NCBI RefSeq assembly: GCF_003590835.1
Contig: NZ_QYUQ01000002.1
Span: 682,001-746,000, forward strand
Direction: 5' to 3'
DNA length: 64,000 bases
Source: Noviherbaspirillum sedimenti
GTDB lineage: Bacteria; Pseudomonadota; Gammaproteobacteria; Burkholderiales; Burkholderiaceae_D
The first letter of the stretch is position 1. Every line of letters starts with the position of its first letter. A program made the translations under genes and the position numbers. Below are positions 1-64,000 of this stretch, one piece after another. A model generated the notes under the pieces. That model saw nothing but the letters and a program-made list of their open reading frames with translations, did no database searches and was not told where the DNA came from.

Positions 1-183
1 CGACGGCTTGCCATTTTCGGGATCGCGGGCGTGCAAATGCACGATCGCGGCGCCGGCCTCGACCGCTTCTACCGCCGCTTGCTCAATTTGCGGTCCTGTG
101 ACGGGAAGATAAGGCGACATTGACGGCGTATGAATACCGCCGGTCACAGCGCAAGAGATGATGACTTTATTTGGTTTGCTCAT
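1..183 (-). CDS. BKACE (3-keto-5-aminohexanoate cleavage) family enzyme, N-terminal part
   Basis: Only the first 61 residues lie in the window; the gene runs off the left edge. The N-terminus shows the beta-keto acid cleavage enzyme (DUF849) pattern: an ISCAVTGGIHTPSMSP segment and a HLHARD segment whose two histidines (about His49 and His51) match the family's metal ligands. The family condenses a beta-keto acid with acetyl-CoA, giving acetoacetate plus a new CoA ester; the substrate here is unknown. The ATG at 183 has an AAGGTGA ribosome site 6 nt upstream and lies 15 nt after the dehydrogenase stop, so the two genes are almost certainly one operon. Confidence 0.85.
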   Translation of the reverse strand, partial: MSKPNKVIISCAVTGGIHTPSMSPYLPVTGPQIEQAAVEAVEAGAAIVHLHARDPENGKPS

Positions 184-198
184 ATTGGTTCACCTTTC

Positions 199-993
199 TT
201 ATTGCGCGACGATGCCGCCGTCGACAGGGAGTGAAATTCCGCGAATCTGGTCGGCCGCGGCGCTGCATAAAAAGGCGACCGTTTCGCCGATTTGTTCCGT
301 GCTGACAAATTCGCCGGAAGGCTGCTTTTCGGACAGCATGCGTTTTTTGATTTCGACGTCCGACAGTCCTTCCTGCTGTGCACGCATATCGACTTGCGTC
401 TGGACCAGCGGCGTCAGTACCCAGCCGGGGCAAATTGCATTGCAGGTCACGCTGTGCGCTGCCGTCTCAAGCGCCGTTGCCTTGGTCAACCCAAGCAGCC
501 CATGTTTGGCGGCGATGTAGGCGGATTTGTTGGCGGACGCGATCAGGCCGTGGGCGGACGAAATGTTGACGATACGGCCCCAGTTTTTCGATAGCATGTG
601 TGGCAAGGCCAGGCGTGTCGTGTGAAATGCAGCGGTTAGATTGATCGCCAGTACCGCGTTCCATTTCTCCGGTGGAAATTCCACAATGCTCGAGACGAAT
701 TGAATGCCGGCGTTGTTTACGAGGATATCGACGCCGCCGAATTTTTCGTGCGCAAAACGGATCATCGATTCGATCTCGTCGGCTTTCTCGATATCGGCGC
801 CATGGTAAGTACAATGCACATCGCCGCTTTCGGCAAGCGCATTGCGCACCGCTTCGATCGCCTGTGGTTCGCCAAAGCCATTCAAGATGATGTTTGCGCC
901 TTGCCTGGCGAGCGAGCGTGCGATGCCCAGGCCGATGCCGGAAGTCGACCCGGTGACCAAGGCTGTTTTGCCTCTGAGGGGTTGAATTTTCAT
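199..993 (-). CDS. bdhA: 3-hydroxybutyrate dehydrogenase-like SDR oxidoreductase
   Basis: A 264-residue classical short-chain dehydrogenase. The NAD-binding TGSTSGIG is at residues 14-21, NNAG at 93-96, and the catalytic set is Asn118, Ser146, Tyr159 and Lys163. The length and the C-terminal PVDGG segment fit the D-3-hydroxybutyrate dehydrogenase subfamily, which makes acetoacetate. The BKACE gene follows 15 nt downstream. A sigma-54 promoter lies about 130 bp upstream and an enhancer-binding regulator precedes the gene, as in 3-hydroxybutyrate catabolic loci of pseudomonads (from memory). No clear Shine-Dalgarno precedes the ATG. The exact substrate could be another beta-hydroxy acid. Confidence 0.8.
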   Translation of the reverse strand: MKIQPLRGKTALVTGSTSGIGLGIARSLARQGANIILNGFGEPQAIEAVRNALAESGDVHCTYHGADIEKADEIESMIRFAHEKFGGVDILVNNAGIQFVSSIVEFPPEKWNAVLAINLTAAFHTTRLALPHMLSKNWGRIVNISSAHGLIASANKSAYIAAKHGLLGLTKATALETAAHSVTCNAICPGWVLTPLVQTQVDMRAQQEGLSDVEIKKRMLSEKQPSGEFVSTEQIGETVAFLCSAAADQIRGISLPVDGGIVAQ

Positions 994-1121
994 GATGTTA
1001 AAAATTTAAAAGATGGTCGGGTTATGTTTAGCGCGTCGAGATGTTCTTGTCGGTCAGCGTGGCATCGAATATCAAAGCCCGCGCCTTACCTGCGTTTGCA
1101 ATATCGAACGCAATGGCTATC

Positions 1122-1136
1122 GCAAAAACGATGCCA
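1122..1136 (-). promoter_or_regulatory. Sigma-54 -24/-12 promoter for bdhA operon
   Basis: On the minus strand this reads TGGCAT-N5-TTGC, matching the sigma-54 consensus TGGCAC-N5-TTGC at all key bases (GG at 1134-1135, GC at 1122-1123, exact spacing). Transcription would start near 1110, giving a leader of about 117 nt to the bdhA ATG. The upstream gene encodes a sigma-54 activator, which makes the match functionally coherent. Confidence 0.75.
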
Positions 1137-1217
1137 GTCCGTTATCTAATTGATTTTGTGGGAATTTTTACGCTATCCGACCGAGGGGCAGCGAAATGCG
1201 AGGAAAATGCGGGGAAA

Positions 1218-1319
1218 GTTGTTCAATGTGAGAACAACTCCAGCGTAATAGTTTTTAAGGCTTTGATTATTATGGATAATTCCTGTTCAACTAATGAACA
1301 ATTGATCATTTATTGAACA
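1218..1319. promoter_or_regulatory. Three upstream activator repeats TGTTC-N7-GAACA
   Basis: Copy 1 (1218-1238) is GTTGTTC-N7-GAACAAC with perfect 7-bp arms. Copy 2 (1284-1300) is TGTTC-N7-GAACA, perfect. Copy 3 (1303-1319) is TGATC-N7-GAACA with one changed base, and it overlaps the stop codon region of the regulator gene. All share the same 7-nt spacer. They lie about 80-200 bp upstream of the -24/-12 element, where enhancer sites for a Fis-type activator are expected. Binding by the adjacent regulator is inferred. Confidence 0.65.
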
Positions 1320-2772
1320 AAATGTCGAATTGCTCGATCTTTTGGTAGAGCTTGCCGCGCGAGATGCCGAGCGTGCGCGCGGCTAGTGACTTATTGCCGC
1401 GGCTGTCGCGCAATGCGGCCTCGATCAGATTCTTTTCAGTTTCGGATATAACCTTGTCGAGCCGGGGTTGAGATGATGCTACCGATCTTCGCAGTCCGTT
1501 CCGCCGCTCGGCCGCGATGTCTTTGAAGCTTGGTTTCGCAATCGGCAAGATCGGCAGAAAATTGGACGCATCGAGAACATGGGCATCGGATAGCATGCAA
1601 GCCTGTTCGAGAATATTTCCCAACTCCCGTACATTTCCGGGCCAGTCGTAATGTGCTAATAAGTCTCGCGCCGCCACGCTTAATTCCCGTTGCGCCATGC
1701 CGGATTGGGCTGCAATTTGTTCAAGAAGATGCTCGCATAGGGCATCGATATCAGCTACCCGTTCGCGCAGCGGCGGCAACGCAATCGGCAATACATTCAG
1801 TCGGTAATAGAGGTCTGAACGGAATTGTCCGGCGCTGATTAATTCGGTCAGGTTTCGGCTCGTTGCAGCGATGATCCTCACATTGATCTTCAACACCTTA
1901 TTCGCGCCTAGCGGTTCGATCTCACGCTCCTGCAGTGCGCGCAGCAGCTTCGCTTGAATCTGCATCGGCATATCCCCGATTTCATCGAGAAATAAGGTCC
2001 CGCCGTCGGCTGCTTTGAATTTGCCATCGCGGCCTTTGCGATCCGCACCCGTGTACGCGCCCGGCGCAACGCCGAAAAATTCCGCTTCAAGCAAAGTTTC
2101 AGGTATCGCCGCGATATTGACGCCGATAAAGGGTTTGCTCGCGCGCGCCGATGCAGCGTGTATGCCTTGCGCCAGCATTTCCTTGCCGGTGCCAGTCTCT
2201 CCCAGCAGCAGCACCGGAGAATCGAGTTGCGCAGCGCGTCTGGCGCGTGTTTTCAATTCAAGCGCCGCCGCACTGGCGCCGATAAAACTGGAGATCGAAT
2301 AACGCGTGCCCCGACCCCTGCGAAGTTGCGCGAGCTCTTTACGTGTGCTCTCCAGCGCAGCCTGTAATTCGGAGAAACGGGAAACAAGTGGCCGCAACTG
2401 GTCCAAGTCATCGTACAGCGCGAATGCAAATGCGCCGAACACGCGGTCGCTTTCGTCGCGTAATGGCAATCGCGTAATAACCAGCGAGTGTCCTCGAATC
2501 GAAATGATGTCGAGCATGATCGGTTTTCCCGACTGGACTACTTCGCGCATGCGGCTATTCGGAATGATTTCTTCGACCTGCCGCCCGAGCGCTTCGGCCG
2601 GACTGTTCAAACCAAGGAATTCCGCATATTTGTCATGAATCCAGGCGATGCGTCCCTGCCGGTCCACTGCCATGGTGCCAAGGCTGAATCGATTAAAAAA
2701 ATCGAGCAGCGACGCCATGCTCAGGCGCTGAATATTGTCTATATCCCAGATGGGATCAAGGCTCGAAGTCAT
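1306..2772 (-). CDS. PAS-AAA+-Fis sigma-54-dependent activator (HbcR-like)
   Basis: 488 residues. An N-terminal PAS domain (about 20-130) and a short coiled linker precede a sigma-54 AAA+ domain with Walker A GETGTGKE, a GAYTGA variant of the sigma-54 contacting GAFTGA loop, Walker B GTLFLDEIGDM and the FRSDLYYRLNVLPI arginine-finger segment. A C-terminal Fis helix-turn-helix (about 450-488) ends the protein. It has no receiver domain, so activation is probably by a ligand at the PAS domain. It sits directly upstream of bdhA in the same direction and probably controls it. The resemblance in context to Pseudomonas HbcR is from memory; the effector is not proven. Confidence 0.88.
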   Translation of the reverse strand: MTSSLDPIWDIDNIQRLSMASLLDFFNRFSLGTMAVDRQGRIAWIHDKYAEFLGLNSPAEALGRQVEEIIPNSRMREVVQSGKPIMLDIISIRGHSLVITRLPLRDESDRVFGAFAFALYDDLDQLRPLVSRFSELQAALESTRKELAQLRRGRGTRYSISSFIGASAAALELKTRARRAAQLDSPVLLLGETGTGKEMLAQGIHAASARASKPFIGVNIAAIPETLLEAEFFGVAPGAYTGADRKGRDGKFKAADGGTLFLDEIGDMPMQIQAKLLRALQEREIEPLGANKVLKINVRIIAATSRNLTELISAGQFRSDLYYRLNVLPIALPPLRERVADIDALCEHLLEQIAAQSGMAQRELSVAARDLLAHYDWPGNVRELGNILEQACMLSDAHVLDASNFLPILPIAKPSFKDIAAERRNGLRRSVASSQPRLDKVISETEKNLIEAALRDSRGNKSLAARTLGISRGKLYQKIEQFDILFNK

Positions 2773-2905
2773 GGCCTTAAGCGCTCCTTCTTTTCATTTA
2801 CGTAAATATTCTCAACCTTGAGCGAACTGGCCGTGAATACCGATTGGCATCGCGTACAGAAGATTTGCTTGTGCAATCGGACCATTATGCAGTGCAAGGA
2901 ATTCT

Positions 2906-5545
2906 CTAGCCACGAATTTTTTGAATGGCGTCGAAACGCTTGGTTACGCCAAGCTTGCGGTACAGGCTCTTGATATGAAATTTGACGGTGTTCGGCGACA
3001 CGAATAACTTGGCGGCGATCTCGTCGTTGGACAAGCCCGTGGCCAGCAGTCGCGCGACTTTTTCTTCCTTGCCGCTCAGGGCTGCCATCACTTGATCGCA
3101 TTGCTGCCGTTGATCGGAACGCGCGTCGAATGCCGCGAGCACTTGTGCGGCAAAGTCAGCCAGCGCCGCCGGTACCTCGGCTTTTTGCAGCAGCAATTGC
3201 AACCCGATGCCGGCATCGATGAAGGGCCGCAGATGCTCGTGCACCTGCGCCAGGGCAAGCGCCCGGCATAAAAATTCGGCAGCCGATTTCTGCTTGTCTT
3301 CCGCCTGGCGGACCTGCGCCTGCAGGATCATGATTTCGATGGATGCGCCATGACGCTGATCCCGCTCGGCATTCAACAACAGCCGGCTGAGCAGATCAAA
3401 GGCTTCGCTGGTGCGGCGCTGCTGCAACAATAACCGCGCCAGCACCAGCACTTCGATTTCCCATTCCGGCTTGAGCGTCTTCGCGTCGATGCCGCGCTGC
3501 GCGAACCATTCCGTGAGATCCTTGACCCGGCCCTGCATCAACCACAATTGCGCAAGATGACCCGACAGCGACGAGATGACCAGGCGGACCGAGGCCCAAA
3601 ACCCTAGCAGCCTTTGTTCGTACTGAGGTTCCAGGCCGGCCTGTTCGCCGCGCGCCAGCTTCACCCGCGCCAGCAATACCTGGCTGCAGCCCTGGTTCAG
3701 TTCCATGCCGCCGGCCTTGGCCAATTCCAGAGCGCGGGCCGCCTGCACGGCGGCTTCATCGAGCCGGTTTTGCAGATAAGCGATTTCTCCCAATTGCAGA
3801 TGAAGCATGCCGCATACCGGCATGTCTTGTAACCCTCTCTCGCTGAACTGGCGCAATCCTTCCCGGCAAATATTCCGTGCGAGCTGCAGATTGCCGCGCA
3901 TGAACTGTATGCGCGACAATCCAAAGATACTGGACATGGTGACCCATAGAAGCGGCTGCGCATCGCTCACTTCCGTGTAATTGCAAAGTATGGCCGTGGC
4001 TTCGTCGAACCGCCCCTGGATGATCTGAAGAATTCCCAGATTGATCATCGCAATGCCGTGAAACACGTCATCTTTCGGCAGCAGCTCGCCGGCCATGCCA
4101 AAACATTCCAACGCGATGTCGGCGTGACCGGCATAACGCGCCTGATAGCCGCGCACCACGGCGACTTTGCCCATCAGGCTGTGACGGTCCGACTGTGAAT
4201 CCCGCGTGGCTGCCAGCGCTCGATCAATCGCCGCCAGGCAGCGTTCAGCCAGCGCCACATTCGGTATGGGATGGAAATAGGTGTTGTACGCAACCAGCAG
4301 CGCGACGCGCGGATACTGCAATACCATCGCCTCCGGCAAAAGCTTCAACCAGGCGGTGGCGGTTCGCACTTCGCCAAGGGCGAGCATGCCGATCGCGTGA
4401 CGATCCAGTATCCGGGCAATCAATTCCATGTCTTGCGCGCAGTGTGCATGACGCAACGCGTCGGCCGGAAACTGGTGCTCGGCGTGCCACTGCGCGGCCA
4501 GGCTGTGGAGCTCATGAAGCTGGTCCGGCTGCATCTTGCGCAGCCGGCTTTGCAGCAGATCGGCAAACAAATGATGGTATCGATACCATACCCGATCCGC
4601 ATCGAGCGGAACCAGGAACAAATGGTTGCGTTCCAGGTGAAGCAACATGGCCTGGCTGTCGGACTCGCCGGTGAGCTTCTGGCAAAGTTCGGCATTGAAT
4701 CGATCCAGGATTGATGTCCGCATCAGAAAGGACTGGATCGCGCCGGTTTGATTGGACAATACTTCGTCGGCCAGGAAATCGATGATGTGGCGCTCCTTGC
4801 CGGAAAAGCTGGCGATGAAGCTATCCTTGTTCTGCCCTTGGGCCAGCGACAGGGCCGCCATTTGCAAACCGGCTGCCCATCCTTCGGTATGGAGGCGCAG
4901 GGTTTCGCTCTGGCGCTGCGACAACTCAAGTTTCATTACGCGATTAAAAAACTCTTCAGCTTCTTGCGGCGTGAAGCACAAATCGGTTTCCATGAATTTC
5001 GCCAACCGGCCATGACTGTGCAGGCGGGCCACCGAAAACGGCGGTTCCTCGCGGGAGGCAATGACGATATGCAGGTTGGCGGGCTGATGGTCGAGCAAAA
5101 ACCACAAGGCGTCGTGCACCGCTTTCTCCGTCACCAGATGGTAGTCGTCCAATACCAGGATCAGGCGGTGGTTCAAGCCGGCCAATGCGTTGACGAAGCC
5201 GGTCATCAGCGAAGCAATCGGCGGCGGATTGGGCGATTGCAGAATGCGCATCAACTCAGGTTCGAATCGAGGTGCTTGATTGCGGATCGAGGCGACCAGA
5301 TGTGCAAAAAAACGCACGGGATCGTTGTCGTCCCGGTCCAGCGATAACCAGGATACCTGATGCGCCCCGTTATGCACCCATGACGAAACCAGCGTGGTCT
5401 TGCCGTAGCCGGCCTGCGCGCATACCAGTGTTAAGCCATTGAACGGCTCATGATCGAAGCGGGCCGCCAGCCGCGGCCGAGACACGAGGTCGGCACGCAC
5501 CCTGCTCCCGGTAAGTTTCGTCACCAGGATGTCGCTGTTTGCCAA
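2906..5545 (-). CDS. LuxR-type LAL transcriptional regulator (MalT/AcoK-like)
   Basis: 879 residues, the usual size for large ATP-binding LuxR regulators. GYGKT (46-50) is the Walker A of the NTPase region and LVLDDYH follows as Walker B. A long alpha-helical TPR-like middle leads to a C-terminal LuxR helix-turn-helix (about 828-879; LSNDEIAAKLFVSPNTVKFH). The start is a TTG at 5545 supported by a strong AGGAGG 6 nt upstream; no in-frame ATG is nearby. Such regulators bind an inducer and ATP, then activate neighbouring genes. The secreted esterase upstream at 5889-7649 is the obvious candidate target; this is inference. Confidence 0.85.
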   Translation of the reverse strand: MANSDILVTKLTGSRVRADLVSRPRLAARFDHEPFNGLTLVCAQAGYGKTTLVSSWVHNGAHQVSWLSLDRDDNDPVRFFAHLVASIRNQAPRFEPELMRILQSPNPPPIASLMTGFVNALAGLNHRLILVLDDYHLVTEKAVHDALWFLLDHQPANLHIVIASREEPPFSVARLHSHGRLAKFMETDLCFTPQEAEEFFNRVMKLELSQRQSETLRLHTEGWAAGLQMAALSLAQGQNKDSFIASFSGKERHIIDFLADEVLSNQTGAIQSFLMRTSILDRFNAELCQKLTGESDSQAMLLHLERNHLFLVPLDADRVWYRYHHLFADLLQSRLRKMQPDQLHELHSLAAQWHAEHQFPADALRHAHCAQDMELIARILDRHAIGMLALGEVRTATAWLKLLPEAMVLQYPRVALLVAYNTYFHPIPNVALAERCLAAIDRALAATRDSQSDRHSLMGKVAVVRGYQARYAGHADIALECFGMAGELLPKDDVFHGIAMINLGILQIIQGRFDEATAILCNYTEVSDAQPLLWVTMSSIFGLSRIQFMRGNLQLARNICREGLRQFSERGLQDMPVCGMLHLQLGEIAYLQNRLDEAAVQAARALELAKAGGMELNQGCSQVLLARVKLARGEQAGLEPQYEQRLLGFWASVRLVISSLSGHLAQLWLMQGRVKDLTEWFAQRGIDAKTLKPEWEIEVLVLARLLLQQRRTSEAFDLLSRLLLNAERDQRHGASIEIMILQAQVRQAEDKQKSAAEFLCRALALAQVHEHLRPFIDAGIGLQLLLQKAEVPAALADFAAQVLAAFDARSDQRQQCDQVMAALSGKEEKVARLLATGLSNDEIAAKLFVSPNTVKFHIKSLYRKLGVTKRFDAIQKIRG

Positions 5546-5888
5546 GCGGGCCTCCTTCGCTATCGTGAGCCGGAATCACCTAGTCTACTATGCAGCAGCG
5601 GCCGCTCGAAAGCCCTTTATTACTGCAACCGATCCGCCGGCGCAATGATGCGCCTGCTGCGGTCCTGTCATTTCAAAGTGAAATTCAGCGGCCGGGTTGG
5701 ATCGATGCCCAACTATAGCAGCGACAAACCGGCTTCGGGACAGGCCTGGATCGGCACCGATCGGGTGTCTGATCCAGGCCACAGGAGTGATCTTTGCAAT
5801 CTTGATCAGGGCCAGTCGTTCGCGCACCCGACGTGCTAATGGCGGGTCACGCGGCGGCGACAGCGAGCGCTCATTGCCGCCGCTGATC
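5546..5888. other. Intergenic region with a long interrupted hairpin
   Basis: This 343-bp gap lies between the esterase stop and the LAL regulator start. It holds a perfect 10-bp inverted repeat, GGCCTGGATC (5743-5752) and GATCCAGGCC (5771-5780), with a partly paired inner CACC/GGTG, and a smaller GGCGCA-ATGA-TGCGCC hairpin at 5639-5654. Neither is followed by a T-run on either strand. I see no gene here. Confidence 0.55.
5743..5780. repeat. 10-bp inverted repeat, spacer 18
   Basis: GGCCTGGATC and its exact reverse complement are separated by 18 nt that can pair further. Its place after the esterase and about 200 bp before the LAL regulator start suits either a terminator without a U-tract or an operator. 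The role is undetermined. Confidence 0.5.
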
Positions 5889-7649
5889 TCAATGCGGTCC
5901 GTTACGGAACGGGTCGACGTTGGCGGGCAAGGCGTTGAAATCGATCACTTTCCAGACATAGTCTTTCTGCTGCTGCGACAGCAGCTGATAGCGCGGCCAG
6001 AAGAAGAGGTGGTCGTCTCCGGACATGAACGAGTTGTTGTCGAAGACCATGCGCTTGGGGCATAGAATGCCACAGGTGTAATTGGTCCAGTCATTCCAGG
6101 CAGTCTGGCCGTCGAAGAGCTGGCTGGGTCGGCCGGTACGGGCGAAGGTCGATACATACCTGATGAATTTGTCCGACAGACTCTTCCGCGAAGTCGCGTT
6201 GCTGGCATCCCAGGCGAAGTGCATGAAATTCGGTTCGTTCGTCACGTAGTTCCCGAACAGCAGCGCGATGTCGATGCCATGGTAAGCGCCAAGGGTATTC
6301 TTCCACGGAGAGGGCGTATCGTCCCAGTTGAAGTTGTAACGATAGAGTCGGTCGGGACCACTGGTCAAACGCAGAAGCCGGACCACGTTGTCGATGGTGA
6401 GATCGAGCGCATATGAGATCGCTTCGTGCGTTTGCGTATAGATCGGCTGGAACTCGGGCTTGATCAGGTCGTTGGTCGTCACCGTGCCGGGCGCGGCATA
6501 GTTGACCAGATTCCAGAACGCTTGCGGACTCGGCTTGCCCATCCCGAACGAGTAGGCAAAGTACGAGCCCTCGTCGTGCGTGGAGCCGATCATCAGAGGC
6601 ACCTGGTTGTAGATGCCCGCCACCAGATCGACCAGTCCACCCTTGCGAATGACCGTGCCATCGGTAAAGTGCCCGGGTACGATGGGCGACGGCGTGAATT
6701 TCATGATCTGCGCCGCACTGGCGTTGCGCAGAATCGCGCTGATCTGCGCATTGCTCATCCCGGCCCGTTGCGCCGCCGCCTGCGCAGTGTCGGACGCACT
6801 GCCCATGTCCACCAGCAGCTTATCGATCATCGAATTGGCCGCCACGGTGCCGACGGCTGCCGGATAGCTGTTGGGGACGCCCGACATGCACATCGCGCGA
6901 TGGAATTTGTTGGCCGCCAGCGGCGACTGCAGCAGCCCCCAGGCATTGATGCAGCCGGCCGACTGGCCCGCCACCGTTACCAGCCCCGGGTTGCCGCCAA
7001 AGGCGCGGATATTGCTCTGCACCCAATCCAGACCGCGTACCAGATCCAGCGTCGCAAAATTGCCCGAATCGTCCTTGGCGTTGCCGGTCTTGAGCGCCGG
7101 ATGGTTCAGAAAGCCCAGCATGCCGAGCCGGTACTGCACCGTTACCACCACCATGTTGGCCTTGTTGGCGAGATAGGCGCCGTTATACAGAGGCTCTTTT
7201 GCCGATCCCTTGGTGTTGCTGCCGCCGTGAATCCAGAAGAATACCGGCAGGTTGTCGGCGTTCGTGTTGGGCCGCCACACGTTCAGGTACAGGCAATCCT
7301 CGCTGCCCACCGGCTGGTCGAAGGTAGCCGGATCGGGTTCGCCGAAGAAGTTGCCGACCTGGGCGCACATGCTGGCGAAGCTGGTGGCTGCTTTCGATCC
7401 GCTCCAGGGCAGCGGCGGCTGCGGTGCGCGCCAGCGCAGGTTGCCCACCGGTGGCTGGGCAAAGGGGACGCCGAGAAACGCCTGGGTGTTGCTGGCGTCG
7501 AATTTGCCATAAATCTGGCCGGCGTCCAGCGTGCGGGTGAGGTTTTGGTCATAGACAGCCGATGCGCTGAGCGACAGGCCGAAGCTGGCGCAGAAGAGTG
7601 CAGCGCGAACGAGCGCACGGGGAAAACGCCGGTAATCGCTTAGTTTCAT
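5889..7649 (-). CDS. Secreted type-B carboxylesterase/lipase family protein
   Basis: 586 residues with an N-terminal signal peptide (about 1-31, cleavage near SASA). The type-B carboxylesterase marks are clear: EDCLYLNVW (about 117-125), the oxyanion HGG (141-143), the nucleophile elbow GQSAG with Ser230, a later acidic segment THDEGSYF, and a histidine in GAYHGID. It hydrolyses carboxylic esters outside the cytoplasm; the substrate is unknown. A TACCC-N4-GGGTA palindrome lies about 80-95 bp upstream of the ATG, and the LAL regulator gene follows in the same direction, suggesting an inducible polyester, ester or lipid degradation function. Confidence 0.85.
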   Translation of the reverse strand: MKLSDYRRFPRALVRAALFCASFGLSLSASAVYDQNLTRTLDAGQIYGKFDASNTQAFLGVPFAQPPVGNLRWRAPQPPLPWSGSKAATSFASMCAQVGNFFGEPDPATFDQPVGSEDCLYLNVWRPNTNADNLPVFFWIHGGSNTKGSAKEPLYNGAYLANKANMVVVTVQYRLGMLGFLNHPALKTGNAKDDSGNFATLDLVRGLDWVQSNIRAFGGNPGLVTVAGQSAGCINAWGLLQSPLAANKFHRAMCMSGVPNSYPAAVGTVAANSMIDKLLVDMGSASDTAQAAAQRAGMSNAQISAILRNASAAQIMKFTPSPIVPGHFTDGTVIRKGGLVDLVAGIYNQVPLMIGSTHDEGSYFAYSFGMGKPSPQAFWNLVNYAAPGTVTTNDLIKPEFQPIYTQTHEAISYALDLTIDNVVRLLRLTSGPDRLYRYNFNWDDTPSPWKNTLGAYHGIDIALLFGNYVTNEPNFMHFAWDASNATSRKSLSDKFIRYVSTFARTGRPSQLFDGQTAWNDWTNYTCGILCPKRMVFDNNSFMSGDDHLFFWPRYQLLSQQQKDYVWKVIDFNALPANVDPFRNGPH

Positions 7650-7730
7650 TTTGTCTCATCCATATCTATGTTTTATTAAAAAGCAAACTATTTTTTAGCG
7701 AAGCATATAGATGATCTAAAACAATGTCCC

Positions 7731-7744
7731 TACCCCTTAGGGTA
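7731..7744. promoter_or_regulatory. TACCC-CTTA-GGGTA palindrome upstream of esterase
   Basis: A perfect 5-bp inverted repeat with a 4-nt spacer, 82-95 bp upstream of the esterase start. The position suits a regulator-binding site for the esterase promoter, perhaps for the LAL protein; no binding site consensus was available to confirm this. Confidence 0.35.
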
Positions 7745-7821
7745 AATTTGGGAGTGGTATTAGCATGAAAGATGTTGGATTCAGCCGACTGGGTGGCGGA
7801 TTTTTCGGCGCGAACGTACGC

Positions 7822-7856
7822 GCAGCAGAATGCAGGGATGCCCCGGATTCTGCTGC
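7822..7856 (-). terminator. Hairpin downstream of the WGR-like pseudogene
   Basis: GCAGCAGAAT (7822-7831) pairs perfectly with ATTCTGCTGC (7847-7856) around a loop that itself contains GGG-ATG-CCC. It lies 60 bp past the stop of the minus-strand WGR-like gene. No T-run follows on either strand, so a terminator role is only possible; it could also be a palindromic repeat. Confidence 0.3.
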
Positions 7857-7915
7857 ACGTTAATTAGGGCTTGTTATGAGAATGGAGGCATTACGTCAGT
7901 AATGCTCGGCGGGTT

Positions 7916-8195
7916 TCAGTTGGATGAAAAAGTCTGGAAGGGAACAGGCGCAAAGCCCTGTTTTCCGAGTTTCTTTGCCAGTGCTGCCAGCGCCGCCACG
8001 CCTTCTTCGACGCCGGCGACCTGTTTCCTGGCTTGGCCCCCAGGACCGCAGCAGCTGCCAGTCTCCGACAAGATCCTGAATCAGATGGGCCGTATACACT
8101 ACGCCGTCGCCGACAAATTTTAGGCTGTGCGGGCAGGGCGCTGTGACGGGTAAGGGCAAGGTATTGCCTTGGTCGGCAGGATCGATCATGTTCAT
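7916..8195 (-). pseudogene. WGR-domain-like small protein gene, broken by one frameshift
   Basis: One frame starts at the ATG at 8195 and reads through a VVYTAHLIQDLVGDWQLLRSWG segment typical of WGR-like domains. It then loses sense at a G5 run (minus strand, 8037-8041). Removing one G switches to a frame reading on as VEEGVAALAALAKKLGKQGF, the usual helical end of such domains, with a TGA at 7916-7918. The two halves together make a plausible protein of about 92 residues. Either this is a real one-base frameshift or a sequencing error in a homopolymer. A Shine-Dalgarno is not evident. Confidence 0.55.
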
Positions 8196-8539
8196 GCGCC
8201 GCAGCGGCCAGGATTTCTCAGGGGGTGAAAAGCGGTTGGGTGGAAACGTTGCGCTGCAATTATAGTGAGGTAATGGCATTTGCGGCAACGCCCCCAGGAA
8301 CCGTCGGCCGGTGCCGGGCAGAGATCCCAGCATTCTCGCTCAACGCCATCATCTCCATTGTTTGCTCCACGCCTGACTGTATCTGCCATAGGTCCCTTGC
8401 GCTATATCAACAAAACTTTCTCGACAGTTGTCACTTTGGATACTGGTGACAGTAATATGTAGCGGGATATCCTGCCTCCGCACGCAACGATCACAAGGCT
8501 GGAATTCGTCAAGAACGCACAATAAACAGGAGGCAGGCC
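8196..8539. other. Intergenic region upstream of the acetate operon
   Basis: 344 bp without a convincing gene. It contains the candidate promoter with embedded inverted repeat at 8428-8456 and the AGGAGG ribosome site just before the DUF485 start. Minus-strand reading frames here continue the WGR-like frame upstream but show no coding features. Confidence 0.5.
8428..8456 (+). promoter_or_regulatory. Candidate promoter with operator for yjcH-actP
   Basis: TTGTCA (8428-8433), a 17-bp spacer and AGTAAT (8451-8456) form a sigma-70-like promoter with a good -35 and a weak -10. An inverted repeat TGTCAC (8429-8434) / GTGACA (8446-8451) spans it, so a bound regulator would block or remodel the promoter. 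Transcription would begin near 8463, about 77 nt before the first ATG. Confidence 0.45.
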
Positions 8540-8845
8540 ATGGAAGAGAATCTCGTCCGGCGAATCGCATCCAATCCCCGGTATCAGAAACTTGTCGCGG
8601 TGCGCACGAAATTCGGCTGGACGCTGGCCGTGCTGATGCTGATAGTCTATTACGGCTACATCCTGCTGATCGCTTTCAACAAGGAATTGCTCGCCAAAAG
8701 AATCGGCGATGGCGTGATGACCTGGGGAATACCGATCGGCCTCTTCGTGATTCTGTTTACCGTGATCATCACCGGCATTTATGTCTCGCGCGCCAACAAG
8801 GAATTCGACGACCTGACCGCAGCGATCCGCAAGGAGGTGCTGTGA
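8540..8845 (+). CDS. yjcH: DUF485 membrane protein paired with acetate permease
   Basis: 101 residues. Two membrane helices (about 28-48 and 60-82) and a charged C-terminus match the DUF485 (YjcH) family that is nearly always encoded just upstream of the ActP acetate symporter. The start is fixed by AGGAGG about 6 nt upstream. Its TGA overlaps the actP ATG (TGATG), so translation is coupled. The molecular role is not established; it is thought of as an accessory subunit of the permease. Confidence 0.9.
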
Positions 8846-10509
8846 TGGCCGACTTCAAGCATATTCCCGCCAGTCTCCTGCTGATGACTTGTGCAGGCGC
8901 CGCCTGCGCTGCCGGCGATTCGCTCGGGCAGGCTGTCAAGCAGCCGACCAACTGGACTGCGATCGCCATGTTCGCGGTGTTCGTGGTATTTACCCTGTTC
9001 ATCACCAAATGGGCGGCGTCCAAGACCAAATCCGCCGCTGACTTTTATACGGCGGGCGGCGGCATCACCGGCTTCCAGAATGGCCTGGCGATCGCCGGCG
9101 ACTACATGTCGGCGGCTTCCTTTCTCGGTATTTCAGCGGCGGTGTACCTCAACGGCTATGACGGCCTGATCTATTCGATCGGCTTCCTGGTCGGCTGGCC
9201 GGTACTGACCTTCCTGATGGCCGAGCGCCTGCGCAATCTCGGGCGCTTTACTTTCGCCGATGTCGCCGCCTATCGTTTTTCACAAACGCCGATCCGCGTG
9301 TTCGCGGCTTCCGGCACGCTGGTGGTGGTGGCGTTTTACCTGATCGCCCAGATGGTTGGCGCCGGCCAGTTGATCAAGCTGCTGTTCGGCCTCGAATACT
9401 GGATGGCGGTGGTCATCGTCGGCACCCTGATGATGGTGTACGTGTTGTTTGGCGGCATGACGGCAACCACCTGGGTGCAGATCATCAAGGCGATCATGCT
9501 GTTGTCTGGCGCCACCTTCATGGTCTTTATGGTGCTGTACCAGTTCAATTTCAGTCCGGAGGCACTGTTTGCGAAAGCGGTGGAGGTGCATCCGAAGGCG
9601 CAGGCGATCATGGGGCCGGGCGGTTTCATCAAGGATCCCATTTCGGCGATTTCGTTCGGCATGGCGCTGATGTTCGGTACCGCTGGCCTGCCGCATATCC
9701 TGATGCGCTTCTTTACCGTGCCGAGCGCGAAGGAGGCGCGCAAGTCGGTGTTCTGGGCCACCACCTGGATCGCTTATTTCTATATGCTGACCTTTATCAT
9801 CGGTTTTGGCGCGATCGTCCTGGTCAGTACCAATCCAGTCTACAAAGATATGGCGGGCAAACTGCTGGGCGGCGACAACATGGCGGCAGTGCACCTGGCC
9901 ACAGCAGTTGGCGGTAATGTCTTCCTCGGCTTCATCTCCGCCGTGGCGTTCGCCACCATTCTCGCAGTGGTGGCCGGCCTGACACTGTCGGGTGCTTCGG
10001 CGGTATCGCACGACCTGTATTCCACCGTCATCAAGAAGGGCAGGGCCAGCAGCAAGGACGAACTCGGCGTTTCCCGCATTACCACAGTGGTGCTGGGTGT
10101 GGTGGCGGTCATCCTGGGGATCGTCTTCGAGAAGCAGAACATCGCCTTCATGGTGTCGCTGGCCTTCGCCGTCGCGGCATCGGCCACCTTTCCGGTATTG
10201 TTCATGTCGGTGATGTGGAAGGATTGCACCACGCGCGGCGCCACCATCGGCGGCTTCATCGGCCTGGTCACTGCGGTGGGCCTGACCATCCTGTCGAAGT
10301 CGGTGTGGGTGGATGTGCTGCACAATGCCACGGCGATTTTTCCCTACACGTCGCCGGCGCTGTTTTCCATGACCGCGGGCTTCGTCGGCATCTGGCTGTT
10401 TTCGATCATGGACAATAGCGAACGGGCACGCCTGGACCGCGCAGGTTATGAAGCGCAGAAAGTGCGTTCGGAAACCGGCATCGGCGCGGCGGCGGCGTCC
10501 GGCCATTGA
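8845..10509 (+). CDS. actP: Cation/acetate symporter
   Basis: 554 residues of the sodium:solute symporter (SSS) family, rich in membrane helices and preceded by a cleavable-looking N-terminal signal (about 1-22). The segments [27 protein letters not shown] and [15 protein letters not shown] are typical of ActP, which imports acetate and other short carboxylates with a cation. The ATG at 8845 overlaps the yjcH stop and is preceded by AAGGAGGTG; an upstream in-frame extension was rejected because it runs over yjcH in another frame. The transporter-type sensor kinase downstream suggests carboxylate-responsive control. Confidence 0.93.
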
Positions 10510-10547
10510 GCGGGCGGGGGGGCTGCGGCATCCTCGAGGGACGTCCC

Positions 10548-10820
10548 ATGTCGCTGCATAATCTGATCGGACAACGTCTGCTGGCCCTGTTCATGCTGGG
10601 CTGGCTGTTGTTCAATTATCCCTTGCTCGCCCTGTTTGGCAGTGGCGAAAACTGGTTCGGCTTGCCGGCGACGTATGTGTACCTGTTTGCCGTGTGGGCG
10701 TTGCTGATTGCCCTGATGGCATGGGTGGCGGAACATCGGCAGGACAGGCAACAGCGCACGGCGCAGCCGGACCAGATGGACGACGCCAACGCTGCCGGCG
10801 CGCCCGGCGCCGTGGATTGA
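10548..10820 (+). CDS. Small two-helix membrane protein of the acetate module
   Basis: 90 residues with two hydrophobic helices (about 9-31 and 42-62) and a hydrophilic, charged tail. It lies 38 nt after actP, and its TGA ends 1 nt before the sensor kinase ATG. I recognise no named family with certainty; small proteins of this shape are often found between SSS transporters and SSS-type sensor kinases in betaproteobacteria. It may be an assembly or coupling subunit of the permease or kinase. Start chosen at the first ATG; no strong ribosome site. Confidence 0.7.
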   Translation: MSLHNLIGQRLLALFMLGWLLFNYPLLALFGSGENWFGLPATYVYLFAVWALLIALMAWVAEHRQDRQQRTAQPDQMDDANAAGAPGAVD

Positions 10821-10821
10821 C

Positions 10822-13629
10822 ATGCTGCATGGCTGGACCATCGCGCTGGTATCGTTCGCGTATCTCGGCCTGCTGTTCGCGATCGCCTTTTACGGCGACC
10901 GGCGTGCCGCGGCGGGCGCCAGCATCATCGCCAGTCCCTATGTCTATGCCTTGTCGCTGGCGGTGTATGCCACTACCTGGACGTTTTACGGCAGCGTCGG
11001 GCGTGCTGCCGTCAGCGGCATCGGTTTCCTGCCGATTTACCTGGGGCCGACGCTAATGGCAGCATTGTGGTGGATCGTCCTGCGCAAGATGATCCGCATC
11101 AGCAAGGCCAATCGCATCACCTCGATCGCCGATTTCATCGCTTCCCGCTATGGCAAGAGTGCGCTGCTCGGCGGCATGGTGAGCGTGGGCGCGGTGGTCG
11201 GCGTGGTGCCGTATATCGCGCTGCAGTTAAAGGCGGTGTCATCCAGCCTGGCGGTGCTGACGCGATATCCAGACATCCAGGCGATGGGCGCGACCACGGG
11301 CGCGTTCTGGTCGGATACCGCACTGTATCTGGCGCTGCTGCTGGCGGCATTTACGATCCTGTTCGGCACCCGCCACCTCGACGCATCCGAGCGTCACGAA
11401 GGCATGGTGGCGGCGATCGCGTTCGAGTCGCTGGTCAAGCTGCTGGCGTTCCTGGCGGTGGGACTCTACGTCGGCTACGTCATGTACGATGGCTTGGCCG
11501 ACCTGTTCCGCCAGGCCCGTGCGCTGCCCGCGCTGGCGTCGCTGCTGAGCCTGGATGGCGCCATGGCGGTGGTCAGCGCGGGCGCCACGGCAACCGAGCA
11601 GGCCGGTTTCGGCAGCTGGGCCGCGTTGATCGTGCTGTCCATGCTGTCGATTCTTTGCCTGCCGCGGCAGTTCCAGATCGCGGTCGTGGAAAATATTGAC
11701 GAGCGCCATGTGGCCCGCGCCATCTGGCTGTTGCCGCTGTATCTGCTGGTGATCAATATCTTTGTGTTGCCGATCGCCTTGGCCGGGCGCATGCATTTCC
11801 CCGATGGCGGCGTCGATGCCGACATGTTCGTGCTGATCCTGCCCTTGCTGGAAAACCGCCAGGCACTGGCGCTGCTGGTCTTTATCGGCGGGTTGTCGGC
11901 GGCTACTGCCATGATCATCGTCGAGACCATTGCCCTTAGCACCATGCTGTGCAACGACGTGGTGATGCCGCTACTGCTGCGCGCCAAACGCCTGCGCCTT
12001 GAGCAGCGTCGCGATTTGAGCGGCATGCTGCTCAATGTCAGGCGGGGCGCAATCCTGCTGCTGATGCTGCTGGGCTATGCCTATTCCCGTCTCGCCGGCG
12101 AAGCGTATGCGCTGGTGTCGATCGGCCTGATTTCCTTTGCCGCCGTCGCCCAGTTCGGGCCGGCCATGCTGGGCGGCATGTTCTGGAAAAACGGCACGCG
12201 CAGCGGGGCGTTGGCAGGATTGAGCGGCGGCTTCCTGTTGTGGGCCTATACGCTGTTGTTGCCATCGTTTGCCCAGTCCGGCTGGCTGCCGGCAGGCTTC
12301 ATCGCGCAGGGGCCGTTCGGCATCGAATGGCTCAGGCCGCGGCAGTTGTTCGGCTTGCAGGGCCTGGACCAGATTTCGCACGGCTTGTTCTGGAGCATGC
12401 TGGCTAACCTCGGCGGCTATGTCGGCGTGTCGCTGTGGAGCAGCCCTGATGGGGTAGAAAAGGCCCAGGCGCTGCTGTTTGTCAATGCGGATATGCGTGG
12501 CCATGCCGCCATGGATGCGCGCCTGTGGCGCGGACGGGCGTCGGGCGATGCCTTGCTCGGCCTGCTGCGGCGCTTTCTCGGCCCGGCCCGTGCTGAGCAG
12601 GCTTATGCGCGATTTTTGCGCGAACGTTCCCGCGAGCAGTTATCGGCCGGTGACGCCGGCCTGGTGCGTTTCGCCGAGATCGAACTGGCCGGTGCGATCG
12701 GCGCTGCCTCGGCGCGGGCGATGGTGGCCTCGGTGGTGGATGAGGAGCCGCTCGGCCCGGATGAAGTGTTGGCAATCCTCGACGAGACTTCGCAGGTGAT
12801 CGCCTACAGCCGTCAGCTCGAAAAGAAATCGCGCGAGCTGGAGGCGGCCTCGGCTGAACTTCGGGATGCCAATGCGCGTCTGACTGAACTGGACCGGCTC
12901 AAGGATGATTTTCTCTCGACCGTGACGCACGAACTGCGTACGCCGCTGACTTCGATACGCGCCTTCTCGGAAATCCTGCGCGACCATCCAGAGCTGGCGC
13001 TGGACAAGCGTATTGAGTACCTCGATATCGTGATTCGCGAGAGCGAGCGTCTCACGCGCCTGATCAACGACGTGCTTGATCTGGCCAAGATCGAGGCCGG
13101 CCGCGCGGAGTGGCATGCGGAAACGCTCGACTTGCGGGAGGTGATCGACGCTGCCGTCAAGTCCACCAGCCGGCTGTTTGAAGAAAAAAACATCCACCTG
13201 ACGCTGGATTTGCCGCATCAGACGTCGCCGGTGCTGGCCGACCGCGACCGCCTGATGCAGGTGATGCTCAACCTGCTGTCGAATGCGGCGAAGTTTTGCG
13301 ACCCGGTGGACGGCCGCATAGGCGTCAGCCTGCAGGCGCAGGATGGCCAGCTGCGCGTGGCGGTGCGCGACAACGGCGCGGGCGTGCGGCCGCAGGACCG
13401 CGAAATCATCTTCGAGAAGTTCCGTCAGGGCGGCGATACCCTGACCGGCAAGCCGCAGGGCACCGGCCTTGGCCTGCCGATCAGCCGCCGGATCATCAGC
13501 CATTTTGGCGGCAAGCTCTGGCTGGAAGACGCACCCGGCGGCGGTGCCCGGTTCGTGTTTACCCTGCCGGCGCAGTCGCCGCAGCCAGGCGGGCCAATGC
13601 AGTCGACTGACTCGACTAACGGGAGCTGA
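10822..13629 (+). CDS. SSS-transporter-fused sensor histidine kinase (CrbS-like)
   Basis: 935 residues. The first ~510 form a sodium:solute symporter-like membrane domain, followed by a linker, a coiled coil (about 665-690), a DHp domain with phosphoacceptor His in [23 protein letters not shown], and a HATPase_c domain (N-box [16 protein letters not shown]-boxes DNGAGV and [12 protein letters not shown]). This is the CrbS/MxtR type of kinase, in which a transporter-like domain senses or gates acetate-type substrates and controls acetate use. The receiver partner follows 4 nt downstream. Transport by the SSS domain is possible but not shown. Confidence 0.9.
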
Positions 13630-13633
13630 ATTC

Positions 13634-14008
13634 ATGCGCAGCAAGATACTGATCGTCGACGATGAGCCCAATATCGTGCTGTCGCTCGAATTCCTCATGC
13701 AGCAAAGCGGCTATGACGTTGCCATCGCGCGCGATGGCGCGCAAGCATTGCAACAGATGGCCGCCTTCCAGCCCGATCTGGTTTTGCTTGATGTCATGCT
13801 GCCGATGATCAATGGCTTCGAGGTGTGCCAGCAAATCCGCGAAAACCCAGCCTGGAATGCGGTGAAGATCGTGATGCTGTCGGCCAAGGGCCGTGAATCG
13901 GAGGTGAGCAAGGGCCTGGCCCTGGGGGCCGATGCCTATGTCACCAAACCATTTTCCACCAAAGAGCTGGTCGGGCAAGTGGCAGGCCTGCTCGCTGGCG
14001 GCGCTTGA
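13634..14008 (+). CDS. Single-domain response regulator (REC only)
   Basis: 124 residues containing only a receiver domain: acidic pair VDDEP at the N-terminus, phosphoacceptor Asp in LVLLDVMLP (about residue 55), Ser/Thr in VMLSAKG and Lys in YVTKPF. It has no DNA-binding output, unlike CrbR/ErdR LuxR-type partners of related kinases. It lies 4 nt after the kinase gene and 11 nt before the next, so it is probably phosphorylated by the kinase and signals through protein contact, perhaps with the exonuclease or nucleotidyltransferase proteins downstream. Confidence 0.9.
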
Positions 14009-14019
14009 GGGAGTGTTGC

Positions 14020-16272
14020 ATGCTTGCGAGGCTATTCGCCAGATACCGCTTCGCGTTAACGCTGACGCTGTTGCTGGCGCTGCAGATGGCGATCGTCGCG
14101 GCATTCTTGCTGGTTGCCGGTAGCGCCCTGGCGGCGGGCCAGCGCGCGGCGCTGCTGGCGGCGCTGGCCTTGCTGTTGCTGCTGGCGCTGGGCATGGCCT
14201 TGAAGGCGCTGTTCGATGCCTATCTTGCGCCGCTGGCGCGCCTCGGCGAGGAGACGGCATTGCTGGCGGCGAATCCGGCGCATCGCGTCGCGCCGCAGGG
14301 GGCAGGCGAGGTGCGCGCGCTGGCTGCCAGGCTGAACGTACTGGCGGCTGCCAGCCAGGCATTGCGTGACGAAGGCCAGGCGCGGGTCGCACTGGCCGGC
14401 CGCGCACTGGCGGAAGAAAAGCAGCGCCTGGCGGCCTTGATGTCCGAGCTGGCGGTCGGCGTCCTGGTGTGCAATGTCGGGGGCCGCATTTTGCTCTACA
14501 ACAAGCGCGCGCGGCAATTGCTGGCGGGCGGCGCGCACGGCGTCGCAGGCATTGGATCGGAGACGGCGCCGATCGGGCTGGGCCGTTCGCTGTTCGGGAT
14601 GATCGAGCGCGGCCTGGTGGTGCATGCGCTGGAACAGATTCAATATCGCCTGCGTCAGCATGCGCCGGACGATGCGGGGGGGCAGCAAGTGGCGGCATCA
14701 CGCTTCGTTGCGACCCTGGCCGGCGGACTGCTGGTGCGCGCACGGATGGCGCCGGTGCTCGATGAGGCAGGCGCGCTGAACGGCTTCGTGCTGGTGCTGG
14801 AAGACATTACCCGCGAGGTGGAAGCCGATAGCCGCCGCGACGCCTTGCTGCAGGCGCTGACCCGGGATGCGCGGGCAGCGCTGGCCAATCTGCGCGCGGC
14901 GGTGGAAACCATGCAATCCTTTCCGGATATGGAGGAGGCCAGGCGCCTGCGCTTCATTGCCGTCATTGACGACGAGTCGCAACGCCTGGTGCGCGAGGTC
15001 GGGCGCGCGCTGCGCGAGCATGGCGGCGAGCCCGACAGCCGCCGCGAGTTCGAGGAAATGCGCGCGCTCGATCTGTTGGCGCTGCTGCAGCGGCGGATCG
15101 AATCGCCGGCGTTGCGCGTGCGCCTTGCTGCCGAAACTGATATCGATACTGCCGCCGATACTGCCGCCGTGACCGGGACTGTGGCCGGGACTGTGGCCGG
15201 GGCCGGGGCTGATACTGCCACGGCCGCCGTCGCTACCGGTGCTGCCGAACTGTGGCTGGCGGTCGACAGCTATGCGCTGAGCCGGGCGCTGGCAACGTGG
15301 TGCCAGCGGCTGGCCGATGAGGCCGGCGTGACCGAGTTGCGCCTTGGAGTGCGGCGGGCCGGCGGCCTGGCCCGGTTCGAATTGTCATGGGCAGGCGCGG
15401 CGCCGGGGGCGCAGGCGTTGCAGGCATGGGAGCAGTTACCGCAGGCGCCTGGCGCCGGTGACGCGGCGGGTGGCCTGGGCGCCGTGCTGGTGCGCCACGC
15501 CGGCGAGTCCGTGTATCGCTTTGATGCCGCCAGCGGCCAGTCGCGCTATTGCCTGCTGCTGCCGGCCAGCGCGGCGCCGGCGCCGCTGGAGATCGCCGCC
15601 CGCGGCGCGGGCCGGCCGGTATTCTATGACTTCGACCTGTTTCAGCAAGCCGGCGAGGATGCCGGGCTCGATCAAATGCCACTGGTGCAAATCAGCTATA
15701 CGGTGTTCGATACCGAAACCACCGGCTTGCAGCCGGCCGGCGGCGATGAAATCATTTCCATCGGTGCGGTGCGCATCGTCAATTGCCGCCTGCTGCAACA
15801 GGAATACTTCGACCGCCTGATCCGCCCGCGCTGTCCGCTTTCGGATGAGTCGATCGCCATTCACGGCATCACCGAGGCGATGCTGGCGGCGCAGCCGCGC
15901 GTCGAACAGGTGCTGCCGCAATTCCAGCGCTTTACCGAAGACACGGTACTGGTCGCGCACAATGCTGCTTTCGACCTGCGCTTCCTGCAGATGCAGGAGG
16001 CGCACACCGGCGTGCGCCTGCGCCAGCCGGTGCTCGACACGCTCTTGCTGTCGCAGGTGATTCACCCCAACCAGAGCGAGCATACGCTGGAGGCGATTGC
16101 CGCCCGGCTCGGGGTGACGGTGGTCGGGCGTCACACGGCACTGGGTGATGCCATTGTCACCGGCGAAGTGTTTCTGCGGATGCTGCCGCTGCTGGCGGAA
16201 CAGGGCATCCGCACGCTGGCGCAGGCGCGCGACGCCGAGCAGCAGACCCGTTATGCGCGCTTGCGCTATTGA
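14020..16272 (+). CDS. Membrane degenerate kinase fused to DnaQ-type 3'-5' exonuclease
   Basis: 750 residues. Two N-terminal membrane helices (about 10-65), a HAMP-like segment, a PAS-like region (about 130-260), then a DHp-like helical pair (about 275-340) lacking the phosphoacceptor His, and a weakly conserved ATPase-like region. The C-terminus (about 555-745) is a DEDDh exonuclease: FDTETTG, HNAAFDLRF and HTALGDA supply all metal and catalytic residues. Start at the ATG after GAGGGAG; a TTG 15 nt earlier is less likely. Proteins of this type travel with ActP/CrbS-like genes in betaproteobacteria; their nucleic-acid substrate is unknown. Confidence 0.82.
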   Translation: MLARLFARYRFALTLTLLLALQMAIVAAFLLVAGSALAAGQRAALLAALALLLLLALGMALKALFDAYLAPLARLGEETALLAANPAHRVAPQGAGEVRALAARLNVLAAASQALRDEGQARVALAGRALAEEKQRLAALMSELAVGVLVCNVGGRILLYNKRARQLLAGGAHGVAGIGSETAPIGLGRSLFGMIERGLVVHALEQIQYRLRQHAPDDAGGQQVAASRFVATLAGGLLVRARMAPVLDEAGALNGFVLVLEDITREVEADSRRDALLQALTRDARAALANLRAAVETMQSFPDMEEARRLRFIAVIDDESQRLVREVGRALREHGGEPDSRREFEEMRALDLLALLQRRIESPALRVRLAAETDIDTAADTAAVTGTVAGTVAGAGADTATAAVATGAAELWLAVDSYALSRALATWCQRLADEAGVTELRLGVRRAGGLARFELSWAGAAPGAQALQAWEQLPQAPGAGDAAGGLGAVLVRHAGESVYRFDAASGQSRYCLLLPASAAPAPLEIAARGAGRPVFYDFDLFQQAGEDAGLDQMPLVQISYTVFDTETTGLQPAGGDEIISIGAVRIVNCRLLQQEYFDRLIRPRCPLSDESIAIHGITEAMLAAQPRVEQVLPQFQRFTEDTVLVAHNAAFDLRFLQMQEAHTGVRLRQPVLDTLLLSQVIHPNQSEHTLEAIAARLGVTVVGRHTALGDAIVTGEVFLRMLPLLAEQGIRTLAQARDAEQQTRYARLRY
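15145..15198. repeat. In-frame 12-bp tandem repeats inside the exonuclease gene
   Basis: GATACTGCCGCC occurs twice back to back (15145-15168) and GGGACTGTGGCC twice (15175-15198). Both have 12-bp periods, so copy number changes would keep the frame. They encode an Ala/Thr/Gly-rich linker between the kinase-like part and later sequence. Confidence 0.7.
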
Positions 16273-16298
16273 TGTGGATTCATGGGGGTGATCGGGCC

Positions 16299-17426
16299 AT
16301 GGAGAAAATCGTCAATCTCGACCTCGATGCCGCTTTCGGCAACAACACGGCGGCGGCGCGCGGCTTCGCCCGTGATCTGGATCGCGTACGCCTGGCCCTT
16401 GCCGAGGCAAACGATAGCGCAGCCATGCAGAAGGTCGCCGCCGAACTGCGTGCACTGGCGCGGCGCGCCCTCGAAATGGCGCCGGCCGAAGTCCTGACCC
16501 GGCTGATCTCTGCGCTCAACGATGCGCTGACACGCAGGGTGATCGCGCTGGTGTGCGCGCAGGCGCAAATGTCGCAATTGGCGCCGTCGGACTGGTGCTG
16601 GATCGCGCTGGGCAGCGAGGGGCGGCAGGAACAGACCTTCGTCAGCGACCAGGACAATGGCATCATTTTCGCTGACTGCGACGACCCCGATGCGCGGCGC
16701 GCGCAACTATTGCCGCTGGCCTTGCGCATCAACCTGATGCTGGCCGACTGCGGCTTTGCTCTGTGCCGCGGCAATATCATGGCAAGCAATCCGCAGTGTT
16801 GCCTCAGCCTGCACGAATGGCGCGGGCGCTTCCTCGCGTGGATGATCGAGGGGGATCCGCAGGCGCTGTTGAATGCCACCATTTTTTTTGACTTCCGCCC
16901 GCTGCATGGCGCGGCTGGACTGGCGCACACGCTGTGCGCCTGGCTGGCGGCGAACGCCGCAGATAATCCGCGCTTCCTGTTGCAGATGAGTGAAAACGCC
17001 TTGCGCCGCGAGGCGCCGCTCGGCCTGCTGCGCGACTTCGCGGTGGAAAAAAACGGCCCGTTCGCTGGCACCATCGACCTGAAACTGCAGGCTGCCACGC
17101 TGTTCGTCGATGCTGCACGCGTCTTTTGCCTGGCCTGCGGCAGCTACGCCAGCAATACCGCCGATCGGCTGCGACTGGCGGCACAGGAACAGCTGCTGGA
17201 TGCGAGCGAGGCGGCGGCATGGATACAGGCGTTTTATTTCATCCAGCGATTGCGGCTGACAACTCAGCACGCCAGTGACGTGCGCGGCGAGGACATGCAC
17301 AACCATGTCGATCCTGCCCGTCTTGCAGTAGCCGACCGGCGTGCCCTGCTTGCTGCCTTGCGACAGACGCGGACATTGCAGCAGCACCTGGCGCTGGCGC
17401 ATCCGGGCAGCGGCCGGGAGGGGTAG
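16299..17426 (+). CDS. DUF294 nucleotidyltransferase-like protein
   Basis: 375 residues. A GlnD-like nucleotidyltransferase core shows GSEGRQEQTFVSDQDNGIIF (about 109-128), with the paired acidic residues of the fold, followed by the DUF294 C-terminal helical domain (about 250-375). The family usually carries N-terminal cNMP-binding and CBS domains; here these are absent and replaced by a short helical segment. The ATG at 16299 has a GGGGGTGA site 9 nt upstream; another ATG at 16272 overlaps the previous stop. It ends the acetate signalling operon, suggesting protein nucleotidylylation as an output; substrate unknown. Confidence 0.8.
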   Translation: MEKIVNLDLDAAFGNNTAAARGFARDLDRVRLALAEANDSAAMQKVAAELRALARRALEMAPAEVLTRLISALNDALTRRVIALVCAQAQMSQLAPSDWCWIALGSEGRQEQTFVSDQDNGIIFADCDDPDARRAQLLPLALRINLMLADCGFALCRGNIMASNPQCCLSLHEWRGRFLAWMIEGDPQALLNATIFFDFRPLHGAAGLAHTLCAWLAANAADNPRFLLQMSENALRREAPLGLLRDFAVEKNGPFAGTIDLKLQAATLFVDAARVFCLACGSYASNTADRLRLAAQEQLLDASEAAAWIQAFYFIQRLRLTTQHASDVRGEDMHNHVDPARLAVADRRALLAALRQTRTLQQHLALAHPGSGREG

Positions 17427-17477
17427 GCGGGGGATTTGATGTCCCTAGGCCTGTTACCTGGCGGTATCCTGGTAGGC

Positions 17478-17483
17478 TATAAT
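17478..17483 (+). promoter_or_regulatory. Candidate -10 element for the MORN-peptidase gene
   Basis: A perfect TATAAT with a weak TTACCT 18 bp upstream. Transcription would start near 17490, leaving a leader of nearly 190 nt before the ATG at 17678. I see no known riboswitch in that leader. Confidence 0.4.
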
Positions 17484-17677
17484 ATTTGTCAGTAATGCAA
17501 CATTCTTCCGGGTTAGGCGTGCTCGGGCGCTTTGCCGCCGGCGATGATGCATATCTAAAAAAGACAAACTTTCTTAAGGGACGTTTGTTCGGGCAGGCAA
17601 AAACTCAATTCGGGTGGCTAATATTGATGGAATATTTGTAGCCGCTTCGATTGCTCACTTGCATGGAGACGACAAAA

Positions 17678-18805
17678 ATGATGCGTTTGATTTCAATGGC
17701 TGGCGCGATATTGCTGCTTGCGTTCAGCAGTGCGGCATCTGCCGGGAATGCGGCGCCGAAGAGCGCCTCGCTGCCGGCCGCTTCATCTTCACCCGGCACC
17801 GGCGCGCCGCTGCATCCTGACGCGCTCACCGCGGATGGCGGCAAATATTATGGCCCCTTGGTCGACGGCAAGCTGCACGGGACCGGTATGATCGAATGGG
17901 CGAATGGCATCCGATATGAAGGCGAGTTCGAACATGGGCAGTTTTCAGGAAAAGGAAAACTCAAGTCGACAAGCTTTGAATACGAGGGGGAATTCAGGAA
18001 TGGCATGATGGCCGGTCACGGGCGCTCTGTCGGAACCGACGGCGCAGTCTATGTCGGCCAGTTCGCAAACCAGCTTTTTCATGGACACGGTCGCTATGAA
18101 ACTGCCGGGAAGGAGTCTTATGAGGGCGATTTCGTCAAGGGCGAATTTGACGGTAATGGCGTGCATCAGCGCAGCGATGGTTCCCGGCATGCTGGCTCCT
18201 TCCGGGACTGGCGTGCGCACGGTCTGGGTACATATACGGACACGAAAGGCAATATTTATGAAGGCGTTTTCGCAGATGGCGATCTGAACGGAAAAGCGCG
18301 GCTGAGCGGTAAGGACGGCCGTCGCTACGAAGGTGAATTCAGGAACTGGCAATACCATGGTCAGGGCGTTTTCCGCGCTGCCAACGGCGATGAATACAAA
18401 GGCGGGTTTGCGTACGGCGTATTCGATGGTAATGGCACTTATACATATGCAAGACCGCAGAAAGACGGTCGCGTCAAAGATGTCGGCACCTGGCGCTACG
18501 GACGATTGGAAGATCCTGCGGCGGAGCGGCAGGCGAAGGACAATGTCGAAATTGCCTTGTACAACCAGAATGCATTGCTCGCCAGGACCCTGGCAGCTTT
18601 ATCGCCGCGTGAACCTGGAAAAATCAATCTTTATCTGCTGGCTGTCGGCGGCGATGGTTCGCAAGAAGTTTTTCGACGGGAAGTGGAATTTGTCCGGACG
18701 CAGTTTGATCGTGATTTCGGCACACAAGGACGTTCGGTGGCCTTGATCAATAGTCGCAGCACAGTTGCGAAAGTGCCCATGGCGACACTGACTAGTGGAC
18801 TGTAA
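17678..18805 (+). pseudogene. 5' part of interrupted MORN-repeat/C13 peptidase gene
   Basis: A signal peptide (about residues 1-23) is followed by about nine MORN repeats (YEGEF..G...G.G pattern, about 55-265) and the first third of a peptidase C13 domain beginning near KINLYLLAVGG. The reading frame is cut at 18794 by an IS630-type element and ends four codons later inside the left inverted repeat (TAA at 18803-18805). The truncated 375-residue product would lack both catalytic residues. The joined gene would encode 568 residues without any other defect. Start chosen at the ATG with GGAGA 8 nt upstream; two more ATGs lie nearby. Confidence 0.85.
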
Positions 18806-19865
18806 CAATTGATTCGGGAGTGATTCGCTTGCTTGGATCGAAGTACTTCCACTTCACTGGCTTTGGCTGGGTGTTGTAGTGACGGATGTAACGCATGAGT
18901 TTTCTCTTGAGATCAGTCAGCGATGTGAAAACGCCCCGCGCAATGACGTCGCGTTCGATTTTTGCAAACCACAGTTCGACCTGATTCAGCCAGGATGAAT
19001 ATGTAGGAGTGAAATGCATATGCACCGTGGGATGCGCCTCCAGAAATGCCGCGACGAGCTTGGTTTTGTGCGCGGAGAGATTGTCGGCGATGACGTGGAT
19101 TTCTTTGCCCTTGGGTTGGTTGGCGACGATGTCTGTGAGGAAGGCCACGAACTCAGCCGAGGTGTGTCGCACAGCGGTCTTGCCCAGCACCTCGCCAGTC
19201 CTGGTGTTGAAGGCGGCATACAACGACAGCGTGCCGTGCCGGTAGTATTCGAATCCATGGCGTTCGGCGCGTCCGGGCGACAACGGCAGCACTGGGTCTT
19301 TCCGATCCAGCGCCTGGATCGCAGTTTTTTCGTCCACGCAAAACACGGCCGCGTGCTGGGGCGGATTCATGTAGAGGCCAATCACATCGGCGGCCTTGGT
19401 TTCAAAGTCGGGATCGTTGGAGGCGAGATAGCCTTCGAGGCGATGCGGCTTGATGCCATGCTTGGTCCAAATGCGCGCGACCGCCATGTGCGAAATCCCC
19501 CCGCCCAGTTCGGCAGCCAGCTTGCGTGTCGACCAGTGCGTCGAACCATCGGCCGGTTTGTGTTTCGTGGTTCGGGCCAGTACGCGTGCCTCGATGCGGT
19601 CGGTGACCTTGTAGCGTTCCCGCCCGGCATGGCGCGAAAACAGTCCGGCAAGCCGGTCTGCGGAAAAACGCTTGCTCCAGAGATCAATGAAGCTGTCGCT
19701 GCAATCGAGCTTGGCGCGGATATCGGCCCAGGTATGGCCATCGGCCAGCAGCAAAATCAGCCGGGCGCGACGTGCAGTATCTGCCCGTCCATTCCTCGCA
19801 CTGACCTGTTGTTGGAGCTCCATGCGTTCGCTTTTGGTGAGTATCATCATGCCCTCCATGAGCAT
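18792..19865 (-). CDS. IS630-family transposase
   Basis: 357 residues from the first ATG; nearby internal ATGs (for example at MMILTKSER) may be the true start. N-terminal helix-turn-helix regions (about 15-140) precede a DDE catalytic core: Asp in VFCVDEKT, Asp in VIADNLSAHKT and Glu in NQVELWFAKIE. The frame runs through the whole left inverted repeat, and the TAG stop is completed by the duplicated TA plus a G of the host gene. All catalytic residues are present, so the element may be active. Confidence 0.95.
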   Translation of the reverse strand: MLMEGMMILTKSERMELQQQVSARNGRADTARRARLILLLADGHTWADIRAKLDCSDSFIDLWSKRFSADRLAGLFSRHAGRERYKVTDRIEARVLARTTKHKPADGSTHWSTRKLAAELGGGISHMAVARIWTKHGIKPHRLEGYLASNDPDFETKAADVIGLYMNPPQHAAVFCVDEKTAIQALDRKDPVLPLSPGRAERHGFEYYRHGTLSLYAAFNTRTGEVLGKTAVRHTSAEFVAFLTDIVANQPKGKEIHVIADNLSAHKTKLVAAFLEAHPTVHMHFTPTYSSWLNQVELWFAKIERDVIARGVFTSLTDLKRKLMRYIRHYNTQPKPVKWKYFDPSKRITPESIVTVH

Positions 19866-19898
19866 GAGTATACTTCGTTTTTAAATGTTACAGTCCAC
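18795..19898. mobile_element. IS630-family insertion sequence, 1104 bp, TA target duplication
   Basis: The ends are perfect 13-bp inverted repeats: GTGGACTGTAACA at 18795-18807 and its reverse complement at 19886-19898. Each is flanked by TA (18793-18794 and 19899-19900), the target duplication expected of IS630/Tc1-mariner elements. Removing the element and one TA restores the disrupted reading frame exactly, which fixes the ends to the base. It carries one transposase gene. Confidence 0.97.
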
Positions 19899-20490
19899 TA
19901 GCATACGCGAAAGCGTGAACACGATCGCCAGGCGGATGGACAGGGAAAAAGACATCCTGTTCCTATTCCTGACCAGTCATGGATCGAAAAAACATGAATT
20001 GACGCTGAACCAGAACGGCATCGAATTGCGTGATCTCGAAGCAAAGGAACTCGGCAAGCTGTTGAAGGAGTCTGGCATTCGCTGGAAAGTGGTGCTGGTC
20101 TCGGCTTGTTATGCAGGCGGGTTCATCGATCCGCTCAAGGATGAGCATACGATGGTGATTGCCGCCGCGCGCCATGACCGTACCTCATTCGGCTGTTCGG
20201 ATGAAAATGATTTTACCTATTTCGGCAAGGCGTTTTTCCAGGAGTCCTTGCCGGGTGCCCGATCCTTTGGAGAAGCCTTCCGCACCGCCCGTACCCTGGT
20301 GGCGCAATGGGAAGCCAAAGATTTCAACAAGGTCGAAGGCGGCAAGGATGACGAACAAATGCATTCGGAACCGCAAATCCATCACCCCGGATTGATCGAG
20401 CAATACCTCGATCGTTGGCGGGCGCAGCTCGTGACGCCCCGGCCGGGCATGGCAGGGCCAATGTCTAAATCAGTATCCGATGAAAAATAA
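19899..20490 (+). pseudogene. 3' part of interrupted MORN/C13 peptidase gene
   Basis: The frame continues directly from the 5' part (TLTS joined to IRESVNTIARR). It contains both catalytic residues of a caspase/legumain-like C13 peptidase, His in LTSHGS and Cys in SACYAGG, and the later DRTSFGCSD segment. An ATG at 19885, inside the right end of the insertion sequence, is in frame and would give a 201-residue peptidase fragment, but it has no ribosome site. The C-terminal ~50 residues are hydrophilic. It is convergent with the MarR gene 38 bp downstream. Confidence 0.85.
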
Positions 20491-20528
20491 TTCAGCTTCG
20501 GCGTATTGCGGATGATGCTGTTTCCACG

Positions 20529-21047
20529 CTAAGCCTTGCCCGGCGCCTTGCGGTCCTTACGCGGCATCGGTGCTGTGCCGCCATCCAGCACCGGCGCTTG
20601 CTTTGCAGCCGGTGCCCGGCGCTGGTCTGCTTCGATGAAATTCTCCAGCGCCTTGAACACGTCATCGAACACTTCCTTGCCGAAGGCCTGTTCCATCTCG
20701 CGGTAGCGGGCATCGATCAGCGGCGCGATTTCCGTGATCAGCTGGTCACCTTTCGCCGCCAGCCGCACCATGACGCGGCGCTGGTCTTCCGGCATGCGGT
20801 TGCGGCTGATCAGGCCCAGGTCTTCCATGCGCGCCAGCACGCCGGCCATGCTGGGGCTGAGGATCTGGCACATCTCGCAGATTTCTCTCGGTTCAAGTTG
20901 CTCATATTCATCCAGCGCCCGCAGGATGCGCCATTGTTGTTCGGTCACGCCGAACCGGTTCAGTGTGGGGCGGAAATTCGACATCAGCTGCTCGCGCGCC
21001 TTGAGCAATAGCTGCGGCAGGTTTCGGTAGGTAATGCGGGGCTGCAT
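20529..21047 (-). CDS. MarR-family regulator (HpaR-like)
   Basis: 172 residues. A winged helix-turn-helix (about 30-135) shows EQLEPREICEMCQILSPSMAGVLARMEDLGLI and the wing RMPEDQRRVMVRLA, close to the HpaR group of MarR repressors that answer to phenolic acids. The C-terminal tail is unusually long, basic and Ala/Pro-rich. It is transcribed divergently from the CoA-transferase gene, with a perfect TATAAT on the minus strand at 21089-21094. It probably represses one or both genes; the ligand is unknown. Confidence 0.87.
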   Translation of the reverse strand: MQPRITYRNLPQLLLKAREQLMSNFRPTLNRFGVTEQQWRILRALDEYEQLEPREICEMCQILSPSMAGVLARMEDLGLISRNRMPEDQRRVMVRLAAKGDQLITEIAPLIDARYREMEQAFGKEVFDDVFKALENFIEADQRRAPAAKQAPVLDGGTAPMPRKDRKAPGKA

Positions 21048-21098
21048 TCAGTCTCCTTGGTTTTATTGTCAGCCTATCCAGTGATTGGATTATACCGC

Positions 21099-21128
21099 TT
21101 GACTCAGGAATATATTAGTGACTATATT
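21099..21128 (+). promoter_or_regulatory. CoA-transferase promoter overlapping likely MarR operator
   Basis: TTGACT (21099-21104), an 18-bp spacer and TATATT (21123-21128) form a good sigma-70 promoter about 95 bp before the ATG. The same stretch and the bases just after it repeat a TTAGTGA motif (near 21115 and 21138) with a TCAC-N6-GTGA inverted pair at 21131-21144, a plausible MarR site. The divergent marR -10 lies within 30 bp. Confidence 0.5.
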
Positions 21129-21227
21129 ACTCACATGTTAGTGAATTATTTTGGCTAAACGAACTTAAAAAAGCGCAGCGTGTCAGGCGCCGCCAATGAC
21201 CAATCCAACGATATAGAGGAAACAGAC

Positions 21228-22760
21228 ATGCCGGACAATCTCGAACAACGGATTCGCTCGTCGCAGCTGCGCGACAAAATTACCACCGCTACCGCGGCGG
21301 CAGCATGGATCAAGGATGGCATGACGATCGGCATGAGCGGCTTCACCCGCGCCGGCGATGCCAAGGTGGTGCCGCTGGCGCTGGCCGAGCGCGCCCGCCA
21401 CGAACCCCTGAAGGTGACCCTGCTGACCGGCGCTTCGCTGGGCGGCGAAGCTGACCGTCAATTGACCGAGGCGGGCGCCCTGGTGCGCCGCATGCCTTTC
21501 CAGGGCGACCCGACGCTGCGCGCAGCAATCAACAGCGGCGAAGTGATGTACGTCGACCAGCACTTGTCGGAAACCGTCGAGTTCCTGCGCAGCGGTCAGA
21601 TCGCCCCGGTCGATGTGGCGATCATCGAGGCGATTGCCATCACCGAAACCGGCGCCATCATCCCCACGACTTCGGTGGGCAACAGCGCCAGCTTTGCGAT
21701 TCTTGCCGACAAGGTCATTGTTGAAATCAACCTCGCGCATGCGCTGGAACTGGAAGGCTTGCACGATATCTTCATTCCCAAGCGCCGCCCATTGCGCGAG
21801 CCGGTGCCATTGACGAAAGTATCCGACCGCGTCGGTACAACCGCGATCGAAATCCCGGCGGAAAAAATCGTCGCGATCGTCATCACCAACCAGCCTGACA
21901 GCACCGCGGCAAACCTGCCGCCGGATGCGGATACCGCGGCGATTGCCGGCCATCTGGTGGAGTTTTTCAAGAAGGAAGTTGCGGCGGGCCGCCTGACCGA
22001 GCGCCTGATGCCTTTGCAGGCCGGTATCGGCACCATTGCCAACGCCGTGATGTCGGGCCTGATCGACAGTCCCTTCAAGCACCTGACGATGTATTCGGAA
22101 GTGCTGCAGGATTCGACTTTCGAATTGTTTGATGCCGGCAAGATGGATTTTGCCTCGGGTTCGTCGATCACGCTGTCGCCGCGCAAGGCCGGCGAAGTCT
22201 TCAGCAATTTCTCGAAGTACAAGGATCGCCTGGTCCTGCGGCCGCAAGAGATCAGCAATTATCCCGAGCTGGTGCGCCGCCTGGGCATCATCGCCATCAA
22301 TACCGCGCTGGAAGCCGATATCTACGGCAACGTCAATTCCACCCATGTCATGGGCACGAACATGATGAACGGCATCGGCGGATCCGGCGATTTTGCCCGC
22401 AATGCCTACCTGGCGGTGTTTGCCACCAAGTCGGTCGCCAAGGGCGGCAAGATTTCCAGCATCGTGCCGATGGTCGCGCATACCGACCACAGTTCGCATG
22501 ATGTGGATATCCTGGTCACCGAGATCGGCCTGGCCGACCTGCGCGGGCTGGCGCCGCGCGAACGCGCACTAGCCATCATCAACAATTGCGTGGCCGAGCC
22601 ATACAAGCAAATGCTGCAGGAGTACGTCGCCGCAGCCAACGCACGCGGCGGCCAGACCCCGCATATCCTGGAAAAAGCCCTGTCATGGCATGTGAATTTC
22701 CTGCAGCATGGCAGCATGTTGCCCGCGGCCGTCGCGGCTGACCTGATGCAGGCCGCCTGA
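21228..22760 (+). CDS. Acetyl-CoA hydrolase / succinate CoA-transferase family protein
   Basis: 510 residues, spanning the full two-domain acetyl-CoA hydrolase/transferase family. MTIGMSGFTRAGD near the N-terminus is the oxyanion-type glycine-rich loop, MYSEVLQD probably carries the catalytic Glu, and GIGGSGDFARNAY is the CoA-binding glycine-rich segment. Family members move CoA between succinate and acetate or propionate (AarC/ScpC type) or hydrolyse acetyl-CoA; full length and motifs favour transferase. The start is fixed by TAGAGGA upstream. With ActP nearby it may assist acetate or propionate activation. Confidence 0.87.
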   Translation: MPDNLEQRIRSSQLRDKITTATAAAAWIKDGMTIGMSGFTRAGDAKVVPLALAERARHEPLKVTLLTGASLGGEADRQLTEAGALVRRMPFQGDPTLRAAINSGEVMYVDQHLSETVEFLRSGQIAPVDVAIIEAIAITETGAIIPTTSVGNSASFAILADKVIVEINLAHALELEGLHDIFIPKRRPLREPVPLTKVSDRVGTTAIEIPAEKIVAIVITNQPDSTAANLPPDADTAAIAGHLVEFFKKEVAAGRLTERLMPLQAGIGTIANAVMSGLIDSPFKHLTMYSEVLQDSTFELFDAGKMDFASGSSITLSPRKAGEVFSNFSKYKDRLVLRPQEISNYPELVRRLGIIAINTALEADIYGNVNSTHVMGTNMMNGIGGSGDFARNAYLAVFATKSVAKGGKISSIVPMVAHTDHSSHDVDILVTEIGLADLRGLAPRERALAIINNCVAEPYKQMLQEYVAAANARGGQTPHILEKALSWHVNFLQHGSMLPAAVAADLMQAA

Positions 22761-22785
22761 AGCTCGCCTACCACCAAGCTGAGAT

Positions 22786-24135
22786 CTAAATCCCCGCCGG
22801 GTAGGTCTCCGGTGCTTCGCCCGCATGCCAGCCGCTGGAGGGTTCCAGCGGCTCGACCGCGCGGGTTTCGTCGAAATGCAGCACGGCGTCGAACTGCCGT
22901 GTCAAGCGCGCATGCAGGTAGTGGCTGTGGCGTTCCGTCTGCGGCCGGTAGATCACGCCGATGGCGCGCTCCAGGTACTGTCCGGCGAGCGCTTGCGTGG
23001 CGGGATTCGCCGCGTTCAGGGGCAACAGGAAGCGCGGCACGCCGCTGTGGTGGAATGCCGCCTCGATACTGCCGGACAGGGCCGGGCGCACGCGCTTGCG
23101 CTCGGCCGGCGCATCCCAGTCGGAGGCGGCCGTGACGGTGCCGTGATGGGTGGTGAAGCCGACCAGCACCGCCTGCCTGCCATATGCTTCGCGCGCCAGT
23201 TGTCCGAGCGTCCATTCGCCCTGGTCGCCCATGTCGGTGGCGCGGGCGTCGCCGACATGGGAGTTGTGCTCCCACACCACGATCCTGGCCGGCTTGCCTG
23301 CGCCATGCGACAGGTGCTGCGCCAGCGCCTCGAGCGTGTCGGCCATGTGGCGGTCACGCAGGTTCCAGGACGAGACGCGGCCGCGGAACATGGTGCGATA
23401 GTATTCCTCGGCATGCATCACCAGCCGCGCATTCTGCTGCGCGTGGAACCAGGCTTCCGCCGCATCGGCTTCCTCGCGGCGCACATAATCGAAGGCGCGT
23501 CCCTGCATTTCGCGCAGTTGCGCAATCACCGCATCTTCGCAGGAGGCCGACAGGTCGAGGCTGGCGCCGTAGCCGTAGCGCTGGCTGTCGCCGCCGTAGT
23601 GGTCGAAGCAGGCGTAACGCGCGCGCGCCTGCTGCGCTGCCGGCGGATCGACCTGGTCGAGGTAGCGCAACAATTCCGCCATCGAGGTAAACAGGCTGTA
23701 CAGGTCGAGCCCGTAAAAGCCGGTCTGCGGCATCGACGACGGCAGGCGCCGATTCCAGTCATGCAGCCATTCGACGAATTCGAGCACGTCGGTATTGCGC
23801 CACATCCAGGTCGGAAAGCGCTTGAAGCCGGATAAGGCGGCATCGCCGTCGCGGTCATCGCCTTTGCCGCGCACGTAACGGTTGACGCGGTAGGCGTCCG
23901 GCCAGTCGGCCTCGACCGCCACGGCGGTAAACCCCAGTTCGGCGATCAGGCGCCGGGTGATGCGCGCGCGCTCGCGATAGAACTCGTGGCTGCCGTGGCT
24001 GGCTTCGCCGAGCAGCACGAAGCGGGCGTCGCCGACCAGTTGCAGAAGTGGATCGTAATCGCTGGCGTCGCCATGCAGCGGCAGCGCCGCCGCCGTAACT
24101 GCGCCGACGAGGCGGGAATCGATGTGCGCCGCCAT
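22786..24135 (-). CDS. Erythromycin esterase-like family protein
   Basis: 449 residues with the erythromycin esterase (EreA-like) pattern: LLGEASHGSHEFY (Glu44, His47), VAVEADWPDAY, and a later VVWEHNSHVGDAR segment carrying the second catalytic histidine region. Most chromosomal members are not macrolide resistance enzymes; their natural substrate is unknown. It starts 4 nt after the BON-SRPBCC gene and is the last of a run of three minus-strand genes with a phosphoribosyltransferase, a combination seen in stress-related islands. Confidence 0.85.
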   Translation of the reverse strand: MAAHIDSRLVGAVTAAALPLHGDASDYDPLLQLVGDARFVLLGEASHGSHEFYRERARITRRLIAELGFTAVAVEADWPDAYRVNRYVRGKGDDRDGDAALSGFKRFPTWMWRNTDVLEFVEWLHDWNRRLPSSMPQTGFYGLDLYSLFTSMAELLRYLDQVDPPAAQQARARYACFDHYGGDSQRYGYGASLDLSASCEDAVIAQLREMQGRAFDYVRREEADAAEAWFHAQQNARLVMHAEEYYRTMFRGRVSSWNLRDRHMADTLEALAQHLSHGAGKPARIVVWEHNSHVGDARATDMGDQGEWTLGQLAREAYGRQAVLVGFTTHHGTVTAASDWDAPAERKRVRPALSGSIEAAFHHSGVPRFLLPLNAANPATQALAGQYLERAIGVIYRPQTERHSHYLHARLTRQFDAVLHFDETRAVEPLEPSSGWHAGEAPETYPAGI

Positions 24136-24139
24136 GTTA

Positions 24140-25291
24140 TCAATGCAGCAGCTGGCCGTCTTGCGGCTGTGGCGAACTGGCCATATGGTGCGGCACGACG
24201 CCGCTTTCGATGAAACTTTTCATGCGGATCAGATCCTCGTCCAGTTCGCGTGCCGGGTCGGCACCGGCCAGCGCGTCGGCGGCGCCAGATGGCGAGCGCA
24301 AGCTCAGGCGCAGCGTTACCCGGGTGCCCTGGCGCGTGGGTTCGAACTCGACCCGGCCATCGTGGCCGAAGGCGGCATCGTGTTCGCTGTGCCACGCCAG
24401 CATGCGCGGGCGCTCGCGTTTGCTCCAGACCGTATTCCACTCCAGCCTGGTGGTGGGCGTTTCCTGCGCGATCCAGTGGGCGCGCCCATCGCCCAGATCC
24501 TGCACCGCCAGCAGCTTCGAAAAGAAATGCGGAAAGTTTTCAAAGTCGTTCCAGGCATCGAACACGGCTTCCGGCGTGGCATGGACTTCGATCGACTGTT
24601 CCAGGTGGATGGCGGCGGCTTCATCCGGCTGCAGCCGGTGCGACTGGCGCAGTCTTTCGATTGCGCGCCCCAGCAGCGCCATGCCGGCGCCGGCCAGCAC
24701 CATGCCGGCTGGGCTCCTGCGCGTCAGTCCGAAGGCGCCGAGGGCGCCGCCGGCCCCGGCCAGGGCCTGCAAGGCCGGTTGCCACGCGGACTGGCCGGCG
24801 CTGCGGCGCCGGCCTTGCAGGGCCGGCACACCGACCGCAGTGGCATAGACGGTCAGCCGGTCTTCGACCGAAGTCACGCCCGGAATCCTGCGCGCCCGCG
24901 CCAGCAGGGATTGCCGTTCGTCGGCGAGAATGGCGCCGCTCAGGGTCAGATGGCCGCCGTCGGCCGTGACCGAGATCGCATGCGGGTGCGATACCAGCCG
25001 CCCCAGTTGCGCGCGCAGGCGGGCGGTCAGGACCGGTTCATCGACGATCTGCCGTCCGCTCAGGGTGCGCCGCAGCTTCGAGCGGACGCCATCGAGACGG
25101 TTGCCGAGGTCGCGGCTGGTGGCGGCGCGCGCATGACTGGCGCTCACGCCCATGCTGTAAAGTTTATCGCGCAGCAGTGCGCGTCGGCGCCGGCCATGCC
25201 TGGGGTCCGAGAAATACATGAGGGCAGCGCCGAGCGCCGCCCCGGCCAGCCATTTTTCCCATCCTTTTCCTGGTGTCTGATCATGTTCCAC
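24140..25291 (-). CDS. BON domain plus SRPBCC (cyclase/dehydrase) protein
   Basis: 383 residues. A short hydrophobic N-terminal segment (KWLAGAALGAALMYFSDP) is followed by a basic region, a BON domain (about 70-145), glycine/alanine-rich helices (about 165-205) and a SRPBCC/polyketide cyclase-like domain (about 220-350; IEVHATPEAVFDAWNDFENFPHFF). The start is a GTG with AAGGAG 7 nt upstream; a longer TTG frame was rejected. It is probably a membrane-associated envelope-stress or lipid-binding protein. The erythromycin-esterase-like gene follows closely. Confidence 0.82.
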   Translation of the reverse strand: MEHDQTPGKGWEKWLAGAALGAALMYFSDPRHGRRRRALLRDKLYSMGVSASHARAATSRDLGNRLDGVRSKLRRTLSGRQIVDEPVLTARLRAQLGRLVSHPHAISVTADGGHLTLSGAILADERQSLLARARRIPGVTSVEDRLTVYATAVGVPALQGRRRSAGQSAWQPALQALAGAGGALGAFGLTRRSPAGMVLAGAGMALLGRAIERLRQSHRLQPDEAAAIHLEQSIEVHATPEAVFDAWNDFENFPHFFSKLLAVQDLGDGRAHWIAQETPTTRLEWNTVWSKRERPRMLAWHSEHDAAFGHDGRVEFEPTRQGTRVTLRLSLRSPSGAADALAGADPARELDEDLIRMKSFIESGVVPHHMASSPQPQDGQLLH

Positions 25292-25333
25292 GGCTTGCTC
25301 CTTTCTGTCGATAGGGCGCAACTTCGTCCCTGC

Positions 25334-26020
25334 TCATAGGTTCGGCGCCTTTGCTGCGCGCGCAGCCTGGGCGCGATCTGCTTGCGCCAGCAGGTCGATG
25401 ACTTCATCGTCGCTGGTCTGGTCGAAATGCTCGTACCACTGGCCGACCGCCTGAAATAACTCCGGGCTTTGCAGGCAGACGATGTCGTCGGCCTGCCCGC
25501 GCAGGCTGCGGCACGTGTCCGGCGGGGCGACCGGGATGGCGACAATGACGCGCGCCGGCTTGCCGGCTTTGGCCGCCTGCAGTGCCGCCTGCATGCTGGC
25601 GCCGGTGGCCAGGCCGTCGTCGATCAGGATGAGGGTGCGGCCTTGCAAGTCCAGGGGCGCTCTGCCGGCCCGGTACAAGCGCTCGCGCCGCGCCAGTTCA
25701 GCCGTTTCGCGACGCGTGGCCTGCTCGACCGTCGCCATGGTGATGCCGAGGCTGTTGAGGACGTCGCGGTGCAGCACCGACCAGCCGCCACTGGCGATGG
25801 CGCCCATGGCATATTCCTCATGGCCGGGAACGCCGAGCTTGCGAACCAGTAATACATCCAGCGGCAAGCGCAATGCTTGTGAAACGGCAAAAGCCACCGG
25901 CACACCGCCGCGCGGCAAAGCCAGCACCAGCACGTCGTCGCGCCCAGCATAGGCAACCAGCCGCTGCGCCAGCAATGCGCCTGCTTCCATGCGATTCTTA
26001 AAGCGATGCAAGACGACCAT
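25334..26020 (-). CDS. Phosphoribosyltransferase-family protein
   Basis: 228 residues. The PRPP-binding loop LILIDDGLATGASM (about 130-143) and an N-terminal LALPRGGVPVAF loop place it in the type I phosphoribosyltransferase fold. Members of this subgroup are usually found beside dienelactone hydrolase, erythromycin esterase or BON-SRPBCC genes and have no assigned base substrate. It lies 42 bp upstream of the BON-SRPBCC start and probably shares its transcript. Confidence 0.85.
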   Translation of the reverse strand: MVVLHRFKNRMEAGALLAQRLVAYAGRDDVLVLALPRGGVPVAFAVSQALRLPLDVLLVRKLGVPGHEEYAMGAIASGGWSVLHRDVLNSLGITMATVEQATRRETAELARRERLYRAGRAPLDLQGRTLILIDDGLATGASMQAALQAAKAGKPARVIVAIPVAPPDTCRSLRGQADDIVCLQSPELFQAVGQWYEHFDQTSDDEVIDLLAQADRAQAARAAKAPNL

Positions 26021-26114
26021 GATGCCTTCAGTATTGTCTGCCCGTTCAATTGGACTATGCCGGCGGCCAATAGGTCGCTGAAGATGAAAATTTTTATGGG
26101 CGTCGGGGCGACGA

Positions 26115-26588
26115 TCATGGACGCCGATACAGGCCAGTCAGCTGTGCTTGCGCCAGCACATGCCCATGCATGGCATTTTCCAGTTGCGCCTTGTCCGGTG
26201 AATGCAGATCCGGCAACACGACGTCGAGCGCATATAACTTATGAATATAGCGATGGCGTCCGACCGGCGGGCAGGGGCCGCCATAGCCGGTGCGATGCCA
26301 GTCGTTGCGGCCTTGCCGCGTGCCGTGCGGCAAATCATGTGGCGCCACCCCTTGCTGCAAGGCGCCGCTGTCCGGCGGCAAATTATAGATGACCCAGTGT
26401 ACCCAAGTCATTTGCGGCGCCGCAGGATCTGGCGCATCGGGGTCATCGATAATCAGCGCCAGGCTTTTGGCGCCAGGGGGCAGGCCGGCCCAGGCCAGCG
26501 GCGGCGAGATATCCAGGCCATCGCAGGTGTGCCGGGCGGGAATCTCCGCGCCATCCTGGAAAGCACTTGAACTGAGGGTAAGGGTCAT
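26115..26588 (-). CDS. YbhB/YbcL (PEBP/Raf kinase inhibitor-like) protein
   Basis: 157 residues of the phosphatidylethanolamine-binding fold: CDGLDISPPLAW, SLALIIDDPDAPD, HWVIYNLP and the GGPCPPVGRHRYIHKLYALD ligand-site loop are all present. There is no signal peptide. The start is chosen at the ATG preceding TLTLSSSAF, with AGGA upstream; the longer frame to 26771 lacks family similarity. It is cytoplasmic; the role is not established in bacteria. Confidence 0.9.
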   Translation of the reverse strand: MTLTLSSSAFQDGAEIPARHTCDGLDISPPLAWAGLPPGAKSLALIIDDPDAPDPAAPQMTWVHWVIYNLPPDSGALQQGVAPHDLPHGTRQGRNDWHRTGYGGPCPPVGRHRYIHKLYALDVVLPDLHSPDKAQLENAMHGHVLAQAQLTGLYRRP

Positions 26589-26591
26589 GAT

Positions 26592-26617
26592 TATCCTGGC
26601 AAGGCTATCCTGGCAAG
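26592..26617. repeat. Two direct copies of TATCCTGGCAAG
   Basis: Two 12-bp copies with a 14-bp period lie just upstream of the ybhB-like start, placing an AGGA in the ribosome-binding position. Probably a small slippage duplication. Confidence 0.5.
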
Positions 26618-26761
26618 ACCTGGGGGGCCCAAAACGCCCACCGCGCCCGCCGATTCCTGATCGCTGATCTGCATTCGACCCGGCGAGCGGCTTGCAGGTT
26701 TGCGCATTGCGCGCCTGGAGCGGCTGTGATCTGCGCTGGCGCAAACAATCGCGGGGCCAGG

Positions 26762-27187
26762 CTAGCCGCATTCCAGTTGATAGGCCTCGGCCATGCGGCG
26801 GGCCTTTAACCTGGCCTTTTCAGCAGTCTTGCCAACGGCCATGCTGGCATCTTCCTCGCGCCATTTTTGCCGCTGTGCCAGCCCGTCGCATTTTTTCTGG
26901 CGCGCGGCGCGGGCCTTGGCGGCTTTTTGCGCGGCCTTGTCGTCCCGCGCTTCGCGCCGGTGGCGCGTCTGCTCAAGCTGCTGCAGTTCCATCTTTTGTC
27001 GTTCCAGAGCGGGGTCGGCCGATTGCGGTTCCGGCCCCACCGTATTGTGCGCCGTGTCGATGGTGCTGGATTTGCCGCCTGGGCAGGGCGTATCGCGATA
27101 GCTGACGGCGCCGCCCGTCTCGCATTTGTAGATCGCCAGGGCCGGCAGGGGGCAGGCGAGCAGCAGCAGGGAAATCAGCAGACGCAT
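26762..27187 (-). CDS. DUF4124 domain protein, exported
   Basis: 141 residues. A signal peptide (about 1-18, LLLACPLPALA) is followed by a DUF4124 motif, IYKCETGGAVSYRDTPCPGG, whose two cysteines probably form a disulfide. The rest is a charged, Lys/Arg/Glu/Ala-rich helical region likely to be a coiled coil. Exported DUF4124 proteins are common in betaproteobacteria and have no defined function. The gene stands alone between the ybhB-like gene and the FAD oxidase. Confidence 0.82.
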   Translation of the reverse strand: MRLLISLLLLACPLPALAIYKCETGGAVSYRDTPCPGGKSSTIDTAHNTVGPEPQSADPALERQKMELQQLEQTRHRREARDDKAAQKAAKARAARQKKCDGLAQRQKWREEDASMAVGKTAEKARLKARRMAEAYQLECG

Positions 27188-27207
27188 GGTGGCAGGGCTC
27201 CTGTTAA

Positions 27208-27252
27208 GGGTTTCAGACCAGAGGGTTTCAGACCCGCGGGTTTCAGATCAGT
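27208..27252. repeat. Three tandem 15-bp repeats at the FAD-oxidase 3' end
   Basis: GGGTTTCAGA plus a 5-nt variable part occurs three times in a row. The third copy contains the stop codon of the FAD-binding oxidase gene (27243-27245) and the others lie in the gap before the DUF4124 gene. Each copy repeats the same reverse-strand CTGAAACCC stop-codon context, pointing to duplication of the gene end. Confidence 0.75.
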
Positions 27253-28645
27253 TTGCCGGGATTCATCAGGTTCAAGGGGTCGAGCGCCTGCTTGATGGCA
27301 CGCTGCAGGCCGATTTCAACCGGGGATTTATAGCGCAGGATTTCCTGGCGCTTGAGGGCGCCCAGTCCGTGTTCGGCCGAGATCGAACCGCCGAAACGGT
27401 GCACGCTGTCATGCACCACGCGGTTGACTTCGGCCTGGCGCGCGAGGAAATCCTCGTCGCTCATGCCAGCCGGTGCCGAGACGTTGTAATGCAGGTTGCC
27501 GTCGCCCAGGTGGCCGAAACACACCAGGCGGCAAGCGGGAAAGGCTTGCGCCAGCAGGCGGTCGGTGGTGTCGATGAATGCGCCGATGCGGGAAATCGGC
27601 ACGGCAATGTCGTGCTTGATGTTCTTGCCTTCGGCGGCTTGCGCTGCCGAAATGTGTTCGCGTAATTGCCACAGGCCGGCGGATTGTCCCAGCGATGCGG
27701 CAAGCACGGCGTCATCGACCAGGCCGGATTCCAGGGCGGCGCCGATCACGCCTTCCAGCAGCTGCCTTGCATGCGCTTCCGATTCCTGGTCGGATAGTTC
27801 CAGCAGCACATACTGTGGGTGCGCCTTGCCGAATGGCGCACGCAATGCCGGGAAATGTTTTCGCACCAGTTGCAGGCACACATCCGACATCAGCTCGAAG
27901 CCGGTCAGCGCATCGCCGCAGCGTTCGCGTACGGATGCCAGCAGTTCGAGCGCGGCGGCGGGGCTGCGCAGCGCCGCCAGTGCGGTCAGCTGGGCGCGCG
28001 GGCGCGGATAAAGCTTGAGCACGGCGGCGGTGATGATGCCCAGCGTGCCTTCGGCGCCGATGTAAAGATCGCGCAAATCGTAACCGGTATTGTCCTTGCG
28101 CAGGCCGCGCAAGCCATCCCAGATCTCGCCCTCGGCGGTCACCACTTCCAGCCCCAGGCACAATTCACGGGCATTGCCGTAGCGCAGCACCGCGGTGCCG
28201 CCGGCATTGCTGGAGAGGTTGCCGCCGATCGTGCAACTGCCTTCGGAGGCCAGCGACAGCGGGAACAGCCGGTTGGCGGCGCTCGCCGCGTCCTGGACGT
28301 TTTTCAGGATGCAGCCGGCTTCGGCAACCAGGGTATCGTTGACGACATCGATTGAACGGATGCGATGCAGGCGCGTCAGCGACAGGACGATCGCCGCGCC
28401 GCTGGTGTCCGGCACGCTGCCCAGCACCAGTCCGGTATTGCCGCCCTGCGGCACCAGCGGCACGCGGTATTGCCGGCACAGGCGTACGATGGCGGCCACT
28501 TCGGCGCTGCTGCCCGGCTGGATCACCGCCAGCGCCGCGCCGGTGTGGCGGCGCCGGTGGTCGGTGAGGTGGCCGGCCATGTCGGCCGCTGCGGTGAGGA
28601 CGTGCGCAGCGCCGACGGCGGCGCGACAGCCCTCCAGGAAGGCTG

Positions 28646-28649
<4 letters not shown>
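27243..28649 (-). CDS. FAD-binding oxidoreductase (D-2-hydroxyacid/D-lactate dehydrogenase type)
   Basis: 468 residues. An N-terminal PCMH-type FAD domain (VPQGGNTGLVLGSVPD about 65-80, CTIGGNLSSNAGG about 135-147, GAEGTLGIIT) is followed by the FAD-oxidase C-terminal domain with CFGHLGDGNLHYN and SAEHGLGALKR, and ends in DPLNLMNPGKLI. This is the GlcD/D2HGDH/Dld group that oxidises D-2-hydroxy acids. The true ATG (28649) overlaps the DUF2069 stop by 4 bp; the longer frame to 29135 is the DUF2069 gene read out of frame. Exact substrate unknown. Confidence 0.88.
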
Positions 28650-31024
<2,375 letters not shown>

Positions 31025-31188
31025 ACTTTATTGCTTTTAGGGGAATAATACGCTGATCAAGCGCCCGCCGGACATGCGTAAAGCTTGCCGGCTGCTATTG
31101 ATCAATCCTGTCGATCGTGCATTGCAGCTAGATTTTTGCCTGTGCTTAAGTTACATTGATAAAAACTACAACACCCTCGGGATGACAC

Positions 31189-31635
31189 ATGAAAGTATCC
31201 GAAATCCTCAAAGTCAAAGGCGACATCCTGTATACCGTGACGCCAGACACCGCCATGCTTGACGCCGTGCACACGATGGCGGAAAAGGACATCGGCTCGC
31301 TGGTGGTAATGGAGTTCGGCTCCCTGGTCGGCATGCTGAGTTTTCGCGAAGTCATGAAAACCATGGACCGCAACAATGGCTCGGTCGGCAACGATACGGT
31401 GCGCAAGCACATGGATGACCATCCGATTACCATCACGCCGGAGACCGAAGTCAATGAAGTGCGTCGCATCATGCTGGAAAAGCATGCGCGCTACGTGCCC
31501 GTCATGGACGCCAAGACCCTGTATGGCGTGATCTCGTTTTACGACGTCGCGCGCGCCGTGCTGGAAGCACAAAGCTTCGAAAACAAGATGCTGAAAGCCT
31601 ATATCCGCGACTGGCCGGCGGAAGGCGACGAATAA
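31189..31635 (+). CDS. CBS-domain pair protein
   Basis: 148 residues made of two CBS motifs: about 8-62 (TAMLDAVHTMAEKDIGSLVVME) and about 75-130 (EVNEVRRIMLEKHARYVPVMD). Such stand-alone pairs bind adenine nucleotides and act as energy sensors. The ORF is flanked by a terminator at 31667-31698 and by 164 bp of upstream DNA, so it is probably monocistronic. Partner unknown. Confidence 0.9.
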   Translation: MKVSEILKVKGDILYTVTPDTAMLDAVHTMAEKDIGSLVVMEFGSLVGMLSFREVMKTMDRNNGSVGNDTVRKHMDDHPITITPETEVNEVRRIMLEKHARYVPVMDAKTLYGVISFYDVARAVLEAQSFENKMLKAYIRDWPAEGDE

Positions 31636-31666
31636 ATAGCAGGAGTAATGGCTATCCGGGCCGTTC

Positions 31667-31698
31667 GCCGCAGCCATGCGCGGCGCGCGGCTTTTTTT
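31667..31698 (+). terminator. Rho-independent terminator after the CBS gene
   Basis: GCCGC (31667-31671) pairs with GCGGC (31687-31691), with further GC-rich pairing possible inside, followed by seven Ts (31692-31698). Confidence 0.65.
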
Positions 31699-31715
31699 AA
31701 TTTCTGCAACGCGCC

Positions 31716-33602
31716 ATGAGCCAACCCAGCCAGTACTCCCTGATGCGGCAACGCCGTTTCGCGCCATTCTTCTGGACCCAGTTTCTCGGCGCTTTCAACG
31801 ACAATGTCTTCAAGACGGCGTTGCTGACCATTCTCACCTACGATACGCTGAGCTGGACCGAACTCGATCCGGGCCTGCTGAACAACCTGATTCCAGGTCT
31901 CTTCATCCTGCCTTTCGTGCTGTTTTCCGCCACCGCCGGCCAGCTTGCCGACAAGTTTGAAAAGTCGCGCCTGGTGCGCTATGTGAAGCTGCTGGAAATC
32001 CTCATCATGCTGGTGGCGGCGGTCGGCTGGATGACGCATAATCTCTGGCTGCTGGTGGCGGCAGTGGCTGGCATGGGTCTGCACTCGACCATGTTTGGTC
32101 CGGTCAAGTACGCTTATCTGCCGCAAAAACTGCAACAGGATGAACTGGTCGGCGGCAATGGCCTGATCGAGATGGGCACCTTCGTCGGCATCCTGCTGGG
32201 CGAAGTGCTGGGCGCGGTGCTGGTGGTGTGGCGGCCCTGGGGTCTTGAATTGGTCACCGGCGTCACCATCGCCATCGCCATTCTCGGCTGGCTCGCCAGC
32301 CGCGGTATTCCGCATGCGCCGGCGGCGCAGGCCGATCTGAAGATCAACTGGAACCCGCTGACCGAGACCATCCGCAACATCGGTTTCTCACGCCAGAACC
32401 GCCCGGTATTCCTGTCCATCCTCGGCAATTCCTGGTTCTGGTTCTATGGCGCCATCATCATCGCGCAATTCCCGCTGTACGCCAAAAATGTGCTGCACGG
32501 CGACCACAGCGTGTTCGTGCTGCTGCTGACAGCGTTCTCGTTCGGCATCGGCGCCGGTTCGCTCCTGTGCGAGCGCCTGTCCGGCCGCAAGATCGAAATC
32601 GGCCTGGTGCCCTTCGGTTCGATCGGCCTGTCGGTATTCGGCTTCGACCTTTATCTGGCCAGCCTCGGTTACGTCAATACCGCTACCGTCGACTTCATCG
32701 GCTTCGCCGCCCAGCAGGGCAGCTGGCGCATCCTGCTCGACTGCATCATGATCGGCATGTTCGGCGGCTTTTTCATTGTGCCGCTGTTCGCCATGATCCA
32801 GACCCGCTGCGACCGCCAGCATATCTCCCGCACCATTGCCGGCATGAATATCATGAATGCCCTGTTCATGGTGGCGGCGGCGCTGGTGGCGATGGTCTTG
32901 CTGAAATCAGGCTTCACGATCCCCGAGATTTTCATGGCGACCGCGCTGATGAATGCGCTGGTGGCCGTCTACATCTTTTCGCTGGTGCCGGAATTCCTGA
33001 TCCGCTTCATTGCGTGGCTGCTGATCCATACCATCTATCGGGTCGAGTGGGTCGACACCGACCGCATCCCCGAAGCAGGGCCGGCGCTACTGGTGTGCAA
33101 CCATGTCAGCTATGTCGACGCCCTCGTCATCATGGCTGCCAGCCCGCGGCCGATCCGCTTCGTGATGGACCACCGGATTTTCAAGGTGCCTGTGCTGTCC
33201 TGGATTTTTCGCAGTGCCAAGGCGATTCCGATCGCCCCGGCCAAGGAAGACCCCTGGCTGATGGAAAAATCCTTTGTCGATATCGCCCAGGCCCTGCACG
33301 AGGGCGAACTGGTGTGCATCTTCCCGGAAGGCAGGCTGACCGGCGACGGCGAGCTCAGCGAATTTCGCAGCGGCGTGCGCAAGATCATCGAGCGCAGCCC
33401 GGTGCCGGTGATTCCCATGGCCTTGCGCGGCCTGTGGGGCAGCATGTGGACGCGCAGCCCCGGCAACCCGGTGGGACGTTCCTTCAGGCGCGGGCTGTGG
33501 TCGCGCCTGTCGCTGGCGGTCGGCGCGCCCGTATTGCCGCAGCAAGCCACGCCGGATTTCCTGCAGCAGCAGGTGGCCAACCTGCGCGGCGACTGGAAAT
33601 AG
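31716..33602 (+). CDS. MFS lysophospholipid transporter (LplT-like) fused to PlsC acyltransferase
   Basis: 628 residues. The first ~420 form a 12-helix major facilitator domain like LplT (FFWTQFLGAFNDNVFKTALL at the start). The C-terminal ~190 form a glycerolphosphate acyltransferase domain with NHVSYVDA (the NHX4D motif) and FPEGRLTGDGELSEF. The arrangement suggests flipping of lysophospholipid across the inner membrane and re-acylation. Unlike larger fusions of this family it lacks the acyl-ACP/CoA synthetase (Aas-like) domain. It precedes aroC by 47 bp, but functional linkage is unlikely. Confidence 0.88.
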   Translation: MSQPSQYSLMRQRRFAPFFWTQFLGAFNDNVFKTALLTILTYDTLSWTELDPGLLNNLIPGLFILPFVLFSATAGQLADKFEKSRLVRYVKLLEILIMLVAAVGWMTHNLWLLVAAVAGMGLHSTMFGPVKYAYLPQKLQQDELVGGNGLIEMGTFVGILLGEVLGAVLVVWRPWGLELVTGVTIAIAILGWLASRGIPHAPAAQADLKINWNPLTETIRNIGFSRQNRPVFLSILGNSWFWFYGAIIIAQFPLYAKNVLHGDHSVFVLLLTAFSFGIGAGSLLCERLSGRKIEIGLVPFGSIGLSVFGFDLYLASLGYVNTATVDFIGFAAQQGSWRILLDCIMIGMFGGFFIVPLFAMIQTRCDRQHISRTIAGMNIMNALFMVAAALVAMVLLKSGFTIPEIFMATALMNALVAVYIFSLVPEFLIRFIAWLLIHTIYRVEWVDTDRIPEAGPALLVCNHVSYVDALVIMAASPRPIRFVMDHRIFKVPVLSWIFRSAKAIPIAPAKEDPWLMEKSFVDIAQALHEGELVCIFPEGRLTGDGELSEFRSGVRKIIERSPVPVIPMALRGLWGSMWTRSPGNPVGRSFRRGLWSRLSLAVGAPVLPQQATPDFLQQQVANLRGDWK

Positions 33603-33649
33603 CCCGGCGCTGGTAGAATGGCGCCTTTCGCAACCTCACAATTCCTATC

Positions 33650-34756
33650 ATGGCTGGCAATACTTTCGGCACCCTGTTTACCGTAACCACTTTCGGCGAA
33701 TCGCATGGCAAGGCCATCGGTTGCGTAGTGGATGGCTGCCCGCCCGGGCTGGTGTTGTCGGAAGTCGATATCCAGCCAGAACTGGATCGCCGCAAGCCCG
33801 GCACCTCGCGCCATGTAACCCAGCGCCAGGAATCGGACACGGTGGAAATTCTCTCCGGCGTCTATGAAGGCAAGACTACCGGTACGCCGATTGCACTGCT
33901 GATCCGCAATGAAGATCAGCGCAGCAAGGACTACGGCAACATCCTGGATACCTTCCGTCCCGGCCATGCCGACTACGTCTACTGGCACAAGTACGGCATC
34001 CGCGATCCGCGCGGTGGCGGCCGTTCTTCGGCACGGCTGACCGCGCCGGTGGTGGCAGCAGCGGCGATTGCACGGAAATGGCTGCATCAGCAGTACGGCA
34101 CCACCTTCCAGGGTTGCATGAGCCAGTTGGGCGAGATCGTCATTCCCTTCGAATCCTGGGAACATGTGCCGAACAACGCCTTCTTCGCCGCCAATGCCGC
34201 CATCGTGCCGCAACTGGAACAATACATGGATGACTTGCGCGGCGCCGGCGACTCCTGCGGCGCGCGCATCGACGTGGTGGCGCAGAATGTGCCGGTGGGC
34301 CTGGGCGAGCCGATCTACGACAAGCTCGATGCCGAGATCGCCTATGCCATGATGGGCATCAATGCCGTCAAGGGCGTGGAAATCGGCGCCGGCTTCCGTT
34401 CGATCGCGCAAAAGGGCACCGAGCATGGCGACGCCCTGACGCCCGAAGGCTTCGTCGGCAACAATGCCGGCGGCGTACTGGGCGGCATTTCGACCGGGCA
34501 GGACATCACGGTGTCGATCGCCATCAAGCCGACGTCCTCGATCCGCAGTCCGCGGCCCTCGATCGACCGCGCCGGCAATCCGGTGACGGTGGAAACCTTC
34601 GGCCGCCACGACCCGTGCGTGGGCATTCGCGCCACGCCGATCGCCGAAGCGATGCTGGCGCTGGTGTTGATGGACCATGCCCTGCGCAACCGCGCGCAGT
34701 GCGGCGACGTCAAAGTCGATACACCGAAAATCGCGGCGCAGGCACCGCTCAAATAA
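33650..34756 (+). CDS. aroC: Chorismate synthase
   Basis: 368 residues, full length. It carries the family signatures [18 protein letters not shown] near the N-terminus, [22 protein letters not shown] in the middle and [15 protein letters not shown] near the C-terminus. The enzyme converts EPSP to chorismate with reduced FMN in the shikimate pathway and feeds the trp genes encoded further right. Start at ATG 33650. Confidence 0.97.
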
Positions 34757-34785
34757 GCCGGCGCGGCATCGGTTTATTGCGTTGT

Positions 34786-34798
34786 TGTAATGTTTACA
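34786..34798. promoter_or_regulatory. TGTAA-N3-TTACA palindrome upstream of M48 gene
   Basis: Perfect 5-bp inverted repeat in the 104-bp gap between aroC and the peptidase gene. It could be an operator; no consensus match recognised. Confidence 0.3.
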
Positions 34799-34860
34799 TT
34801 GGCGGCGGCAGCCTGTGCAAAATTATCCTATTCTTGGATAAACGACAACGAGGTGAAATC

Positions 34861-35691
34861 ATGCATATCCGGATCCGGCAAGCGCTTGTAAAGGGGCTTT
34901 TGATGGTACTGACTGGCTTGGCCCTGTCATCTTGCGAAACGGTGCAGACCACCCAGGCTGGCGTGGTCGGCGTTGATCGCAAGCAAATGATGGCGGTGTC
35001 TTCCGAGCAGATCGACCAGGCATCGCGCCAGACCTACGCCAAGCTGGTTGCGCAGGAGCGCGGCAAGGGCACCCTGGATCGCGACCCGGCGCAAGTCAAC
35101 CGGGTGCGCGCCATTGCCAATCGCCTGATCGCGCAATCCGGCGCATTCCGTCCGGAGGCGCGCAACTGGCAATGGGAAGTCAATGTGATCACGGCGCCCG
35201 AAGTGAACGCCTGGTGCATGCCAGGCGGGAAAATCGCCGTGTACACCGGCTTGATCGAGAAGATCCAGCCAACCGACGACGAGCTGGCGGCGGTGATCGG
35301 CCACGAAATCGCCCACGCCTTGCGCGAGCACGCGCGCGAGCGGGCGTCCGAACAGGCCATGGCCGGCACCGGCATCTCGATCCTGGCGGCCGTGGCAGGT
35401 CTGGGCGACATCGGGCAAAAAGGCATGGAATACGCGTACATGGGCTTGCTCGGCTTGCCCAACTCGCGCCGGCATGAAACCGAAGCCGACCGCATCGGTG
35501 TCGAACTGGCGGCGCGCGCCGGCTATGACCCCCGCGCGGCGATCACGCTGTGGCAAAAAATGGGACAGGCGGGCGGCGGCGCGCCGATCAAGTTCCTTTC
35601 CACCCATCCGTCCCGAGAAGACCGGGTTGCCGACCTGACGGTGTATGCGCAGCGGGTCATGCCGCTGTATGAGCAGAGCAGAAGAAGATAG
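34861..35691 (+). CDS. M48-family metallopeptidase, lipoprotein
   Basis: 276 residues. A lipoprotein signal ends in the lipobox LSSC (residues 22-25), so the protein is membrane-anchored and exported. The zinc site is GHEIAH (about 139-144) with the third ligand in RHETEADRIG. It resembles LoiP/YcaL-type periplasmic M48 peptidases that act in outer-membrane quality control. A TGTAA-TGT-TTACA palindrome sits 62-75 bp upstream. The ATG is preceded by GAGGTG. A terminator follows. Confidence 0.9.
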   Translation: MHIRIRQALVKGLLMVLTGLALSSCETVQTTQAGVVGVDRKQMMAVSSEQIDQASRQTYAKLVAQERGKGTLDRDPAQVNRVRAIANRLIAQSGAFRPEARNWQWEVNVITAPEVNAWCMPGGKIAVYTGLIEKIQPTDDELAAVIGHEIAHALREHARERASEQAMAGTGISILAAVAGLGDIGQKGMEYAYMGLLGLPNSRRHETEADRIGVELAARAGYDPRAAITLWQKMGQAGGGAPIKFLSTHPSREDRVADLTVYAQRVMPLYEQSRRR

Positions 35692-35745
35692 TACGCAGAG
35701 CTGATGAAGACGGGATTGGCAAAATTGCATGAATTGAGCGAATTG

Positions 35746-35775
35746 CGCCTGCGTATGCCTTTGCAGGCGTTTTTT
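35746..35775 (+). terminator. Rho-independent terminator after the M48 gene
   Basis: CGCCTGC (35746-35752) pairs with GCAGGCG (35763-35769), followed by six Ts. Confidence 0.8.
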
Positions 35776-35824
35776 ATTGAAGCGACAATGCCCAGCGGCT
35801 TGAGTTTGTGGCGCACAAATATGG

Positions 35825-35830
35825 CATAAT
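35825..35830 (+). promoter_or_regulatory. Candidate -10 of the leuCDB promoter
   Basis: CATAAT lies about 48 bp before leuC, with TTGAGT 19 bp further upstream; the spacing is long, so this is a weak call. No leader peptide or attenuator was seen. Confidence 0.3.
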
Positions 35831-35877
35831 CGAACGCTGTTTACCTGATTCTGCGCATAGACGCACCCACCCGAAAC

Positions 35878-37281
35878 ATGGCTCAAACGCTCTACGACAA
35901 ACTCTGGGATTCGCACGTCATTCATGCCGGCGAGGATGGCACAACCCTTTTGTATATCGATCGCCACCTGCTGCATGAGGTCACCAGCCCGCAAGCCTTC
36001 GAGGGACTGAAGCTGGCTGGCCGCAAGCCGTGGCGGATTGCCGCCAACCTGGTGGTGGCCGATCACAACGTCCCGACCACCGACCGCGCCGAAGGCATCG
36101 CCGACCCGGTGTCGCGCCTGCAGGTCGAAACGCTGGACGCCAACGCCAATGAATATGGCCTGACGTATTTCAGCATGCGCGACAAGCGCCAGGGCATCGT
36201 CCACGTGATCGGGCCGGAGCAGGGCGCCACCCTGCCGGGCATGACGGTGGTTTGCGGCGACTCGCACACCTCCACCCACGGCGCCTTCGGCTGCCTGGCG
36301 CACGGCATCGGCACTTCCGAAGTCGAGCACGTGCTGGCGACGCAAACCCTGCTGACCAAGAAATCCAAGGCCATGCTGGTGCAGGTCGACGGCGTGCTGC
36401 CGGCCGGCGTCACCGCCAAGGATATCGTGCTGGCTGTGATCGGCAAGATTGGCACGGCAGGCGGCACCGGCTATGCGATCGAATTCGCCGGTTCGGCGAT
36501 CCGCTCGCTGTCGATGGAAGGCCGCATGACCATCTGCAACATGGCCATCGAGGCGGGCGCCCGCGCCGGCATGGTGGCCGTGGACGATACCACCATCAAT
36601 TACGTCAAGGGCCGGCCGTTTTCGCCGGTCGGGCCGCACTGGGAGAACGCCGTCTCGTACTGGCGCACCCTGCATTCCGATGCGGGCGCGAAGTTCGACC
36701 TGGTGGTCACGCTCAATGCCGCCGAGATCAAGCCGCAGGTCACCTGGGGCACCTCGCCGGAAATGGTGGTGCCGGTCGATGGCCGCGTGCCGGACCCCGA
36801 TCATGAAAAGGATGCGGTCAAGCGCGACGCCATGGAAAAGGCGTTGGTCTACATGGACTTGAAGCCCAACACGCCGATCGAGAACATCCGCATCGACAAG
36901 GTATTCATCGGCTCCTGCACCAATTCGCGCATCGAAGACCTGCGCGCCGCCGCCGCCGTCGTGCGTGGCAAGTTCCGCGCCTCCAACGTCACGCTGGCGA
37001 TGGTGGTGCCGGGCTCGGGCCTGGTCAAGGAACAGGCCGAACGCGAAGGCCTCGACAAGATTTTCCGCGACGCCGGCTTCGAGTGGCGCGAGCCGGGCTG
37101 CTCGATGTGCCTGGCCATGAACGCCGACCGGCTGGAGCCGGGCGAGCGCTGCGCTTCCACCTCGAACCGCAATTTCGAGGGCCGCCAGGGGCAGGGCGGG
37201 CGCACCCACCTGGTGTCGCCTGCCATGGCTGCGGCCGCCGGCATCGAAGGGCATTTTGTTGATGTGCGCAAGCTGGGTTGA
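35878..37281 (+). CDS. leuC: 3-isopropylmalate dehydratase large subunit
   Basis: 467 residues, full length. It has the [4Fe-4S] ligand cysteines in [12 protein letters not shown] and CSMCLAMN, and [27 protein letters not shown] typical of the aconitase superfamily. With LeuD it isomerises 2- to 3-isopropylmalate in leucine synthesis. First gene of a leuC-(entericidin)-leuD-leuB-asd run. Confidence 0.97.
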
Positions 37282-37301
37282 TCCAATTCAGGGGGAGAAA
37301 A

Positions 37302-37424
37302 ATGAAAAAAATATTCGTGTTCCTGATGTCCGTGATGCTGCTCAATGCCTGCAATACGATTGAAGGCATGGGCAAGGACGTGAAAAAAGCGGGTTCCGCG
37401 GTGGAAGAGGCTGCCCGCCGCTAG
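37302..37424 (+). CDS. Entericidin A/B-family small lipoprotein
   Basis: A 40-residue ORF too short for usual gene callers. It has a lipoprotein signal with Cys17 in LLNAC, then NTIEGMGKDVKKAGSAVEEAA, the typical entericidin/EcnB helix. AGGGGGAG lies 7 nt before the ATG. It lies between leuC and leuD and is presumably co-transcribed. Entericidins are outer-membrane lipoproteins linked to a stationary-phase bacteriolytic toxin/antidote pair in E. coli; no partner is seen here. Confidence 0.88.
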   Translation: MKKIFVFLMSVMLLNACNTIEGMGKDVKKAGSAVEEAARR

Positions 37425-37503
37425 GCGGTTGGCGGCGGAAGCGCAGGCTTCCGTGAAAACAAGGGCGCTGCAGTCAGCGCTGATACGGTTACTGAGATAG
37501 AAA

Positions 37504-38151
37504 ATGGATAAATTTACGGTTCACGAAGGTCTGGTGGTGCCGCTTGATCGCGCCAATGTCGATACCGACGCGATCATCCCCAAACAGTTCCTGAAGTCGA
37601 TCAAGCGCACCGGCTTCGGCCCCAACCTGTTCGACGAATGGCGCTACCTCGACCATGGCGAGCCTGGCGCCGACAACAGCAAGCGCCCGCTGAACCCGGA
37701 CTTCGTGCTGAACCAGCAGCGCTACCAGGGCGCTTCGATCCTGCTGACGCGCAAGAACTTCGGCTGCGGCTCCTCCCGTGAACATGCGCCGTGGGCGCTG
37801 CAGCAGTATGGCTTCCGCGCGGTGATCGCGCCCAGCTTCGCCGACATCTTCTTCAACAACTGCTTCAAGAACGGCGTGCTGCCGATCGCCCTGACGGAAC
37901 TACAGGTGGATCACCTGTTCAATGAAGTCAAGGCCTTCCCCGGCTACAAGCTGGTAGTCGACCTCGAACAGCAAGTGGTGCGCACCGCCGATGGCAGTTC
38001 CAGCTACGGCTTCGAGGTGGATGCCTTCCGCAAGCATTGCCTGCTGAATGGCCTCGACGATATCGGTCTGACCCTGCAGAAGGCTGACCTGATCCACGCC
38101 TACGAAGAGCGGCACCTGGCGACCCAGCCCTGGCTGGCCAATACGATTTAA
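37504..38151 (+). CDS. leuD: 3-isopropylmalate dehydratase small subunit
   Basis: 215 residues. [22 protein letters not shown] near the start and [32 protein letters not shown] are the family signatures that complete the LeuCD active site. Separated from leuC by the entericidin-like gene, and 16 bp from leuB. Confidence 0.97.
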
Positions 38152-38167
38152 TTTCAGTTAAATAATC

Positions 38168-39238
38168 ATGAAAATTGCAGTCTTGCCGGGCGACGGCATC
38201 GGCCCGGAAATCATCAGCCAGGCGGTCAAGGTCTTGAACGCACTGGGCGAATCGTTTGAAATGGAAACCGCGCCGGTCGGCGGCGCCGGTTATGAAGCGC
38301 ACGGTCACCCGCTGCCGGAAGGCACCCTGAAGCTGGCGCTGGAAGCCGATGCCGTGTTGTTCGGCGCGGTCGGCGACTGGAAGTACGACACGCTGGACCG
38401 TCCGCTGCGTCCGGAGCAGGCAATCCTCGGCCTGCGCAAGAACCTCAACCTGTTTGCCAACCTGCGTCCGGCGATCCTGTATCCGGAACTGGCAGGCGCC
38501 TCGACCCTGAAGCCGGAAGTGGTCTCGGGCCTGGATATCCTGATCGTGCGCGAACTGACCGGCGACATCTATTTCGGCCAGCCGCGCGGCGTGCGTGTAT
38601 GCCCGGACGGTCCCTTCATGGGCAGCCGCGAAGGTTTCGATACCATGCGTTACTCCGAGCCGGAAATCCGCCGCATCGCCCATGTCGCCTTCCAGGCGGC
38701 GCAAAAGCGCGGCAAGCGCTTAACCAGCGTGGACAAGGCCAACGTGCTGGAAACCTTCCAGTTCTGGAAAGACATCGTCACCGAGGTGGCCAAGGAATAT
38801 CCGGACGTCGCGCTCGACCACATGTATGTCGACAACGCCGCCATGCAACTGGTGCGCGCGCCGAAGAAATTCGACGTCATCGTCACCGGCAACATGTTCG
38901 GCGATATCCTGTCCGACGCTGCCGCCATGCTGACGGGTTCGATCGGCATGTTGCCCTCGGCTTCGCTGGACGCCAACAACAAGGGTCTGTACGAACCGTC
39001 GCACGGTTCCGCCCCGGACATCGCCGGCAAAGGCATCGCCAATCCGCTGGCGACCATCCTGTCGGCCGCCATGATGCTGCGCTATTCGCTGAACCGCGCC
39101 GAACAGGCCGACCGCGTTGAAGCCGCTGTCAAGAAAGTCCTGGCGCAGGGCCTGCGCACCAGCGACATTTACGAGGAAGGCACCACCAGGGTCGGCACCG
39201 AGGAAATGGGTAACGCTGTGGTGAAGGCGCTGGCCTGA
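38168..39238 (+). CDS. leuB: 3-isopropylmalate dehydrogenase
   Basis: 356 residues. [10 protein letters not shown] at the N-terminus, the substrate-binding [10 protein letters not shown] loop, and the [25 protein letters not shown] metal/NAD signature. It oxidatively decarboxylates 3-isopropylmalate. Start at ATG 38168, 16 bp after leuD. Confidence 0.97.
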
Positions 39239-39300
39239 GCCTGAAGAAGCAAGAATTTTGAAATTGATGGCGGGGCGACCCGCTTAGCATTTGAGGAAAC

Positions 39301-40410
39301 ATGATGAAACAGGTTGGCTTGGTAGGTTGGCGCGGCATGGTGGGTTCGGTCCTGATGCAGCGCATGCAGGAAGAAAACGATTTCGATCACATCGAACCGG
39401 TGTTTTTCTCCACCTCGAATGCCGGTGGCAAGGCCCCCGCGCAGGCGAAGAAGGAAACCACGCTCAAGGATGCCAACAGCATCGACGAGCTGAAAAAGTG
39501 CGACGTCATCATTACCTGCCAGGGCGGCGACTACACTAGCGAGATTTTCCCCAAGCTGCGCGCCGCCGGCTGGAACGGCTACTGGATCGATGCTGCGTCG
39601 ACCCTGCGCATGGCCGATGACGCCATCATCGTGCTCGACCCGGTCAACGCCCATGTGATCAAGGATGGCCTGAAGCGCGGCGTCAAGAATTACATCGGCG
39701 GCAACTGCACCAACTCGATCCTGCTGATGGGCGTCAACGGCCTGTTCCGCGAAGGCCTGGTCGAATGGGTCAGTTCCATGACCTACCAGGCCGCTTCCGG
39801 CGGCGGCGCCAACCACATGCGCGAACTGCTGAAAGGCATGGGCGTGGTCCACGCCGCCGTGGCCGACGAACTGGCGACGCCGTCTTCCGCGATTCTGGAC
39901 ATCGACCGCAAGGTGGCGCACACCATCCGCAAGGACGTGCCGACCGAATACTTCCCGGCGCCGCTGGCCGGCGGCCTGATTCCCTGGATCGACAAGCAGC
40001 TCGATAATGGCCAGTCCAAGGAAGAGTGGAAGGGTCAGGCCGAAGTCAACAAGATCCTCGGCAATACCGACACCATTCCGGTGGACGGTCTGTGCGTGCG
40101 CATCGGCGCCATGCGCTGCCACAGCCTGGCGCTGACGCTGAAGCTGAAAAAAGATTTGCCGCTGGCCGAGATCGAAAACATCATCCGTTCCGGCAATCCG
40201 TGGGTCAAATGGGTACCGAACGACCGTGCCATCACCGAGCAGGAATTGACCCCTGCCTCGATTACCGGTGGCCTGCAAATCGGCGTCGGTCGCGTGCGCA
40301 AGCTGAACATGGGGCCGGAATACCTGTCGGCTTTCGTCATCGGCGACCAGTTATTGTGGGGCGCTGCCGAACCCTTGCGGCGCATGCTGCGTATCCTGCT
40401 GGAAGACTGA
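39301..40410 (+). CDS. asd: Aspartate-semialdehyde dehydrogenase
   Basis: 369 residues of the gram-negative Asd type. The NADP-binding [13 protein letters not shown] is at the N-terminus, and the catalytic Cys136 sits in [12 protein letters not shown]. It makes aspartate semialdehyde for Lys, Thr, Met and diaminopimelate synthesis. Two adjacent ATGs (39301 and 39304) follow TTGAGGAAAC. It ends the leu-asd run, with a terminator 49 bp past the stop. Confidence 0.97.
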
Positions 40411-40458
40411 GGCGCCTCGGCGACGACCTCTTCGGTTGTTGTCATGCCGCAACATCAA

Positions 40459-40500
40459 CCCGCCAAGATCCCTGCCAGACAGGGGGCTTGGCGGGTTTTG
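40459..40500 (+). terminator. Rho-independent terminator after asd
   Basis: CCCGCCAAG (40459-40467) pairs perfectly with CTTGGCGGG (40487-40495), with an inner CCCTG/CAGGG stem, followed by TTTTG. Confidence 0.88.
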
Positions 40501-40611
40501 CGTCTGTTCAGAAGATGGTTCCGCTTGCGAACGTAAGTCCATGATGATATGTTAAAAGTAAGCAACAAAAAATAACGTTCGTCGTGCTCGCGAAACCTGC
40601 AACACGCTCCC

Positions 40612-43590
40612 ATGGAATGCCCTCTTATGCCAATTAACATGCATTCAAGCAATCATTCTCAGCTCGCATCTTTCAGCATGAAAACGCTGAGCGCCGCTGT
40701 TCTTTCAGCCGTGCTTTGCACCAGTGCCTATGCGGCTGGATTGGGCAAGCTGACCGTGTTGTCGTCGCTGGGGCAGCCCCTGCGCGCAGAAATCGAGCTG
40801 ACTTCGGTGGCGAAGGAAGAAGCCGGCACGATCGTGGCGAAGCTGGCTTCGTCCGAAGCTTACCGGCAAGCCAATATCGACTTTAATCCGGCGCTGTTTT
40901 CCTTGCGCTTTGCCATCGAAAACCGGGGCGACCGCCATTTCGTCCGGGTGACCTCGGCCCAGCCAATCAATGAGCCCTTTGTGGCGATGCTGCTGGAACT
41001 CGGCGGCGGCAACAATCGCCTGGTACGCGAATATACTTTCCTGCTGGATCCGGCCGATTTGCGCATGGGGCCGTCGGCCCAGATCGCCGCCGCACCCGAA
41101 GCCCGGCCGCGCGCCGGCAGCGCTAGCCAGGCGCCCACAGTACGCACGGCGCCGGTGCCGCAACCGGAGGCTGCGCAACAGTCGGACACGCGTCCAGCCC
41201 AGCCGGCCAGGCGGGCCGGGCGCGCCGAATCTGCCGCGACGACGTCGCAGGCGGCGACGGGCGATGGCAACTACCAGGTCAAGAAAGGCGATACGCTGGC
41301 CGCGATCGCCGGCCACGTGAAGCAGGAAGGGGTTTCGCTCGACCAGATGCTGGTGGCCTTGTATCGCGCCAATGGCAGTGCCTTTGTCGGCAATAACATG
41401 AACCGCCTGCGCGCCGGCCAGATCCTCACGGTGCCGGACGCCGAGGCGGCGAAATCGATCGGCAAATCCGAGGCGCGCGGTGTCGTGGTCGCCCAGGCGG
41501 CCGATTTCAACGCCTACCGCAACCAGCTGGCCGGTCAGGTGGCTGCTGCGGCGCAGCCGAAGACATCGGAAGCCAGCCAGAGCGCCGCTGGCAAGATCAC
41601 CACCCAGGTCGAGGAAAAGCCGAGCGCTGTCAATGACGCCAAGGACAAACTGAAGTTGTCCAAGGCAGGTGCTGGCGCCAAGACGCCGGGCACCGGTCCT
41701 GCCGGTTTTGCTGCCGGTACCGAAGACCTCATCGCCAAGGAAAAAGCCCTGGCCGAATCCAGCGCGCGCGTCAAGGAGCTGGAGAAGAACGTCACCGATT
41801 TGCAGAAACTGCTGGAAATCAAGAACAAGGATCTGGCAGCGCAACAGGCGCAGGCACAGGCAAGTGCCAAGGTCGCTGCCGCATCCACAGCTGCAGGAGC
41901 ACCCGCAGCGCCGGCTGCTCCTGCAGCCGCCACAGCCCCCGCCGCCACGCCTGCCGCTCCTGCCGTCACCACACCCTCCGCCGCTGCTCCTGCAGATGCT
42001 GGCCAAGCGTCGCAGGCTGCTGCGGGTAGCGACGCAGCGCCTGCCGACAAGGCTGCCGCGCCAGCGCAGCCGGTCGCGGAGACGCCGCCGGCTGCGCCGG
42101 CCAAGCCGGCCGTCAAGCGGATCGCGCCACCGCCGCCTCCAGTTGAAGCGCCGAGCTTCCTCGACGAATTGTTGGGCAATACCGTTTTGCTGTCGAGCCT
42201 CGCCGCCGGCTTGCTGGCAGGTCTGGGCGCGCTGGGCATCTATGGCATGCGGCGCAAGAAAAATGCCGCACAATATGACGACAGCATCCTGGCTGATTCC
42301 AGCCTGAAAGCAAATTCGCTTTTCGGTTCGACCGGCGGACAGAGCGTCGATACCAGCAACAGCGTTTTCAATTCCAGCTTTACGCCGGCGGCCAGCCAGC
42401 TCGATGCCAACGAGGTCGACCCGATTGCCGAGGCCGATGTGTATATCGCCTATGGCCGCGATGCGCAAGCCGAGGAAATCCTCAAGGAAGCCTTGCGTAC
42501 CCAACCGGAGCGCCATGCGGTACGCGTGAAATTGCTGGAAATTTATGCCGGCCGCAAGGATTTGCGCGCCTTCGAGACGCTGGCCACCGAGCTCTACAGC
42601 ATGACCAGGGGCGAGGGGGAAGACTGGGCGCAGGCTGCCGTCATGGGCGCGGCGCTGGATCCGAACAACCCGCTGTATGCCGGCGCCAGGGCGGATCAAG
42701 GCAGCGAAGGCAAGGCAGCTGCGCTGGCGGCCGCCACCGCGTCGCAGGACGATGAGCTGGATGCCTTGCTCAACACTACGGACACGCAGCAATCCACCCT
42801 GGGCGTGCTGGATGGCCTGGAAGACAATTCGGCCTATTTCGACAATTCCATGATGAGCGACCTGCCGGCGCCGCCTGCAGCGCCAGCGCCGCAGGCAGAG
42901 TCGCCAGCGGCGGAGGACGCGACCGCAGTCAATAGCCTGGATTTCGACCTTGACGGCCTCAATCTGCAGGCACCGGAAATCCCTGTGAGTCCGCTGGCGA
43001 ACGATGCCGCGTCCGGGCTGGAATTCGGCAGCATGGATTTCAGTCTGGAGCAGAATCCGTCAACTGCAGACGATGAATTCGATGCGCCGGCCACCACGAT
43101 GAGCGTGGACCTCGGCGGCGACGATCTGGCATTCATGCCAGCTGAAGTGCCTAGCCTGCCGGAAGAAGCCGCACCGCGCGACGCGGCGTCGGCAGAGGTG
43201 ACTTCGCTGAATTTCGACCTCTCCGACATCAGCCTGGACTTGAATCCGGCCGAGAGCAAGCCGGCGGCAGCGGCGAAGGCGGAACCTGCGCTGCCCGACC
43301 TCGGCTCGACGCTGGATTTCTCGACTTCGTCGACCAAGTTCGACCTAACGCAAAGCTTGCCCAGCTTCGATCTTCCCCAGGGAGATTTCGAAGACAGCCT
43401 GGTGATCGATACCGAAAGCGACAGCGACAGTACGCCGGACTCGGAAATGGCGACCAAGCTGGACCTGGCGATCGCGTACCAGGAAATCGGCGACCGCGAA
43501 GGCGCCCGCGAATTACTGGACGAAGTCATCAAGGGCGGCAATCTGGACCAATCGGAAAAAGCCAGGTCATTGCTGCTCAGCCTGGCCTGA
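40612..43590 (+). CDS. fimV: FimV/HubP-family polar peptidoglycan-binding protein
   Basis: 992 residues from the first ATG; later ATGs at 40627, 40639 and 40678 are also possible because none has a ribosome site. A signal peptide (to about AYAAG) leads to the FimV N-terminal domain ([20 protein letters not shown]), a LysM domain (about 221-280), a coiled coil (about 385-425), a long Ala/Pro-rich linker, one membrane helix (about 525-545) and an acidic cytoplasmic part. It ends in the FimV C-terminal motif ([23 protein letters not shown]). It organises the cell pole and type IV pili. Flanked by terminators, so monocistronic. Confidence 0.92.
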
Positions 43591-43610
43591 TCCTCGCGTG
43601 GCACAATAGA

Positions 43611-43637
43611 GGGCGCAACGCTGTTGCGCCCTTTTTT
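43611..43637 (+). terminator. Rho-independent terminator after fimV
   Basis: GGGCGCAAC (43611-43619) pairs perfectly with GTTGCGCCC (43623-43631) around GCT, followed by six Ts (43632-43637). Confidence 0.92.
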
Positions 43638-43670
43638 ACGTTTGTTTATACGCACGCTGAAAGACCTGAA

Positions 43671-44468
43671 TTGAAACGCATCGCACTCGGCATCCAATAC
43701 GACGGCGCGCCCTGGCACGGCTGGCAAACCCAGCCCGATGGCCATACCGTGCAAGACCGCCTGGAAGCGGCCTTGCTGAAATTCGCCCGCACTCCCATCG
43801 ACGTCACCTGCGCCGGGCGCACCGATACCGGGGTGCACGCGCTGGAACAGGTGGTGCATTTTGATACCGACATCGCGCGCGAGGCGTTTTCCTGGGTGCG
43901 CGGGGTCAATGCCTTCCTGCCGCCGTCGATCGCGGTGCGCTGGGCGTGCGAAGTGGCGCCGGACGGGCAGGGCGAGCAATTCCATGCGCGCTTTTCCGCC
44001 GCCAGCCGCACCTACCATTACCTGCTGTACAACCATGCGACGCCTTCGCCGCTGTTGGCTGGCAAGGCGGGCTGGGCATTCCGGCCGCTGGAATTGGCGG
44101 CGATGCAGGAAGCCGCCCGCCATTTGCACGGTACGCATGACTTTTCCGCATTTCGTGCCGCCGAATGCCAGGCCAAGTCGCCGGTACGCAGCATGCAACG
44201 CATCGAGGTCGCCAGGCGCGGCGACCTGATTACCTTCAGCCTGACGGCCAACGCCTTCCTGCACCACATGGTGCGCAATATCGTCGGCTCGCTGATCGCC
44301 GTCGGCATTGGCAAATATCCGCCGGCGTGGATGCGGGAAATGCTGGAAGGATGCGACCGCAGCCGCGTTGCGCCAACCTTCATGCCGGACGGTTTGTACC
44401 TGGCCAGGATCGACTACGATCCCAAATGGGGTTTGCCGCAGGAAGCAGCCGTGCCTTTCTGGCTGTGA
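43671..44468 (+). CDS. truA: tRNA pseudouridine38-40 synthase
   Basis: 265 residues. The nucleophilic Asp52 is in [14 protein letters not shown], and [10 protein letters not shown] and [13 protein letters not shown] are typical later motifs. It modifies U38-U40 of tRNA anticodon stems. The start appears to be TTG at 43671 (TTGAAACGCATC), since the conserved N-terminus begins there and no ATG is near; no good ribosome site is seen. It begins a transcript with trpF-trpB-trpA after the fimV terminator. Confidence 0.93.
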
Positions 44469-44535
44469 TGGCGGGCGTGGAACGGGTATACTTGGCCGCT
44501 TCGCCCACTTGCGCACTGAACGTGCCGCTGCAACG

Positions 44536-45207
44536 ATGAGCCACCGTACCCGTATCAAGATTTGCGGCCTGACCCGGCCGGAAGATGTCCAGGCGGCCGT
44601 AGCCGCCGGCGCCGATGCGCTGGGTTTTGTCTTTTACGACAAGAGTCCGCGCCACGTCAGCGCCGCCCAGGCGAAGGCGCTGATTGCGCAGATTCCGCCT
44701 TTTATCACCCCGGTTGGCCTGTTCGTCAATGCCAGCGCCGAAGCCGTCGCGGATGTCCTCGCCACGGCGCCGATTTCATTGTTGCAATTCCATGGCGATG
44801 AAAGCCTGGAACAATGTTGCGAGACTGCCAGCCGGGTGCGACGTCCCTTCTTGCGCGCCGTGCGGGTCAGGGCGGATATGCAGTCCGCCGATTTGGTAGA
44901 ATACGAGCGGCAATACCGTTCATCCAGCCAATGGTTTGCCGGCTTGCTGCTCGATGCCTTCGTGGAAGGCTATGGCGGCGGCGGAAAGGTCTTTGATTGG
45001 TCTCTCATTCCAAAAGAAATCGCGCCTCGGCTCGTTTTGAGTGGTGGCTTGAATGCACAGAACGCGACTGAGGCGGTGGCCCAGGTGCGCCCTTGGGCGG
45101 TCGACGTCAGCAGCGGCGTCGAAAGCGGCAAGGGCATCAAGGACGCGGCCAGGATCGCGGCCTTCATCGGCGCGGTACGCGCCGCCGACACGGCAAGCAG
45201 CCACTAG
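44536..45207 (+). CDS. trpF: Phosphoribosylanthranilate isomerase
   Basis: 223 residues. [12 protein letters not shown] with catalytic Cys10 at the N-terminus, LLQFHGDES in the middle, a LLLDAF strand with the catalytic Asp, and [14 protein letters not shown] plus [15 protein letters not shown] forming the phosphate-binding loops. Third or fourth step of tryptophan synthesis. The ATG at 44536 replaces a longer frame that overlaps truA. It lies 20 bp before trpB. Confidence 0.95.
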
Positions 45208-45227
45208 AAAATAACTGGAAAACACCC

Positions 45228-46454
<1,227 letters not shown>

Positions 46455-46495
46455 AGCAACACTCCGGGCGCCGATCAACCAGAAAAACCAATCCC

Positions 46496-47293
46496 ATGTC
46501 ACGAATCCAAACCACTTTCGCCGCCCTGGCGGCGCACAACAAAAAGGGCCTGATCCCCTTCATCACGGCGGGCGATCCCGCGCCCGAACTGACCGTGCCG
46601 CTGATGCATGCGCTGGTGGCGGGCGGCGCCGATATCCTCGAACTGGGCGTGCCGTTTTCCGACCCCATGGCTGAAGGCCCGGTGATCCAGCGCGCCTGCG
46701 AGCGTGCCCTGAAATTCAACGTCAGCATGCATGATGTGCTCGGCTACGTGCGCGAATTTCGCAAGACCAACAGCACCACGCCGGTGGTCCTGATGGGGTA
46801 TGCCAATCCGATCGAGCGCATGGGCGTGGATGCCTTCGTCGCCGCCGCCGCCGAGGCCGGCGTCGACGGCAGCATCGTGGTCGACTATCCGCCGGAAGAA
46901 TGCGAGGAATTCGCCGCCAAGATGCAGGCCCATGGCATGGACCCGATCTTCCTGCTGGCGCCCACCTCGACCGAGGCGCGCATGGAGCAGGTGGCGCGCT
47001 TCGGCAGTGGCTTCAGCTATTACGTTTCGCTCAAAGGCGTGACCGGCGCGCAGAATATCGATACCGCTGAAGTGGCGGACAAGATCGCTACGGTGCGCCG
47101 GCATGTCAAGCTGCCCATCGGCGTCGGCTTCGGCATTCGCGATGCCGCCACCGCCAAGGCAGTGGCCAGCGTCGCCGATGCGGTGGTGATCGGCAGCCGC
47201 ATCATCCAGGAACTCGAAAATACTCCGCGCGAGCAGGCGGTGGCGGCGGTGCAGGCATTCATTTCCGGCATCCGGCAGGCCCTGGACGAATAG
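46496..47293 (+). CDS. trpA: Tryptophan synthase alpha chain
   Basis: 265 residues, TIM barrel. The catalytic Glu49 is in [10 protein letters not shown]. Position 60, which is the second catalytic acid Asp in the Salmonella enzyme (LADGP), is Glu here (MAEGP, codon GAA). The rest, including the GVTGAQN loop and the GFGI phosphate site, is normal. It cleaves indole-3-glycerol phosphate and passes indole to TrpB. Start at ATG 46496 (MSRIQ). An unusual or lineage-typical residue, not a sign of decay. Confidence 0.95.
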
Positions 47294-47438
47294 CTTGCAG
47301 GCAGGGCACCAGTCATTTAGGATGGCGGCCAAGGGTTGGTTGGCGGGCAAGCGAGTTGTGTTAATCTTAATGAAACTTTACTTGCCCCGAACAAAGTAAA
47401 TTTTGCATTCAGGCAAAACAATAATTGAAAGAGGCGCC

Positions 47439-48311
47439 ATGAGTTGGCTAGACAAATTACTCCCGCCGCGCATCCAGCGCAGCGAATCGGCTTCCCGCAA
47501 ATCCGTGCCGGAAGGCCTGTGGGTCAAGTGCCCGTCCTGCGAAGCGGTGCTGTATCGTACCGATCTCGAATCCAATCTGCATGTCTGCCCCAAGTGCGAC
47601 CATCACATGCGCATCCGCGCGCGCGACCGCCTGGACGCCTTGCTGGATGCCGAAGGGCGCTACGAAATCGGCCAGGAAGCCCTGCCGGTCGATACGCTCA
47701 AGTTTAAGGATAGCAAGAAGTACTCGGACCGCCTGAAGGCGGCCATGGAAGCCACTGGCGAAACCGATGCCCTGATCGTCCTCGGTGGCGCCATCATGAC
47801 CGTGCCGGTGGTGGCGGCCTGTTTCGAATTCGAGTTCATGGCCGGCACCATGGGTTCGGTGGTCGGCGAGCGCTTCGTGCGCGGCGCTCAGGCTGCGCTG
47901 GAACAAAAGGTGCCATTCATCTGCATCGCCGCTTCCGGCGGCGCCCGCATGCAGGAAGGTTTGCTGTCGCTGATGCAGATGGCCAAGACCACTTCCATGC
48001 TGACCAAGCTGTCCGAGAGAAAGCTGCCCTTCATTTCGGTGTTGACCGATCCGACCACCGGCGGCGTTTCGGCGTCGTTCGCCTTCCTGGGCGACGTCGT
48101 CATCGCCGAGCCCAAGGCCCTGATCGGTTTTGCCGGCCCGCGCGTGATCGAAAACACCGTGCGCGAGAAATTGCCGGAAGGTTTTCAGCGTTCCGAATTC
48201 CTGCTGCAGAAAGGTGCGATCGACATGATCGTCGACCGCCGCAAGATGCGTGAGGAAATCGCCCGCCTGTTGGCATTGCTGCAAAACCAGGCGGCCGAAG
48301 TGGTGGCCTGA
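47439..48311 (+). CDS. accD: Acetyl-CoA carboxylase carboxyltransferase beta subunit
   Basis: 290 residues. The N-terminal zinc ribbon has CPSC (about 28-31) and CPKC (about 47-50), followed by the carboxyltransferase core with [21 protein letters not shown] and [13 protein letters not shown]. It joins AccA to transfer carboxyl from biotin to acetyl-CoA. AAAGAGG precedes the ATG at 47439. A strong terminator follows. Confidence 0.97.
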
Positions 48312-48331
48312 TTTTCCTTGCCAGCCAGACG

Positions 48332-48362
48332 AGCCCGAACCGCAGCCAGGTTCGGGCTTTTT
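48332..48362 (+). terminator. Rho-independent terminator after accD
   Basis: AGCCCGAACC (48332-48341) pairs perfectly with GGTTCGGGCT (48349-48358) around a 7-nt loop, followed by a T-run. Confidence 0.92.
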
Positions 48363-48391
48363 AATTTCAAAATCGCCCCCATTTAGCTGTC

Positions 48392-49738
48392 ATGCATACT
48401 TCCCCCGCCACCCTGGCCGATTGGCTTGCCCATCTTGAAACCCTGCATCCGAAAGCCATTGATCTCGGCCTCGAACGCGTTGCCCAGGTCAGGGAGCGGC
48501 TGGGTATCGTCTTCGACTGTCCGGTGATCACCGTCGGCGGCACCAATGGCAAGGGCTCGACCTGCGCCATGCTGGAATCGATCCTGCGCCAGGCCGGCTA
48601 CAAGGTCGGCATGTACACCTCGCCGCATTTGCTGCATTTCAATGAGCGCGCGCGCCTTGACGGCGAGTCGGCCACCGATGCCGCCCTGGTCGAACAGTTC
48701 GTCGCCGTCGAAGCGGCGCGTGGCGAGATCTCGCTGACCTATTTTGAATTCACCACCCTGGCCATCCTGCGCCTGTTCGCCGGCGCCGGGCTGGATGCGG
48801 TGATTCTGGAAGTGGGGCTGGGCGGGCGCCTGGATGCGGTCAATGTGATCGATGCCGATGTGGCCATTGTCACCAGCGTCGATATCGACCATCAGGAATA
48901 CCTGGGCGATACGCGCGAGCAGATCGGCGTCGAAAAGGCCGGTATCTTCCGCGCCGGCCGCCCCGCAATCTGCAGCGACCCGGTGCCGCCCAAATCCCTG
49001 CTGGCGCATGCCGAGGCGATCGGCGCCGACCTCTGGCTGGTGGGGCGCGATTTCAATTATTCGGGCGACAAGCAGCAATGGAATTACGGCGGCCGCAGCC
49101 AGCGCCGCAACTCGCTGGGTTATCCCAGCCTGCGCGGCGCCAATCAATTGCTCAATGCCAGCGCCGCCCTGGCGGCGCTGGAAGTGCTGCGCCTGCGCCT
49201 GCCGGTCGGCGCCCAGGAAGTGCGCAACGGCCTGGTGATGGTCGACTGGCCAGGGCGCTTCCAGGTCTTGCCGGGACGGCCGACGGTGGTGCTGGATGTC
49301 GCCCACAATCCGCATGCGGCGGCGACGCTCGCGCAAAACCTCGACAACATGGGTTTCCACCGCTTCACCTATGCCGTGTTCGGCGCCATGCAGGACAAGG
49401 ATATCGATGGCATCATCGCCCAACTCAAGGACCGCATCGACCACTGGTGCCTGACCGATCTGCCGCTGCCGCGCGCGGCCAGCGCCGACAGTATCCGGCA
49501 AAAGCTGCTGGCTGCCGGCGTCGTACCGGGGGACGGACCTGCTGCCGAATCCAGTATTGCCTGTTTTGCCACGCCTGCGGCGGCGTTTGCAAATGCAATC
49601 AACAGAGCGGACGAGAATGATAGAATTGCGGTCTTCGGATCTTTCCTGACTGTCGCTGGCGTGATGGAAGCCCGGAATCAGGACAGAAGTCAGGCCCAAT
49701 TTAGCCTGAGTAGCGCGCAATCCTCTTCTCAACCATAG
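48392..49738 (+). CDS. folC: Dihydrofolate/folylpolyglutamate synthase
   Basis: 448 residues. The Mur-ligase-type P-loop GGTNGKGSTCAM (about 49-60), the SPHLLHFNERARL substrate loop and VLDVAHNPHAA in the C-terminal domain identify FolC. It adds glutamate to dihydropteroate and to folates. It begins the folC-SPOR-cvpA-purF run, the same order as E. coli folC-dedD-cvpA-purF. Confidence 0.96.
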   Translation: MHTSPATLADWLAHLETLHPKAIDLGLERVAQVRERLGIVFDCPVITVGGTNGKGSTCAMLESILRQAGYKVGMYTSPHLLHFNERARLDGESATDAALVEQFVAVEAARGEISLTYFEFTTLAILRLFAGAGLDAVILEVGLGGRLDAVNVIDADVAIVTSVDIDHQEYLGDTREQIGVEKAGIFRAGRPAICSDPVPPKSLLAHAEAIGADLWLVGRDFNYSGDKQQWNYGGRSQRRNSLGYPSLRGANQLLNASAALAALEVLRLRLPVGAQEVRNGLVMVDWPGRFQVLPGRPTVVLDVAHNPHAAATLAQNLDNMGFHRFTYAVFGAMQDKDIDGIIAQLKDRIDHWCLTDLPLPRAASADSIRQKLLAAGVVPGDGPAAESSIACFATPAAAFANAINRADENDRIAVFGSFLTVAGVMEARNQDRSQAQFSLSSAQSSSQP

Positions 49739-49748
49739 AACCGATCGC

Positions 49749-50690
49749 ATGAGTTTGTTCTCGTTTTTCCGCAAAAACAAGCAGGAAGCCCCGGATGACG
49801 ATACGTCGTATTCCCGGGCCAAAGACGAGCCGAACCCAAAGCGCCCCCGCGCCCGACGCCAGTCGGCGAGCGACGATGCAGCGGCGGATCAGATCTTGCC
49901 GGAAAAGAAACGCGCACGGCGCCGCCTGGTCGGTGCAGTCGCCCTGGTGCTGGCGGCGGTAATCGGCTTGCCGATGGTGCTCGACTCGGAACCCAAGCCG
50001 CTGGCGCAAGACATCGATATCAAAATCCCCTCCAAGGACTCGCCGGCGCATCAGCCGCAGTCGCGGCGTTTGCCGGTGCCGGTGACCGCTTCGCTCGGCC
50101 CGGATGAACAAATTCTTGAGCCGGTGGATGGCGGCGGCGCGCCGGTCGCGGCGCCGGATGCCCGCAAACCTGCAATGCCCGCCGTGGTGGCGGCCAGCGA
50201 TGCGGCCGAGCGCAAGGAAGCGATGCCAGCGGCAAGCCCGAAAGCCGTCGCCGCAGAGCCAACAGCCGCCGAGGCGAAAGTCATGGCCCGGACCGAGCCG
50301 AAAGAGAAAGAAGCCGCCAAGCCGGAAGCGCCGGCAAGCGCCAGGAGCGCGCCGAAAGCCCCTGCCGATGAAGACAAGGAAGCCGCACGGGCCAAGGCCA
50401 TCCTGGAGGGCAAGGGCGTGACCGATGCCGGCAAGGCCCCGGCCGATAAAAAGCCGGGCAAATACATGATCCAGGTTGCGGCACTGGCGAGCCAGGACAA
50501 GATCAACGAATTGCGCAGCAAGCTGAAGGCGGCGGGCATCGCCAGCCAGACACAAAAGATTCCTACCGCAAACGGCGAACGCACCCGCGTGCGCGTCGGC
50601 CCCTTTGCCAGCAAGGAAGAGGCGGAGAAGACGCGCGCCAGACTGGTCAAGCTGGGTTTGAATGGCAGCCTGGTGCCGCTGGGCGAGTGA
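49749..50690 (+). CDS. SPOR-domain cell-division protein (DedD-like)
   Basis: 313 residues. A short basic cytoplasmic N-terminus, one membrane helix (about 57-77, LVGAVALVLAAVIGLPMVL), a long Ala/Pro/Lys-rich periplasmic linker and a C-terminal SPOR domain (about 236-313; YMIQVAALASQDKINELRSKL) that binds denuded peptidoglycan at the septum. It lies in the DedD position between folC and cvpA. The low-complexity linker varies among relatives. Confidence 0.9.
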   Translation: MSLFSFFRKNKQEAPDDDTSYSRAKDEPNPKRPRARRQSASDDAAADQILPEKKRARRRLVGAVALVLAAVIGLPMVLDSEPKPLAQDIDIKIPSKDSPAHQPQSRRLPVPVTASLGPDEQILEPVDGGGAPVAAPDARKPAMPAVVAASDAAERKEAMPAASPKAVAAEPTAAEAKVMARTEPKEKEAAKPEAPASARSAPKAPADEDKEAARAKAILEGKGVTDAGKAPADKKPGKYMIQVAALASQDKINELRSKLKAAGIASQTQKIPTANGERTRVRVGPFASKEEAEKTRARLVKLGLNGSLVPLGE

Positions 50691-50723
50691 GGGGCGATTG
50701 CACAGGATGATGGGTAGCGGCGC

Positions 50724-51212
50724 GTGACGATTTTCGATTACCTGGTGCTGTTCGTGCTGGCCTGCTCCATCGTGATCAGCACGATGCGCGGCCTGGTCAA
50801 GGAAGTGCTGTCGCTGTTGGGCTGGGTCGTCGCACTGGTGGTCGCCAATGCCTACGGCCAGGATCTGGCGGCGATGCTGGGGGACGTCGTCCCCGGTGCG
50901 GCAATGCGCCTGATCGTCGCCTTCATCGTTTTGTTTATTGGCGTAAGATTGCTCATGGGCCTGTTCGCCATGGCGGTAGATGCCATCATCACGCGTAGCG
51001 GCATGAGTGTCGCTGACCGCGGCCTGGGTGGCTTGTTCGGTCTGGCGCGCGGTCTGGTTCTGGTGCTGGCGGCAGTGCTGCTGAGCGGCTTGACGGCGAT
51101 CCCGCAGCAAGCATTCTGGAAAGACGCCTTGTTGAGCCCGCTGGCGGAAACCGCGGCGCAAACCGTCAAACCTTTTTTGCCGGGCGCATTCGCCCGCAAC
51201 GTGCATTATTAG
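50724..51212 (+). CDS. cvpA: CvpA family membrane protein
   Basis: 162 residues with four hydrophobic helices and the family front FDYLVLFVLACSIVISTMRGLVKEVLSLLGWV. The start is a GTG at 50724; no ATG fits. CvpA was named for colicin V production and is linked to envelope and bile-salt tolerance. It is followed by an inverted repeat and purF. Confidence 0.92.
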   Translation: MTIFDYLVLFVLACSIVISTMRGLVKEVLSLLGWVVALVVANAYGQDLAAMLGDVVPGAAMRLIVAFIVLFIGVRLLMGLFAMAVDAIITRSGMSVADRGLGGLFGLARGLVLVLAAVLLSGLTAIPQQAFWKDALLSPLAETAAQTVKPFLPGAFARNVHY

Positions 51213-51219
51213 TAATTGC

Positions 51220-51252
51220 GGGACAGAGTTAAGCCTAGCGCTACTCTGTCCC
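51220..51252. repeat. REP-like palindrome GGGACAGAGT/ACTCTGTCCC
   Basis: Perfect 10-bp arms (51220-51229 and 51243-51252) around 13 nt, in the 81-bp gap before purF. No T-run follows. The core resembles dispersed palindromes associated with REP-type (Y1) transposases in proteobacteria, which is from memory; only one copy is in the window. Confidence 0.55.
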
Positions 51253-51293
51253 CAACACTTTAGATATATTTTGTCTTAGTTGAGGAGTCCACC

Positions 51294-52814
51294 ATGTGTG
51301 GCATAGTCGGCGTCGTTTCCCACAACCCGGTCAATCAGTTGATTTATGACGCATTGCTGCTGCTGCAGCATCGCGGTCAGGATGCTGCCGGTATCGCAAC
51401 CAATCATGGCAACAAATTTTCCATGCACAAGGCCAATGGCCTGGTGCGGGACGTGTTCCGTACGCGTAATATGCGTTCGCTGCCCGGCAATGCCGGTGTC
51501 GGCCAGGTCCGTTATCCAACCGCCGGTTCGGCCAGCAGCGAGGAAGAGGCGCAGCCTTTTTACGTCAATGCGCCGTTCGGCATCGTCCTTGCGCACAACG
51601 GCAACCTGACCAACTGGGAACAGCTCAAGATCGAGATGTTCAAGAATGACCGTCGCCACATCAATACGGATTCCGATTCGGAAGTCTTGCTGAATGTGCT
51701 GGCGCATGAAATCCAGGAAGCCACCAGCGGCTATTCGCTCGATCCCGCCGCGCTGTTCCGGGCCGTGACGGTGCTGCACAAGCGGGTGCGCGGTTCCTAC
51801 GCGGTGGTGGCGCAAATCGCCGGTTATGGCTTGCTGGCCTTCCGCGACCCTTACGGCATCCGTCCCTTGTGCATCGGCGTCAATGAAACCGAAAAAGGCA
51901 CGGAATACATGCTGGCCAGTGAATCGGTGGCGCTGGAAGGCCTCGGCTTCCGTTTCCTGCGCGATGTCACGCCCGGTGAAGCGATCTTCATCGACCAGGA
52001 TCTCCAGCTTTACACTCAGCAATGCGCGGATAACCCGCTGCTCAATCCCTGCGCTTTTGAATTTGTCTATTTCGCGCGGCCCGATTCGGTCATCGACGGC
52101 GCCTCGGTGTACGCCACGCGGCTGAAGATGGGTGAGTATCTGGCGGAAAAAGTGCGGAAGCAATTTTCCAAAGGCGATATCGACGTCGTCATGCCGATCC
52201 CAGACTCGTCGCGTCCGGCCGCCATGGAACTGGCGCTGAAACTAGGCATCGAATATCGTGAAGGCTTCATCAAGAACCGCTATATCGGCCGTACCTTCCT
52301 GATGCCGGGCCAGGCCGTGCGCAAGAAATCGGTGCGCCAGAAGCTGAATGCGATCGGTTCGGAATTCAAGGGCAAGAGCGTGCTGCTGGTCGACGATTCG
52401 ATCGTGCGCGGCACGACCAGCCGGGAAATCGTGCAAATGGCGCGCGAATCGGGTGCCAAGCAGGTGATTTTCGCTTCGGCGGCACCGCCGGTGAAATTCC
52501 CCAACGTGTACGGTATCGACATGCCCACCCGCAAGGAGCTGATTGCCTTCGGTCGCACCGAAGAAGAAGTCTGCCGCGAAATCACTGCCGACGCCCTGGT
52601 GTATCAGGACGTGGATGCCTTGCTGAATTCGATCTCCGACATCAATCCGGCGTTGCAGCGCTTCGAGGCATCCTGCTTTACCGGCGATTACGTTACCGGC
52701 GATATTTCGCGCGATTATCTCGACCGCATCGAATTCGCCCGCAACAATCCCAAGCCGGTCAACGAAGACCAGGTCCGCTCGCAATTGAACCTGAACCTGG
52801 CGCAGGTGGATTGA
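51294..52814 (+). CDS. purF: Amidophosphoribosyltransferase
   Basis: 506 residues. After the initiator Met the catalytic Cys begins the glutaminase domain (MCGIVGVVS). The PRPP-binding loop VLLVDDSIVRGTTS is at about 362-375. It commits PRPP to purine synthesis. Start at ATG 51294, preceded by GAGGAG. The cystathionine gamma-synthase-like gene follows 26 bp downstream. Confidence 0.97.
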   Translation: MCGIVGVVSHNPVNQLIYDALLLLQHRGQDAAGIATNHGNKFSMHKANGLVRDVFRTRNMRSLPGNAGVGQVRYPTAGSASSEEEAQPFYVNAPFGIVLAHNGNLTNWEQLKIEMFKNDRRHINTDSDSEVLLNVLAHEIQEATSGYSLDPAALFRAVTVLHKRVRGSYAVVAQIAGYGLLAFRDPYGIRPLCIGVNETEKGTEYMLASESVALEGLGFRFLRDVTPGEAIFIDQDLQLYTQQCADNPLLNPCAFEFVYFARPDSVIDGASVYATRLKMGEYLAEKVRKQFSKGDIDVVMPIPDSSRPAAMELALKLGIEYREGFIKNRYIGRTFLMPGQAVRKKSVRQKLNAIGSEFKGKSVLLVDDSIVRGTTSREIVQMARESGAKQVIFASAAPPVKFPNVYGIDMPTRKELIAFGRTEEEVCREITADALVYQDVDALLNSISDINPALQRFEASCFTGDYVTGDISRDYLDRIEFARNNPKPVNEDQVRSQLNLNLAQVD

Positions 52815-52840
52815 GGCGGACGGCAACTCATTGAACTGAC

Positions 52841-54082
52841 ATGAACGACAGTAAAAAATACGGCTTCACCACCACCATCCTGCATAGCGACCGGCAAAAG
52901 CCGATCGAGCACGGTTCCCTGCACAAGCCGATCCATACCTCGGTGGCCTTCGGCTACCAGGATGCGCGTGAACTGGCGGAAGTATTTCAGGGCAAGAAGC
53001 CCGGTTATCGCTACGGTCGCCAGGGTAACCCTACGGTTTCCGCCCTGGAAGACAAGATCACCGGGATGGAAGACGGCCTCGCGACCCTGTGCTTTTCCAC
53101 CGGCATGGCGGCAATTGGTGCTATGGTGCAAGCCTTGCTGCGCGATGGCGACCACGTGGTGTCGTCGGCTTTTCTGTTTGGAAACACCAACAGCCTGTGG
53201 CAGACCGTAAATACCTTGGGAATCGACGTGTCGTTTGTCGATGCCACCGAGGTTGCCAATGTCGAGGCGGCCCTGACGCCGGCCACGCGCATCGTCTTCG
53301 TCGAGACCATCGCCAATCCGCGCACGCAAATTGCCGATCTGGCGCGCATCGGCGCATTGTGCCGCCAGCGCGGCATTCTCTACGTGGTCGACAACACCAT
53401 GACCTCGCCCTATCTGTTCCGGCCGAAGGCGGTCGGCGCCGGCCTGGTGGTCAATTCCCTGACCAAGTCGATCGGTGGCCATGGCAATGCCCTGGGCGGC
53501 GCCCTGACCGATACCGGTCTGTACGACTGGAGCGTCTACCCGAACATTTACGACAATTACAAGCGCAACCCGGTGCCGCAGTGGGGCATCGTGCAGTTGC
53601 GCGCCAAGGCCCTGCGCGACTTCGGCAGTTCGCTCGGGCCGGAAGCGGCGCACCACCTGGCGGTCGGCGCCGAAACCATGGCCTTGCGCCTGGAGCGGGA
53701 ATGCGCCAATGCCCTGGCGGTGGCGCAAATGCTGCAGGCAGACCCGCGCGTGGCGGCGGTGCATTACCCGGGACTTGCCACACATCCGCAGCACGCCTTG
53801 GCCAGGGACCTGTTCAAGGCGTTTGGCGGCCTGTTCAGTTTTGAACTGCAGGATGGCATCGATTGCTTTGATTACCTGAACCGCCTGAAACTGGCTGTGC
53901 CGGCAAGCAATCTGGGCGATACGCGCACCCTGGTGATTCCGGTGGCGCATACCATCTTCTATGAAATGGGTGCGGAGCGGCGCGCCAGCATGGGTATTGC
54001 CGAATCCCTGATCCGGGTTTCCGTCGGCATCGAGGATACCGTCGACCTGGTCGAGGATTTCAGGCAGGCGCTTGATGCCTGA
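52841..54082 (+). CDS. Cystathionine gamma-synthase family PLP enzyme
   Basis: 413 residues of the Cys/Met-metabolism PLP family. The PLP lysine lies in VVNSLTKSIGGHGNALGG (about 208-225), with RYGRQGNPTVSALE and the FSTGMAA phosphate site upstream. In many proteobacteria metZ (O-succinylhomoserine sulfhydrylase) follows purF, which makes methionine synthesis likely, but the sequence alone does not separate sulfhydrylase, gamma-synthase and gamma-lyase. Its TGA abuts the stop of a convergent TonB-receptor remnant. Confidence 0.85.
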   Translation: MNDSKKYGFTTTILHSDRQKPIEHGSLHKPIHTSVAFGYQDARELAEVFQGKKPGYRYGRQGNPTVSALEDKITGMEDGLATLCFSTGMAAIGAMVQALLRDGDHVVSSAFLFGNTNSLWQTVNTLGIDVSFVDATEVANVEAALTPATRIVFVETIANPRTQIADLARIGALCRQRGILYVVDNTMTSPYLFRPKAVGAGLVVNSLTKSIGGHGNALGGALTDTGLYDWSVYPNIYDNYKRNPVPQWGIVQLRAKALRDFGSSLGPEAAHHLAVGAETMALRLERECANALAVAQMLQADPRVAAVHYPGLATHPQHALARDLFKAFGGLFSFELQDGIDCFDYLNRLKLAVPASNLGDTRTLVIPVAHTIFYEMGAERRASMGIAESLIRVSVGIEDTVDLVEDFRQALDA

Positions 54083-54295
54083 TCAGAAGTTCATGATCAA
54101 GCCCACGCGCAGGGCACGCGGCTCCGCTGGATGGGTATGAATATCGCTGACCGGCGCGGCTTCGTTACGCAGCTGCGATTTGTAGAAATAGTCGATGTCG
54201 CTGATCTTGCGGTTGAACAGGTTCAAGACTTCGGCCATGAGCTTGATATCCTTTGTAATCGCGTAACCCAGCTTGGCATTGACCAAGGTCGACGA
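54083..54295 (-). pseudogene. C-terminal stump of a TonB-dependent receptor
   Basis: About 70 residues remain, beginning near TLVNAKLGYAI. They show the last beta-strands of a TonB receptor: LMAEVLNLFNRKISDIDYFYKS, the DIHTHPAEPRALRVGL segment and a terminal Phe. The fragment begins right after the DUF2149 stop, with no plug domain or signal, so the rest was deleted. Its place at the end of the riboswitch operon suggests the receptor once belonged to it. The frame reads upstream into DUF2149 DNA without homology. Confidence 0.8.
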
Positions 54296-54300
54296 TAATG

Positions 54301-54681
54301 TTATTGGCTTTGTTTGCGATCGGCAGTCGGCCCGGATTCGATCAGCGGCCGCTTCTGGGCTTCCATGGCGGCTGCATCGATCAGCACCAGCTTGCCGGTT
54401 TTCGGGTCCCGGAATACTTCGCCGACGCGATCGTAGCCGCTGCCGTTCTGGGTAACACCGCTGGCGGGCCGCTCGATTTCCTGGCCTTTTTCCACCGGCT
54501 TCGGCACATTCAGTGCGCTGTGCGTGCCGGCTGCCAGCGCCGCGAGCAGTCCGCAAGCGAAGACGAGCATGACATCGACCAGGTTGACAAGGCTTGCACG
54601 CGGATCTTCGTCATGGTCGTCGAAGCGGGCATCGAGCCGGGAATAGAGGCGCAGGCGTTTGCGTGGCTCGTGGTCACTCAT
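54301..54681 (-). CDS. DUF2149 protein, ExbD/TolR-like
   Basis: 126 residues. A charged cytoplasmic N-terminus, one membrane helix (about 31-50) and a periplasmic tail. The helix begins LVNLVDVMLVF: Asp36 followed by VMLV matches the proton-carrying Asp motif of ExbD/TolR (IDVMLV), so the protein is probably the D-type partner of the channel gene upstream. Its ATG overlaps that gene's stop by 4 bp (ATGA). The periplasmic segment DRVGEVFRDPKTGKLVLID is family-typical. Last intact gene of the cobN-like operon. Confidence 0.85.
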   Translation of the reverse strand: MSDHEPRKRLRLYSRLDARFDDHDEDPRASLVNLVDVMLVFACGLLAALAAGTHSALNVPKPVEKGQEIERPASGVTQNGSGYDRVGEVFRDPKTGKLVLIDAAAMEAQKRPLIESGPTADRKQSQ

Positions 54682-55112
54682 GCCATTGCCTCCAGCGTTT
54701 CCTCATACCACCGGCGGCGCAGCTTGCCGACGACCAGGCCTGCGATACCCGCGACGAGGCCGAGCACTGTCGCGTCGAAGGCGACCGTGACGGCACTGGC
54801 CAATTGCCCGGGATCGCCTTTGCCGAGCGCCGCGAGTCCCGGCCCCAGCGGGATAATGGTTGCCATCAGGCCAAGCATGGGCGGAATGCGGGCAAGCAGG
54901 TCGGCGCGTTCGAGGCGGTGACGGGCGACATGTTGCACGCGCAGCACATCGCCGCTTGCCCTGAGCCTGGCCAGGCCGTAAAAACGTTCGCCGGTGGCGA
55001 TGCCGGCTTCGATCAGTGCAATCGCGCAGGCCAGTAACAATGCGGCCAGTGCGGGCGCAAGCAGCCAGGTGACAGCATCGTGCAGCCAGGTAAAGGATAG
55101 CAACTCATTCAT
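54678..55112 (-). CDS. MotA/TolQ/ExbB-like proton channel protein
   Basis: 144 residues with three membrane helices (about 17-38, 77-98, 106-128). The second and third contain LGLMATIIPLGPGLAALG and VAFDATVLGLVAGIAGLVVG, the ExbB/TolQ channel motifs with conserved Thr. It is shorter than E. coli ExbB (244 residues) and keeps only the core. It overlaps the cobN-like stop by 4 bp and the DUF2149 start by 4 bp. Together with DUF2149 it probably forms a proton-driven motor for the CobN-like protein. Confidence 0.88.
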   Translation of the reverse strand: MNELLSFTWLHDAVTWLLAPALAALLLACAIALIEAGIATGERFYGLARLRASGDVLRVQHVARHRLERADLLARIPPMLGLMATIIPLGPGLAALGKGDPGQLASAVTVAFDATVLGLVAGIAGLVVGKLRRRWYEETLEAMA

Positions 55113-58100
55113 TGAAAACTCCTTGTAAGTGAAATGGGTTTCGCGCCGCGCCACAAGCCGAGGGCAAACAGGGCGAAGCCGGCGGCGAGAAGGCCGAGCA
55201 GGTTGATGATGGTGGCAGCGGGATCGCTTGCCGGAGCTTCGGGTTCGGTCAGTTCGTAGTAACGTGGGGCGGCTTCGGGCGTGGCTGGTGCTGCAGCCGC
55301 TTCGGCAGGTGCTGCCGGGTTGTTGGCCGTGCCAGTCTTGACAGCTGTGGGCGGAGGTGCAACGGCAGAAGTCTCGCCGCGCGCTTTGGCCAGTGTTACG
55401 CCGAGCGCCTGGGCGTCGGCAGCGTCGAGCTGCGGCGCCAGCCATTGCCACATCGGGTGGTCGGGCGCCGTGTGGCCGCTGCCGGGCAGGCCGTTCTTCG
55501 CGACCAGACGGGCTAACTCGCTGCCCAGTTGCCTGATGGTGGCAGCGTCTGTTTTCCAGAAGCCCTTTTCCGCGGCGACCATGAAGATGGAAAGCATGTG
55601 CGCCTTGACATGGGCATTCTGGCCTTGGCCGAGGAACTGCGGCAGGCCAAGTTTTTTTGCATCGTCGAAGTAGACAGCTTTCACTTCATCCCAGGCCCAG
55701 TTCTTGACCAGGTCCGGGCGGGTGACTTGCCAGCCCCACAGGTTTTCGAGGAACTCCGTGCCCATCGTGCGGGCACCTGCATAGCCGTGGCCCATCAATG
55801 GCTTGAGCCAGGCGGGATTGAGGAAACGGCCGCGCAGTTCGCCCAGCAGTGCGCTGGCCAGCGGCTCGATGTCGGCCCGGCCGGGTTCAGCATGCTGCAG
55901 GATCAGCGCCTCCGGCGGACGGCCGGTGCGGCCCTCGATGGCCAGCGACAATCCGCCGAGATAGTCGAAGGCGTCATTGTTGTCGAGCAGTCCGTACAGG
56001 TTGCTGGCACGGCCGTGGTAGGTGCGGCCGATGCCCACGAGCGCAGTGTCGAAGGCTGCATGACTGGCTTCGCCGCTATCGGCAAGGCCGTAGGCGTGAC
56101 CCATGCGCCTGCGGTAAGCGCGGCCGATCTCGTCGCGCTCTCGCCAGGCGCCGGAGCGTTCGGTCAGGCGGTTGACGCCAGCGCCGTAGGCGCCGGGGGC
56201 ATCGCCGAAGATGCGCAGCGCGGCGGAACGGCCGGCTTCCGGGGTCGACAGTCCGGATTGTTCGAGTACGGCGAGCCGGTGCAGCCATTCGCGCGCAACA
56301 CGGTTGTCACTCACCGCTTCGCGGCCCCAGGCAGCTGTCGGCACCGGCGCCAGCGCGGCGGCCAGGGCCTCCTTCAGTTGGGGGCGTTGCTCGGCCAGGC
56401 CGGCAGCAGAGGCGGCCAGCGCCAGGCGACCGGCGCGGTCGATCAAATTGATCAGGTTAGGATAGAGGTCGCGGAACAGGCCGGAGGTGGTGACGATCAC
56501 GTCACGTCGTCCCACCCCCTGCTTGAGGCGAACGTCGGTGACGATGCCGCGGGCGTTCCATACTGGTTCGGCCCCCATCAGCGCGAGCGAGAACGCGACC
56601 ATCACGCCTTCGTCGCGCACGGCGTCGGATGCCCAGAGGATGACGCCTTCGGAGCCTTGTGCCGGTTTGTCGCGGGCCGCAGCCTTGCTGGCCAGCGCCT
56701 CTCCCAGCCGGTAGCCGACCCGGGTAGGCAGGATGTCGCCGTCGATGGCATGGAAATTTCGGCCGGTCGGCAGCGCCTCCGGCGAGCGCAGCGGGTCATT
56801 GCCTTTGCCCGGCGCGATATAGCGCCCATCCAGGCCGGCCAGCAGGCCAAGCATTTCGAGTCGTGGCGAGTCGGCCAGCTTGCGGCTGATTGCCGGATCG
56901 TCGATGCCGCCTTTTTTCATCGAAGCGAGCATCAGGTCCAGCGACGCCTGGCTCCACTGGCGCCCGAAAATGTGCAGGCCGTAGGGCATGAATTTTTCCT
57001 GCAGCTTGGTCAGGTAGTGGCCGATTTCATGGGCCAGCAGGTCGTCGTCGGCTGCTTCAAAACCGATGCCGCGCACGGCCAGCACGTCGGCCATTGAAGC
57101 TTCCAGTTCGGCTTTCAGGTTCAGTGCCACAACTTGTTCCCGCATGGTGCGGGCGGCCTGGGCCTTGAGCGATTCGCTGGATGCGGCTTCGAAGCTCTCG
57201 ACGACCTGGCGCAAGGCCAGCAGCTGGTCATAGAGCGGTGTCGAAGCAAGCGGCGGCGTCAGGTGATCGACGATCACGGCCAGGCCGCGCCGCTTGGCCT
57301 GCGTGCCTTCGCCGACGCCGTCGACAATATAGGGATAAATGCCGGGCAGGTCGGCGGCGATCAGGCTGGGATAGTCGTCCGCCGCCAAGCCGACGGCCTT
57401 GCCGGGCAGGAATTCATAGGTCGAATGGCGGCCGACGTGCACCAGCGCGTCGGCCTTGAAGCGGTCGCGTAGCCAGTGGTAGAAGGCGAGGTACTGATGC
57501 GGCGGCGTGACGCTGGTGTTCGCGTGCAGCAGTTCCTCATCCACTTCCCAGCCGCGCGGCGGCTGCGGGCCGATGAATATGTTGCCGAAGACGATACCTG
57601 GCACCAGCAGCTTGCCGCTATCGACCATGACTTTGCCGGGTGCGGGGCCCCAGCCCTTGAGGCCTTCGATACCGTATCCGGTAAGGCGGCGGATGAGCGG
57701 CGTGAGGGCAACGCAGGGCCGCTGCGGACGGTCGGCAAGACAGGCGAGGTAAGCGGCTTCGAGTGCGTCCAGATCGCGGAGGGCTTGCTGCCGCTTCGGA
57801 TGGTCGGCGCCTTCGACCAGGTGACGTAATTCCTTCAGTGCAGTATCGGCCCGCTTGCGGCCCGCGGCGCGTTCGTTGGCGGTCTCCGCTTCAAGCACTT
57901 CTGCATGCAGGCGGCCGAGAGGGCCGTCTGTCATCTCGTCGCGGACACGGGAGGGCAGTGTCGAAAACCAGCGCGCGTAGTCGGACGCCGGGACGCTCGC
58001 GATGGCGGTGCTGAGCTCGCGTAGCGCGGCACGGTCCTCCGGCAGGTTAACGCCATGCGCCATGATGCGGTCCAGCAAGGCCTCCGGCGAAGCTGGCAAT

Positions 58101-59464
58101 TCGCCTGTCGTGTAGCCGGCCGCCTTGAGTGCATGCAGCATGTCGAATAGCGATGCGGGCACATCGAGGTTATCGGCGCCGATGTTCTGGCGCCCCGGCG
58201 GATGGTTGTAATAGACGACGGCAATGCGCTTGTCGCGGTTTGCCTTGCTGCGCAAGGTCAGCCAGCGATGGACGCGCGCGGAGAGGAGGTCGATTTGCGC
58301 ATCCAATGCGACCGGCGGACGGGTCTGAATACCGGTCACGCCATCTGTTTTGCTTCGTCCCAACGCCGAGACGACGATGGGCTGGCCGATCCCTTGCAAC
58401 TCAGGCAGGGCGACACGGTACTGCACGGAGTCGGCCGGCAGGCCGTCCGGCGACAGGCGCCACTGGGTCGCGTTGCGCTCGCTCAGGCGGATTGCCTTGA
58501 AGACCGGCACATCCAGTTTCTTGAACGCGTCGATGACGGCCTCCCTGCCGTCGGCGGCCCCAACCACGAAATCCTGCAATACGATCAGTGCGGCAGGTCG
58601 CGCCGGCGCAACCAGTTCGGACAGACGCTCCAGCGCGTCACGCGAGGCGCTTCCCCAGCGGGTCAGTATCTGCACGCAGGACAGGCCGCGCTGTTCGATG
58701 CGCTGGCAGAGGGCAGCGGGCGTGCCGGCATCCATGTTGGCAAGGTCGAGTACGACGACGCTTGGCTTCGGCGCCAAGCCAAGGGAGGCGCCTCCGCCCC
58801 AGGCTGAGGCGTCGCTCAACTCTTTGCTGCCGATGCGCATGCGCAACGCCGGTTCCGGCTTCGGGGCCGACAGTGGCTGGCGCAGGTCGAGCAAGTGGGC
58901 AAACAGCGCCGTCATGTTTTCGCCGCCCCAGGCTTGCCAGACTTGGCGGGCGGCCAGCCATCGGCGCGCTGTCGGGTGGGCGTTGGCTGCGTTCAATGCC
59001 GCCGGGGGCGGGTTTTCCTGCGCCAACTGGAACAATGTGTCGGCTGGAAAGTTGCCCAGGCTTCCGGGACGGTCTGCGTCGAGGTTGCGGCTCATCAGGT
59101 TCAGGCTGGATTCCCCGTTCAGTGCGAGCACGGCGGTGCGGGGGCGGGCATGGCGCTCCAGCGCGTCCTTCAGGCGGCGCGCAGGATCACCGAAGACAGC
59201 GGCCGCGAGCACGCTGTCTGCCTGGCCGATCCATTGGCTGAGTTGCTTGTCGCTGGCTGCCATCAATTGCGCCGGGGTGCGCAGCACGATGCGGTCACCC
59301 GGATGGCTGGCGAGATGACGGTGCGCGGCCTCGATGGCGGTTGGCGCAGTACGTTCGGTGACAACGCCAAACAATGTTCCTGCCCAGCTTTGCGCAGACG
59401 TGGCGAAAAGGACGATGCAGAGCAGATAGCAAGCGAAAGGGGGATTTTTTGAGCGAGCCGGCAT
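55109..59464 (-). CDS. CobN-like chelatase, exported and membrane-anchored
   Basis: 1451 residues from the ATG at 59464; a GTG at 59515 with GGTAGG upstream is an alternative. The N-terminus is a Sec-type signal (CYLLCIVLFATSAQSWAG). The body is a full cobaltochelatase CobN / magnesium-chelatase H domain. A Pro/Ala linker and one C-terminal membrane helix (IINLLGLLAAGFALFALGLW) follow. True CobN is cytoplasmic and works with CobST; none of these nor any cob gene is nearby. The layout with ExbB/ExbD-like partners recalls HmuS-type dechelatases of Bacteroidetes (from memory). It probably inserts or removes metal in a tetrapyrrole in the periplasm. Under cobalamin riboswitch control. Confidence 0.85.
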   Translation of the reverse strand: MPARSKNPPFACYLLCIVLFATSAQSWAGTLFGVVTERTAPTAIEAAHRHLASHPGDRIVLRTPAQLMAASDKQLSQWIGQADSVLAAAVFGDPARRLKDALERHARPRTAVLALNGESSLNLMSRNLDADRPGSLGNFPADTLFQLAQENPPPAALNAANAHPTARRWLAARQVWQAWGGENMTALFAHLLDLRQPLSAPKPEPALRMRIGSKELSDASAWGGGASLGLAPKPSVVVLDLANMDAGTPAALCQRIEQRGLSCVQILTRWGSASRDALERLSELVAPARPAALIVLQDFVVGAADGREAVIDAFKKLDVPVFKAIRLSERNATQWRLSPDGLPADSVQYRVALPELQGIGQPIVVSALGRSKTDGVTGIQTRPPVALDAQIDLLSARVHRWLTLRSKANRDKRIAVVYYNHPPGRQNIGADNLDVPASLFDMLHALKAAGYTTGELPASPEALLDRIMAHGVNLPEDRAALRELSTAIASVPASDYARWFSTLPSRVRDEMTDGPLGRLHAEVLEAETANERAAGRKRADTALKELRHLVEGADHPKRQQALRDLDALEAAYLACLADRPQRPCVALTPLIRRLTGYGIEGLKGWGPAPGKVMVDSGKLLVPGIVFGNIFIGPQPPRGWEVDEELLHANTSVTPPHQYLAFYHWLRDRFKADALVHVGRHSTYEFLPGKAVGLAADDYPSLIAADLPGIYPYIVDGVGEGTQAKRRGLAVIVDHLTPPLASTPLYDQLLALRQVVESFEAASSESLKAQAARTMREQVVALNLKAELEASMADVLAVRGIGFEAADDDLLAHEIGHYLTKLQEKFMPYGLHIFGRQWSQASLDLMLASMKKGGIDDPAISRKLADSPRLEMLGLLAGLDGRYIAPGKGNDPLRSPEALPTGRNFHAIDGDILPTRVGYRLGEALASKAAARDKPAQGSEGVILWASDAVRDEGVMVAFSLALMGAEPVWNARGIVTDVRLKQGVGRRDVIVTTSGLFRDLYPNLINLIDRAGRLALAASAAGLAEQRPQLKEALAAALAPVPTAAWGREAVSDNRVAREWLHRLAVLEQSGLSTPEAGRSAALRIFGDAPGAYGAGVNRLTERSGAWRERDEIGRAYRRRMGHAYGLADSGEASHAAFDTALVGIGRTYHGRASNLYGLLDNNDAFDYLGGLSLAIEGRTGRPPEALILQHAEPGRADIEPLASALLGELRGRFLNPAWLKPLMGHGYAGARTMGTEFLENLWGWQVTRPDLVKNWAWDEVKAVYFDDAKKLGLPQFLGQGQNAHVKAHMLSIFMVAAEKGFWKTDAATIRQLGSELARLVAKNGLPGSGHTAPDHPMWQWLAPQLDAADAQALGVTLAKARGETSAVAPPPTAVKTGTANNPAAPAEAAAAPATPEAAPRYYELTEPEAPASDPAATIINLLGLLAAGFALFALGLWRGAKPISLTRSFQ

Positions 59465-59574
59465 TTTCTTCGGACGGTGTACTGAAAGGTACCAGACCAG
59501 GAGAAAAAAGCTCACGCGTACCTACCGGGCGGCAGGCATCAATCGAACCTTTCCCATCACCCCGGGGATTGGTA

Positions 59575-59765
59575 CTGCATATGCTTCAGGCCGGTCTTCT
59601 GGCTCGCCTTCATCCTTCCCCGGCCTTCCCATGCACAGGCACAGTGGTGTTTCCGGAGTCGTCAGGCTTACAGCAGCGGGGGCTGCGCCGGAATGTCTGA
59701 TCGCTCAGCGTCACCGGCTTCCCGTTTCACCCGCTCTGTGAATACGGAGCAAGGCACCTAAAGTG
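59575..59765 (-). ncRNA. Cobalamin riboswitch
   Basis: On the minus strand the leader reads, in order, GGTGCC, GGGAAGCCGGTG (59712-59723), GCCCCCGCTGCTGT (59670-59683), ACCACTG, and the B12-box AGCCAGAAGACCGGCC (59589-59604). All are in the order and spacing of the AdoCbl riboswitch. It lies about 110 bp before the cobN-like ATG and is expected to switch the operon off when cobalamin is abundant. No clear intrinsic terminator follows, so control of translation initiation is more likely. Confidence 0.92.
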
Positions 59766-59770
59766 TCGCC

Positions 59771-59776
59771 AGTATA
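59771..59776 (-). promoter_or_regulatory. Candidate -10 for the riboswitch transcript
   Basis: TATACT on the minus strand, placing the transcript start near 59764, just before the first conserved riboswitch helix. The -35 is weak. Confidence 0.4.
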
Positions 59777-59779
59777 ACG

Positions 59780-60034
59780 CAAACGGAAAAATCATATGCC
59801 AGGACTTTAACGCCTCGTTTGCCCTTTTCGCTGCAGCATGAGCAAAGCGGCATTGGCTTCGAATCGTCCGGCTTGCTCGACATACCCCCCTGCACGGTTC
59901 CATCCTGCCGCAAGCCGCCTGGCTGCTTGATGTCCTGGAACTCGGCGCTTGAGCAGGGCGCGCTGGCGGTCAGTCCGCGCTTGAATCAGACTGGCCGCCG
60001 CGGCGGGGTGGCCAGCCCTCGCGCTCGGCCGAGC
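59780..60034. other. Intergenic region with no recognised content
   Basis: About 255 bp between the riboswitch promoter and the LOG gene stop. I see no coding signature, repeat or terminator; a + strand reading frame that crosses it continues as antisense of the LOG gene and was rejected. Confidence 0.5.
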
Positions 60035-60634
60035 CTAGGACAACAGGGGCGGTGCGTTGCCCGTATCCAGCAGTTTGTGCCGATGCTGGCCCGGCTGGAA
60101 ATCGCGCAAGCGCGCCAGCAATCGGTCGACCTGCGTCTCGTGCATCAGCAAGCCGGCTTGCGCAGGTTTCACGAATCCCTGCGTCACCATATGCGCCACG
60201 AAAGCCAGCAAGCCATCATAAAAGCCGGCGACATTCAACAAGCCGATCGGCTTGTCATGCAGGTTCAACTGAGCCCAGGTCAAGGTCTCGAACAATTCCT
60301 CCATGGTGCCCAGGCCACCGGGCAGGGCAATGAAGCCATCCGACAGTTGCGCCATCATGGCCTTGCGTTCATGCAGGTCCTTGACCACATGCAGGCGTGT
60401 CAAGCCATGATGGCCGACTTCCCACTCCAGTAAGGCCTTGGGAATGACGCCGGTGACTTCGCCGCCCAGGCGCATGACTTCATCGGCGATCACCCCCATC
60501 AAGCCGACACTGCCGCCGCCATACACCAACGCGATATTGTTCTTGACCATTTCCTGCGCCAGTGCGCGGGCGGCTTCGGTGTAGGCCGGCAGGGTGCCCG
60601 GCGATGAGCCGCAATAGACGCAAATAGATTTCAT
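60035..60634 (-). CDS. LOG-family cytokinin riboside 5'-monophosphate phosphoribohydrolase
   Basis: 199 residues. Rossmann-like fold with ICVYCGSSPG at the start, VYGGGSVGLMGVIADEV, and the LOG signature PGGLGTMEELFETLTW with catalytic Glu. It releases the base from nucleoside 5'-monophosphates; bacterial members often act on AMP or cytokinin nucleotides. The ATG at 60634 (MKSICVYCG) is preferred to the longer frame to 60679. Confidence 0.92.
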   Translation of the reverse strand: MKSICVYCGSSPGTLPAYTEAARALAQEMVKNNIALVYGGGSVGLMGVIADEVMRLGGEVTGVIPKALLEWEVGHHGLTRLHVVKDLHERKAMMAQLSDGFIALPGGLGTMEELFETLTWAQLNLHDKPIGLLNVAGFYDGLLAFVAHMVTQGFVKPAQAGLLMHETQVDRLLARLRDFQPGQHRHKLLDTGNAPPLLS

Positions 60635-60668
60635 ATCGGTATAAATCGGTTGTTGACACTGGAGCGCA

Positions 60669-61658
60669 TTATCCTGCATCCGGTGCCGCCGCGAGGATTT
60701 CGTCGATGACGATTTTCTGAACCTGCGGGTTCAAGCCCAGTGCCACGTGGCCGACGCCATGCAAGGCAATATTGCGTGCGCCCGGCAAATGCGCGGAAGT
60801 CTGCGGGGCGATGATGTTGTCATGGTGCGAATAGATGGAAGTAAACAAGCCATAGCGCTGCGGGCCTTCGCGTGCGGCCAGTTCCTGCAGCCACGCGCTG
60901 GGCGTGCCGCCGCGCCCGTCACCATATTCGCCGCTGCATGCATTGCTGTTTCCATTGCTGCTTTTATTGATTACCCAGCGCATCTGCTCGCTGTTGCTGC
61001 CCAGGCCGAAATTGGCCAGCCCGGTGCCATGGTGCGGCGTGCCCAGCGTGATGACCCTGGCGATGCGGGCTTCGCCATGCGCGCACAGATAGGCGCGCGC
61101 CACCAGGCCGCCCATGCTGTGCGCCAGCAGTACGACGCGCCGGCTGCCGGTAGCGTGGCACAGGTTTTCCACCGCCGCATGCACCGCCGGCACGAAACTG
61201 TCGATATCGCCGAATACCGGTTCCAGGCTGACCGCCCGGTGCGTGATGCCGGCAGTACCCAGCAGCCGGCTCATGCTGCGCCAGTAACCGCTGTTGCAGC
61301 CGTAGCCATGGATCAGCAGCACCGGCAAGCCCCGCGATTTTGCACTGTGATGCCCGGCAAAGGCGCCAAACGGCATGCTCCACGAAGAGCTGAACAAGCT
61401 TGCGCGGAATTCTTCCAGATACAGGCGCCATGCATGGCGCAGGGTGATGCGCTCGGCGGGCGGAGTGTCGCTGCGAAAGCGCCATGACAATCGAAAATTG
61501 TTGGCGGTAATCAGCATGCGCAGCAGAAGCAGCATGCCGGCAGCGCTCAACATGGCTGAAGCAATGTGCATGCCGAAAAAATGCTTCAGGACGTAGGCGA
61601 TCGCTGCCGCAATGGCTAGCTGCACGAGCAACAATATCCTGGTAATGAATGCAACCAT
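60669..61658 (-). CDS. Alpha/beta hydrolase (lipase/esterase-like), membrane-anchored
   Basis: 329 residues. Two hydrophobic helices (about 1-25 and 32-52) anchor an alpha/beta-hydrolase domain: oxyanion segment VLLIHGYGCNSGYW (about 113-126), nucleophile elbow AHSMGG with Ser near 180, an Asp in the HHDNIIAP region and the catalytic His in HGVGHVALG. The fold resembles triacylglycerol lipases and PGAP1-like hydrolases. Substrate unknown. Not obviously in an operon with the LOG gene, though only 34 bp separate them. Confidence 0.83.
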   Translation of the reverse strand: MVAFITRILLLVQLAIAAAIAYVLKHFFGMHIASAMLSAAGMLLLLRMLITANNFRLSWRFRSDTPPAERITLRHAWRLYLEEFRASLFSSSWSMPFGAFAGHHSAKSRGLPVLLIHGYGCNSGYWRSMSRLLGTAGITHRAVSLEPVFGDIDSFVPAVHAAVENLCHATGSRRVVLLAHSMGGLVARAYLCAHGEARIARVITLGTPHHGTGLANFGLGSNSEQMRWVINKSSNGNSNACSGEYGDGRGGTPSAWLQELAAREGPQRYGLFTSIYSHHDNIIAPQTSAHLPGARNIALHGVGHVALGLNPQVQKIVIDEILAAAPDAG

Positions 61659-61805
61659 GTGCGCGCAATTATGCCCCGGGGCGGCGTAAAGTGTATCGCA
61701 ACAAGCACTGAGTCGCCTCGCACCGGTTGGCCTGAAAGCGCAGGCTTGCCAGTGAAACCCAGGGGAAGTCAGGCAGCATCGCCCGAATCAACCGGAGCGA
61801 TGGGC

Positions 61806-62327
61806 TCAGCGCGGCACGGACCTGGCTGCTGCCCCTGGCTTGACTGGCTGCTGCATGATCAGTCGTGTGCCCGCCAGGCGGTCATGGAGGAATTGGCGTT
61901 GCGGGTCAAGATAAGTGGCAAGCGCCCACAGCAGCATGTTTAAAGCTGGAATCAGTACCAGCATCCACGCATGCGCACCCAAAACTGAAGCCAGCGCCAG
62001 CCCAGGCAGGAACCAGAGCCATGCCAGCAGGTAGCGCATGATTGCACGCCAAACCCTTAACGGCTTGCCATCCGCGCTGACCAGGCGGATGTGCCAGGTT
62101 TTCATGGCCAGGGTCTGGCCGCCATGGATCCAGAACCAGACAAAATAGATGCCCATCACCAGCAACAGCCAGATCTGCTGGGCATGCCGCAGATACAGGG
62201 CGTGCCGCTGCTGCAGGAGCGTGGAAAATAGCCAACCGGCAATGAACAGGACGCCGAACAGCAGCATGCCTTCATACAGCATGCTTGCCAGGCGGCGTCT
62301 CAAGGGTGGGGCAAGGGTATCCAGCAA
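61806..62327 (-). CDS. RDD-family membrane protein
   Basis: 173 residues with about three or four membrane helices and the RDD pattern: RRRLASMLYEGMLLFGVLF near the start and FVWFWIHGGQTLAMKTWHIRLV. RDD proteins are small transporters or Na+/H+ antiport-like proteins in some bacteria. It lies 14 bp after the DUF3106 gene and is the last of the sigma-factor cluster. Confidence 0.87.
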   Translation of the reverse strand: MLDTLAPPLRRRLASMLYEGMLLFGVLFIAGWLFSTLLQQRHALYLRHAQQIWLLLVMGIYFVWFWIHGGQTLAMKTWHIRLVSADGKPLRVWRAIMRYLLAWLWFLPGLALASVLGAHAWMLVLIPALNMLLWALATYLDPQRQFLHDRLAGTRLIMQQPVKPGAAARSVPR

Positions 62328-62341
62328 CGTAGACGATCGAA

Positions 62342-63091
62342 TTATTTTGGTGAGTAGGAAAGCGGTCCGCCCAGCGATTCAGCAGGACTTGCCGCCGGTG
62401 GCACGGCAGCGGGGGGCGTTGTCGGCGGCGCCATTGTCGCTGCCACGGCACTGTCTGCCTCGGACGGACCGGATGGTAGCACAGGCGCGGCCGGTTTTGC
62501 CGGTTTGGGCTGGTGGCGATTGGCCTGCGGATGCGGCAGGTTGGTGACGTTTTTCTTTTTTTCCGCCCTGGCTGCCAGTTTCTGCTTTTCTTCGTCCGGC
62601 AGGCTTTGGTACTGTTCCCATTTGGCTGATTTCTGGTCAGCATCGAGCTTCTTGGCGCGCGCGTAGCTTTCACGCGCGGTGCGCCGTTGTTCCGGTGTCA
62701 GTTGCGTCCACTCGCGCATGCGGGTTTGCAGTCGTTGCTGTTCTTCCGGTGCCATTTGCGCATATCTGGCGGCGATTTCCAGCCATTTCTTTTTGCGGAT
62801 CGGACCCAGGCTATCCCATTCGGCGGCCAGGGGCGCCAGTGCCTGCCGCTGCGCGGGCGTCAATTCGGTCCAGCTTTGCCGTTTGGCCGAGGACGTCGCC
62901 ATGCCCGCGCCTGGTACTACGCCCTTTTGCGCCGGCGCGGCGGTGTTTTGTCCTGGGGGTAGGGCGCTTCCCGCTGCGGGTGCATCGGTACGGCTGCAGG
63001 CGGCGCACAGCAGCAGGCCGGCTATACCGAGCAGCCGGCCCGGTTTGTGCAACACGGCAGCCAATGCTGCAATCGCCTGGAACCCCGTCAT
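62342..63091 (-). CDS. DUF3106 domain protein
   Basis: 249 residues. A hydrophobic N-terminal helix with a possible lipobox (LLLCAAC, about 23-29), then the DUF3106 repeat pattern with conserved Trp and Leu-Thr-Pro motifs (WTELTPAQRQALAPLAAEWDSL, WLEIAARYAQMAPEEQQRL, WTQLTPEQRRTARE). A basic region and a Pro/Ala-rich tail follow. It is probably a lipoprotein in the envelope; the ELTPAQR repeats look like anti-sigma or stress-sensing helices, but that is speculation. Confidence 0.85.
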   Translation of the reverse strand: MTGFQAIAALAAVLHKPGRLLGIAGLLLCAACSRTDAPAAGSALPPGQNTAAPAQKGVVPGAGMATSSAKRQSWTELTPAQRQALAPLAAEWDSLGPIRKKKWLEIAARYAQMAPEEQQRLQTRMREWTQLTPEQRRTARESYARAKKLDADQKSAKWEQYQSLPDEEKQKLAARAEKKKNVTNLPHPQANRHQPKPAKPAAPVLPSGPSEADSAVAATMAPPTTPPAAVPPAASPAESLGGPLSYSPK

Positions 63092-63093
63092 GT

Positions 63094-63495
63094 CTATTCG
63101 TCCCGCGTCGCCAGGTAGGCGTTGAATCCCTGGTCGACATAAGCCGACACGGGAAGCTCATCCGACAGCACGGCAACGTCCATTTCAGCCAGTTCCGCGA
63201 TGCGCTGTTCCTGCTCAAACTGGTATAGCCCGATGAAGACCAGTGCGCCTGCGAGCAAAGGCGTGGCCACGCCCAATCGGCCCAGCCATGACAGTGGTTC
63301 CTGAAAGTAGTTGCCAATTTGTCCTGCCAGGGCCAAGCTAGGGATGCGCCGCCGCAATGGCTCCGGTTTTTTGCGGGAAAGTGCGATTTTGCGCGCGGAA
63401 GACAGGCGTTCCGCAGTGGAGTCCGGGAGATTGTCCAGATTCTGGTCAAGCGCATGCTTGACTTGGTAGGCAAAATTCAGGTCTTTGGCGTTCAT
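63094..63495 (-). CDS. DUF3619 membrane protein, probable partner of the ECF sigma factor
   Basis: 133 residues. A cytoplasmic N-terminal helical part (about 1-70), one membrane helix (about 75-93, LGVATPLLAGALVFIGLYQF) and a short periplasmic tail. This is the layout of an anti-sigma factor. Its ATG overlaps the sigma factor stop by 4 bp and it is followed 2 nt later by DUF3106. The role as anti-sigma factor is inferred from context only. Confidence 0.85.
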   Translation of the reverse strand: MNAKDLNFAYQVKHALDQNLDNLPDSTAERLSSARKIALSRKKPEPLRRRIPSLALAGQIGNYFQEPLSWLGRLGVATPLLAGALVFIGLYQFEQEQRIAELAEMDVAVLSDELPVSAYVDQGFNAYLATRDE

Positions 63496-64000
63496 AAGTA
63501 AATTCCCTTGGCTTTCAGCGCGCGTGCCAGTGCATGAGTTGCTCTTGAGCAATGTGTTTTGACGCTCCCTTCCGTACATCCCATTGCGGCTGCAGTCTCG
63601 GCGACGTCCAATTCTTCCCAATAACGCATCAGGAAGGCTTGGCGTTGACGTGCTGGCAGCTTTTGTACCTCGTCGTCTATGATCGCCAGGACTTGCGCGC
63701 GTTCCAGTTTGTCGGCGCCGGACTCGGTTGCTTCAGTGCCGGCGTCGGATACGTAATTTTCCAGCAAATCGAATTCATCGTCTTCGTCCTTGCTGCCGGA
63801 CAGGCTGGAAAACAGGCTGACCCAGGTGTTACGTACCTTTTCGCGCCGGAAGTGGTCGAGAATGGTGTTTTGCAGAATGCGCTGGAACAGCGGGGCCAGT
63901 TCGGCCGCCGGCTTGTCGCCGTATTTCTCGGCCAGCTTGATCATGGCATCCTGCACAATGTCGAGCGCTGCCTCGTCCTTGTGGACGGCATAGACGGCCT
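63492..64000 (-). CDS. RNA polymerase sigma factor, ECF/sigma-70 family, partial
   Basis: The reading frame is open to the right edge; about 169 residues are visible and the N-terminus is missing. Region 2 (about DIVQDAMIKLAEKY through ILQNTILDHFRREKVRNTW) and region 4 (LPARQRQAFLMRYWEELDVAETAAAMGCTEGSVKTHCSRATHAL) are clear. An acidic, Ser-rich linker lies between them. It is in an operon with DUF3619, DUF3106 and RDD genes, a set typical of Burkholderiales; its regulon is unknown. Confidence 0.93.
   Translation of the reverse strand, partial: AVYAVHKDEAALDIVQDAMIKLAEKYGDKPAAELAPLFQRILQNTILDHFRREKVRNTWVSLFSSLSGSKDEDDEFDLLENYVSDAGTEATESGADKLERAQVLAIIDDEVQKLPARQRQAFLMRYWEELDVAETAAAMGCTEGSVKTHCSRATHALARALKAKGIYL

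Follow-up and report, generated by a model that had tools for sequence, protein, structure and literature searches.

The window, by which we mean the whole 64,000-nucleotide stretch of Noviherbaspirillum sedimenti DNA that was analysed, carries on its minus strand a cobalamin riboswitch followed by genes for a CobN-like chelatase, an ExbB-like channel protein and a DUF2149 protein, with the remnant of a receptor gene behind them. The features are as follows.

59572..59776, minus strand: cobalamin riboswitch aptamer (RF00174, model positions 1-189; 114.5 bits, E 5.7e-28; gathering score 31.5)
55109..59464, minus strand: CobN-like class I chelatase of 1451 aa when the ATG is taken as start (PF02514, 805.6 bits, E 9.4e-242)
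59381..59464, minus strand: signal-peptide-like N-terminus, residues 1-28, up to SAQSWA (read from the sequence)
55151..55213, minus strand: C-terminal hydrophobic helix, likely a membrane anchor, residues 1418-1438 of the ATG form (likewise)
54678..55112, minus strand: ExbB/TolQ/MotA-family channel protein, 144 aa (PF01618, 31.9 bits, cut-off 22.9)
54301..54681, minus strand: DUF2149 protein, 126 aa, with one membrane helix and an ExbD-like Asp, D36 (PF09919, 36.3 bits, cut-off 27.1)
54083..54300, minus strand: C-terminal remnant of a TonB-dependent receptor, 71 residues, directly behind the DUF2149 gene

A previous sequence-only reading had described a CobN-like protein with a signal peptide and an anchor, followed by ExbB-like and DUF2149 proteins, with 4-bp overlaps between successive genes. 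This layout is confirmed here by the open reading frames, the Pfam scores and the ATGA overlaps that join cobN to exbB (55109-55112) and exbB to the DUF2149 gene (54678-54681). The CobN-like frame spans 55109-59515 (minus strand) if a GTG start is counted, the candidate starts being GTG 59515 and ATG 59464, and the stretch ending in SAQSWA is present with either. The riboswitch of that reading was found as a full RF00174 aptamer, recovered again by a search of the whole genome, but the end given to it at 59765 was too short, as the aptamer reaches 59776. The stretch between aptamer and start folded no better than its shuffles (z -0.91; 35 of 200 shuffles folded at least as well). The 71-residue receptor remnant gave weak matches to receptor models, and was 45% identical to the end of the full receptor that lies directly behind DUF2149 in locus L061.

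The arrangement was conserved among relatives. By an HMM-based count over 80 loci, cobN was followed by ExbB and DUF2149 in 76, while contig ends cut off the remaining four, and a PF09919 search (E 0.001) of 398 genomes disclosed 17 DUF2149 places, all of which adjoined ExbB-like and CobN-like genes. These places came from 16 genomes, an undercount of the family, because at this threshold the gene of the window itself was missed even though it passes the cut-off in a single-protein scan. The expected co-occurrence of CobN with the channel genes is thus borne out by both counts. A cobalamin riboswitch was present upstream on the same strand in 74 of the 80 relatives, a count that leaves out L095 (29.8 bits) and L099 (25.1 bits), which are below the RF00174 gathering score. 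The riboswitch of L118 was divergent only, the sole one of L122 was behind the module, and the DNA examined at L109 and L113 contained none. It was located further upstream in 24 loci, including L120, where a single transcript is doubtful because an opposite-strand ORF lies between riboswitch and module. At least two btu/cob genes were found near by on the same strand in 24 of the 80 loci, with btuB, btuC and btuD among the neighbours, and together with the riboswitches they uphold the corrinoid link that had been proposed. In ten loci cobB stood immediately before cobN, in every case in a carrier without CbiC; eight of these pairs came from closely related methylotroph genera, which weakens them as evidence.

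We found no match to CbiC/CobH (PF02570) in the genome of the organism itself, and CbiC was missing from 64 of the 80 carriers, so that these bacteria should not make the corrin ring; some of the genomes are metagenome-assembled and such absences may be overcounted. The 16 carriers with CbiC count against a reading based on salvage by ring auxotrophs. The gene described here was the only PF02514 member of its genome, and the earlier statement that nothing of the CobN pathway is present is correct for the surroundings of the operon in the window but not for the genome, which has the late steps CobB, CobO, BluB and CbiB over cut-offs, CobU by Pfam, and CobQ. CobB was over its cut-off in 67 of the 80 carriers. 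Among the 64 that lack CbiC it was so in 51, compared with 12 of the 47 relatives that had no CobN match; the 13 carriers in which it was not over the cut-off count against our best explanation.

The sources label the protein "cobaltochelatase subunit CobN", and this name is what speaks for a conventional CobN that takes part in making B12 de novo. We rejected this possibility, which we consider extremely improbable, on the equivalog scores, the absence of CbiC, and the predicted signal peptide and anchor. The protein scored under every NCBIfam CobN and BchH equivalog cut-off and far under those for CobN (TIGR02257, 518.5 against 822.05 bits; NF004645, 596.2 against 1619), and the neighbourhoods of the 80 loci showed no match to an AAA seed. 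Canonical CobN/CobST and BchH/BchI/BchD share with it the PF02514 fold and the metal-site residues; however, their CobN and BchH rows presented neither signal peptide nor C-terminal helix, and in a de novo cluster (one example) the canonical chelatases adjoin AAA and VWA genes. The tree also placed the B12-linked proteins in a clade separate from canonical CobN, although it comprised 42 hand-chosen rows (PA1923 not among them) analysed by a quick method, and its deep branches were weak. In a hydropathy test, which excluded the truncated loci L080, L089, L092 and L115, all 77 clade proteins had an N-terminal hydrophobic segment and 74 of them a C-terminal helix, and the clade had a Cys pair of its own. 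These features support the periplasmic placement suggested earlier, as a prediction from the sequences. A Marinobacter plasmid member of the clade, with neither channel genes nor C-terminal helix, counts against the machine proposed below.

The closest known parallel is the hmuYRSTUV operon of Bacteroidota, a six-gene operon in which HmuS is a haem dechelatase (PDB 9D26), and excerpts of two reports already describe HmuS-HmuU-HmuV as the same trio (PMC10100974, PMC13227078). The putative metal-site residues H680, E684 and E719 were invariant across 77 rows and correspond to HmuS His-538 and ChlH E625/E660, H680 matching the active-site His-538. In contrast, the HmuS motif LSLDHxxEFMGG, which carries the second axial ligand His-1209 (PMC12583661, in excerpt), reads DNNDAFDYLGG here, with Asp1164 at the place of the His. 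Three canonical rows of CobN, together with one further row, likewise have Asp at this place, which favours our best explanation; its being common there in modules of other settings counts against it. The Met-rich insertion of HmuS domain IV is missing as well, the stretch being of 125 residues, whereas two HmuS rows have 227 and 414 there. On the motif and the insertion we rejected membership in HmuS, while the working principle may be shared. Neither HmuY nor HmuT is found beside the operon of the window, their place being taken in relatives by riboswitch and btu/cob genes, and an HmuT-like seed had no match in the 80 loci.

Other related systems are also known. According to PMC6460266 and PMC10846266, the CobN-like family was named BtuS by Rodionov in 2003, and in the description of these citing papers BtuS is likewise a third CobN-related type, neither CobN nor ChlH, tied to B12 regulation; the experiments on BtuS proteins of B. 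fragilis, as far as the excerpts tell, concern haem iron. B. fragilis NCTC 9343 has an hmu-like operon behind a cobalamin riboswitch, for which the authors suggest a role in cobalamin metabolism (PMC10100974, in excerpt); that operon, from a member of the Bacteroidota and with two HmuR copies, is likened to ours by description only. With the trio, the BtuS name and the B. fragilis operon in print (PMC10100974, PMC13227078, PMC6460266, all in excerpt), the term "undescribed system" was an overstatement. A receptor, a CobN-like protein, a channel protein and DUF2149 also stand together in P. aeruginosa PA1922-PA1925, which unlike the present operon is under zinc control (Zur regulon), and in the cobN-exbB-exbD-tonB cluster of Geobacter lovleyi pSZ77. 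The T. lovleyi cluster differs in having a separate TonB set and a DUF2162 permease, and its CobN-like protein falls outside the B12 clade.

Concerning the channel partners, T85 and T115 of the ExbB-like protein were identical in all aligned rows of 78, and D36 of DUF2149, which aligns with the Asp of an ExbD, was kept in all aligned rows of 77; the DUF2149 helix is predicted at 31-56 in a low-confidence model (pLDDT 63.6). Excerpts of PMC10100974 and PMC12583661 assign HmuU/HmuV to TonB, and of 76 loci 17 had a TonB receptor immediately following DUF2149 and 22 had one upstream, all of which would fit a pair that energises TonB and B12 receptors, with the CobN-like protein as a passive neighbour. 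However, the 17 DUF2149 places were all beside CobN-like genes, a T. lovleyi operon with CobN-like, ExbB and DUF2149 genes also carries a separate exbB-exbD-tonB set, and seed comparison of the 80 loci gave no TonB match. DUF2149 is present, besides, in Methanosarcina acetivorans, an organism that has no outer membrane. We consider this explanation improbable, and on the basis of the 17 places and the separate set, the predicted channel probably serves the CobN-like chelatase rather than TonB.

Two further explanations concern what the chelatase does. The cleft could bind intact cobalamin or cobinamide in the periplasm with no metal chemistry, proton force freeing the corrinoid from its outer-membrane receptor or passing it to the Btu importer. 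The btuB, btuC and btuD neighbours, the riboswitch, and the lack of any metal permease seed match (DUF2162/NicO-like included) in the 80 loci are in its favour, but the invariant metal-site residues exceed what mere binding should require, BtuF-like proteins already exist in the genome and in some operons, and the association with CobB would go unexplained; we regard it as unlikely, if worth keeping in mind. Alternatively, the protein could be a periplasmic dechelatase like HmuS that supplies cobalt by taking the metal out of a tetrapyrrole or a cobalt complex, as the identical trio and the occurrence of kin in nickel and zinc settings would suggest. This is quite unlikely: free cobalt should be of little use to the 64 carriers that lack CbiC, the missing permease and HmuT-like matches do not favour it, and a cell short of cobalamin would hardly gain from demetallating it. 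That cobalt is harvested to make B12 is unlikely where CbiC is missing.

The explanation that we prefer, at just short of an even chance, is that the operon encodes a periplasmic class I chelatase machine of the HmuS/BtuS kind, from a branch dedicated to B12, which is proton-powered and serves corrinoid salvage, most likely by loading cobalt. The parts, their conservation, the riboswitch linkage, the salvage neighbours and the absence of CbiC were computed, and from them we infer the topology, the force transfer, the substrate, and cobalt insertion and its direction. Under this model, scarcity of cobalamin would allow the riboswitch to permit expression, and the CobN-like body would lie in the periplasm, where its C-terminal helix would keep it next to an ExbB/DUF2149 channel of its own. 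This channel would pass it the proton-motive force, taking over the part that a cytoplasmic AAA+ motor plays for canonical CobN and BchH. The machine would serve corrinoid salvage in bacteria mostly unable to make the ring: TonB receptors would take up incomplete, metal-free corrinoids, cobalt would most likely be loaded in the periplasm, and Btu import would then be followed by completion through CobB, CobO, CobQ, CbiB and CobU. Two points count against this model. CobB is cytoplasmic, and periplasmic loading thus departs from the canonical order of CobB, then CobN; and HmuS, the one relative of the kind for which there are tests, takes metal out rather than inserting it (PMC12583661, in excerpt). 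The full scheme, that is, a cobaltochelatase driven in the periplasm by proton-motive force through an ExbB/DUF2149 stator in ring auxotrophs, with metal-free corrinoids taken up, loaded with cobalt, imported and finished, is possible but rather doubtful; that the operon helps in the salvage of precursors of B12 on the outer side of the inner membrane is, however, probable.

If true, this would represent a new entry point for B12 and a new power source for class I chelatases, proton flow instead of ATP, and corrinoid fragments so far uncounted as B12 sources would become usable by B12 auxotrophs. It would also provide a single idea, open to testing, on what CobN-ExbB-DUF2149 modules do in settings of haem, nickel, zinc and B12, and would correct a CobN name under which bacteria unable to make the ring pass for producers of B12.

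The operon in the window lies on the minus strand, with the following features.

59572-59776, minus strand: full-length cobalamin riboswitch (114.5 bits, E 5.7e-28)
3' of the riboswitch, minus strand: CobN-like protein of 1451 or 1468 residues (PF02514, 805.6 bits)
3' of the cobN-like gene, minus strand: ExbB-family protein of 144 residues
3' of the ExbB-family gene, minus strand: DUF2149 (PF09919) protein of 126 residues
54083-54300, minus strand, directly behind the DUF2149 gene: C-terminal 71-residue remnant of a TonB-dependent receptor

As read in the sequence, the cobN-like, ExbB-family and DUF2149 genes are linked by ATGA overlaps, and the CobN-like protein has a signal-peptide-like N-terminus and a hydrophobic helix at its C-terminus. 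It falls far under the cut-offs of the NCBI equivalog models for CobN and BchH. Since a full TonB-dependent receptor occupies the place of the 71-residue remnant in two related loci (L050 and L061), the receptor partner seems to have been lost here.

A scan of GTDB species genomes yielded 183 stretches encoding relatives, of which we analyzed the best 80 (45-85% identity in the best segment), nearly all from beta- and gammaproteobacteria according to their record titles. The sequence-only reading had linked the CobN-like gene to the channel genes, and this was borne out across the relatives: on a recount, cobN was followed by ExbB and DUF2149 genes in 76 of the 80 loci, and the remaining four run into contig ends. 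A same-strand cobalamin riboswitch was present upstream of cobN in 74/80 (46 directly 5', 24 farther upstream, up to about 8 kb, and four directly 5' and confirmed with Rfam), and at least two same-strand btu/cob salvage genes were near the module in 24/80. Four-base ATGA/GTGA ends were found for cobN in 33/80 and for exbB in 55/80 loci. In a tree of 42 rows chosen by hand, 18 rows formed one clade (SH-aLRT 100, stem 1.54), separate from the haem dechelatase HmuS, canonical CobN, BchH and the proteins of other modules. The hydropathy test disclosed an N-terminal hydrophobic segment in 77/77 rows and a C-terminal helix in 74/77. Moreover, C253 and C263 were invariant across the 77 rows and the pair was not found in rows outside the clade, which fits the prediction of a periplasmic disulphide. 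None of five genomes of the same genus as the window's host had a full-length match to its CobN-like protein, and the module is thus patchy and may be easily gained or lost.

A search of 398 Pseudomonadota genomes located PF09919 at 17 places in 16 of them, and each of the 17 adjoins an ExbB-family gene as well as a CobN-like one. The T. lovleyi ExbB/DUF2149 pair is 5' of cobN, and a distinct exbB-exbD-tonB set is 3' of it. D36, a membrane residue of DUF2149 that aligns with the Asp of an ExbD, is conserved in every aligned row of 77, and ExbB T85 and T115 in every aligned row of 78. Taken together, these sequence data point to ExbB/DUF2149 as a stator dedicated to the chelatase. Published hmu-operon studies assign the same channel pair to TonB (PMC10100974, PMC12583661) or leave its partner undecided (PMC13227078). 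The Methanosarcina acetivorans genome matches both DUF2149 and PF02514, as separate genome-level matches irrespective of neighbourhood.

Both routes to the corrin ring need CbiC/CobH, for which a profile search gave no match in the window's own genome (5.04 Mb, 99.91% complete, a single PF02514 gene). Of 289 riboswitch candidates there, 150 were scored, and these gave at least five cobalamin riboswitches, one of them leading genes for a BtuB-like receptor, cobB, cobU, btuF/C/D-like proteins, cobO, bluB, cbiB and a cobC-like protein, with cobQ near by. As CbiC/CobH is missing and late-step genes are present, the host looks like a ring auxotroph retaining the late B12 steps; according to PMC6461909, CbiC/CobH occurs in 99.1% of predicted producers vs 0.9% of non-producers. 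TonB receptors lie 3' of two further riboswitches, followed in one case by a PepSY_TM protein (locus L011, genes 6406-10142, minus strand) and in the other by an ABC transporter, 550 residues long and containing an ABC ATPase domain (L010, genes 5898-9908, minus strand), possibly a further B12 importer. PepSY proteins can act as metal-chelate reductases. The receptor and PepSY pair recurs downstream in L043, L055, L057, L060, L072, L083, L088 and L090, and a PepSY gene is 3' of the module in 8/80 relatives. The top-scoring riboswitch of this genome (L009, G000:C2:977000-989000, genes 6896-9962, minus strand) heads acyl-CoA dehydrogenase, enoyl-CoA hydratase and hydroxyisobutyryl-CoA hydrolase-like genes, which may form an acyl-CoA route that does without B12; metE is in the vicinity.

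CbiC was likewise absent from 64 of the 80 carriers (positives among the carriers plus the own genome: 12/41 in one set and 4/40 in the other). The substrate of CobB is cobyrinate or hydrogenobyrinate, and the salvage of cobinamide or cobyric acid does not require this enzyme. CobB exceeded the cut-off in 47/50 and 20/30 carriers, including 51 of the 64 without CbiC, vs 12/47 relatives with no match to the window CobN; these control genomes are of other ancestry and some carriers are MAGs, and the relation between CobB and the module is an association. In 10/80 loci cobB ends directly 5' of cobN, with a four-base overlap in seven by ORF call. All ten hosts were without CbiC, and since eight are closely related methylotrophs these cases are not independent. 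According to PMC6461909, 2.6% of predicted non-producers have cbiA/cobB vs 46% of precursor salvagers.

The titles and abstracts of the open-licence papers searched gave no description of the B12-type branch, and passages from these papers no functional test of it. PMC10100974 mentions hmu-like operons with cobalamin riboswitches in B. fragilis, and PMC3403914 a CobN encoded on a G. lovleyi plasmid next to channel genes, with no CobST. PMC6461909 points to bacteria that have cobalt chelatase annotations but no corrin genes, and PMC4542158 and PMC9431628 place the trio, alongside different partners, within the P. aeruginosa Zur regulon. Different partners also accompany the trio in hmu-type operons, within a hyp/[NiFe]-hydrogenase maturation cluster on a Runella plasmid (L124), and near an ABC system, a receptor and nikR on an Azospirillum plasmid (L164); the last two settings suggest nickel versions of the machine. 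A permease-like gene accompanies it in T. lovleyi (DUF2162) and Runella (weakly NicO-like), and these permease seeds had no match across the 80 B12-type loci. A Marinobacter plasmid (L125, 7992-12194) carries a B12-clade protein with neither C-terminal helix nor neighbouring exbB/DUF2149, adjoining cobB, cobO, cobQ and btu genes. A Cupriavidus sp. EM10 plasmid (L126, 7248-18176) has two CobN-like genes close together, one of them module-type, with no channel genes labelled, the other canonical and accompanied by AAA and VWA partners. Members of a different clade of CobN-like proteins (L154, L155) also lie among btu/cob genes, and thus the link to B12 apparently arose more than once.

At the level of sequence, the operon has a riboswitch that could control it, a secretion signal, an anchor, channel and metal-site residues and a salvage context. 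Cobalamin would switch the operon off, the C-terminal anchor would dock onto ExbB/DUF2149, and proton flow would drive the chelatase cleft. Cobalt might then be inserted into a metal-free or incomplete corrin, which would then enter by way of the Btu importer and reach CobB, CobO and CobQ; this last part is the weakest, and HmuS works in the opposite direction. The CobN-like module may instead carry corrinoids without any chemistry, a less likely alternative. Our best explanation, tentative because the cobalt-insertion step is putative, is that the module may be a periplasmic, proton-powered machine for corrinoid salvage.
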